A stretch of DNA of 35,088 bases, taken from assembly GCA_013816405.1 (NCBI GenBank), contig JACDEL010000026.1, positions 1 to 35,088 on the forward strand, read 5' to 3'. This stretch comes from Chloroflexota bacterium. Its GTDB lineage: Bacteria > Chloroflexota > Limnocylindria > QHBO01. The translations under genes and the position numbers were made by a program. How positions within the stretch are numbered: the stretch's first letter is position 1; every line of letters begins with the position of its first letter. Positions 1 through 35,088 of the stretch are shown in pieces. The notes under the pieces were generated by a model. The model had not been told where the DNA came from. It did not search any database and saw nothing but the letters and a program-made list of their open reading frames with translations.

Positions 1-34
1 GTGCACGGTGAAGTAGATCGACACGTCCATATCC

Positions 35-178
35 ATGGCCGCGGCGGCGGAGGCGGCGAGCGTGCCCGCCCTGCGGCTCGGCAACGCCGGAGGCCCTGGC
101 CTGAATCTTGCCATCGGCCAAGCGCAGCTCAGCCTGGGACTCGATCAGCTCCGGGCAGCCTGGAGCACCGCCTTCTAG
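35..178 (+). CDS. purL: Probable C-terminal tail of PurL (FGAM synthase II), frame broken at window edge
   Basis: The forward frame ending in TAG at 176-178 encodes 47 residues from an internal ATG at 35. It reads VPALRLGNAGG, then a short beta-like stretch, then LSLGLDQLRAAW close to the stop. This is the layout expected of the PurL C-terminus: a GVP-x-x-x-LG-x-x-GG motif followed by a leucine-rich LR-x-AW helix. PurL converts FGAR to FGAM, and purF-purM-purN follow 1.9 kb downstream, which fits. Upstream the same frame has an in-frame TAG at 14-16, so either there is an indel or sequence error near the edge, or the match is fortuitous. Codon third positions are about 80% G/C. The assignment is by eye from a short tail, so confidence is moderate to low. 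Confidence 0.4.
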   Translation: MAAAAEAASVPALRLGNAGGPGLNLAIGQAQLSLGLDQLRAAWSTAF

Positions 179-190
179 GGCCGTCTCCGC

Positions 191-1831
191 CTATCCGGCG
201 GCCGTTTCGGCAGGTTCGACGGGGGTGGCGGCCGGCTTCGCGCCAGGCGCCTTGCCCTTTCCGTTCCCGTTCGTAGGTCCGGTTGCCGCGGCTGGCGCCT
301 CAATCCGACGGAGCCCGCCGCGAGCCCGCTCGTGCAGGTTGTAGACCTCCTGCAGGCCGTCGGGCGGGACGCCGTCCGCGAAGACCTCGCAGAAGGCGTT
401 CACGACCTCGGGATCGAACTGGGTGCCTGCGTTCGCGCGAAGCTCCGCCAGCGCGTGGGCATGGTCCCGCGCATTCCGATAGGGGCGGTCGTGGACCATG
501 GCGTGATACGCGTCGGCCACGGCCACGATGCGCGCCCCGAGCGGGATCTCCTTCCCGCGCAGTCCGTGGGGATAGCCGCTCCCGTTGAAGTGCTCGTGGT
601 GATGGAGGACGGTGGGGACCGCCTCGCGCAGCGATGAGGCCTGCTCCAGGATCACCTGGCCGATACGCGGGTGCTCGCCGATCGCCTGCCACTCGTGATC
701 GGAGAGGGCGCCGCGCTTGTCCAGGATCTCGAGCGGGACGGCCAGCTTGCCGAGGTCGTGGAGGAGGCTGGCGATGCGAATCCGCTCGATCTCGTCCTGC
801 GGCAGCCCCATCTGCAGCGCCATCCCGGTCGCCAGGGTGGCGATCAGGTCGGACGGCTGCCCGCCGTGATGCGGCTGCGGCGCCAGGACGGATGCCAGCG
901 CTTCGGCCGCGGTGTCGCTGGCCCACTGGCCTATGGCCGTGGCAGCTGCGCGTCGCTCTGCCGAGATCGGTGCGCGGCGAACCGGCGCGTTGTCGTCGAC
1001 CGCCCGATAGCGGTAGGTCCGGTTCCGGCCGAGCGACTTCGCCGCGTACATCGCGGCATCCGCTTGGTCGACGAGTCGGTCGGCCTGCAGCTGCGACCCG
1101 ACGTCCCCGGCAATGCCGGTGCTGATGGTGACCTGGATCGCCTGGCGCGGAGCGATGGTGAGGGGGTGATCCATCACCAGCTGGCGCAGGTGCTCCGCCA
1201 GCACGGTCGCCTCCTCCGGCGTCGTCTCCGGGAGGATCAGCATGAACTCCTCTCCGCCGTAGCGGCCGAAGAGGTCGCTGCCGCGGATGTTGTCGCGGAT
1301 CAGGGTGGCGATCTCGCGCAGCACCGCATCCCCGGTGTGATGGCCGTAGGTGTCGTTGATCGGCTTGAAGCGGTCGATGTCGATGAAGGCGACCGACAGC
1401 CACTTGTGGTGACGCGTCGCCCGCTCGATCTCGGAGGCGAGGGTTGTGAGGAGTGTCTCGCGGTTGACGATCCCCGTCAGGCGGTCGTGGGCGGCACGCG
1501 CCCCAACCTGCACGAAGGCGCCGCTGGCGGCGTTGAAGGCCCTCGCCAGCCGTCGCTCCGCCGGCGTACCCGCAACCCGCAGCCGGACGGGCTGTTCGCT
1601 GGTGAGGCTTGCCTCCAGCGCCGCGGCGACCTGACTCAGCCGGAGGCCAAAGTAGATCCAGCAACCCAGGGCGACGACGGTGGCGCCAGCCGCGCCGGCC
1701 AGGATGGTCAGTGCGCTGAAGGTGAAGCGCTGGTGCGCATCCGCGACGACCGCGACCGAGAGCCCAACCATCGCCAACAGGACGACGGGAACCGGAGCCA
1801 TGAATCCGAGCGCCCGGATGAGTCGAAGCAT
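191..1831 (-). CDS. Membrane GGDEF and HD-GYP dual-domain c-di-GMP protein
   Basis: A 546-residue protein that likely both makes and degrades cyclic di-GMP. Two hydrophobic segments lie at about residues 10-31 and 38-62, followed by a HAMP-like linker. The GGDEF domain spans about 113-275, with the active signature GGEEF at 192-196 and an inhibitory I-site RGSD at 183-186, exactly five residues before it. The HD-GYP phosphodiesterase domain spans about 305-510, with HDLGK at 358-362 and HHEHFNGSGYP at about 410-421; N replaces the usual D before GSGYP. The tail after residue 510 is low-complexity, rich in Ala, Pro and Lys. I chose ATG 1831 because the protein then begins directly at the membrane anchor; a TTG at 1891 is the upstream alternative. 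It lies antisense between the probable purL end and purF. Confidence 0.9.
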   Translation of the reverse strand: MLRLIRALGFMAPVPVVLLAMVGLSVAVVADAHQRFTFSALTILAGAAGATVVALGCWIYFGLRLSQVAAALEASLTSEQPVRLRVAGTPAERRLARAFNAASGAFVQVGARAAHDRLTGIVNRETLLTTLASEIERATRHHKWLSVAFIDIDRFKPINDTYGHHTGDAVLREIATLIRDNIRGSDLFGRYGGEEFMLILPETTPEEATVLAEHLRQLVMDHPLTIAPRQAIQVTISTGIAGDVGSQLQADRLVDQADAAMYAAKSLGRNRTYRYRAVDDNAPVRRAPISAERRAAATAIGQWASDTAAEALASVLAPQPHHGGQPSDLIATLATGMALQMGLPQDEIERIRIASLLHDLGKLAVPLEILDKRGALSDHEWQAIGEHPRIGQVILEQASSLREAVPTVLHHHEHFNGSGYPHGLRGKEIPLGARIVAVADAYHAMVHDRPYRNARDHAHALAELRANAGTQFDPEVVNAFCEVFADGVPPDGLQEVYNLHERARGGLRRIEAPAAATGPTNGNGKGKAPGAKPAATPVEPAETAAG

Positions 1832-1869
1832 CTGCCGTCCATTCGCGAGGGGTTGCCACCCTTGGTCGT

Positions 1870-1886
1870 CCGAGGATGACCCTCGG
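1870..1886 (-). other. Hairpin in leader of the GGDEF/HD-GYP gene
   Basis: A perfect 6-bp inverted repeat (CCGAGG/CCTCGG) with a 5-nt loop lies 39 nt upstream of the chosen ATG at 1831. It could fold in the 5' leader. If the TTG at 1891 were the true start, it would lie inside the coding region. Function is unknown. Confidence 0.3.
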
Positions 1887-2028
1887 CCCAATTCGCTGCC
1901 ATGGCCTGATCGTCACCTCGCGGGCCGCGCGATTCGCCTCCCAGGCCGATTCGAGCCGGTGTGCGGTGCGGGGCAGTACTGCGCTGGTACCTTTGTTCCG
2001 GAGAGCGTCGGAGGCCGGGCGGCTCCGG

Positions 2029-2034
2029 TATCAT
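2029..2034 (+). promoter_or_regulatory. Possible -10 hexamer for purF
   Basis: TATCAT lies 38 nt before the GTG start of purF in the 240-bp gap between divergent genes. No convincing -35 is visible at the right spacing. It agrees with the TAnnnT -10 form seen elsewhere in the window, but a single hexamer match is weak evidence. Confidence 0.3.
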
Positions 2035-2072
2035 CAGGGCGTGCCTCGATCCCTCCCCGCCCGCTGATCACG

Positions 2073-3620
2073 GTGCGACGGACCGCCCTGCCGGCTCCTG
2101 AATCCGAGGCTGGACCACACCTTCGTGAGCTGCCGCGCTACGAGCCGTTGCGCTACGAGTCGCATGGGCCCCGGGAGGAGTGCGGCGTGGTCGGGGTCTA
2201 CGCTCCGGGCCTGCCGGTCGCGCACCTGGTGGCGCTTGGACTCCACGCTCTCCAGCACCGCGGACAGGAGTCAGCGGGCATCGCCGTCTCGGATGGATCG
2301 CAGCTCAGCCTGCACAAGCGGCTCGGCTTGGTCGGCCAGGTCTTCGACGAGGAGACGCTTGCCCGCCTGGAGGCCGACCACGATGGAGCGCAGACCGGGC
2401 ACGCGGCGCGCCTGGCGATCGGTCACACCCGCTACAGCACGACGGGATCCAACAGCCTGCCGAACGTCCAGCCTGTGTACGCCTCGAGCGAGCTGGGAGA
2501 GCTCATGCTGGGGCACAACGGCAACCTGACCAACGCGACCTGGCTCCGCGACGAGCTGACCGAGCAGGGGATCGAGTTCGTGACCGCAAGCGACACCGAG
2601 GTGTTGGCCAAGCTGATCGCGCACGCCCCCGGCCGCAGCTGGGCGCAGCGCGTCGAACAGGCCTTTCACCGCGCGTCGGGTGCGTACACCTTCACGATGC
2701 TCACCGCGAACGCATTGGTCGCCGCTCGTGACCCGGTCGGCTTCCGCCCCCTCGCACTCGGCCGGCTGCAGGACGCGGCCGGTCGTCCGTCCGGCTGGGC
2801 CGTCGCGTCCGAGAGTGTCGGCCTCGACGCGATGGGCGCCACGTTCGTGCGGGATGTCGAGGCGGGCGAGATCCTCACGATCGACGATGAGGGGGTCCAT
2901 GCGTCACGGCCGGGGGTCAGCGCCGAGGCAAGCGACGCTCGCGAGCGGCTCTGCGTCTTCGAGTTCGTGTACCTGGCCCGCCCGGACAGCGTCATCGGCG
3001 GCAAGCTCTTGTACGAGGCCAGGCTGCGCATGGGTCGGCGGCTGGCGATCGAACAGCCCGCCGATGCGGACCTGGTGATCCCGGTGCCGGACTCCGCGGT
3101 GCCGGCCGCCATCGGCTACGCGGAGCAGTCCGGCCTGCCATTCCGCGAAGGCCTGATCAAGAACCGATACGTGGGTCGGACCTTCATCCAGCCCGGCCAG
3201 ACCTCGCGCGAGGCGTCCGTGCGACTGAAGTTCAACCCACTCCCCGAGGTGCTGGCGGGCAAGCGGGTGGTGGTGGTCGATGACTCGATCGTTCGCGGCA
3301 CCACGACTGGGCCGATCGTCGCCATGCTGCGGAGGGCCGGCGCGCGTGAGGTGCACGTCCGGATCCACTCGCCGCAGATGCGCTACCCCTGCTACATGGG
3401 CGTGGACACCGGGCGTCGAGCCGAGCTGATCGCGGCCAACCTGGGACTCGACGGGATCCGGCAGCAGATCGGAGCCAATACCCTCGGCTACCTGTCGCAG
3501 GAGGGCCTGCTGGCGGCGGTCGGCGGCGACGAGCGGCGGCACTGCACGGCCTGCTTCGACGGCAACTACCCGGTCGACGTGCCGCTGGACGTCGACAAGT
3601 TCGCGCTCGAGCGGGGCTGA
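2073..3620 (+). CDS. purF: Amidophosphoribosyltransferase PurF
   Basis: Catalyses the first committed step of purine synthesis: PRPP plus glutamine gives phosphoribosylamine. The N-terminal Ntn glutaminase domain begins at Cys37 (CGVVGVY), which would be exposed by removing a 36-residue propeptide. LHALQHRGQESAGI, IGHTRYSTTG and LGHNGNLTN follow, as in the family. The C-terminal type I phosphoribosyltransferase domain carries the PRPP loop VVVVDDSIVRGTT. Total length of 515 residues is normal for the Bacillus-type enzyme. GTG 2073 is the only good start giving a plausible propeptide, although no clear Shine-Dalgarno precedes it; the exact start is uncertain. The stop is 5 nt before purM, so they are almost certainly co-transcribed. 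The cysteines near the C-terminus (HCTACFDG) resemble the 4Fe-4S ligands of this enzyme class. Confidence 0.95.
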   Translation: MRRTALPAPESEAGPHLRELPRYEPLRYESHGPREECGVVGVYAPGLPVAHLVALGLHALQHRGQESAGIAVSDGSQLSLHKRLGLVGQVFDEETLARLEADHDGAQTGHAARLAIGHTRYSTTGSNSLPNVQPVYASSELGELMLGHNGNLTNATWLRDELTEQGIEFVTASDTEVLAKLIAHAPGRSWAQRVEQAFHRASGAYTFTMLTANALVAARDPVGFRPLALGRLQDAAGRPSGWAVASESVGLDAMGATFVRDVEAGEILTIDDEGVHASRPGVSAEASDARERLCVFEFVYLARPDSVIGGKLLYEARLRMGRRLAIEQPADADLVIPVPDSAVPAAIGYAEQSGLPFREGLIKNRYVGRTFIQPGQTSREASVRLKFNPLPEVLAGKRVVVVDDSIVRGTTTGPIVAMLRRAGAREVHVRIHSPQMRYPCYMGVDTGRRAELIAANLGLDGIRQQIGANTLGYLSQEGLLAAVGGDERRHCTACFDGNYPVDVPLDVDKFALERG

Positions 3621-3625
3621 CCCGG

Positions 3626-4657
3626 ATGGGGCAGAGCTACCGGGCCGCCGGTGTCGACATAGACGAGGCCCAGCGCGCGATTGACCTGATTGCACGTGCC
3701 GCAGCAACGACGGCGACACCGGCGGTGATGGGCGGCATCGGGAGCTTCGGAAGCCTCTTTCGCTTCGACCCGACCACGCATCCCGACCCGGTGCTGGTGG
3801 CATCGACCGATGGGGTCGGCACCAAGCTGAAGCTGGCCATAGCCCTCAACCGCTACGACACCATCGGGGTCGACCTGGTCCATCACTGCATCAACGACAT
3901 CGCGGTCCAGGGAGCCGATCCGCTCTTCTTCCTCGACTACCTCGCCGTGGGGCGGCTGCGCGCGGAGGTGGCCGCGGAGATCGTGACCGGCATCGCCAAT
4001 GCATGCGCGGCCGCTGGCATCGCGCTGGTCGGCGGGGAGACTGCGGAGCTGCCGGACCTGTACCGCGGAGACGACTTTGACCTTGCCGGCTTCATCGTCG
4101 GGGTGGTGTCCGCGGCCGACGTCATCGACGGCTCGCAGGTGCGCGAAGGCGACATCCTCCTGGGCGTGCCGTCGAACGGTCTGCACACCAACGGCTACTC
4201 CCTCGCGCGTCGGGTCTTCGGCGAGGAGGACTGGTCCCGCACGGCGCCTGGACTGCAGCGAACGATCGGCGAAGCGCTGCTCGAGCCGCATCGGTCCTAC
4301 CTCGACGAGATCAGGATCCTGCGTCGCGCGCTGCGTGGCGCCGGGGGCGATGCGCTCGCCTTCGCGCACATCACCGGCGGTGGCTGGGTCGACAACATCC
4401 CGCGGACGCTCCCAGCGGGGCTGGGGGTTTCGGTGGAGCTCGGTTCGTGGCCGGTCCCGCTCATCTTCAGCCTGATCCAGGAGCGCGGCGACATTGCCGA
4501 CGACGAGATGGTGCGCGCCTTCAATTTGGGGATCGGCCTCACCTGCGTGGTGCACCCCGAACACGAGGCCGTTGCCCGCGACGCCCTGCCCGAGGCAACC
4601 CGGGTCGGCACCGTGGTGCAGGCGGCGCCGGGGTCCGCGCGCGTCACCTTCGCCTAG
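3626..4657 (+). CDS. purM: Phosphoribosylformylglycinamidine cyclo-ligase (AIR synthetase) PurM
   Basis: Converts FGAM to AIR with ATP, the fifth step of the purine pathway. The 343-residue length matches the family (about 345). Family motifs are clear: an IGSFGSLF segment, STDGVGTKLKLA, the conserved GVDLVHHCINDIAVQGADPLFFLDY region, LVGGETAELPD, and GVPSNGLHTNGYSLAR, followed by AHITGGGWVDNIPR. The start is an ATG 5 nt after the purF stop; 4 nt separate its stop from purN. The order purF-purM-purN is common in bacteria and supports a single transcript. Confidence 0.96.
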   Translation: MGQSYRAAGVDIDEAQRAIDLIARAAATTATPAVMGGIGSFGSLFRFDPTTHPDPVLVASTDGVGTKLKLAIALNRYDTIGVDLVHHCINDIAVQGADPLFFLDYLAVGRLRAEVAAEIVTGIANACAAAGIALVGGETAELPDLYRGDDFDLAGFIVGVVSAADVIDGSQVREGDILLGVPSNGLHTNGYSLARRVFGEEDWSRTAPGLQRTIGEALLEPHRSYLDEIRILRRALRGAGGDALAFAHITGGGWVDNIPRTLPAGLGVSVELGSWPVPLIFSLIQERGDIADDEMVRAFNLGIGLTCVVHPEHEAVARDALPEATRVGTVVQAAPGSARVTFA

Positions 4658-4661
4658 GCCG

Positions 4662-5282
4662 ATGCGCCTCGGCATCCTGGTATCGGGTCGCGGCTCGAAT
4701 CTCGAAGCGGTTCTCGATGCGATCGCTTCCGGGCAACTCCAGGCGGTCGAGGCGGTGTTGGTCATCGCCAACCGGCCGGGGATCCGGGCGCTGGAGGTGG
4801 CCGCCCGCCGCGGCGTTCCCTGGCGCCTCCTCGCGAGCTCCGACTTCGAGAGCGGCGAGGCGCGAGACGGGGCGATCGGGCGCGCCCTGGCCGAGTCGGC
4901 GTGCGACGTAGCGCTGCTGGCCGGGTATGACCAGGTCCTGCGGCCACCCTATTTCGCCGCGTTCGGGGGTCGCACGATCAACATCCACCCCTCGCTCCTC
5001 CCGCGCCACGGTGGCCAGGGAATGGTGGGGCTCGCCGTGCACGCCGCCGTCCTGGCCGCGGGGGAGAGGGAGACGGGGGTCACCATCCACGACGTCACGC
5101 CGGTCCTCGACGCCGGGCCTGCGATCGTCCAGGTCCGGCTGCTCGTCGTGCCGGGGGAGTCGGCCGGCGATCTCGCCGAGCGCGTCCTCGAGGTCGAGCA
5201 CCGGGCGCTGGTGGCCGTGCTTGGGCAGCTATCTGCTAGCATGACCGCCGCGCCGCCAGCGCCGATCCGCGCGCGGCGATAA
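4662..5282 (+). CDS. purN: Phosphoribosylglycinamide formyltransferase PurN
   Basis: Transfers the formyl group of 10-formyl-THF to GAR, giving FGAR. The 206-residue protein begins MRLGILVSGRGSNLEAVL, the standard N-terminus with the phosphate-binding SGRGSNL. The catalytic region NIHPSLLPRHGG supplies the Asn and His, and VTIHDVTPVLDAGPAI supplies the Asp. The start ATG is 4 nt after the purM stop. The C-terminal 15 residues are Ala/Pro/Arg-rich and dispensable-looking. A -10-like hexamer for the next gene lies in this 3' end. Confidence 0.95.
   Translation: MRLGILVSGRGSNLEAVLDAIASGQLQAVEAVLVIANRPGIRALEVAARRGVPWRLLASSDFESGEARDGAIGRALAESACDVALLAGYDQVLRPPYFAAFGGRTINIHPSLLPRHGGQGMVGLAVHAAVLAAGERETGVTIHDVTPVLDAGPAIVQVRLLVVPGESAGDLAERVLEVEHRALVAVLGQLSASMTAAPPAPIRARR
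5237..5242 (+). promoter_or_regulatory. Possible -10 (TAGCAT) inside purN 3' end
   Basis: TAGCAT preceded by GC occurs 60 nt before the ATG of the zinc-ribbon gene. The identical GCTAGCAT occurs the same distance before the parvulin gene at 24867, which makes a shared promoter element plausible. No -35 is visible, and the site lies in coding sequence. Confidence 0.35.
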
Positions 5283-5302
5283 CGCAGAGAGGCGCATTTC
5301 GC

Positions 5303-5893
5303 ATGCCAGATGGCCTGCCGGATCCGGGGAAGATCTGGAACGACTTCATCACCAACCCGCTGGTGCAGACCGCGGGAACGCTCATCGTCGTGTACGTCGT
5401 CCTGCTCTGGCTGGGGACCGCGTATTGGGCCTTCCGCGACATGCAGGCGCGCTCGGAGAACCCGATCCTTCCCTACTTCGCCTCGGCGCTGATCATCTTC
5501 TTCACGCCCCTCCTCTTCCTGTTCGCCGTGGTCCTGTACCTGATCGTCCGCCCGCGCGAGTCGCTGGCAGAGGTCTACGAGCGCTCGCTGGCCGAGGAGT
5601 CGCTGCTGGCCGAGGTCGAGAAGAACGAGCTCTGCCCAGTCTGCCGCGACCGGGTTCACGCCGATTGGCTGGTCTGCCCCAACTGCCGCACACGGCTGCA
5701 CCGCGTCTGCCCCTCGTGCAGTCGTCTGGCCGACCCCGAGTGGCCGCTGTGCGCCTACTGCGGTCACGAGTTCCAGCGTCCGGCCGCACGTCCCGTCGAG
5801 CGCGTGATGGAGCGCAGCGCCCCGGCGCGCACCGCCGAGCGAAGCGCCGATCTGGGCGCCGAGCCTGGCCTTCGCCCCGCCTCTAACCCCTGA
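5303..5893 (+). CDS. Membrane protein with double zinc ribbon
   Basis: A 196-residue protein of unknown role. Two transmembrane segments (about residues 21-42 and 54-80) form an N-terminal hairpin with a short loop. The soluble part carries two Cys4 zinc ribbons in tandem: CPVC with CPNC, then CPSC with CAYC, at about residues 112-155, of the DZANK/double-zinc-ribbon type. The tail is Arg/Ala/Pro-rich and probably disordered. The start ATG has a GAGAGG Shine-Dalgarno about 10 nt upstream. It lies 20 nt after purN and may be read through from the purine operon or from its own promoter. The zinc ribbons suggest protein-protein contact at the membrane; nothing here identifies a partner. Confidence 0.8.
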   Translation: MPDGLPDPGKIWNDFITNPLVQTAGTLIVVYVVLLWLGTAYWAFRDMQARSENPILPYFASALIIFFTPLLFLFAVVLYLIVRPRESLAEVYERSLAEESLLAEVEKNELCPVCRDRVHADWLVCPNCRTRLHRVCPSCSRLADPEWPLCAYCGHEFQRPAARPVERVMERSAPARTAERSADLGAEPGLRPASNP

Positions 5894-5908
5894 CCGGCGG
5901 CCCGCCGG
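5894..5908 (+). other. 15-nt perfect palindrome at start of the CPBP gene
   Basis: CCGGCGG, a single C, then CCGCCGG directly follow the zinc-ribbon gene stop; the last G is the first base of the GTG start at 5908. Folded in RNA it would occlude the start, so translation could be coupled to upstream ribosomes. In DNA this GC-rich it may also be chance. Confidence 0.3.
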
Positions 5909-6915
5909 TGGACGAGCCCCGGCCCCCGGGGCTGTGGAACGCGGAGCCCCCGACCTCGACCGATCGCGACCCCCTGAGCCGCCACCGCGGGTTGCAGGTC
6001 ATCTCCGTGGTGATGATCGCCGCCGGAATCGTGCTCCCCATCGTGGCGTTGCTGGGCAGCCCCGGCCTCGTCAGCCAGAGCGAGACGCCCGAGTCAGTCC
6101 AGCGCCTGATCGGCCCGCTCCTGCTGCTCGGCCTGGGTGGCCTGCTGCTCGTCGTCGGCCTTGTCATCAATGCGGTGCGGGCGCTGATCGTGCGCTCGGC
6201 CCTTCCCCCTGGGCGCTATCGCGGGCCAGCCGTCTTCGTGCTGCTCCTGCTGGCGGTCATCCTCGGAACCATCCTGGCGCTCGGGGCTGGTACCACCGCA
6301 CTGGCGCTCTTCGATGGTGGGGAGCTCTCGGTCGGGGGGTCTCTGCTCCTGCTGACCTCGACCCAGCTAGGCCTGCTGACGGTGACCGGTGGGTTGGTCG
6401 TGGCTCCCCGCGCCCTGGCAGGCGTCCGGATCATTGGGCGGACCGGCCTGGGCCGGAGCCTGTTGATCGGCCTTGGAACGGCAATCCCGGCATGGATCGG
6501 TGCGACCCTGCTCGGCGCCCTGGCAGCCGTCTTGCTCAAGGCCGTCGGCTTCTCCGAGCAGGCGGGACCATTGGACACGTTCCTTCAGCGCGGCGACCCG
6601 ACCGTCATCCTGGTCGCCTTCCTGCTGGTCGCCCCGGCAGCGGAGGAGACCTTCTTCCGTGGCGTCGTCTACAACGCCTGGGAGCGCGAGCGCGGTTCGT
6701 TGGTAGCGGTCGTTGGCTCGGCAGCCCTCTTTGCCGTGATCCACACCAGCCTCTTTGCGCTGATCCCGATCTTTGCGCTGGGCGTTGCCCTGGCCCTGCT
6801 CTACCGCTCGACCCGGAGCCTCGCCGCCACGATCGCCATGCACGCCGGGTTCAACGCGATCTCGGTTGCCATCGCATTGCTGGCTCGCCAGGGGATCATT
6901 TCGCTCCCGACCTGA
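5908..6915 (+). CDS. CPBP-family (CAAX protease-like) intramembrane protein
   Basis: A 335-residue polytopic membrane protein with about eight hydrophobic segments. The C-terminal third has the three CPBP/Abi motifs: EETFFRGVVYNAWERER (the EExxxR pair of catalytic Glu and Arg), FAVIHTSLFA (motif 2 His) and MHAGFNAIS (motif 3 His and Asn). The family includes eukaryotic Rce1 and bacterial proteins for bacteriocin self-immunity or membrane-protein processing; the substrate here cannot be told. The start is GTG 5908, 14 nt after the zinc-ribbon gene with no clear Shine-Dalgarno, so translational coupling is likely. The N-terminal 30 residues are polar and Pro-rich. Confidence 0.88.
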   Translation: MDEPRPPGLWNAEPPTSTDRDPLSRHRGLQVISVVMIAAGIVLPIVALLGSPGLVSQSETPESVQRLIGPLLLLGLGGLLLVVGLVINAVRALIVRSALPPGRYRGPAVFVLLLLAVILGTILALGAGTTALALFDGGELSVGGSLLLLTSTQLGLLTVTGGLVVAPRALAGVRIIGRTGLGRSLLIGLGTAIPAWIGATLLGALAAVLLKAVGFSEQAGPLDTFLQRGDPTVILVAFLLVAPAAEETFFRGVVYNAWERERGSLVAVVGSAALFAVIHTSLFALIPIFALGVALALLYRSTRSLAATIAMHAGFNAISVAIALLARQGIISLPT

Positions 6916-6929
6916 CCCGATAAGCCGCT

Positions 6930-6935
6930 GATAAT
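6930..6935 (+). promoter_or_regulatory. Probable -10 for radC
   Basis: GATAAT (5 of 6 matches to TATAAT) ends 35 nt before the radC GTG at 6971, in a short gap after the CPBP gene. An AT-rich hexamer stands out in this GC-rich context. No clear -35 is seen. Confidence 0.4.
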
Positions 6936-6970
6936 GGGCCGGTGAGACGGTTGGCCCTAGCCTCGCCAGA

Positions 6971-7654
6971 GTGTCCGCCGTGCTTCGACCGATCCCCGTC
7001 CCCGCGGGGGAGCCGCGGCCGAGGGCCGTCTCGGCAGCCCTCGCCAGGCTCGTTCGCGTCGGCGTTGCTGATCTCGGCGACGACGAGCTGCTGGCGCTCC
7101 TCCTCGGCGGCAGAGACGGGGCGACCGTCGCACGGTTGCTCCTCGAGCCCGGGGGCCTGGCCGGGCTGGTTTCCGTAGGCCCGTCAGACCTGCGACCGAT
7201 GGCAAGTCGGCGTGCAGCCTGCCTGCTGGCTGCCCTCGAGCTCGGTCGCCGCGTTGCGTCGACCTGGCCCGCCGATGGGTGGCGCATCCGCGCCCCTTCC
7301 GACCTGGCCGAACGCCTGATGCCAGCGATGGGACACCTTGAGCGGGAGGAGCTGCGAAGCGTGCTCCTCAACACCAAGAACGCGGTGACCGGCATGGTCA
7401 CCGTATATGCGGGGAACCTCGCCGGCTCCTCGGTCCGGATCGGCGAGGTCTTCCGGGAGGCGGTCCGACGCCAATCGGCGGCCATGGTGGTCGTGCACAA
7501 CCACCCGTCGGGAGACCCGTCGCCCTCGGCTGAGGATCTGCGGATCACTCGCGAGCTGGCCGAGGCGGGGAGGCTGCTCGACATCGAGCTGCTCGATCAC
7601 CTGGTGATCGGTCACGGCCGCTGGGTCAGCCTGCGCGCGCTCGGGGCCCTCTAG
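6971..7654 (+). CDS. radC: RadC-family JAB/MPN-domain protein
   Basis: A 227-residue protein of the RadC/YicR family. The N-terminal half resembles the helix-hairpin-helix region (GVADLGDDELLALLLGG ... RRAACLLAALELGRR). The C-terminal JAB metallopeptidase-like domain has the family hallmark VVHNHPSGDPSPSAEDL with the metal-binding His-x-His and Asp, preceded by GEVFREAVR supplying the Glu. The tail LLDHLVIG is typical. Despite the name, a role in DNA repair is not established for the family. GTG 6971 gives the standard length; a second GTG at 6980 is also possible. Confidence 0.93.
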   Translation: MSAVLRPIPVPAGEPRPRAVSAALARLVRVGVADLGDDELLALLLGGRDGATVARLLLEPGGLAGLVSVGPSDLRPMASRRAACLLAALELGRRVASTWPADGWRIRAPSDLAERLMPAMGHLEREELRSVLLNTKNAVTGMVTVYAGNLAGSSVRIGEVFREAVRRQSAAMVVVHNHPSGDPSPSAEDLRITRELAEAGRLLDIELLDHLVIGHGRWVSLRALGAL

Positions 7655-7694
7655 CTGGCCCTCCGGCCGTGAGCACGAATCGGCGATGGTCCCG

Positions 7695-7700
7695 TTGACA
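7695..7700 (+). promoter_or_regulatory. Consensus -35 hexamer (TTGACA) upstream of the Cys-pair repeat protein
   Basis: A perfect TTGACA lies 85 nt before the ATG at 7786. At 16-18 nt spacing the sequence is G-rich (near GATGGT), so a matching -10 is poor. It may be a real promoter with a weak -10 or a chance match. The rest of the 131-bp gap (7655-7785) shows no gene. Confidence 0.3.
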
Positions 7701-7785
7701 CAGGGTCGTGCCAGGGGGATGGTGGCCAACTCGGGCTCCGCCGCTGAACCAATTGGCTCCGAAGCTCGCCCCTACAGGTGTCGCA

Positions 7786-8604
7786 ATGCGTCGCCCGCTT
7801 AGTTTCCTGTGCACGGGAATCGTCGCCCTCGCGATGATGACCGCTGCATCCTTCGGCACCGCCACCCCAACGGCCGCCGCCACGATCGCCCCGACCACGA
7901 CATGCAACAACGCGCTTGGCAACGGTGGCGCCGTGTGTGAAGTCACCGTCGTCAACACGATCACGCCGACCGGTGGGTCCGCGGTGGTCACCGTCCGTGA
8001 GTGCACCGGCTCTGCCGGGGTCCCCGCCACGAAATGCACGAACAAGACCACTCCTCTGAGCCAGCCTGTCACCGCCGTGACGCAATGCGATGGCTCGATC
8101 AGCGGTGGCGGCGGAACGTTGCTCTGCAGCGTATTCGTCACCAACAACTTCGTTGGCCTGGGTCCCTCGGTGACGGCTGTCACCGTCAACCAGTGCGTCG
8201 GGTCGGTGACGACCGGCACCGTGAAGAAATGCAGCCCGTTCCCGGCGACCACCACCGGCGCCACGATCACGCAGTGCAACGGCTCCGGCAATGGTGGTGG
8301 CACCTCGCTCACTTGCACGGCGACCGGCACGCAGTCCTCGGGCCTGGTTGTCAGGATCAACCAGTGTAACGGCTCGGCCAACGGCGGCGGAACGCGCACC
8401 GTGTGCTCGGCCCGTATCTTGAACAACGTCATCGCGGGTCCTGGCGGTCCGACCGCAGGCATTCCCAACGCGAGCATTCACAGCCAGCTCCCCGCGCAGC
8501 GGGGCATCACCAATGCCGTTCTGCTCGGCGCCCTGGTCCTGCTGCTCGGAATCTCGCTGACCTCCGTGGTGAAGCGCTTCGCAACCCGATCCAGCATTCG
8601 CTGA
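7786..8604 (+). CDS. Secreted Cys-pair repeat surface protein with C-terminal membrane anchor
   Basis: A 272-residue exported protein. A signal peptide spans about residues 1-32 (MRRPL then a hydrophobic core, ending near AAA). The mature part, residues 40-207, is six tandem units, each opening with Cys-x-(G/N) and closing with a second Cys 10-13 residues later. The best conserved are CNGSGNGGGTSLTC and CNGSANGGGTRTVC, usually preceded by a V/I-T-x-Q strand. That is 12 Cys in six pairs, probably disulfides. After an NNVIAGPGGPTAG linker, the C-terminus is LPAQRG, a 20-residue hydrophobic segment and a basic tail, i.e. the layout of a wall-sorting signal but without canonical LPXTG. The ATG start has AGGTG about 6 nt upstream. 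Repeats of this QCNGSGNGGG type occur in other high-GC bacteria; no function is known to me. Confidence 0.85.
   Translation: MRRPLSFLCTGIVALAMMTAASFGTATPTAAATIAPTTTCNNALGNGGAVCEVTVVNTITPTGGSAVVTVRECTGSAGVPATKCTNKTTPLSQPVTAVTQCDGSISGGGGTLLCSVFVTNNFVGLGPSVTAVTVNQCVGSVTTGTVKKCSPFPATTTGATITQCNGSGNGGGTSLTCTATGTQSSGLVVRINQCNGSANGGGTRTVCSARILNNVIAGPGGPTAGIPNASIHSQLPAQRGITNAVLLGALVLLLGISLTSVVKRFATRSSIR
7903..8406 (+). repeat. Six degenerate Cys-pair repeats
   Basis: Six coding units of about 24-36 residues. Each contains one Cys pair, with a Gly/Asn/Ser-rich loop between the Cys and Thr/Val-rich beta-like connectors between units. Units 5 and 6 are closest to each other; units 2 and 4 have lost the poly-Gly loop. 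Confidence 0.75.
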
Positions 8605-8679
8605 CCACTTCGAACTGACGGGGGCGCACGACCGGCGAGGGTGCCGATCGGGCGTCCTCGCTCCATGTCCCGCCCGTGC

Positions 8680-9870
8680 TCAGCCGCCGGCGAGCACCTG
8701 GTAGAGGCCGCCGCCACCGAGGTCGACGAGGTAGATCTCACCATCTTCGCCCTCCCCGAATGATGTGATCCTGAGGTCAGTGTCAGCCAGTCGTCGGGGG
8801 ATCACTCCACCGGCAGCCGGGAGGGTCCAGATCGTGCCGGAGCAGTAGTCGCCGAAGAGGTATGTCCCCTGCATCGCGGGTTGGACGGTGCCGCGGTAGA
8901 CGTATCCGCCCGTGACCGAGCACCCGTCGTTGTGCGCGTACTCGGCGACCGGCGCGACCGGCGTAATGCTGTCGCACCCGCCCGAACACTGCGTTCCCTC
9001 GAAGATGTTCCAGCCGTAGTTCTCGCCCCCTGCGGAATCGGCGGGCTGCCGGTCGATCTCCTCCCGCGCGCCCCCTCCCACGTCGCCGATGTACAGGTTC
9101 CCCGTGCCCCGATCGAAGCTGAAGCGCCATGGATTGCGGAGGCCGTAGGCCCAGATCTCGGGCAATCCGGCATCGGGGGCCACCCCGCCTTCGGCATACG
9201 GGTTCGTGTCCGGGATGGCGTATTGCCTGTTCGCCAGTGGAGGAGCGTCGACGTCAATTCGGAGCAACTTCGCGAGCCATGTCTGAAGGCTCTGCCCATT
9301 GCCGGACGAGTCGCCCTGGGAGCCCCCGTCGCCGAGGCCGATGTACAGGTAGCCATCGGGCCCAAAGGCGATCTGCCCGCCGTTATGGTTGGCGAACGGC
9401 TGGTCGTGGGTGAGGAGGATGCGCTCGCTCGCCGCCTCGGCGGATTCGTGATCGGGTGAGGCTGTCAGCTCCGAGATGACCGTCGCACCGTCAGCCGCGC
9501 GGCTGTAGTGCACGAACAGCCGTCCGTTTGCGGCGAAGTCGGGATGGAATGCGACTCCCAGCAGGCCGCGCTCGCCGCCGGCCAGGATGCGGCCAGAGAG
9601 GTCGACGAAATCGGCCGGGCGCAGCGTTCCGTCTGCCTCGATGACACGGATCCGACCACTCTGCTCGTTGATGAACAGGCGGCCGCTGCCGTCGCCGGCA
9701 TTGGTGATCCCAACGGGGCCGGTGAGACCTGCGACGACCGGCTCAAGGCTGATCGCAACCGGACTTGACGAAGCCTCAGGGGTGCTGGTCGGGGAGCTGC
9801 AGCCAACCAGCAGGAGAGCGCCGAGTGCGGCAGCGCGCCATCGATTCTGTCGTCGATTCCCAGAGTGCAC
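8680..9870 (-). CDS. Glucose/sorbosone dehydrogenase-family (PQQ sugar dehydrogenase-like) lipoprotein
   Basis: A 396-residue protein with a lipoprotein signal (hydrophobic stretch then LLVGCSS), so anchored outside the membrane by Cys24. The body is a six-bladed beta-propeller of the soluble-GDH type. Visible motifs are GLTGPVGI, GGERGLLGVAFHPDF, NHNGGQIAFGPDGYLYIGLGDGG (the His and Gly-Asp region that binds PQQ and Ca in the family), IWAYGLRNPWRFSFD, GGGAREEID and a Cys-rich loop CSGGCDS. Many family members oxidise aldoses, but substrate and PQQ use cannot be fixed from sequence. The start GTG 9870 has no Shine-Dalgarno but follows a -10-like TAGGCT by 9 nt, suggesting a leaderless mRNA. 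It is divergent from glgE and convergent with the repeat protein; the 75-bp gap 8605-8679 shows no clear terminator. Confidence 0.88.
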   Translation of the reverse strand: MHSGNRRQNRWRAAALGALLLVGCSSPTSTPEASSSPVAISLEPVVAGLTGPVGITNAGDGSGRLFINEQSGRIRVIEADGTLRPADFVDLSGRILAGGERGLLGVAFHPDFAANGRLFVHYSRAADGATVISELTASPDHESAEAASERILLTHDQPFANHNGGQIAFGPDGYLYIGLGDGGSQGDSSGNGQSLQTWLAKLLRIDVDAPPLANRQYAIPDTNPYAEGGVAPDAGLPEIWAYGLRNPWRFSFDRGTGNLYIGDVGGGAREEIDRQPADSAGGENYGWNIFEGTQCSGGCDSITPVAPVAEYAHNDGCSVTGGYVYRGTVQPAMQGTYLFGDYCSGTIWTLPAAGGVIPRRLADTDLRITSFGEGEDGEIYLVDLGGGGLYQVLAGG

Positions 9871-9879
9871 GTCGGCAAC

Positions 9880-9885
9880 AGCCTA
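9880..9885 (-). promoter_or_regulatory. -10 hexamer (TAGGCT) for sugar dehydrogenase-like gene
   Basis: TAGGCT on the minus strand ends 9 nt before the GTG at 9870, so transcription would begin at or next to the start codon. It fits the TAGnnT pattern of other leaderless-looking genes here. No -35 is evident. Confidence 0.45.
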
Positions 9886-9902
9886 CCGGAGGTTCGATGG
9901 GG

Positions 9903-9908
9903 TACGGT
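9903..9908 (+). promoter_or_regulatory. Possible -10 (TACGGT) for glgE
   Basis: TACGGT within GGGTACGGTTGC ends 14 nt before the glgE ATG. A nearly identical 12-mer lies upstream of the secreted protein at 18114. It matches the loose TAnnnT form only. Confidence 0.3.
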
Positions 9909-9922
9909 TGCGCTCAAAGCCG

Positions 9923-12007
9923 ATGACGACGACCCGAGCTGCCCTCACGCGCGCCGCCGCGGCCGCCCATGCCGCGCTCGAACCGGGGCCCGACGCCATC
10001 GGGACGCGCCGGTCGATCGCGATCGAGGCCGTTGAGCCGGAGGTCGACTGCGGAGAGGCCGCCGTCAAGCGGGTGGTGGGCGACGAGCTGCGGGTTACTG
10101 CCGACATCTTCGCAGAGGGCCACGACCTGCTGGACGCCGTGCTCCTCGTCCGTCGCGAGGACGAGCGGCGCTGGGCCGAGAGCGCCATGCGCCTCGTCTC
10201 CAATGACCGATGGAGCGGCACCGTTCGGCTCCGCAACAACGCCAGGCATCGCTACACGATCGAGGCCTGGCGAGATGCCATCGGCTCATGGCGCGAGACC
10301 ATCACCAAGAAGCTCGACGCCGCCCAGCCCGTGGCGACGGAGCTGGCCGAGGGGCGAGTGCTGCTCGAGGCGGCGCAGCTGCGCACGCGCGGAGCGGACG
10401 GGCGCCTGATCGCCACGGCATTGGCGCGAGAGCGTCGCGCCCGCACGGACCGCTCCCGCGCGGCCGCCCTCACGGATGAGCGGGTGGTGGCAGCAGCGCG
10501 GCGGCACCCCGATCGCGGCGCGGCGTCGCGCTACCGGCTGGAGCTGCCACTTATCGTGGATCGGGAGCTGGCGCGCTGCTCGGCCTGGTACGAACTGTTC
10601 CCGCGCTCCCAGGGCCGCGACCCCGCGCGCCCGGGCGCCACCACCCTGCGGGAGGCGGAATGGCGTCTCCCGCAGATTGCCGCGATGGGCTTCGACGTCG
10701 TCTACCTGCCCCCCATCCACCCGATCGGCCGCACGAATCGCAAGGGGCGCGACAATGCGGTGCGAGCGCGGCGCAGCGATCCCGGCTCACCATGGGCGAT
10801 CGGACGCGACGGCGGCGGCCACACCGAGGTGGCCACGGAGCTCGGCGGCATGGAGGCGTTCGATCACTTCCGAGCGATGGCCGAGGCCAATGGGCTCGAG
10901 GTCGCGCTGGACCTCGCGCTACAGGCATCGCCCGACCACCCGTGGGTGAAGCAGCATCCGGAATGGTTCAGGCATGCGCCGGACGGCAGCATCAAGTACG
11001 CGGAGAATCCGCCGAAGCGCTACGAGGACATCTACCCGTTCGAATTTGTGGGTGCCACGGCCGCCGATCGCGAGGCGCTGTGGCGTGCCTGGCTCGAGGT
11101 CGTCATGACATGGGTCGAGCGCGGCATCCGCATCTTCCGCGTCGACAACCCCCACACCAAGCCGGTCGCATTCTGGCGATGGCTGATCTCCGAGGTGCAG
11201 GCTGCCGATCCAAGCGTGATCTTCCTGGCGGAGGCGTTCACCACGCCAAAGCGCATGCGCGGCCTGGCCAAGGCGGGGTTCAGCCAGAGTTACACCTACT
11301 TCACCTGGCGCGAGTCACCCGACCAGATTCGCGAGTATCTGACCGAGCTGACGGCCGGCCCGATGCGCGAGTACTTCCGCGGCAACCTGTGGCCGAACAC
11401 TCCGGACATCTTCCCGCACCGTCTCGATCACGGTCGCCCCGCGTTCGCGATCCAGGCGGTCCTGGCTGCGACGCTCGCTCCCTCGTGGGGGATCTATTCG
11501 GGCTTCGAGCTGTGCGAGCAGGGGCGTCTCGAGAACCGGGAGGAGTACGCCCACAGCGAAAAATACGAGATCCGAGCACGGGACTGGGACGCGCGCGGCA
11601 ACATCAAGTCGCTCGTCTCGGGGCTGAATCGGCTGCGTCGGGAGTGGCAGGCCCTGAGGCTCAATCACAACCTCCGCTTCGAGCGGGTGAGCGGCGAAGG
11701 TTCCATCTTCTATCGCAAGGCGATGCCGGCAGGCGAGATCGATCCTCTCACCGGGCTTCCCAGCCGGTGGCGTGACCCGGTCTACGTCGCGGTGAACTGC
11801 GATCCCGGCCGTCCCGAGAGCGCGATCCTGCATCCTGACCTGCCCGCGATCGGGATCGGCTTGGACGAGCCCTACCTCATGGTCGACCTCCTGACGGGTC
11901 GCTCCCGCCGACTGCGTGGCGCGGAGATCCGGGTGGAGCTCAACCCGGCTCGGCTGCCATATCGGGTCTTCACCATCCATCCGGTCACCGGCTCGCCCGC
12001 TAGGTGA
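9923..12007 (+). CDS. glgE: Alpha-1,4-glucan:maltose-1-phosphate maltosyltransferase GlgE
   Basis: A GH13_3 enzyme that extends alpha-1,4-glucan by two glucose units from maltose-1-phosphate. The 694-residue length is typical. The N-terminal beta-sandwich and helical insert are followed by the barrel: VVYLPPIHPIGRTNRKG, the GlgE-specific KYAENPPKRYEDIYP, the nucleophile in FRVDNPHTKP (Asp408), the acid in FLAEAFT (Glu437) and the third carboxylate in WPNTPDIFP (Asp495). GIYSGFELCE and EKYEIRARDWD are also GlgE-like. ATG 9923 was chosen because the protein aligns from MTTTRAAL. Its stop overlaps the glgX GTG by 4 nt, so the two are translationally coupled. The source of maltose-1-phosphate (TreS/Mak or GlgM/GlgC) is not in the window. 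Confidence 0.95.
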   Translation: MTTTRAALTRAAAAAHAALEPGPDAIGTRRSIAIEAVEPEVDCGEAAVKRVVGDELRVTADIFAEGHDLLDAVLLVRREDERRWAESAMRLVSNDRWSGTVRLRNNARHRYTIEAWRDAIGSWRETITKKLDAAQPVATELAEGRVLLEAAQLRTRGADGRLIATALARERRARTDRSRAAALTDERVVAAARRHPDRGAASRYRLELPLIVDRELARCSAWYELFPRSQGRDPARPGATTLREAEWRLPQIAAMGFDVVYLPPIHPIGRTNRKGRDNAVRARRSDPGSPWAIGRDGGGHTEVATELGGMEAFDHFRAMAEANGLEVALDLALQASPDHPWVKQHPEWFRHAPDGSIKYAENPPKRYEDIYPFEFVGATAADREALWRAWLEVVMTWVERGIRIFRVDNPHTKPVAFWRWLISEVQAADPSVIFLAEAFTTPKRMRGLAKAGFSQSYTYFTWRESPDQIREYLTELTAGPMREYFRGNLWPNTPDIFPHRLDHGRPAFAIQAVLAATLAPSWGIYSGFELCEQGRLENREEYAHSEKYEIRARDWDARGNIKSLVSGLNRLRREWQALRLNHNLRFERVSGEGSIFYRKAMPAGEIDPLTGLPSRWRDPVYVAVNCDPGRPESAILHPDLPAIGIGLDEPYLMVDLLTGRSRRLRGAEIRVELNPARLPYRVFTIHPVTGSPAR

Positions 12008-14010
12008 CGGTCGACCTCGCCGCGCCCCTGGGCGCGGTGCCGGACGAGCGCGGCACGGCGTTTCGCCTGTGGTGCGAGCGTGGCGAGGCGGTCGAGCTGT
12101 GCCTCTTCGACACGGACGGGATGGAGCGACGCCTCCCGCTGGCCCGCGGCCCGGACCGCGTCTGGGCTGCGCATGTTGCCGGCGTGGGCGAGGGCCAGCG
12201 CTACGGATACCGGGTGCACGGACCATTCGAGCCGAAGCAGGGTCAGCGTTTCAACGCGGCCAAGCTGCTGCTGGACCCGTATGTGCGCCTGGTCGAGGGG
12301 CCGATCACCCTCCGCGACGAGCATTTCAGCTATCGCCGCGAGCGTGATCCAAACCGAGCACCCGACCCTCGCGACTCGGCGCCCTTCAGTCCGAAGGGCA
12401 TCGTCGCGCGCGGCATGCCGCCCATCGACGAGACCGAGCGGCCACGCATCCCGATGCTCGACTCGGTGATCTACGAGCTCCACGTCAAGAGCTTTACGCG
12501 CCGCCATCCGGAGATCCCCGAGGAGCTGCGGGGCACCTATGCCGGCCTGGCCCACCCCGCCGCGATCGCGCACCTGCGCGGGCTGGGGATCAGCGCCGTC
12601 GAGCTGCTGCCGGTGCAGCTGCAGATGACGCCCCGGTTCGTCCTCGATCGAGGCCAGATCGACTACTGGGGCTACAACACCATCGCCTTTCTGGCTCCCG
12701 ATCCGCGTTTGGCGGCCACCTCGGACCCGCGGGCGGAGCTGCGCGAGACCATCCGAACGCTGCACGCGGCGGGGATCGAGGTCCTGCTCGACGTCGTCTA
12801 CAACCACACCGGCGAGGGCAACGAGCTCGGCCCGACCGTCTCGTTCCGCGGGATCGACAACGCCGCCTACTACCGCCTCGACCCAAGGGATCGGAGCAGG
12901 TATCGGAACGATTCGGGAACGGGCAACACGCTGGACGCCACCCATCCCGCGGTGGTGCGCCTGGTCCTCGACAGCCTCCACACGTTCGCAGCCGAGTACG
13001 GCGCCGATGGCTTTCGCTTCGACCTGGCCACGGTCCTGGGTCGCACGCGGGGAGGCTTCTCGGCCGAGGCACCGCTCTTCGCGGCGATCCAGGCCGACCC
13101 GCGGCTGGCGGGACTCAAGCTGATCGCGGAGCCGTGGGACCTGGGAATGCTCGGCTACCGGCTGGGGGAGTTTCCCGCTGGGTGGAGCGAGTGGAACGGC
13201 CAGTACCGCGACGCCATCCGTCGCTTCTGGGCCGGCACCGAGCACCTCCCCGGGGATGTGGGCCAGCGCATCGGCGGCTCGCCTGACCTCTTCTCGATGG
13301 ACGCTCGCGGACCGGCGGCATCGGTGAACTTCGTCACTTCGCACGACGGCTTCACGCTGCGCGATCTGGTGAGCTACGCCGAGAAGCACAACGAGGCGAA
13401 TGGCGAGGGCAACCAGGACGGGGAGGCCACGAACGACTCGCTCAACTTCGGGGTGGAGGGGGACACAGATGACCAGCGGATCCTGGCCCTGCGCGACCGC
13501 CAGCGTCGCGCCCTGTTCGCCACGCTGGTCTCCTCGCGAGGCCCTGCCATGCTCCTCTCCGGCGACGAGCTGGGTCGCACGCAGCGGGGCAACAACAATG
13601 CCTACAGCCAGGACAACGAGGTCAGTTGGCTCGACTGGACGCCGGCGGCCAGGGACGCCAGCATGCTCCCCTTCGTGCGATCGCTGATTGCCCTGCGCTC
13701 CGCGCACCCACTCCTGCGTCACGGGACCACTTCGATCGTCGGCACGGCGCCGCTGACCTTGCAGATCCTCCCTTCGGTCGCGGGCGAGGGCCCGGATGAC
13801 GCGCTGCTGCTGGCGATGAACCCGACCGATGCAGCAGTTGTCGTTCACCTCCCCGCTGAGCAGCCTCGCCGCTGGCTCCGATACTTAAACTCCGCCGAGG
13901 CGGATCCGCTCGCGGCGGCCGGCGAGTCACTGCCCGAGGCAGAGGCGACCTTCGAGCTGCCTGGGCGGAGCGTCGTGCTGCTGGGAATCCGTGCCGAGTC
14001 GGCTGGCTAG
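12004..14010 (+). CDS. glgX: Glycogen debranching enzyme (isoamylase type) GlgX/TreX
   Basis: Hydrolyses alpha-1,6 branches of glycogen-like glucan. The 668-residue protein has an N-terminal CBM48/isoamylase-N domain (about 1-150), then a GH13_11 barrel: VIYELHVKSFT, VELLPVQ, WGYNTIAF, DVVYNHTGEGN, the nucleophile in GFRFDLATVLGR (Asp340), the acid in LIAEPWD (Glu376) and FVTSHDGFTL (Asp448). NNAYSQDNEVSWLDW is the standard GlgX/TreX signature. The start is GTG, overlapping the glgE stop (GTGA). It ends on a CTAG palindrome that also forms the stop of the opposing glgB. Confidence 0.95.
   Translation: MTVDLAAPLGAVPDERGTAFRLWCERGEAVELCLFDTDGMERRLPLARGPDRVWAAHVAGVGEGQRYGYRVHGPFEPKQGQRFNAAKLLLDPYVRLVEGPITLRDEHFSYRRERDPNRAPDPRDSAPFSPKGIVARGMPPIDETERPRIPMLDSVIYELHVKSFTRRHPEIPEELRGTYAGLAHPAAIAHLRGLGISAVELLPVQLQMTPRFVLDRGQIDYWGYNTIAFLAPDPRLAATSDPRAELRETIRTLHAAGIEVLLDVVYNHTGEGNELGPTVSFRGIDNAAYYRLDPRDRSRYRNDSGTGNTLDATHPAVVRLVLDSLHTFAAEYGADGFRFDLATVLGRTRGGFSAEAPLFAAIQADPRLAGLKLIAEPWDLGMLGYRLGEFPAGWSEWNGQYRDAIRRFWAGTEHLPGDVGQRIGGSPDLFSMDARGPAASVNFVTSHDGFTLRDLVSYAEKHNEANGEGNQDGEATNDSLNFGVEGDTDDQRILALRDRQRRALFATLVSSRGPAMLLSGDELGRTQRGNNNAYSQDNEVSWLDWTPAARDASMLPFVRSLIALRSAHPLLRHGTTSIVGTAPLTLQILPSVAGEGPDDALLLAMNPTDAAVVVHLPAEQPRRWLRYLNSAEADPLAAAGESLPEAEATFELPGRSVVLLGIRAESAG
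14007..14010. other. Shared CTAG stop of convergent glgX and glgB
   Basis: The self-complementary CTAG supplies TAG to glgX on the plus strand (14008-14010) and TAG to glgB on the minus strand (14009-14007). The two genes therefore overlap by 4 bp, leaving no room for an intergenic terminator. Confidence 0.9.
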
Positions 14011-15881
14011 CCAGCGGCCGGGCGCAGGAAGAGGACGCCGAGCGGCGGGACGGTGACCAGCGCCGACGCCGGCTGCCCGCCCCATGGCCGGGCCTCAGCC
14101 TCGATCGGTCCATGATTCAAGACATCCGAGCCGCCGTAGCGCTCCGCGTCGGTGTTGAGCACTTCCTCCCAGGGACCCACAGCGGGGAGCCCCAGGCGGT
14201 ATCGGCGGCGCGCCGTGGACGCGCCGTTCTGGACGACGACCGTGAGCTCCTCCGCCCCATCGGGCAGCGCCCCGCGGCGCAGCCACGCGATCACCGAGGC
14301 ATCGGTCGTCCCCTCGCCGTCGACCCAGGCAAAGCCGTCGGGGTCGGGGTCGCGCGCCCAGAGGGACGGGGACGAATGGTAGAGCGCGGCCAGGTCGGCG
14401 AGGAAGGTCGCATGGGCCGCCCGCGCCGGGTCGCGCTCCGCTTCCTTCCACGGCAGGGCACGGTCGTGATTCCACTCGCCACTGGGTGCCAGCTCCGACC
14501 CCATGAAGAGGAGCTTCTTGCCCGGTTGGCCGACCTGGTTGGCGAGCAGCGATCGGAGGCCTGCGAACTTCTGCCGTGGCGTGCCCGCCATCTTGCCGAG
14601 GAGCGAGCGCTTTTCGTGCACCACCTCGTCATGCGAGAGCGGCAGGATCCAGCGCTCGGTGTCGAGGTAGAAGCCACGGAAGGTGATCTCGCGCCGATTG
14701 CGCCAGCGCTGCTCGGGCCGCTTGCGGAAGTAGACCAGCGTGTCGTGCATCCAGCCCAGGTCCCATTTGAAGTCGAAGCCCAGGCCGCCTTCGGCGACCG
14801 GGCGGCTGACGTCCTTGAAGTCGGTCGATTCTTCGGCGACGGTGATCACCCCGGGCAGCCCCGCGCGAGCGCGTGTGTTCAGGTCGCGCAGGAAGGCGAT
14901 CGCCTCGAGGTTATGGTTGCCCCCAAGTGCGTTGGCGGTCCACCGGCCGCGCTTGCGCCCGTAGTCGAGGTAGAGCATCGAGGCGACTGCGTCGACGCGC
15001 AGCCCGTCGACGTGGAACTCCTCCAGCCAGTAGCGGGCGTTCCCGATCAGGAAGTCACGCACCTCAGGCTGCCCGAAGTTGAACACGAGGGTGCCCCATT
15101 CAGGGTGCTCGCGGCGCTGCGGGTCCGGATCCTCGTACAGGTGCGTTCCGTCGAAGCGTGCCAGCCCGTAGCCATCCCTCGCGAAATGGGCCGGCACCCA
15201 GTCGAGGATCACGCCGATCCCGGACCGATGCAGCAGGTCGACCATTGCCCGCAGCTGGTCGGGCGTTCCGTAGCGGGCAGTCGGGGCGTGGAAGCCCGTG
15301 ACCTGGTAGCCCCACGACGCGTAGAACGGGTGCTCGGCGAGGGGCAGCAGCTCGATGTGGGTGAAGCCAAGACGGGTGCAGTGCTCTGCCAGGAGCGGCC
15401 CGATCTCGGCGTAGGTCAGGAACCTGCCGTGCGGTCCGCGCCGCCACGAGCCCAGGTGGACCTCGTAGATTCGCATCGGGGCGTGCTGCAGGTCGCTCAG
15501 TTGCCGTTGCGCCAGCCATGCGTCGTCAGTCCAGGCATGGGCCGATGGCGCCGGCACGTGGGTCGCGCTGCCCGGTGGCGCATCCATCGACTGGCCGTAT
15601 GGGTCGGACTTGTGCCTCGTTCGTCCGTCCGCGCCAAGCACGACGTACCGGTATCGCTCGCTCGCCTGCACGCCGGGGACAAAGCATTCCCAGATGCCCG
15701 TGGCAGCGTCCATCGTCATGGGCACGGCATCGTCGTGCCAGTTGCAGAAAACGCCGGTCACGCTCACCCGTCGCGCATTCGGCGCCCACACGGAGAACGC
15801 CACCCCATCGGTCCCCCCGACCGTGCGAAGGTGCGCGCCGAGGACCTGCCAGGGTCGTGGCGTCCGGTGCTCGTCTGCCAT
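14007..15881 (-). CDS. glgB: 1,4-alpha-glucan branching enzyme GlgB
   Basis: Introduces alpha-1,6 branches into the glucan made by GlgE. The 624-residue protein has a CBM48 N-domain (about 12-105; GVAFSVWAPNARRVSVTG) and a GH13_9 barrel. Motifs are YEVHLGSWRR, IELLPLAEHPF, GYQVTGFHAPTARYGTP, region I DWVPAHF, the nucleophile in GLRVDAVASML (Asp297), the acid in VAEESTDF (Glu350/351) and LSHDEVVHEK (Asp418). It lacks the extra N-terminal domain of the enterobacterial enzyme, as many high-GC GlgB proteins do. The start is ATG 15881, with TATGGT 8 nt upstream instead of a Shine-Dalgarno. It faces glgX and is transcribed separately. Confidence 0.96.
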   Translation of the reverse strand: MADEHRTPRPWQVLGAHLRTVGGTDGVAFSVWAPNARRVSVTGVFCNWHDDAVPMTMDAATGIWECFVPGVQASERYRYVVLGADGRTRHKSDPYGQSMDAPPGSATHVPAPSAHAWTDDAWLAQRQLSDLQHAPMRIYEVHLGSWRRGPHGRFLTYAEIGPLLAEHCTRLGFTHIELLPLAEHPFYASWGYQVTGFHAPTARYGTPDQLRAMVDLLHRSGIGVILDWVPAHFARDGYGLARFDGTHLYEDPDPQRREHPEWGTLVFNFGQPEVRDFLIGNARYWLEEFHVDGLRVDAVASMLYLDYGRKRGRWTANALGGNHNLEAIAFLRDLNTRARAGLPGVITVAEESTDFKDVSRPVAEGGLGFDFKWDLGWMHDTLVYFRKRPEQRWRNRREITFRGFYLDTERWILPLSHDEVVHEKRSLLGKMAGTPRQKFAGLRSLLANQVGQPGKKLLFMGSELAPSGEWNHDRALPWKEAERDPARAAHATFLADLAALYHSSPSLWARDPDPDGFAWVDGEGTTDASVIAWLRRGALPDGAEELTVVVQNGASTARRRYRLGLPAVGPWEEVLNTDAERYGGSDVLNHGPIEAEARPWGGQPASALVTVPPLGVLFLRPAAG

Positions 15882-15889
15882 TGCTCGTC

Positions 15890-15895
15890 ACCATA
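15890..15895 (-). promoter_or_regulatory. -10 hexamer (TATGGT) for glgB
   Basis: TATGGT on the minus strand ends 8 nt before the glgB ATG, consistent with a leaderless or nearly leaderless transcript. No -35 is evident at 16-18 nt. Confidence 0.4.
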
Positions 15896-16011
15896 GCGAA
15901 CTCGTCGCCGAGGGCGACTTCGCATTGCCCGCGGCTGGCCGATCCGTCACACTTGACCCATCGCCAGCCGCCCAGCTGGAGTCCCCTGAGCACCTCATCC
16001 TCGGCCCAGCT

Positions 16012-16016
16012 GGAGG
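16012..16016 (+). promoter_or_regulatory. Strong Shine-Dalgarno deciding the TTG start of mreB
   Basis: GGAGG lies 4 nt before TTG 16021, the only position giving a normal MreB N-terminus. The reading frame stays open far upstream through the glgB promoter region, so this site is what fixes the start. Confidence 0.6.
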
Positions 16017-16020
16017 CACC

Positions 16021-17076
16021 TTGGGAATCTTCGACGGCCTGCTCGGGCTCCTCTCGCACGACGTCGGGATCGACCTCGGGACCGCCAACACGCTCGTGAC
16101 CGTTCGTCATCGCGGGATCGTCATCTCCGAGCCGAGCGTCGTGGCCATGGACACACGCACCAGGCGCGTGCTGGCGATCGGCGCCGAGGCGAAGCGGATG
16201 GTCGGCCGCACCCCGGCCAACATCGTCGCCATCCGTCCGCTGCGCGACGGGGTCATCAGCGACTTCGACGTCACCGAGCAGATGATCCGGTACTTCATCC
16301 AGAAGGTGCACGACCGATACGCCCGCATCCCGCGGCCGCGCGTCCTGGTCGGCATCCCGTCGGGGGTGACCGAGGTCGAGAAGCGTGCCGTACGCGACGC
16401 GACGCTGAATGCGGGCGCGCGCTGGGCTCGCCTCATCGAGGAGCCGATGGCGGCGGCGATCGGCGCAGGGCTGCCGGTCAGCGAGCCGACGGGGTCCCTC
16501 ATCGTGGACATTGGCGGCGGCACCACCGAGGTGGCGGTGATCAGCCTGGGCGGGATCGTGGTCAGCCGCTCGATCCGGATCGGCGGAGACGAGATGGACG
16601 TGGATATCGTCAGCTTCGCCCGGCGCGAGTACAACCTGCTGATGGGGGAGCGCACCGCCGAGGAGATCAAGATCGCGGTGGGATCGGCCTACCCGATGGA
16701 GAATCCGCGCACGGTCACCTTCCGGGGACGCGACCTGCTGACCGGCCTTCCGCGCGCCGTCGAGGTGGGGAGCGATCAGATCCGCGAGGCGCTCGAGCCG
16801 TCGGTGGCCCAGATCATCGACGCCATCAAGGAGACGATCGAGGAGACCCCGCCAGAGCTGGTGGCGGACATCATGGACCAGGGAATCGTGCTGGCCGGCG
16901 GTGGCGCCTTGCTCATCGGCCTCGACAAGCGCGTCGCCGAGGCGACCCAGATGCCGGTCCATGTCGCCGACGACCCGCTCACCTGTGTGGTGCGCGGCAC
17001 AGGGCGCGTCCTGGAGGAGCTCGACACCCTCGAGCGGGTGATGGTGAGCGAGCAGTTCACGCGCGCCCCGCGCTAG
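16021..17076 (+). CDS. mreB: Rod shape-determining actin homologue MreB
   Basis: A cytoskeletal ATPase that organises lateral cell-wall synthesis. The 351-residue protein has the actin-fold motifs: phosphate 1 VGIDLGTANTLV (about 15-26), IRPLRDGVISDFDV, VGIPSGVTEVEKRAVRDA, EEPMAAAIGAGLPV, phosphate 2 IVDIGGGTTEVAVISLGG, RTAEEIKIAVGSAYP, and adenosine motif GIVLAGGGALLIGLDKR. The N-terminal GIFDGLLGLL is amphipathic, as in membrane-binding MreB. TTG 16021 with a GGAGG 4 nt upstream is preferred; no ATG or GTG fits. The gene is followed 7 nt later by mreC. Confidence 0.95.
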   Translation: MGIFDGLLGLLSHDVGIDLGTANTLVTVRHRGIVISEPSVVAMDTRTRRVLAIGAEAKRMVGRTPANIVAIRPLRDGVISDFDVTEQMIRYFIQKVHDRYARIPRPRVLVGIPSGVTEVEKRAVRDATLNAGARWARLIEEPMAAAIGAGLPVSEPTGSLIVDIGGGTTEVAVISLGGIVVSRSIRIGGDEMDVDIVSFARREYNLLMGERTAEEIKIAVGSAYPMENPRTVTFRGRDLLTGLPRAVEVGSDQIREALEPSVAQIIDAIKETIEETPPELVADIMDQGIVLAGGGALLIGLDKRVAEATQMPVHVADDPLTCVVRGTGRVLEELDTLERVMVSEQFTRAPR

Positions 17077-17083
17077 GCCGGGC

Positions 17084-17953
17084 ATGCTCGACGGCAGTCC
17101 GCACCGGCGCTCGCGCCCAGGGCTCTGGTTCGCAGCCGCAACGGTCATCTCGCTGCTCCTGCTGCTCGCTTCGCAGACGCCGCAGGCGTTGACGCTGCAG
17201 GAGGTCACTGCGCATGCGCTGGACCCGGTCCGCAGCGGGATCAGCAGCGTCGGCGCGGGAATCTCGGGCTTCTTCACGACCATCGGCGAGATCGACCGCC
17301 TGCGATCCGAGAACGATCGCCTGCGCGGGGAGCTGGCGGGCGTGGAGGCACGCCTTGCCGAGCTGCGCGAAGCGGCTGCCGAGAATGCCGAGCTTCGGGG
17401 CCTGCTCGGTTTGACCACCTCGCTGCAGATGGATCTGCTGCCGGTCCGCATCCTTGGGCGCGATCCCGGCAACTTCACCTGGGAGGTCGGGGTCGACGCC
17501 GGCACAACGGACGGCGTCAGGATCGGGATGCCGGTGGTGGCCGCCGCGGATGGCGCCGGAGCGCTGGCCGGAAGCGTAGTCGCGGCCGGATCCGACTCGG
17601 CAACCGTTCGCCTGGTGGTCGACGCGCGTGCCAGCGTGGTGGCGATCGACCAGCAGTCGCGTGCGCTTGGCCTGGTTCGGGGTCAGCTCGGGGGGCAGCT
17701 GGTGATGGTCCAGATCCGCGCCACCGATAAGGTGGCAGTCGGAGATTCCATCGTCAGCGCAGGGCTGACCCTGACCGATGCCGGCGGCGCCGGGATCGGG
17801 CGCAGCCCATACCCTCGCGGGCTGTTGATCGGGACGATCCAGGCCCTGGAGCTGGATCCCGACGGTCTGACGCGCACCGCCTTCGTGCGTCCCGCCATCG
17901 ACTTTGCGGCCGCGGGGCGCCTCCTGGTGGTGCTCCACTTCGCCCAGGACTAG
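17084..17953 (+). CDS. mreC: Rod shape-determining protein MreC
   Basis: An envelope scaffold that links MreB to the wall-synthesis complex. The 289-residue protein has one N-terminal membrane segment (about 13-30), a coiled coil (about 65-110; heptad-rich IDRLRSENDRLRGELAGVEA), and two beta-barrel subdomains with VRILGRDPGNFTWEV, GTTDGVRIGMPVV, VVDARASVVAI and the late GLLIGTI motif, the normal MreC order. The ATG at 17084 follows the mreB stop by 7 nt. No mreD, rodA or PBP2 gene follows, which is unusual. Confidence 0.92.
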   Translation: MLDGSPHRRSRPGLWFAAATVISLLLLLASQTPQALTLQEVTAHALDPVRSGISSVGAGISGFFTTIGEIDRLRSENDRLRGELAGVEARLAELREAAAENAELRGLLGLTTSLQMDLLPVRILGRDPGNFTWEVGVDAGTTDGVRIGMPVVAAADGAGALAGSVVAAGSDSATVRLVVDARASVVAIDQQSRALGLVRGQLGGQLVMVQIRATDKVAVGDSIVSAGLTLTDAGGAGIGRSPYPRGLLIGTIQALELDPDGLTRTAFVRPAIDFAAAGRLLVVLHFAQD

Positions 17954-17965
17954 CCGCTCGCGGGG

Positions 17966-17981
17966 GTTGCCTCGCCGCAAC
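17966..17981 (+). terminator. Possible hairpin after mreC
   Basis: GTTGC/GCAAC with a 6-nt loop, flanked by a G-run and, 4 nt after the stem, a C-run that could extend it, begins 12 nt after the mreC stop. There is no U-tract, so a terminator role is uncertain. Confidence 0.3.
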
Positions 17982-18043
17982 ATGGCCCCATCGCCGAGGG
18001 CGCTGCGGACCAACGGGGCATGGGCGGAAACCGCCTCGCTGGG

Positions 18044-18049
18044 TACGGT
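18044..18049 (+). promoter_or_regulatory. Possible -10 (TACGGT) for the secreted His/Cys protein
   Basis: The 12-mer GGGTACGGTGGC around this hexamer differs by one base from the one upstream of glgE at 9900-9911. It is 64 nt before the TTG start. Evidence is only this similarity. Confidence 0.25.
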
Positions 18050-18101
18050 GGCAACAGCAGATCGACGCCTCCGGACCACCGTGCCCGGATCTCATGCCAC
18101 C

Positions 18102-18106
18102 AGGAG
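18102..18106 (+). promoter_or_regulatory. Shine-Dalgarno deciding the TTG start at 18114
   Basis: AGGAG lies 7 nt before TTG 18114. Starting there gives a clean signal peptide, whereas upstream in-frame starts (for example GTG 18081) add a charged, non-signal extension. Confidence 0.6.
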
Positions 18107-18113
18107 ATTCCCG

Positions 18114-19856
18114 TTGCCGAACCGCATCAAGGTTGCGCTCATCGCCTCGCTGACCATCGTATCGTCGTTGATGACGGCTGCGCCAGTGGGTGCCGCGACC
18201 CAGCAGAAGGTTGTCATCATCGTTGGCCCTACCGGGGCACAGACCACTGACTACCGCAGCAAGGGCGACGCCATCTACAACGCGGCCGTGGCCGCCGGTG
18301 CGACCGCCGTCAAGGTTTACTCCCCCAACGCGACCTGGGCGAAGGTCAAGGCTGCCGTCAGCGGGGCCAACATCATCGTCTACCTGGGCCACGGCAACGG
18401 GTACCCGAACCCCTACGGCAGCATTGAGTACCCGGACCGCACCAATGGCTGGGGCCTCAACCGGACGGAGCGCTCATCGACCGATCCATACGGGGATTCG
18501 GACGACTGGTCAAAGTACATGGTCTACTGCGGCGAGAAGGTCCTCCGCGGAATGCTGACCTCGTCGGACGACGCTGCGCGGCTGACCTACTGCGGCGGCA
18601 CGGCCAACGATGGAATCACGCCCGCTCCCAACTGGGTGATGATCTACAACAGCGCGTGCTACGCGCCCGGAGCAAGCGAGAGTTGGGACACCCCGGCCAC
18701 CGAGTCGGTGGCCATGCAGCGCGTCCGGAACTACAGCTACCCAGGGCTCTCCTTGGGCGGCGGTGGCTACTTCTCGACCGACATGTACCAGGGCGGTCCG
18801 CAGCTCGTTGACACCATCCTGCGCAACCCGACCATGGCCTTCGGCGCGATCGCCGAGCGGGCCAACGGCTACGACGCCCCCCGCCAGCGACGCTTCGATC
18901 ATCCCGATCTCGCAGGGAAGCGTATCTGGATCCAGAACACGGGCAGCCCGACCAGCGGCGACTACTTCTTCGCCTATGCGGGCAAGCCCGGCTTGACGCC
19001 TTCCGGCACGACGGTCGCGTATACAGAACCGCCCGTTCCCGACGTGACACCGCCAAGCCTGCTGAGCCGATCGCCCGGCGTGTCCGCCATGAACGTGGGC
19101 CTGACGCCGACCATCAGCGCTCGCATCAGCGAGGCGGTAACGGGCGTGGGCAGTGGCACGATGGTCCTCAGCAAGACTGCCGATTATGTCGCTCTCTCGG
19201 CCACCGTCAGCTACGACACAACCACCTTCACGGCCACGCTGCAGCCATCGGCTCCCCTCATCCCTGACACGACCTACCGACTGGCGATGTCAGGCTCGAT
19301 CAAGGACCTGGCCGGCAACTCGTTGCCGTGGACCTGGTGGACCTTCAGGACGGTCTCGTACGATCCGCCGGCCCAATTGGTCTTCAGGGCGGGGACGCAT
19401 ACGGCGTACCAGTTCAGTGGCACCGGGACGATGACGGCCCTGAAGACGTACACGCTGGCAAGCAACTCTGGCGCCAGCACCACGACGCGTGCAACCCTCG
19501 CCAACCAGTCCGGAACCTGGTTCTACGTCAGCGGCGGCGTATGGGCCGGCTACTGGGTACGCCAGTCGAACGTCGTGTGGTGGGCATCGTCGCCGGCACC
19601 CCCGGCCGGTCCTGCCGATGCAACGTTCAGTCCGGCCGTCTCGCTGACCTTCAAGACTGGGACCCATACCGGGTACCAGTTCAATGGCACCGGCGGCATG
19701 ACCGCCCAGAAGAGCTACACGCTGACGAGGGACTCGGGGGCCTCCACGAGCGCGCGCTCGACGATCTCTAGTCAATCGGGCAGCTGGTTCTATGTCACCA
19801 GCGGCGTCTGGGCGGGGTACTGGCTTCGGGCGTCGGACGTCGTGTTCCTGCCCTGA
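18114..19856 (+). CDS. Secreted multidomain protein with caspase/gingipain-like His/Cys signature, Big_5-like domain and two C-terminal SH3-like repeats
   Basis: A 580-residue exported protein. A signal peptide spans about 1-28. The N-terminal domain (about 30-300) alternates beta and alpha (KVVIIVGP, then a helix), then NIIVYLGHGNGYPNP with His93 and NWVMIYNSACYAPG with Cys182. A hydrophobic strand ending in HG, and a second ending in xxAC, is the pattern of clan CD cysteine peptidases (caspase, gingipain). Residues about 310-415 (TPPSLLSRSPGVSAMNVGLTP) resemble a Big_5 immunoglobulin-like domain. Residues about 422-490 and 511-580 are two GTHT(A/G)YQF...GVWAGYW(V/L)R repeats, probably SH3-like wall binders. 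TTG 18114 has AGGAG 7 nt upstream. The next gene ends in homologous repeats. The peptidase role is inference; it may be an inactive or non-peptidase member of the fold. Confidence 0.75.
   Translation: MPNRIKVALIASLTIVSSLMTAAPVGAATQQKVVIIVGPTGAQTTDYRSKGDAIYNAAVAAGATAVKVYSPNATWAKVKAAVSGANIIVYLGHGNGYPNPYGSIEYPDRTNGWGLNRTERSSTDPYGDSDDWSKYMVYCGEKVLRGMLTSSDDAARLTYCGGTANDGITPAPNWVMIYNSACYAPGASESWDTPATESVAMQRVRNYSYPGLSLGGGGYFSTDMYQGGPQLVDTILRNPTMAFGAIAERANGYDAPRQRRFDHPDLAGKRIWIQNTGSPTSGDYFFAYAGKPGLTPSGTTVAYTEPPVPDVTPPSLLSRSPGVSAMNVGLTPTISARISEAVTGVGSGTMVLSKTADYVALSATVSYDTTTFTATLQPSAPLIPDTTYRLAMSGSIKDLAGNSLPWTWWTFRTVSYDPPAQLVFRAGTHTAYQFSGTGTMTALKTYTLASNSGASTTTRATLANQSGTWFYVSGGVWAGYWVRQSNVVWWASSPAPPAGPADATFSPAVSLTFKTGTHTGYQFNGTGGMTAQKSYTLTRDSGASTSARSTISSQSGSWFYVTSGVWAGYWLRASDVVFLP
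19377..19583 (+). repeat. C-terminal repeat A, secreted protein 1
   Basis: A 69-residue unit with GTHTAYQFSGTG at the front and GVWAGYWVRQS at the end. It is closest to the first repeat of the following gene (22014-22220), sharing the AYQFSGTG and VRQS variants. Confidence 0.8.
19644..19853 (+). repeat. C-terminal repeat B, secreted protein 1
   Basis: A 70-residue unit with GTHTGYQF at the front and GVWAGYWLRASDVVFL at the end. About two-thirds of its residues are identical by eye to the last repeat of the following gene (22281-22490). Confidence 0.8.
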
Positions 19857-19873
19857 ACGACAGTCCTTCGTTC
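19855..19873 (+). terminator. Possible hairpin terminator overlapping a stop codon
   Basis: GAACGA/TCGTTC with a 7-nt loop begins inside the TGA of the preceding gene. There is no U-tract after it. It is the only good hairpin in the 144-bp gap before the GH18 gene, so it could separate the two transcripts. Confidence 0.35.
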
Positions 19874-20000
19874 GGGCTATGGCGCTCAGGCCATCGGTAC
19901 CATGGTCCGGAGAGGTGCGGTTCCGTAGGGTGAAGACCTGAGGGGTCGCCGGGGCTCTGCCGTCGGCCGCAGGTATTCAGCTCGCAGTTGGTCAGTCCAC

Positions 20001-22493
20001 GTGATCCGTCGCATTCTCACCCTCGTCAGCCTCCTCATCGTCGCCGTATCGGTCTCGATGCCGCCGGCGATACTGGCCGGTGACCCGCCCAATTGGATTC
20101 CGCCGCTGCGCGCGGATGGCCCGGTGGTCCTCCCGAACGGCCGCGTCCTTCCCGTGAAGCCTGCCTGGGTCCAGGAGTCATCGGTCCAGGCCGAGATGCT
20201 GGCGGAACACGGCAACGACCACCCGAACTTCAAGCCGGGCGCCCAGCCGCGCAAGCTTGGGGAGGCCGGCGGGACGCTCGGGCTGGCGCCTCACGATCGG
20301 CCGGCCATCACGCCGCTCGCGCTGGCCGACCCGTCGCGCACGCAGGCCACGCTCGCAGCGACGGGCTTGCCGAACGGGATGCGCAAGGAGGTCCTGGGGT
20401 TCCTGCCCTACTGGATGCTCGACGCGGGGTCGCTGCAGTGGATGCAGTACCAGCTCGTCAGCACGATCGCCTACTTCAGCGTGGCCGCCCAGTCCGACGG
20501 GACCTTGGCGACGAGCACCAACGGTGTGCCCACCGCAGGCTGGAGCGGCTGGAACTCGAGCGCGATGACCAGCGTCATCAATGCCGCACATGCCAAGGGC
20601 GTTCGGGTCGTCCTGACGGTCACCATGATGGCGTGGGATGGAGGCGCTGCGCAGGGTGCGCTGCTCGGCAACGCGACCGCCCGGGCTGCCCTGGTCAACG
20701 CGATCGTGGCGGCAGTCCGCAACCGCACTGCCGATGGGGTCAACCTGGACTTCGAGCCGGTCTCCACCTCGCTGCGAGACCAGTACACCAGCTTCGTGCG
20801 CCAGCTGAAGGCGGGCCTCGTGGCGGGCCACGTCGGCTCGTACTTGACGATCTGCACCATGGCCGGCGCTGCCACGTGGTCGACCGGCTACGACCTGGCC
20901 GGTCTGACCGCGTCTGGCGCAGCCGATGCCGTCTTCGTGATGGGATACGACTACAGCTGGTCAGGATCCTCCCGGGCCGGTGGCGTGGCGCCGATGGACT
21001 CGCCGTACATCCTCGACGTGCGCGAATCCGTGGATGACTACCTGTCCGTCATTCCCGGGGCGAAGATCATCTGGGGCGTGCCGTACTACGGCCGGACCTG
21101 GCTGACGACCGGCAACACCCTGAACGCGCCGACCGTTGCCGGAGCATCGGGCTCATCGAAGGCCTACTACTACACCGGGGCGCGCAACCTCGCAGCCAGC
21201 TATGGGCGTCGCTGGGACGACGTCGGCAAGGTGCCCTGGTTCGCGTACTACGACTCAGCCAATGGCAGCTGGGCGGAGGGCTATTACGACGATGCCGCCT
21301 CCCTGGCGGCGAAGTACGACATGATCAACCAGAAGAACCTGGCGGGCACCGGCATGTGGACCCTACTCATGGATCAGGGCGACAACCTCCTGTGGGGCCT
21401 GCTCGCCAACAAGTTCGTCAATGACACGACTCCCCCGATGGGCGGGATCACCGTGCTGCCCACGCAGGCCAGCGAGGCCGTCTTCGCGGTCAGCTGGAGG
21501 GCGACCGACGTCGGATCGGGCGTGAAGTCGTATTCAGTTCAATATCACGACCGCTCGACGTCGGTGTGGGTTCCGTGGTTGGCCTCGACAGTGGCGAAGA
21601 GCGCCATCTTCATAGGAATCCCCGGGCACGCATACGACTTCCGCGTGATCGCACTCGACTACCGGGGCAACAGCCAGCCGTTGGTCTGGTCGATGAGCGC
21701 CGGTGGCCCGACCCTGGCCGTGGGCGGGTTCGGCCGAGCCGCGGTCGACGGCGTCAATGTGAGGTCAGGTGCCGGCACCGGCTTCACCTCGCTCGCCCAG
21801 CTGTCCACGGGAGCCACGGTCGCAGTCCTGGGGGGTCCGATCGCCTCCGGCGGCTATCAGTGGTACCAGGTGCAGTTCAACTTCAGCGAATGGCCCTCCG
21901 CGGACTATCCACGCATCGGATGGGTGGCCGCCGGCAGTGGCACAACCGCCTGGGTCGTCCCAACCAAGCCACCCAACATGATCACCGTCGCGGCGAGCGC
22001 CAAGCCAGCCCAGCTGATGTTCGGCCTCGGCACGCATACCGCCTACCAGTTCAGCGGCACCGGTGCCGTGACGGCGGCGAAGAGCTTCACCCTGCAGAAC
22101 GGCTCGAGCGCGCCCGTGAACACACGCGTCTCGATCACTAATCAGTCCGGGACCTGGTTCTTCGTCACGAGTGGCGTCTGGGCAGGTTACTGGGTCCGTC
22201 AATCAAGCGTTTCCTGGCTCTCGACCGCGCCGGTGCCGTCCACCGCTGCCCCGTACGCGACCTTCAACCCGGTCGTTCGGCTCGCATTCAAGATGGGGAC
22301 ACACACGGGATACAAGTTCAGCAGCACCGGGGCCATGACTGCTGAGAGGACCTACACGCTGTCGAAGGATTCCAGCGCTGCGACGAGCGTGCGCAGGACG
22401 CTCACGAATCAGTCCGGCACGTGGTTCTTGGTGACGAGCGGGGTTTGGGCGGGGTACTGGGTTCGCGCATCAGACGTTGTGTACCTGGGCTGA
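20001..22493 (+). CDS. Secreted GH18 glycosidase with FN3-like, SH3b and two C-terminal SH3-like repeats
   Basis: An 830-residue exported protein. A signal peptide spans about 1-26 and a Pro-rich pre-domain runs to about 125. The GH18 barrel (about 130-475) has VLGFLPYWM, GVRVVLTVTMM, the catalytic DGVNLDFEPV (acid Glu252; Asn replaces the first Asp of DxxDxDxE, as in spore-cortex-type GH18 proteins), FVMGYDYSW and WGVPYYGRTW. An FN3-like segment (about 480-570) leads to a bacterial SH3 domain (about 580-645, VDGVNVRSGAGTGF). Repeats A and B of the same type as in the previous gene close the protein. It probably cleaves a GlcNAc-containing wall or environmental polymer, though chitin versus peptidoglycan cannot be decided. 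The start is GTG 20001 with no clear Shine-Dalgarno. Confidence 0.88.
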   Translation: MIRRILTLVSLLIVAVSVSMPPAILAGDPPNWIPPLRADGPVVLPNGRVLPVKPAWVQESSVQAEMLAEHGNDHPNFKPGAQPRKLGEAGGTLGLAPHDRPAITPLALADPSRTQATLAATGLPNGMRKEVLGFLPYWMLDAGSLQWMQYQLVSTIAYFSVAAQSDGTLATSTNGVPTAGWSGWNSSAMTSVINAAHAKGVRVVLTVTMMAWDGGAAQGALLGNATARAALVNAIVAAVRNRTADGVNLDFEPVSTSLRDQYTSFVRQLKAGLVAGHVGSYLTICTMAGAATWSTGYDLAGLTASGAADAVFVMGYDYSWSGSSRAGGVAPMDSPYILDVRESVDDYLSVIPGAKIIWGVPYYGRTWLTTGNTLNAPTVAGASGSSKAYYYTGARNLAASYGRRWDDVGKVPWFAYYDSANGSWAEGYYDDAASLAAKYDMINQKNLAGTGMWTLLMDQGDNLLWGLLANKFVNDTTPPMGGITVLPTQASEAVFAVSWRATDVGSGVKSYSVQYHDRSTSVWVPWLASTVAKSAIFIGIPGHAYDFRVIALDYRGNSQPLVWSMSAGGPTLAVGGFGRAAVDGVNVRSGAGTGFTSLAQLSTGATVAVLGGPIASGGYQWYQVQFNFSEWPSADYPRIGWVAAGSGTTAWVVPTKPPNMITVAASAKPAQLMFGLGTHTAYQFSGTGAVTAAKSFTLQNGSSAPVNTRVSITNQSGTWFFVTSGVWAGYWVRQSSVSWLSTAPVPSTAAPYATFNPVVRLAFKMGTHTGYKFSSTGAMTAERTYTLSKDSSAATSVRRTLTNQSGTWFLVTSGVWAGYWVRASDVVYLG
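22014..22220 (+). repeat. C-terminal repeat A, GH18 protein
   Basis: A 69-residue unit with GTHTAYQFSGTG and SGVWAGYWVRQS, the same sub-type as the first repeat of the preceding gene. Confidence 0.8.
22281..22490 (+). repeat. C-terminal repeat B, GH18 protein
   Basis: A 70-residue unit with GTHTGYKF and GVWAGYWVRASDVVYL, the same sub-type as the last repeat of the preceding gene. It ends the protein. Confidence 0.8.
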
Positions 22494-22593
22494 CCCGACC
22501 AAGGGACATTCCTGGGGAGGCAGGGCGACGACCGCGTCGGCGGTGACGGGCCTCTGTTCGATCGACGGCAATTCACCGCCGTGTGCGCCCGCG

Positions 22594-22599
22594 TAGAAT
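22594..22599 (+). promoter_or_regulatory. -10 hexamer (TAGAAT) for leaderless rph
   Basis: TAGAAT ends 8 nt before the ATG of rph, so transcription would start at about the A of the start codon. This is the clearest leaderless case in the window; no Shine-Dalgarno is present. No good -35 is visible. Confidence 0.55.
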
Positions 22600-22607
22600 C
22601 GGCGGCG

Positions 22608-23342
22608 ATGTCAACCATCGCCCCGGCTCGACGCCCCGACGGCCGCGCCGCCAACCAGCTGCGGCCGGTCAAGATCGTTCACGATTACCTGAAGTTCGCC
22701 GAGGGATCGGTCCTGATCCGCGTCGGCGATACCCGGGTCATCTGTGCGGCGACGATCGAGGATCGCGTGCCGGGCTGGATGCGGGGCAAGGGTGGCGGCT
22801 GGATCACCGCCGAGTATTCGATGCTGCCGCGAGCCGGCACCGAGCGCAGCCAGCGCGAAGCGAGCGCGGGGCGGATCGGCGGCCGGACCCACGAGATCCA
22901 GCGCCTGATCGGTCGGTCGCTGCGCTCGTGCATCGACCTGCCGCGCCTCGGAGAGCGGACGATCACGCTCGACTGCGACGTGGTCCAGGCCGACGGTGGG
23001 ACCCGCACGGCCAGCATCACCGGTGCGTACGTGGCCCTGGCCCGCGCACTCAACAAGTTCGGGATGTCGCACCTGCTGGTGGGGAAGGTAGCCGCCGTCA
23101 GCGTCGGGATCGTTGGTGGGCAGACACTCCTCGACCTGAACTACGCGGAGGACTCGACTGCCGAGGTCGACTTCAACCTCGTGATGACCGACGACGACGG
23201 CTTGATCGAGGTGCAGGGAACGGCTGAGCAGCGGTCGTTCTCGCGCGACCAGATGAACCAGATGCTCGACCTCGGGTCGGCCGGAATCCGTCAGCTGTTC
23301 GAGGTCCAGCGTGTGGCGATCGAGGCTGCCGCGGCCGAGTGA
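22608..23342 (+). CDS. rph: Ribonuclease PH
   Basis: A phosphate-dependent 3'-5' exoribonuclease that trims tRNA 3' ends. The 244-residue length is normal. Motifs are [12 protein letters not shown] at the N-terminus, [38 protein letters not shown], the substrate-binding [52 protein letters not shown] and [17 protein letters not shown] 22608 is preferred over a GTG 27 nt upstream because it gives the normal N-terminus and follows a TAGAAT -10 by 8 nt. The stop overlaps the rdgB GTG (GTGA); this rph-rdgB pair is a common arrangement. Confidence 0.96.
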
Positions 23343-23956
23343 GCGACCTGCTGCTGGCGACCGCCAATCCGGGCAAGCAGCGAGAGTTCAGCCGCCTCCT
23401 GCAGGGCCTCGAGAGCCGGCTCGTGCTTCCTCAGCAGATCGGGCTCAACCTCGACGTTCCCGAGCCGCACCCGACCTACGCCGAGAACGCCACCGCCAAG
23501 GCGGCCGCGTACGCCCTCGTGTCGGGACTCCCCGCGCTGGCCGATGACTCGGGGCTCGAGGTGGCGGCCCTCGACTGGGGCCCCGGGACTCGATCCGCGC
23601 GATATGGCGGCCCGGAGGTTGACGATCGCGCAACCTTCATCCTGGAGCTACTCCGTGACGCGACTGACCGACGGGCGCGGATGGTCTGCTGGCTTGCCCT
23701 GGCGATTCCCGGCGCCGCGCCGGACGGGACCGCGCGCTCGCCACGCATCGAGCTCTTCAGCGGGGTCCTGGAAGGGGCAATCGCAACCGAGCGGCGGGGC
23801 GAGGGAGGATTCGGCTATGACCCGATCTTCCTCCTGCCCACCGGCCTGACGACCGCTGAGCTGCCCGAGGGCGAGAAGGACCTCATCTCGCATCGTGGCC
23901 AGGCGGTCGCTGCCGCGCTTCCGCGCCTGCGGGCGCTGACGGCAATGGCCCCATGA
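23339..23956 (+). CDS. rdgB: dITP/XTP pyrophosphatase (RdgB/HAM1)
   Basis: Hydrolyses non-canonical purine triphosphates (dITP, XTP) to monophosphates, keeping them out of nucleic acids. The 205-residue protein has [13 protein letters not shown] at the N-terminus (nucleotide-binding Asn and Lys), [14 protein letters not shown], the catalytic [23 protein letters not shown] and SHRG near the end. The GTG start overlaps the rph stop and its stop overlaps the next ATG by 4 nt, so the three genes are coupled. Confidence 0.95.
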
Positions 23957-24762
23957 CCGACGACACGTCGCAGCCAGGGCCGATGGCCGGCCCGCCCGCC
24001 GAGCCGCCGCATGTGGGTCTGGCCGCCGGTCGGGGAGTGGCCGTGGTGATCCCGACCTACAACGAGCGCGAGAACCTCGAGCGTCTCGTGGACGCGATCC
24101 TGGAGGCCCTGCCCGAGGCGACCCTGCTCGTTGTCGATGACAATTCGCCGGACGGCACTGGCCCCCTGGCCGACACGATGGCCACCCGCGAGCCACGGCT
24201 GCACGTCCTGCATCGAGCCGCCAAGGAGGGGCTCGGCGTCGCCTACCGTGACGGATTCCGCTGGGCCTTGGCGCGCGGTGAGACGCGGGCGGTCGTGCAG
24301 ACAGATGCCGACTTCAGCCACGACCCACGCGACCTCCCTCGCCTGCTCGCCCCCTTGATGAGCGGGTCCGACCTGGTGCTGGGCACGCGCTACATGCCCG
24401 GCGGTGGGACGGTCGGCTGGCCCCTGCGCCGCAAGCTGATCAGCCGAGCCGGGACCCTCTTCGCCCGCGTCATGCTCATGCTCCCGTACCGGGACCTGAC
24501 CGGCGGCTTCAAGGCCTGGCGACGCGAATTGCTTGAGGGGATCCGCCTTCGCGAGGCGGACGCCAGCGGGTATGGCTTCCAGATCGAGACGACCTGGTGG
24601 GCCCATCGCCGGCGGGCGGTGGTGACGGAGATCCCGATCATCTTCCGCGAGCGGGTGGCGGGCAGCTCGAAGATGAGCGGCGGGATCATCGGCGAGGCAT
24701 TGGCCCTCGTGCTGCGGCTCCGGCTGGAGGCCATCCGGGACGCCTTCCGACGCACCCCATGA
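23953..24762 (+). CDS. GT2 polyprenol-phosphate mannosyltransferase (Ppm1/DPM1-like)
   Basis: Likely transfers mannose (or another hexose) from an NDP-sugar to polyprenyl phosphate at the inner face of the membrane. The 269-residue protein has a Pro-rich 28-residue leader, then GVAVVIPTYNERENLERL, LLVVDDNSPDGTG, the metal-binding TDADFSHDP, LGTRYMPGG, and DLTGGFKAWRR with GYGFQIE, all DPM1 hallmarks. It has no C-terminal membrane domain, so it is the soluble, single-domain type. The ATG overlaps the rdgB stop. The sugar and the final acceptor (lipoglycan or protein O-mannosylation) cannot be told. Confidence 0.9.
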   Translation: MTDDTSQPGPMAGPPAEPPHVGLAAGRGVAVVIPTYNERENLERLVDAILEALPEATLLVVDDNSPDGTGPLADTMATREPRLHVLHRAAKEGLGVAYRDGFRWALARGETRAVVQTDADFSHDPRDLPRLLAPLMSGSDLVLGTRYMPGGGTVGWPLRRKLISRAGTLFARVMLMLPYRDLTGGFKAWRRELLEGIRLREADASGYGFQIETTWWAHRRRAVVTEIPIIFRERVAGSSKMSGGIIGEALALVLRLRLEAIRDAFRRTP

Positions 24763-24801
24763 GGCCCGATCGACCTGCTGGCACGTCCACGGCCCATCGG
24801 C

Positions 24802-24807
24802 TAGCAT
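24802..24807 (+). promoter_or_regulatory. Possible -10 (TAGCAT) for the parvulin gene
   Basis: TAGCAT within GGCTAGCATGG ends 59 nt before the ATG at 24867, in a 104-bp gap after the mannosyltransferase. The identical hexamer at a similar distance precedes the zinc-ribbon gene. Confidence 0.4.
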
Positions 24808-24866
24808 GGCGCCTCGCCCACTGTCGGAGATGTCCCTGTATCGCCCTGCGGAGAAGCACGCGCTAG

Positions 24867-26591
24867 ATGTCGTTTCGCAACCGCCCGGTCCTTGACCGCA
24901 AGCATCGACCACGCTGGCAGGACGAGCTCCGCACCCAGCAGCTGATCGTGGCCGGGTTCGCCGTCGCCATCGCAATGGCGATCGGGATCTTCGGGGCTGC
25001 CGCCTGGAGCGACCATTACGAAGCCCACCTGCGACCCGTCGCCGCTGTTGGCGATGTGACGTACACGCTCGACGACCTCACCGATCGAATGGACGCCATC
25101 AGCACGGAGCTGCAGGGTCGCTACGAGGACCTGCAGAGTCGGCTCGGTGGCGTCCGTGACTCGCTCATCCAGCAGGCGCTGCAGTCGATCCAGGATGCGC
25201 TCTCCTCGCTCGCCCCAACCGCCGCCGATACACTCGTGCTCGGGCGAGTGCTGAGCAGCTCGGCGGGTCGCTACGACATCTCGGTCAGCGACGAGGCGGT
25301 CAGCGCCGAGGTGACGAAGCGCCAGACCGTTCCTGAGCGGCTGAAGCTGTCGATCATCACGGTCGCCGCCCTGCCGAAGGACGCAGCCTCCGGCGCCAAG
25401 CCCACCGACGCCGACTGGGCCCGCGCCGAGAAGGAGATCAACGACATCGCCGCCGCGATCAAAGGCGGTGCGGACTTCGCGGCGACGGCCAAGGAGAAGA
25501 GCGGTGACTCATCGGCCGCGGCAGGGGGTTCGCTGAGCTGGATCGAGGCCGACGACCCGCTGTACAGCACCTATTTCGCCGATGCCGCGAAAGCGGCCAA
25601 GGGCGATCTCGTCGGCCCGATCAAGGGCGACACTGGGTATCGGCTCGTGCGCGTCGAGGACAAGAAGGCGGCAGGCACCGACCAGCGCCTGAAGGATCTC
25701 TTCTCTGCCGCCGGGGTGACGGATGCGGAGTACCGTGCCTACGTTCGGGGCGACCTTCTGAAGGCCGCGTTCGACGACCACTTCCAGACCAAGGTCATGG
25801 TTCCCTACCAGCCGCAGCGGGAGGTGGCGCAGATCTTCATCGCCGCCCAGCAGGGGATTCCAGTGCCGCAGCAGCGGGTCAGGCACTTCCTTGCCCAGCC
25901 GCTCCCGGGCGAGGCGGACCAGTCAAAGGCGACCGATGCACAGTGGGCCGCCGCCCTGGCGCGCGCCGAGGCCTTCCGCGTGGAGGCGAGCAAGCCCGAT
26001 GCGGATTGGTACTTGATCGCCAAGGAGAGCGACGACACCAGCAGCGGGAGCCGCGGCGGCGACGTGGGATGGTACGACCCCGGCTCCTCGAGCTTCGTGC
26101 CGGAGTTCAAGGCCGCGATCGCCAAGCTCAAGGTCGGTGAGCTGAGCGAGCCGGTCAAGACTCAGTTCGGCTATCACATCATCGAGGTCGTCGCGGAGCG
26201 AATCACGGCGGCGGTGCAGGCCGATGAGATGGTGACCACCTTGCGCGCGCATCCCGACCAGTTCGCACAGATCGCAAGGGACGAGAGCGAAGACGCCGAC
26301 AGCGCCGCCAAGGGCGGGGACCTGGGCTGGGTCATCCCGTACCAGTTCGAGAAGGAGCGGACAGACGCGATCTTCAAGCTGAGCAAGCCCGGCGAGATCA
26401 GTGATCCGATCACGACCCCAAGTGGCATCTACATCTTCAAGCTGCTGGCCACGGCAGAGCTGCGCTGGGTACCGACCCAGCAGCTCACGTCGGTGCGACA
26501 GAGCGGGTTCGATCTTTGGCTCAGCGAGATTCGTGACCGCGCCGTGACCTGGACCGACCCCCAGTTCGTCGCCGCGCCCACCTCCGGATGA
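24867..26591 (+). CDS. Membrane-anchored peptidyl-prolyl isomerase with three parvulin-type domains
   Basis: A 574-residue extracytoplasmic foldase. A single membrane segment (about 26-47) after a basic N-terminus anchors it outside. A helical, chaperone-like region (about 60-145) precedes three rotamase units. Unit 1 (about 150-265) has AAGGSLSWIE and DTGYRLVRVED. Unit 2 (about 335-445) has SRGGDVGWYDPGSSSFVPEF and TQFGYHIIEVV. Unit 3 (about 450-530) has AKGGDLGWV and GIYIFKLLAT. Each repeats the GG(D/S)L-x-W and late GY/GI-hydrophobic signatures of parvulins. Unit 2 looks the most canonical, and unit 3 is shortened. It resembles PrsA/SurA but with one extra domain. The stop overlaps the mazG ATG. 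Confidence 0.9.
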   Translation: MSFRNRPVLDRKHRPRWQDELRTQQLIVAGFAVAIAMAIGIFGAAAWSDHYEAHLRPVAAVGDVTYTLDDLTDRMDAISTELQGRYEDLQSRLGGVRDSLIQQALQSIQDALSSLAPTAADTLVLGRVLSSSAGRYDISVSDEAVSAEVTKRQTVPERLKLSIITVAALPKDAASGAKPTDADWARAEKEINDIAAAIKGGADFAATAKEKSGDSSAAAGGSLSWIEADDPLYSTYFADAAKAAKGDLVGPIKGDTGYRLVRVEDKKAAGTDQRLKDLFSAAGVTDAEYRAYVRGDLLKAAFDDHFQTKVMVPYQPQREVAQIFIAAQQGIPVPQQRVRHFLAQPLPGEADQSKATDAQWAAALARAEAFRVEASKPDADWYLIAKESDDTSSGSRGGDVGWYDPGSSSFVPEFKAAIAKLKVGELSEPVKTQFGYHIIEVVAERITAAVQADEMVTTLRAHPDQFAQIARDESEDADSAAKGGDLGWVIPYQFEKERTDAIFKLSKPGEISDPITTPSGIYIFKLLATAELRWVPTQQLTSVRQSGFDLWLSEIRDRAVTWTDPQFVAAPTSG

Positions 26592-27727
26592 GCTCGCGGG
26601 GCGCGACGACGTCCCGTGGAATCGACCGCCTCCTCGTGGCGGCGGGACTCGACCCCGCGCTCGGCGTGCAGGTCGTGTCCGGTCGGCGACTGGCCTCGAT
26701 CGCGTTCGACCCATCCCTGCCCCTCGTCCTCCTGGCGGAGCCCGCCGCCGGCGAAGCGTCTGCCGTCCTGCCAGGGCGGCACGCGCGCAAGGCGGCGCTC
26801 GAGGTGCTGCTCTCCCTCTACCCGCGCGACCACCGGCTGCAGCCGTTGCCGGATGGCGCGCCCCGTCTGCTCGAGACCGTCACGGACGAGGACCTCCTTG
26901 ACGCCGACTGGCTGGTGCCGGCGCTGGACGCGCTGGACAATCTCGCCTCGCCGCATGGCATGGCGGCCATCTCGGCTCGGCTGCGGGCACCGGATGGCTG
27001 TCCGTGGGATCGCAAGCAGACGCACGCCAGCCTCGGCCCGTTCGTCCTGGAGGAGGCCTACGAGACGGTCGACGCGATCGAGGGTGGAGGGCCCGAGGAC
27101 CTGGCGGAGGAGCTGGGCGACCTCTTCCTGCAGATCATCCTGCACGCTCAGCTGGCCGCCGAGGAGGGTGTATTCGACCTGACCGATGTCTATCGCATGC
27201 TCGGAGCCAAGATCATTCGACGCCACCCGCACGTGTTCGGGGATCTCGAGGTCAGCGGGGCAGAGGAGGTGCTTCGGAACTGGGAAGCGATCAAGGCCGT
27301 CGAGCGACACGAGGCGGGTGAGCCCCCCTCAGCCTTTGACGGCATCGCCCGCGCCCTCCCGGCAATGGCTGCCAGCCGCGAGATCCAGGAGCGAGCCTCC
27401 TCGCTGGGCTGGGACTGGCCGGCGATCGAGGGCGTCTGGGAAAAGGTCGACGAGGAGCTGGCAGAGCTGCATGAGGCAGGAGCGGTCGAAGGCGATGCCG
27501 GACGTGACGCCCGCCTCCACGAGTTCGGTGACGTCCTCTTTGCGGCGGTGAACCTGGCGAGGTGGCTGAAGCTCGATCCGGAGGAGGCATTGCGTAACGC
27601 GAACCGCCGCTGGATCGAACGCTACGAGCGGGTCGAGGCGCTGGCAGCGGAGCGTGGCCTGGTCCTGGTCGAGCTTCCGGCCGACACCAAGGATGCACTC
27701 TGGAACGAGGTCAAGGCGGAAGGATGA
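26588..27727 (+). CDS. mazG: MazG nucleotide pyrophosphohydrolase fused to a partial tetrapyrrole-methylase domain
   Basis: Hydrolyses (d)NTPs to monophosphates. The 379-residue protein has a MazG unit (about 128-235: LRAPDGCPWDRKQTH, then EEAYETVDAI and EELGDLF, the EExxE/ExxD Mg site, and RRHPHVFGD) and a second degenerate unit (about 270-355: ELAELHEAG, LHEFGDVLFAAVNLARWL). Residues 11-110 resemble the C-terminal half of the tetrapyrrole methylase that precedes MazG in YabN-type proteins: LDPALGVQVVSGRRLA, a strand, a conserved Lys helix, LLSLYPRDHRL, then an acidic linker ending in WLVPAL. The SAM-binding N-terminal half is missing. ATG 26588 overlaps the parvulin stop; no earlier methylase half is encoded there. 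Confidence 0.92.
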   Translation: MSSRGATTSRGIDRLLVAAGLDPALGVQVVSGRRLASIAFDPSLPLVLLAEPAAGEASAVLPGRHARKAALEVLLSLYPRDHRLQPLPDGAPRLLETVTDEDLLDADWLVPALDALDNLASPHGMAAISARLRAPDGCPWDRKQTHASLGPFVLEEAYETVDAIEGGGPEDLAEELGDLFLQIILHAQLAAEEGVFDLTDVYRMLGAKIIRRHPHVFGDLEVSGAEEVLRNWEAIKAVERHEAGEPPSAFDGIARALPAMAASREIQERASSLGWDWPAIEGVWEKVDEELAELHEAGAVEGDAGRDARLHEFGDVLFAAVNLARWLKLDPEEALRNANRRWIERYERVEALAAERGLVLVELPADTKDALWNEVKAEG

Positions 27728-27748
27728 CGTGGTCAGGGCGCGATGCTG

Positions 27749-27754
27749 TAGTCT
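27749..27754 (+). promoter_or_regulatory. Possible -10 (TAGTCT) for tRNA-Pro
   Basis: TAGTCT ends 14 nt before the tRNA 5' end, leaving a short 5' leader. It fits the TAGnnT pattern. A weak TGACGT at 27725-27730, overlapping the mazG stop, is at 18-nt spacing. Confidence 0.4.
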
Positions 27755-27768
27755 CAGCAACCAGTGCG

Positions 27769-27845
27769 CGGGGCGTAGCGCAGCCTGGTAGCGCACCTGC
27801 TTTGGGAGCAGGAGGTCGCCCGTTCGAATCGGGCCGCCCCGACCA
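27769..27845 (+). tRNA. tRNA-Pro (anticodon TGG), CCA encoded
   Basis: A complete 77-nt cloverleaf. The acceptor stem is CGGGGCG/CGCCCCG with discriminator A and a genomically encoded CCA. The D-arm is GCGC with an AGCCTGGTA loop. The anticodon stem is CCTGC/GCAGG with loop TTTGGGA, giving anticodon TGG. The T-arm is GCCCG/CGGGC with loop TTCGAAT. All stems pair perfectly. Confidence 0.97.
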
Positions 27846-27917
27846 TTCCCCGCCAGTACCTTGCGACCATGTGGTGCGCGAATGCCACGGATGGTTGTTC
27901 AGGTGCGGTTAGTACCT

Positions 27918-27947
27918 TTGCGCTTGTCGCGAGCAAGCCCCTAGACT
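27918..27947 (+). promoter_or_regulatory. Promoter for the diguanylate cyclase gene
   Basis: TTGCGC (27918-27923) and TAGACT (27942-27947) are separated by 18 nt. Predicted transcription starts near 27954, giving a leader of about 60 nt that contains the hairpin at 27977-28001. This is the best two-box promoter in the window. Confidence 0.5.
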
Positions 27948-27976
27948 AGCCAGCAGGCGGGCAGCGGCAATTTGCA

Positions 27977-28001
27977 GGGGCTTCCGACGGCCGGAAGCCC
28001 C
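27977..28001 (+). other. Strong hairpin in the leader of the diguanylate cyclase gene
   Basis: A perfect 10-bp inverted repeat (GGGGCTTCCG/CGGAAGCCCC) with a 5-nt loop ends 12 nt before the GTG at 28014. There is no U-tract, so it does not look like an intrinsic terminator for tRNA-Pro. It sits just before the Shine-Dalgarno and could control translation or bind a protein. Confidence 0.6.
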
Positions 28002-28013
28002 TGAGTGAGGAAT

Positions 28014-29537
28014 GTGAAAACCGAGCTGATCTTCATCCTCGTCAGCGGCGCCCTTGCCGCGCTCGTCGGTCTGGGGGCGCTGGTGGCGGTTCTCCGAGGA
28101 TGGGGCGAGCGGCATCCGATCCCGGGCTCCGCGCCAACCGCACGCGACGACACGGTGTCGGGAACGCCCCTGATGACCCCTTCGCACGACGCGGTCGTGC
28201 GCGTTGTGTGGTGGGTGGCAATCGCTGGAGTGCTGGTCGGAATCGGCATCTCCAACGCGTTTGCCACGAACCGCGCGGCGATCTATGCGCTTGGCGGCGC
28301 CGCGGTGGTGATCGTAGTCGTCCTGCACGAGATGCTGCCGCGTCGGCTGCGGGGGCGCGCCACGGTGGCCGTGGAGGTGGTCGCGGCACTTGCGCTGTCC
28401 GCGGGCCTGGTGTGGCTGACCGGGGGCGCCGACTCCCCGTTCGTCTTCACCTTTCACCTCCTGGTCGTGGCTGCGGCGCTGACCATGGGGAGCCAGCTGG
28501 CGCTGCTGGTGACCGCCGCCGCTTCGCTGGCCTACCTGGGACAGCTATTGCTGGATTTGGGCGTGCCCGCGACAAGCGTCGATCTGCTCAGGGTCGCGAT
28601 CAACCTCGGCTCGCTGTGGCTGCTCGCCTACCTGGCTGGTGTCTACGCCAGCTCCGAGCGTCGTGTGCGGGCCAGGGTCCTCGAGCTTTCGCAGACCGAT
28701 CCGCTGACCAGCCTCTTCAACCGCGGCCAACTCTTCCCTACCCTGGAGCAGGAGGTGCAGCGCACCCGCCGCAGTGGCCGCGGCTTCTGCGTACTGATGA
28801 TCGACCTCGACGGGCTGAAGGCAATCAACGACTCACTGGGTCACCTGCGGGGCGACGACGTGCTCCGCGCCGTCGGGCGAGTCATCAACGGATCGATCCG
28901 CACCGTCGATTCCGCATACCGCTACGGCGGGGACGAGTTCCTGATCCTGCTGCCGGAGACGGAGTTCATCGGTGCCTACGTGGTCGCCGAGAAGATCCGG
29001 GAGGGCGTCGAGGAGATCGGCGAGTCGGTGGCGACTGACCTTGCTGCGACGAGCGTGAGCATCGGCCTCGTCTCGCATCCCGAGGACGGGGCGTCGCCCG
29101 AGGAGCTGATGGTCGCCGCGGACCGCGCCATGTACCAGGCCAAGGCGCTCGGCAAGAACCAGATCAGCGGCAACCCTCGTCCGCGCCGCGCCCCACAGAG
29201 ATTGCTGGGGCCTCCCGGCATGGTCGTGGATCCGCCGCCGGCCGATGTCTCGCCGCCTCAACCCAGCCGGGCCGCTCCGGTCGCTCCTGCGGCTCCAACC
29301 GCCGCCACGGATGCCCCACCGCGCTCAACCGCCACGGCCTTCAGCGTCGAGCCCACCAAGACGAATGGATCGAATCACGAGGCGCATGGCGAGGATGAGC
29401 CGGACCCCGCAGACGTTCGACGTCAGATCGCCGCGGCGCGCCGCAACATGGATCCCGACCACCAGATCCGGCGGGCGATGGATGCCTTCCTCTCGAGTCC
29501 GACCTCGTCACGCGCCGATCGGGAGCAGGGCTCCTAG
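28014..29537 (+). CDS. Membrane diguanylate cyclase (GGDEF)
   Basis: Makes cyclic di-GMP. The roughly 507-residue protein has about six or seven hydrophobic segments in its N-terminal 220 residues, a possible membrane sensor with no domain I recognise. A GGDEF domain follows (about 220-385: QTDPLTSLFNR, MIDLDGLKAINDSLGH, RYGGDEFLILLPE). An RTVD I-site sits five residues before GGDEF, so product inhibition is expected. The last 120 residues are Pro/Ala-rich and disordered with a short helix at the end. GTG 28014 has GAGG 3 nt upstream; GTG 28005 is an in-frame alternative directly abutting the hairpin. Its TAG stop is shared with the opposing DUF3048 gene. Confidence 0.9.
   Translation: MKTELIFILVSGALAALVGLGALVAVLRGWGERHPIPGSAPTARDDTVSGTPLMTPSHDAVVRVVWWVAIAGVLVGIGISNAFATNRAAIYALGGAAVVIVVVLHEMLPRRLRGRATVAVEVVAALALSAGLVWLTGGADSPFVFTFHLLVVAAALTMGSQLALLVTAAASLAYLGQLLLDLGVPATSVDLLRVAINLGSLWLLAYLAGVYASSERRVRARVLELSQTDPLTSLFNRGQLFPTLEQEVQRTRRSGRGFCVLMIDLDGLKAINDSLGHLRGDDVLRAVGRVINGSIRTVDSAYRYGGDEFLILLPETEFIGAYVVAEKIREGVEEIGESVATDLAATSVSIGLVSHPEDGASPEELMVAADRAMYQAKALGKNQISGNPRPRRAPQRLLGPPGMVVDPPPADVSPPQPSRAAPVAPAAPTAATDAPPRSTATAFSVEPTKTNGSNHEAHGEDEPDPADVRRQIAAARRNMDPDHQIRRAMDAFLSSPTSSRADREQGS
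29534..29537. other. Shared CTAG stop of convergent GGDEF and DUF3048 genes
   Basis: The CTAG palindrome gives TAG on both strands, as at 14007-14010. The two genes overlap by 4 bp and leave no intergenic DNA. Confidence 0.9.
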
Positions 29538-30658
29538 GATTCGGTCAGCGATGCGGCGATCGCAATGATCTCCCACCAGACCTGGCCAGGGGGAAGGACG
29601 ACCGGCTCACCGCTGTCAGCATAGGTCCACGTCGTCCCGTCGTTCGCGGTCGGGCGGGACCAGTGGAGTGCGATCGCCTTTCCCTGCGAGTACAGGGTCC
29701 CGTCGCCTTCGCCGACAAGGTGCTGGAGGCGCCTTGAATTGCCGCCCGGGTCGGGGTCGCCGAACACGACCTCCTCCTCGACGCGCTGCACGACGACGCT
29801 CGTGGCAGTCAGCGGCTTATCGGTCACCTCGTCGAAGACCGTCTTGGCGGCGTCCTGGCGGGTCCATCCTCCGTCCGCATTCACGCTCCAACCGAACCTC
29901 CAGTAGCTGTTGGTGCGCATCTCGAAGGCGCTGACGGGGCGCCCTGCCGGGAGCTCCACGCCGACCTCAAAGGCGAACGGCGGGCGCAACGGGTGGACCA
30001 GCGCTGCGAGGCCATCAATCGGCCCGCCCTGGCCGATCGCTGCCCGCAGCGTCTCCAGGTCGCCGTACAGGTTGTGGGGGGCGGCATTGCCGCCCGCCCG
30101 CTGGAACCAGGGCCATTCGCCAGTGATGCCGTTGACGTACGGCATGCCCGCGGCATTGAACTTTGAGCGCGCGCCATAGCTGGCGCCGTATCCAACGGGC
30201 AGGATGCCGAGGTCCTGCCAGAGGTCGACCTCGTAGTAGCGCGCGCTGCGAATCGGTCCGGTCAGGCCGTCCGTCGGTCGGCACAGGAAGATGGCGCTGA
30301 ACCGGGTCACGTCGCCCTCGACTGGCGCCTCGACCACCATGTCGGCGTTCGACAGGTTGCGCGCCGGCCGCGCCAGGGGGTGGTTCTCGACCTGCACCGC
30401 GATCGCCACCCGATCAACGACGGACGGGTCGTCGAGTGGCAGACCGCTCAGGGGGCACGTGGCCAGCTCCGGGGTGGCGGATGGGTTCGGCGACAGCGGG
30501 GGAGATGCGGTAGGGGAGGCAGTCTCCGACGGCGAGGGCAGCGGCTCGGGTGCCGACCCCAATCCGAGGCCGAGCCAGATGGCCGCACCCAGCACGACGA
30601 CGGCTGCGACCGCTCCAGTCGCCCGCTGCCCGCCGGTCAGACCCCTCAGGAACTGCAT
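29534..30658 (-). CDS. DUF3048 (YerB-like) exported protein
   Basis: A 374-residue protein with an N-terminal membrane segment (about 14-34), a Pro/Ser/Thr-rich linker (about 36-65) and a DUF3048 body. Typical features are CPLSGLPLDD, RVAIAVQVENHPLARPARNLSNADMVVE split over several strands, RFSAIFLC, GPIRSARYYEVDLWQ, the GASYGARSKFNA segment and PHNLYGDLETLRAA; the C-terminus has GEPVVLPPGQVWWEII. The B. subtilis relative YerB is a lipoprotein; this one has no lipobox Cys. Function is unknown, though envelope placement is clear. The ATG follows a TAGCAT -10 by only 6 nt, suggesting a leaderless transcript. Confidence 0.88.
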   Translation of the reverse strand: MQFLRGLTGGQRATGAVAAVVVLGAAIWLGLGLGSAPEPLPSPSETASPTASPPLSPNPSATPELATCPLSGLPLDDPSVVDRVAIAVQVENHPLARPARNLSNADMVVEAPVEGDVTRFSAIFLCRPTDGLTGPIRSARYYEVDLWQDLGILPVGYGASYGARSKFNAAGMPYVNGITGEWPWFQRAGGNAAPHNLYGDLETLRAAIGQGGPIDGLAALVHPLRPPFAFEVGVELPAGRPVSAFEMRTNSYWRFGWSVNADGGWTRQDAAKTVFDEVTDKPLTATSVVVQRVEEEVVFGDPDPGGNSRRLQHLVGEGDGTLYSQGKAIALHWSRPTANDGTTWTYADSGEPVVLPPGQVWWEIIAIAASLTES

Positions 30659-30664
30659 GGCCAG

Positions 30665-30670
30665 ATGCTA
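30665..30670 (-). promoter_or_regulatory. -10 hexamer (TAGCAT) for leaderless DUF3048 gene
   Basis: TAGCAT on the minus strand ends 6 nt before the ATG at 30658, so the transcript should begin at the start codon. No Shine-Dalgarno is present. Confidence 0.5.
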
Positions 30671-30708
30671 ACCGGTCGCCCACACCTCAGCCGTGGCACC
30701 ATTGTCAC

Positions 30709-32079
30709 GTGGACGACGCTCCCGAACAGCGCTACGCTCCGCCGCCGTCCGGGCCGCGGGCTTCACTCGCCGCATTCCTCTCATTCCTCTTCCCAGGCCT
30801 TGGGCAGGCGTACAACGGGGAGTCGGGACTTGCGTTGCTGCTGGCTGCCCCGGTCGCGATCCTTGTCGGGCTGGTGGGGTTGGTCCTCGCGACGGCCTCA
30901 TCCCAGGTCCTCGCCCGCCTCTTTGACGTGCGCTTCCTGATCGGCCTGATCGTGATGGACCTGGTGCTGCTGGGCTGGCGACTCATCGCCGTCCTGCAGG
31001 CCCATGGTCACTGGGCTCGTCCAAGTCTCCGCAGTCGAGCGACCTGGGCCACGGCGTTGCTGGTCGCCGTCACGCTGGCGATGCATGCCATCCCCGCGTT
31101 CTACGCCGTGAAGGCGATCGACACCCTCGGCAGTGTTGCCCTGGGTGGCCTGCATGGCCCAACGCTGAGCAACAGGCTTCCCGCATTCGATCGGCTGGGG
31201 GAGCCATCCGGGCAGCCGGACGTCGGCGCGGGCGAGCGCGTCAACGTCCTGCTGGTGGGGATCGACAGCGCCCCGGGGCGAACCACGCAGCTGACTGACA
31301 CGATGCTGGTTGTCAGCCTCGACCCGGATGGATCGAGTTCCGCCATGATCTCCGTACCAAGGGACCTGTATGGGGTTCCGCTGCCGGACGGCACGCCGTA
31401 CAACCAGAAGCTCAACTCGCTGATGGCGGACGCCGCAGATCATGGAGCTGACTTCCCGCTCGGTGGCGTGGGCACGCTCAAGGCGACCATCGGCAAGTTG
31501 CTCGGACTCCCGATCCACTATTTCGGGGCCATCAACCTGCTCGGTTTCAAGCAGACCGTCGACTCCATCGGCGGTGTGAACATGACCGTCACACGCGCGG
31601 TCAGCGACCCCACCTACGTGGACGAGTACGGTCACCAGATTGGCTTCTACATTCAGCCGGGCGAGTACTACATGAACGGGCGCACGGCCCTCGCCTTCGT
31701 GCGCTCAAGGAAGGGGGTCGGCGACAGCGACTTCACGAGGGCCGATCGACAGCAACAGCTCCTGACCGCTATCCGCGACAAGCTCACAGCCGGCAACCTC
31801 TTGCTGGCCCTTCCGGGGTTGCTCGATGCGGTCAAGAACACCATTGCCACGGACGTGCCCGCGGGGCGCCTGGCGGAGCTCGCCCAGGCCGTCCAGGGAG
31901 CCGACATGTCCGAGCTGCAGCGGGTCGTCCTCCAGCCGCCTGACTTCATGCGGGCGGATCCGTTCTCGAGCGCCGGCTACATCCTTGTCCCGGACCTCGA
32001 AGCGATCCACGCCATCGGCGACCAGCTAGTGAGCGGCGGCACGATCGGCCCTACCGCCGAACCATCCGCCTCCCCGTAG
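30709..32079 (+). CDS. LytR-CpsA-Psr (LCP) family protein with extra N-terminal membrane domain
   Basis: LCP proteins transfer undecaprenyl-linked glycopolymers to the cell wall. Here the LCP domain spans about 178-375 of 456 residues: VNVLLVGIDSAP, TQLTDTMLVVSLDPD, AMISVPRDLYG (Arg of the lipid-phosphate site), SIGGVNMTV, ALAFVRSRKGVGDSDFTR and DRQQQLL, the full motif set. Unlike most LCP proteins with one anchor, it has four or five hydrophobic segments in residues 20-150, beginning with SFLFPGLGQAYNGE, a motif of TM2/PGLGQ membrane domains. GTG 30709 begins directly before that domain; no Shine-Dalgarno is evident. It is divergent from the DUF3048 gene by 50 bp. Confidence 0.9.
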   Translation: MDDAPEQRYAPPPSGPRASLAAFLSFLFPGLGQAYNGESGLALLLAAPVAILVGLVGLVLATASSQVLARLFDVRFLIGLIVMDLVLLGWRLIAVLQAHGHWARPSLRSRATWATALLVAVTLAMHAIPAFYAVKAIDTLGSVALGGLHGPTLSNRLPAFDRLGEPSGQPDVGAGERVNVLLVGIDSAPGRTTQLTDTMLVVSLDPDGSSSAMISVPRDLYGVPLPDGTPYNQKLNSLMADAADHGADFPLGGVGTLKATIGKLLGLPIHYFGAINLLGFKQTVDSIGGVNMTVTRAVSDPTYVDEYGHQIGFYIQPGEYYMNGRTALAFVRSRKGVGDSDFTRADRQQQLLTAIRDKLTAGNLLLALPGLLDAVKNTIATDVPAGRLAELAQAVQGADMSELQRVVLQPPDFMRADPFSSAGYILVPDLEAIHAIGDQLVSGGTIGPTAEPSASP

Positions 32080-32087
32080 CCGACCGC

Positions 32088-32093
32088 TAGACT
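32088..32093 (+). promoter_or_regulatory. -10 hexamer (TAGACT) for near-leaderless PLP-enzyme gene
   Basis: TAGACT ends 10 nt before the ATG at 32104, in a 24-bp gap after the LCP gene. The predicted leader is only a few nucleotides. The same hexamer serves the diguanylate cyclase promoter at 27942. Confidence 0.5.
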
Positions 32094-32103
32094 CGGATCG
32101 GTC

Positions 32104-33288
32104 ATGCCGGGTTTCGCCACTCGCGCCATCAAGGCAGCCAGCCGGGTTCCCGCTGCCCCCCAGGCGCCCGTCAACGTTCCGATCTACCAGACCAGCACGT
32201 TCGAGGTCGGCAGCGCGCTGGAGCTCGCCGAGCTGCTCGAGTTCGCCAGGCCCGGCCATTCCTACAGCCGCTATTCGAACCCGACCCACGCCGCCCTGGA
32301 GGAGGCACTGGCCGACCTGGACGGTGCGGAGGCGTGTCATGCCACCGCCTCCGGGATGGCCGCGATCCACGGGGTGGTGATGTCGTTCCTGCGCACGGGC
32401 GATGAGCTGATCATCCCGCGGGCGGTCTACGGCGGCGTCGTCGGCCTCTCGCGCACGCTCCTCGCCCGAGCCGGGATCACGGTGACTGCGGCTGACACCA
32501 CGGATCCGGCCATCGTCGCCGAGGCGATGGGCGATCGCTCGCGCCTGGTGTGGCTCGAGACGATCAGCAATCCCACGACCGCGATGGCGGACATCGCCGC
32601 CATCTGCGAGTTCGCGCACGAGCGGGGCGTGGCGGTTGCCGTCGATAGCACGTTCGCCTCGCCCTACCTGTCCAAGCCGCTCGCCCTGGGTGCCGATGCG
32701 GTGGTCCACTCCACCACCAAGTACATCGGTGGGCACTCGGACCTGACCGGTGGCGCAATCCTGGGCAGCGCCGCGGTGGTCGCGGCCGCCCGCGAGATCG
32801 TGATCAACGCGGGTGGCAACGCGGCGCCGCTCGAGGCGTTCCTCGCGCTGCGCGGTCTCAAGACGCTTGCACTGCGGATGGATCGGCACAGCGCCAATGC
32901 TCTCGCTGTGGCTCAGGCCCTGCAGGGGGCTCCCGGGGTCGACTCGGTCCGGTATCCTGGCCTGGCATCGCACCCGCAGCACACGCTGGCGCTGCAGACA
33001 CTCCGCGACGGCATGGCGGGTGGCATGCTGGCGCTCGAGCTCTCGGGCGGACGAAGGGCCGGCGAGCGGTTCCTCGACCTGCTGCAGGTGGCCGTGCACG
33101 CCACCAGCCTGGGCTCCGTCGAAACCCTGTGCAGTCATCCCGCGTCCTCCTCCCATCGTCAGCTGAGCGACGCCGAGCTCGCGGAGGCAGGGCTGACCCC
33201 GGGGATGATTCGCGTCTCCATCGGCCTTGAGGATCCGGAGGATCTTGTCGCGGACCTGGCCAACGCTGCCGCGGGCGCAGCCACGTAG
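32104..33288 (+). CDS. Cys/Met-metabolism PLP enzyme (cystathionine gamma-synthase/lyase type)
   Basis: A 394-residue PLP enzyme of the trans-sulfuration family. Motifs are PIYQTSTFEV, the phosphate-clamp YSRYSNPTHAALE (about 54-66), HATASGMAAI, YGGVVGL, VWLETISNPT, the PLP-ring Asp in VAVDSTFASPYL, the Schiff-base Lys206 in HSTTKYIGGHSD, and MIRVSIGLEDPEDL at the C-terminus. These do not separate cystathionine gamma-synthase from gamma-lyase or methionine gamma-lyase; the family's gamma-synthase name is used broadly. It is 15 nt upstream of a well-marked resB start. Confidence 0.9.
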   Translation: MPGFATRAIKAASRVPAAPQAPVNVPIYQTSTFEVGSALELAELLEFARPGHSYSRYSNPTHAALEEALADLDGAEACHATASGMAAIHGVVMSFLRTGDELIIPRAVYGGVVGLSRTLLARAGITVTAADTTDPAIVAEAMGDRSRLVWLETISNPTTAMADIAAICEFAHERGVAVAVDSTFASPYLSKPLALGADAVVHSTTKYIGGHSDLTGGAILGSAAVVAAAREIVINAGGNAAPLEAFLALRGLKTLALRMDRHSANALAVAQALQGAPGVDSVRYPGLASHPQHTLALQTLRDGMAGGMLALELSGGRRAGERFLDLLQVAVHATSLGSVETLCSHPASSSHRQLSDAELAEAGLTPGMIRVSIGLEDPEDLVADLANAAAGAAT

Positions 33289-33304
33289 CAGGCGGAGGAC
33301 TCCC

Positions 33305-34585
33305 ATGAGCCGATCGACGGCACTGGCCGCCAGGCGCGGCAGGCGTGCCGATCGAATCGCGCTCGCCGCACAGCGGCTCTTGCAATTCCTGGCCGATGCG
33401 CGGCTTGCCGTCGCGCTGCTCCTGGTTGCTGGCGCCTGGAATGCCGCGGCCGCCGCGCTTCCCTCGGGCGCTGGGCTCCTCGCGTCGCCGCCGTACCTCG
33501 TGCTGCTGGGGCTGATCCTCTGCGCCGGCATGGCGAGCGTCGCCGTCCGTCTCCCCGCTGCGTTGCAGGAGTGGCGCCGCCCACCGGTCCTGGCGGAAGG
33601 CGCCGATGTGCTGGTGGCGACCATCGCCGTCGAGCGCCGCCTGGATGTCGCGTCCCGCGCAACCCTGGTCGCGCTGGCTCGCGACGCCGGCTATCGGGTA
33701 CTGGAGCATGGAGGAGGTGATCGCTGGTCGATCGCCGGCACAAGGCGAGGGTGGTCGCGACTTGTCGGCCAGCTCAGCCACCTGGCGCTCGTGCTCATGC
33801 TCCTTGGGGCGGCGGGTGGTCGGGCATTCAGCACCGAGACAACGTTCAGCCTGCTGCCCGGCGAGCAGGCGCTACTGGATGCGCCGCACTCGGGATTCAC
33901 CGACGCGCTTCGCCTCGACCATTTCGACGCAAGGTTTGGTTCGGACGGGCGGCCGCTCAGGCTGGACGCGACCGTGACATTCCTGCAAGACGGGAAGCCT
34001 GCCGGCACGCGGCTGGTGCAGGTGAACCGGCCCGGCGAATTCGCCGGCTACCTGGTCCACGGCTGGACCTACGGCCCCGCCGTGCGCCTCCGCGTTGCGA
34101 CCCTCGGCGGCCAGCCGCTGCTCGACGCGCCGGTGCCGCTGGACGGGGTCATCGGCGGTAGGCCGTCGGCCTTCGCGGAGCTGCCGTCCGCGGGCATGAC
34201 CCTGGGGCTGACGCTACTTGACGCCGACGCGAATGAGATCTCCGTTACCGCATCCGACGGCAGTGGCGTCGTCGACAGCGCTCGGCTGCGGCCCGGCGAA
34301 GAACAGCGGATGGGATCGGTGACGGTTCGGCTCGTCGGATTCGACGCGTACCTCACCTTCCTCTCGCGCCGGGACCCGGGGATGGGGATCCTGTTCGCGG
34401 GGGCCGCGCTGCTCGTAGCAAGCCTCGCGATCGCGCTCTGGCTGCCGCGACGGCGGATGACGCTTCGGAACGTTGACGGAGGGCTGAGGTTCGTCCTCCG
34501 CGGGGAGCGCTTCGATCGTCCGGATGGCGAGCTAGCGAAGCTCGTCGCGCGGTTGACGGACGCAATCCGACCTGTCGGCGCATGA
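33305..34585 (+). CDS. resB: ResB-family cytochrome c biogenesis protein
   Basis: ResB/Ccs1 works with the haem channel CcsA/ResC in system II cytochrome c maturation. The 426-residue protein has two close N-terminal membrane segments (about 33-50 and 61-80), a third at about 155-175 (QLSHLALVLMLLGAAGG, with the His that ResB proteins carry near the membrane face), a large extracytoplasmic beta-rich domain (about 180-355; VQVNRPGEFAGYLVHGWTYG) and a last membrane segment (about 360-380) followed by a short cytoplasmic tail. The ATG has GGAGG 6 nt upstream. The stop overlaps the next ATG. No ccsA gene lies on either side here, so the partner must be elsewhere. Confidence 0.88.
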   Translation: MSRSTALAARRGRRADRIALAAQRLLQFLADARLAVALLLVAGAWNAAAAALPSGAGLLASPPYLVLLGLILCAGMASVAVRLPAALQEWRRPPVLAEGADVLVATIAVERRLDVASRATLVALARDAGYRVLEHGGGDRWSIAGTRRGWSRLVGQLSHLALVLMLLGAAGGRAFSTETTFSLLPGEQALLDAPHSGFTDALRLDHFDARFGSDGRPLRLDATVTFLQDGKPAGTRLVQVNRPGEFAGYLVHGWTYGPAVRLRVATLGGQPLLDAPVPLDGVIGGRPSAFAELPSAGMTLGLTLLDADANEISVTASDGSGVVDSARLRPGEEQRMGSVTVRLVGFDAYLTFLSRRDPGMGILFAGAALLVASLAIALWLPRRRMTLRNVDGGLRFVLRGERFDRPDGELAKLVARLTDAIRPVGA

Positions 34586-35088
34586 CCAGCCTGCTCGACC
34601 TGTGGCGGGCGGTCGACCCTGAGGCGCGGCTCGTGTCGGGCAGCGTGACGCGACTCGGTGACCTCGCCCGCGGCGTTCTTCGCACCCGGGCCGCCGCGCC
34701 CCACCTTCCTCCGGCCGTGGACGGCGAGCTGCTGGTGGTCGACGGGTCCCTCATCCGAGGGAGGCCGCTCGACGTCCTCCTGGCGACCCTGCAGGCGGCG
34801 GAGCTGCGTCCCGTTGGCCTGATGATCGCGGGCCTGGCCGGACCGCCGCGGCTCGAAGCGGCCGAGAGCTCGCTCCCGATCCTCGCCAGCGGCAGGAGCG
34901 CGGCGGACCTCACCGATGCCATGGACAGCTACCTGCGCGACGAGCCGGGGCACCTCCTGCGGCTGGGCCTCGACCTCCGCCTCGCCGCCGCGGAGGCGGC
35001 GCTTGCCAACCCGGAGCCAGCCGCTCCAGCAGGGCTGGTAGCGGCCCGGCTGCGCCGCGGTGTGGCCGTCACAGCCGACGGGGAGCTG
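34582..35088 (+). CDS. PucR-type N-terminal domain protein, truncated by window end
   Basis: An open frame of 169 codons continues past the window end. ATG 34582 overlaps the resB stop (ATGA). The visible part resembles the PucR ligand-binding domain of purine-catabolism-type regulators: a leader LLDLWRAVDPEARLVSG, a strand VDGELLVVDGSLI, then LRPVGLMIAGLAGPP and an alpha-beta repeat ending near ASGRSAADLTDAM. The DNA-binding C-terminal half, if present, lies outside. Calling it a regulator is inference from this N-terminal half only. Confidence 0.5.
   Translation, partial: MTSLLDLWRAVDPEARLVSGSVTRLGDLARGVLRTRAAAPHLPPAVDGELLVVDGSLIRGRPLDVLLATLQAAELRPVGLMIAGLAGPPRLEAAESSLPILASGRSAADLTDAMDSYLRDEPGHLLRLGLDLRLAAAEAALANPEPAAPAGLVAARLRRGVAVTADGEL

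Follow-up and report, generated by a model that had tools for sequence, protein, structure and literature searches.

Which enzymes a single-membrane cell displays depends on its wall-anchor modules, and a shared anchor on many different heads is a known kind of organisation. For Chloroflexota of the class considered here, little is known, to our knowledge, about the attachment of proteins to the wall. Among the described systems, the CWB2 domain of C. difficile is an alpha/beta domain that forms an intertwined trimer; its reported ligand is the anionic polymer PSII (PMC8881574). The SLH domain, which features a helical core (PMC8881574), is a known anchor to wall polymers (PMC6081394), and SLAPTAG binds teichoic acid (PMC10293925). 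At the chloroflexotal locus described here, two neighbouring secreted proteins end in a pair of repeats, termed A and B. Our analysis predicts with good confidence that this A-B cassette is a C-terminal cell-wall-anchoring module, built from small beta repeats, for the most part cationic, of a family that had not been recognised before.

The window, i.e., the whole stretch of 35,088 nucleotides that was analysed, contains the two genes as head-to-tail neighbours on the plus strand, and both products are predicted to be secreted. The first gene (HC; 18114..19856) encodes 580 amino acids with a His/Cys head domain (18195..19040), a bacterial Ig-like Big_5 domain (19041..19352; E 1.4e-14) and the A-B tail. 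Its mechanical open reading frame begins at 17904, and a TTG at 18114 with AGGAG immediately 5' of it is proposed as the start, based on this ribosome-binding site, the signal-peptide-like N-terminus and the starts of homologues; the stop codon occupies 19854-19856. The tail consists of repeat A (19368..19586), a linker of 16 residues (19587..19634) and repeat B (19635..19853), both repeats comprising 73 residues and B running up to the stop codon. The second gene (20001..22493) has a GTG start and encodes 830 amino acids, including a GH18 domain matched by Pfam (20586..21374), a weak fn3 match, an SH3_3 domain (21747..21935) and again repeat A (22005..22223; 73 residues), a 16-residue linker (22224..22271) and repeat B (22272..22490), the latter ending at the stop codon. 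The SH3_3 domain is an ordinary bacterial SH3 domain with no detectable kinship to the repeats.

The HC head belongs to a large family of secreted proteins occurring in 116 of the 177 genomes of the class, and searches with it gave no match in Pfam or among PDB sequences. Its fold model, built on three alignment rows, reached a pLDDT of 43 and is too poor to use. The histidine of the LGHGNG motif is invariant (24/24 homologues), and the cysteine of NSACYAPG is found in 20 of 25 homologues, with histidine in the remaining five. The His/Cys label of the original prediction is thus justified for the histidine and, for the cysteine, only in most homologues. A peptidase of the clan CD type, with conserved catalytic His and Cys, was considered for this head; given the replacement of Cys by His in 5/25 homologues, a cysteine peptidase is not established. 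Among solved structures, the GH18 head is closest to YdhD, which is the best relative, followed by a GH18 protein (4wiw), a chitinase, a cortical-lytic enzyme and YaaH; this suggests peptidoglycan rather than chitin as the substrate. Between the genes lies a bipartite element (GTACCAT-N21-GTASGGT; 19897..19931), the sole site in the 2.5 Mb genome when up to one mismatch is allowed. It recurs with an identical 21-bp spacer in 13 of 15 HC-GH18 pairs regardless of the type of tail, and may serve the GH18 gene as its own promoter or regulatory site. A search of the 17-23 kb part of the window against Rfam gave no match, and the element is therefore not a known riboswitch.

The four repeats are clearly related, with 33 of 73 columns invariant across all of them and repeat-versus-repeat alignment scores lying 21-23 standard deviations above those of shuffled sequence. 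Thus, the original prediction of a C-terminal repeat pair shared by neighbours with different heads was borne out, and its interval of 19377-22490 was correct to a few codons, the exact cassettes covering 19368-19853 and 22005-22490. The two linkers are alike as well, aligning at a score of 33 against a shuffled mean of 3, which 0.08% of the shuffles reach. The further claim that, across the genes, A is closer to A and B to B than A is to the B of its own gene points in the right direction (A1-A2 64%, B1-B2 66% identity versus A1-B1 60% and A2-B2 59%, with A1-B2 at 60% and B1-A2 at 56%), but the gain of eight matches in 146 over within-gene pairing falls short of significance in the window (bootstrap P=0.07), because only 73 columns are available for comparison. 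Amino-acid site patterns supporting A with A and B with B, within-gene and cross pairing stand at 3:1:2, the nucleotide patterns at 11:10:4, and third codon positions favour within-gene pairing (2:5). A tree joining A and B of one gene, which had been named as a possible refutation, was not obtained, and AU tests on the window repeats did not reject within-gene pairing (p=0.15-0.25). As the margin is not significant, duplication of the cassette as a unit is not proven by the window alone.

The comparison with relatives is more informative about how the tails travel. In G003, a sister species of the window's own genome (G000), the final 820 bp of both genes (Big_5, A and B) match at 84% identity; the similarity has an abrupt boundary upstream and ends about 7 bp beyond the stop codon. 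In G017 (L070:3515-8078), 602 bp comprising Big_5, one repeat and about 25 bp beyond the stop codon are identical between the neighbours. Identical tracts of 602 bp are normally beyond the resolution of a short-read assembler. The MAG that holds the G017 tract consists of 250 contigs, and the tract may have been produced by the assembly; the G003 case, from seven contigs, is safer. Between G000 and G003, the HC heads are 82% and the GH18 heads 87% identical, the tails only 61-62%, whereas the two tails inside G003 share 78% identity. Pairing of the G000 and G003 tails by orthology is rejected on DNA (AU p=9e-5 for HC, 3e-4 for GH18) as well as on protein (4e-4 and 6e-3). Moreover, a FlgD_ig-Big_5 stalk is kept in the GH18 proteins of G001, G005, G006, G017 and G020 and missing wholly or partly in those of G000 and G003, from which the FlgD_ig domain is absent; their tail therefore looks like a replacement. 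Block copies, rejected orthology and the stalk difference taken together indicate that tails have been repeatedly copied or replaced between neighbours, i.e., concerted evolution. Adjacency would allow the 3' end of one gene to be copied onto the other. The originally proposed duplication as a unit thus holds insofar as multi-domain tails move between neighbours as blocks, and not as a single event readable from the window. That the history comprises nothing but one ancient duplication of a two-repeat unit followed by vertical inheritance is quite improbable: in the window, each repeat has its closest counterpart at the equivalent position of the other gene and the A-B linkers match, as such a history would have it, yet it is opposed by the block copies of 820 bp and 602 bp in relatives, by the rejected pairing of orthologous tails (DNA p=9e-5 and 3e-4) and by the GH18 tails of G000 and G003 that look replaced in the stalk comparison. 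Tail copying was seen only in repeat-bearing genomes. CWB2 tails showed no such copying; here, the orthologous tails are closest (63-73% identity between genomes versus 56-63% within a genome).

Within the family, the HC and GH18 genes are conserved as neighbours, and this pair is more widespread than the repeat cassette. In 14 of the 15 readable pairs, the tails of the two genes are of one kind, which varies by lineage; the exception is G019, whose HC gene is without a tail. Repeat tails occur on the pairs of G000, G003, G001, G005, G006, G017 and G020, three CWB2 domains in both genes of G018, G015 and G009, and three SLH-like units in both genes of G014. CWB2 is further found in both genes of G010, in which the GH18 gene is cut by a contig end, and of G021, with one CWB2 on the GH18 protein. 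The pair of G007 features three copies of an 'LLDTR' domain in both genes, and its GH18 protein one repeat in addition. This tail domain (VPLTPARLLDTR...GNLTVT...YVYLGP; L067:911-6224) is 69% identical between the two genes and has no sensible Pfam match; the triple domain is another candidate surface module. At least three changes of tail type are needed on the tree of GH18 heads and five on that of HC heads, the pairs not being independent of each other. Since orthologues carry CWB2 or SLH, both established anchors, at this position, the repeat stands in a wall-anchor slot, and such substitution in place on orthologous pairs counts for wall anchoring. Interchangeability with known anchors on orthologous proteins is a trait of wall-anchor modules which the repeat shares.

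The genome-wide distribution of the three modules was likewise counted for this reading, as they are spread in a complementary manner. Among the 22 genomes of the order, ten have two or more repeat matches, seven have CWB2 and seven have SLH, and none lacks all three. The repeat-rich and the CWB2 genomes are disjoint (hypergeometric P=0.005, phylogeny ignored), as are the CWB2 and the SLH genomes, and CWB2 is absent from the whole of G000. There are overlaps which count against the reading, namely repeats and SLH in the same genome in G002 and G017 and, in G009/G015, a CWB2 protein with repeats at its end as well, so that the three modules are not strictly exclusive; the GH18 protein of G007, combining one repeat with another triple tail, belongs here too. 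Transpeptidases are encoded in all 22 genomes and Omp85 is lacking in 21 of them, which fits a cell with a wall and a single membrane.

A profile of the four window repeats was used to search for the family. Matches were found in 14 of the 22 genomes of the order and 19 of the 177 genomes of the class, and none outside the class in 400 sampled Chloroflexota genomes, with 14 candidates scored per genome. In total, about 80 repeats in 42 open reading frames were gathered from related genomes, those at loci L017-L020 being soil Chloroflexota MAGs. Carriers feature one to six repeats. Three intact carriers exist in G000, the third being an Amidase_2 protein with three repeats, and seven to eight carrier reading frames in G020. 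A VanY gene with repeat on contig C12 of G000 (L007:2128-3543) is split across two reading frames by a frameshift and is either a pseudogene or affected by a sequencing error; intact VanY carriers occur in G003 and G020. According to Pfam, at least ten kinds of secreted head bear the repeat: GH18, HC with Big_5, Amidase_2, VanY, polysaccharide deacetylase, CAP, GSDH, S8 subtilase, lysyl oxidase and CWB2 plus C5-epimerase. The polysaccharide deacetylases (L080-L084, a second family of the class) are the only carriers seen beyond the order of the window, within the class, and have two repeats. Accordingly, the expectation of a lineage-specific module on different heads agrees with its presence in 19/177 genomes of the class and on at least ten head kinds, and surface targeting is very probable.

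Within a single genome, the repeat sits on many secreted heads, which is a further trait in common with wall-anchor modules, and the many heads that are wall enzymes (GH18, Amidase_2, VanY, polysaccharide deacetylase) were counted for anchoring. Two points stand against it: GSDH and lysyl oxidase heads do not act on the wall, and in the polysaccharide deacetylases the repeats lie N-terminal to the enzyme. The heads also bear on the idea that the repeat is a carbohydrate-binding module for an environmental polymer, e.g., chitin or plant polysaccharide, and not for the own wall. Such a role would suit GH18 and polysaccharide deacetylase, which are also chitin-acting families, heads like lysyl oxidase, GSDH and subtilase, which need not act on the wall, and the conserved aromatics of the repeat (GVWAGYW), which fit stacking on sugars. 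It is nonetheless unlikely, as amidase and VanY heads act on peptidoglycan, the solved GH18 relatives are led by YdhD, followed by the cortical-lytic enzyme with YaaH close, and in orthologues of both window genes the slot of the repeat is taken by CWB2 or SLH.

Searches of Pfam, NCBIfam, PHROGs and PDB sequences with the repeats gave no credible match, and neither CWB2 (PF04122) nor SLH (PF00395) was matched at Pfam gathering score in the window proteins or the repeats. Thus, placement inside a well-described family, which had been named as a possible refutation, did not occur. No description of the repeat was found in open-licence papers. Viral contigs and plasmids yielded no relatives, so that nothing points to an origin from phages or plasmids. 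AlphaFold2 predicts the 73 residues of the repeat as a compact all-beta domain (repeat B of the GH18 protein; 15 alignment rows, pLDDT 94, pTM 0.80). For this model, Foldseek found no match at E<=0.001 in PDB and BFVD; one phage protein (E 0.07, TMq 0.65) was not significant. Membership among the bacterial SH3 domains (SH3_3 and relatives) gained no support from Pfam, from Foldseek at this threshold or from hhalign against the SH3_3 domain of the window. Several SH3-type wall binders are among the weak PDB matches (E from 0.85, TMq about 0.3-0.5, reaching 0.48), such as PlySb, lysostaphin and the SlpA domain that binds teichoic acid. This resemblance of the predicted fold is treated as a lead only, also with regard to the SH3-like superfold, a small and compact barrel built of at least five beta strands. 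The net charge of the repeat averages +4.4 and is positive in 89% of the repeats, the heads being near neutral or negative. The compact beta fold and the positive charge were counted for wall anchoring, and the absence of significant similarity to any wall binder, in fold or in sequence, against it. Lactobacillar S-layer domains also appear among the weak, non-significant fold matches. Together with the matched sets of tails on neighbouring genes and the CWB2 triplets of C. difficile, which both anchor and tile (PMC8881574), they would fit a protein-protein docking or S-layer lattice module assembling a surface array without itself binding a wall polymer. Such a role is unlikely, considering that no S-layer-like protein was seen among the repeat carriers, which look like enzymes and in some cases have a single repeat.

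For the preferred reading, wall anchoring, a mechanism can be outlined. The host appears to be a single-membrane Chloroflexota cell with a peptidoglycan wall, in which the exported repeats would bind a wall component and hold the preceding enzyme non-covalently at the surface. The cassette would do the job in the lineage of the window that CWB2 or SLH triplets do in relatives, and the tails of the neighbours would match because both enzymes need to be placed on one wall polymer. The family, its heads, the matched and interchangeable tails and the block copies in two relatives are observed; wall binding, a shared ligand and selection for matching tails are what we infer from these comparisons. 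A common ligand of the HC and GH18 proteins is a reasonable deduction from their matched tails, and an anionic wall polymer as that ligand is a guess from the average net charge of about +4. One conserved gene pair bears three or four anchor types within a single family, nearly always matched, and this natural experiment links a repeat family missing from the catalogues with a function and offers annotators a new domain. It also makes the idea testable that a change of wall polymer drives coordinated anchor replacement.

In comparison with known systems, the repeats resemble SH3b and SLAP-type domains (SlpA of Lactobacillus acidophilus, the SH3b domain of lysostaphin) as small beta domains of a kind often found on wall hydrolases. 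These are among the top Foldseek matches, at non-significant values (E 0.85 and higher, TMq up to 0.48), and like SLAPTAG the repeat is cationic (PMC10293925). In contrast to this group, no significant match in fold or sequence connects the repeat to it, and the profile comparison with the SH3_3 domain of the window fails. With SLH triplets (PF00395) it shares the slot on the same gene pair, occupied by SLH in G014, and differs from them in sequence and by its predicted beta fold as opposed to the helical SLH core. The novelty lies in a repeat family absent from the catalogues and in the exchange of anchor types, in matched fashion, on a single gene pair. Whether the repeats represent a further class of non-covalent wall anchors, unrelated in sequence to CWB2 and SLH, swapped with them within one family and kept matched on adjacent genes by recurrent copying, may be regarded as evenly balanced; if true, the secondary wall polymer made by each lineage could be predicted from its type of anchor. 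Another close parallel is given by the CWB2 (CW_binding_2, PF04122) triplets of C. difficile. Without sequence similarity to these, the repeat of about 73 residues is predicted to be all-beta instead of alpha/beta and occurs in one to six copies instead of a fixed three; like them, it forms a multi-repeat C-terminal tail on many secreted heads per genome, and it takes the same position as CWB2 on the orthologous HC and GH18 proteins of sister genera.
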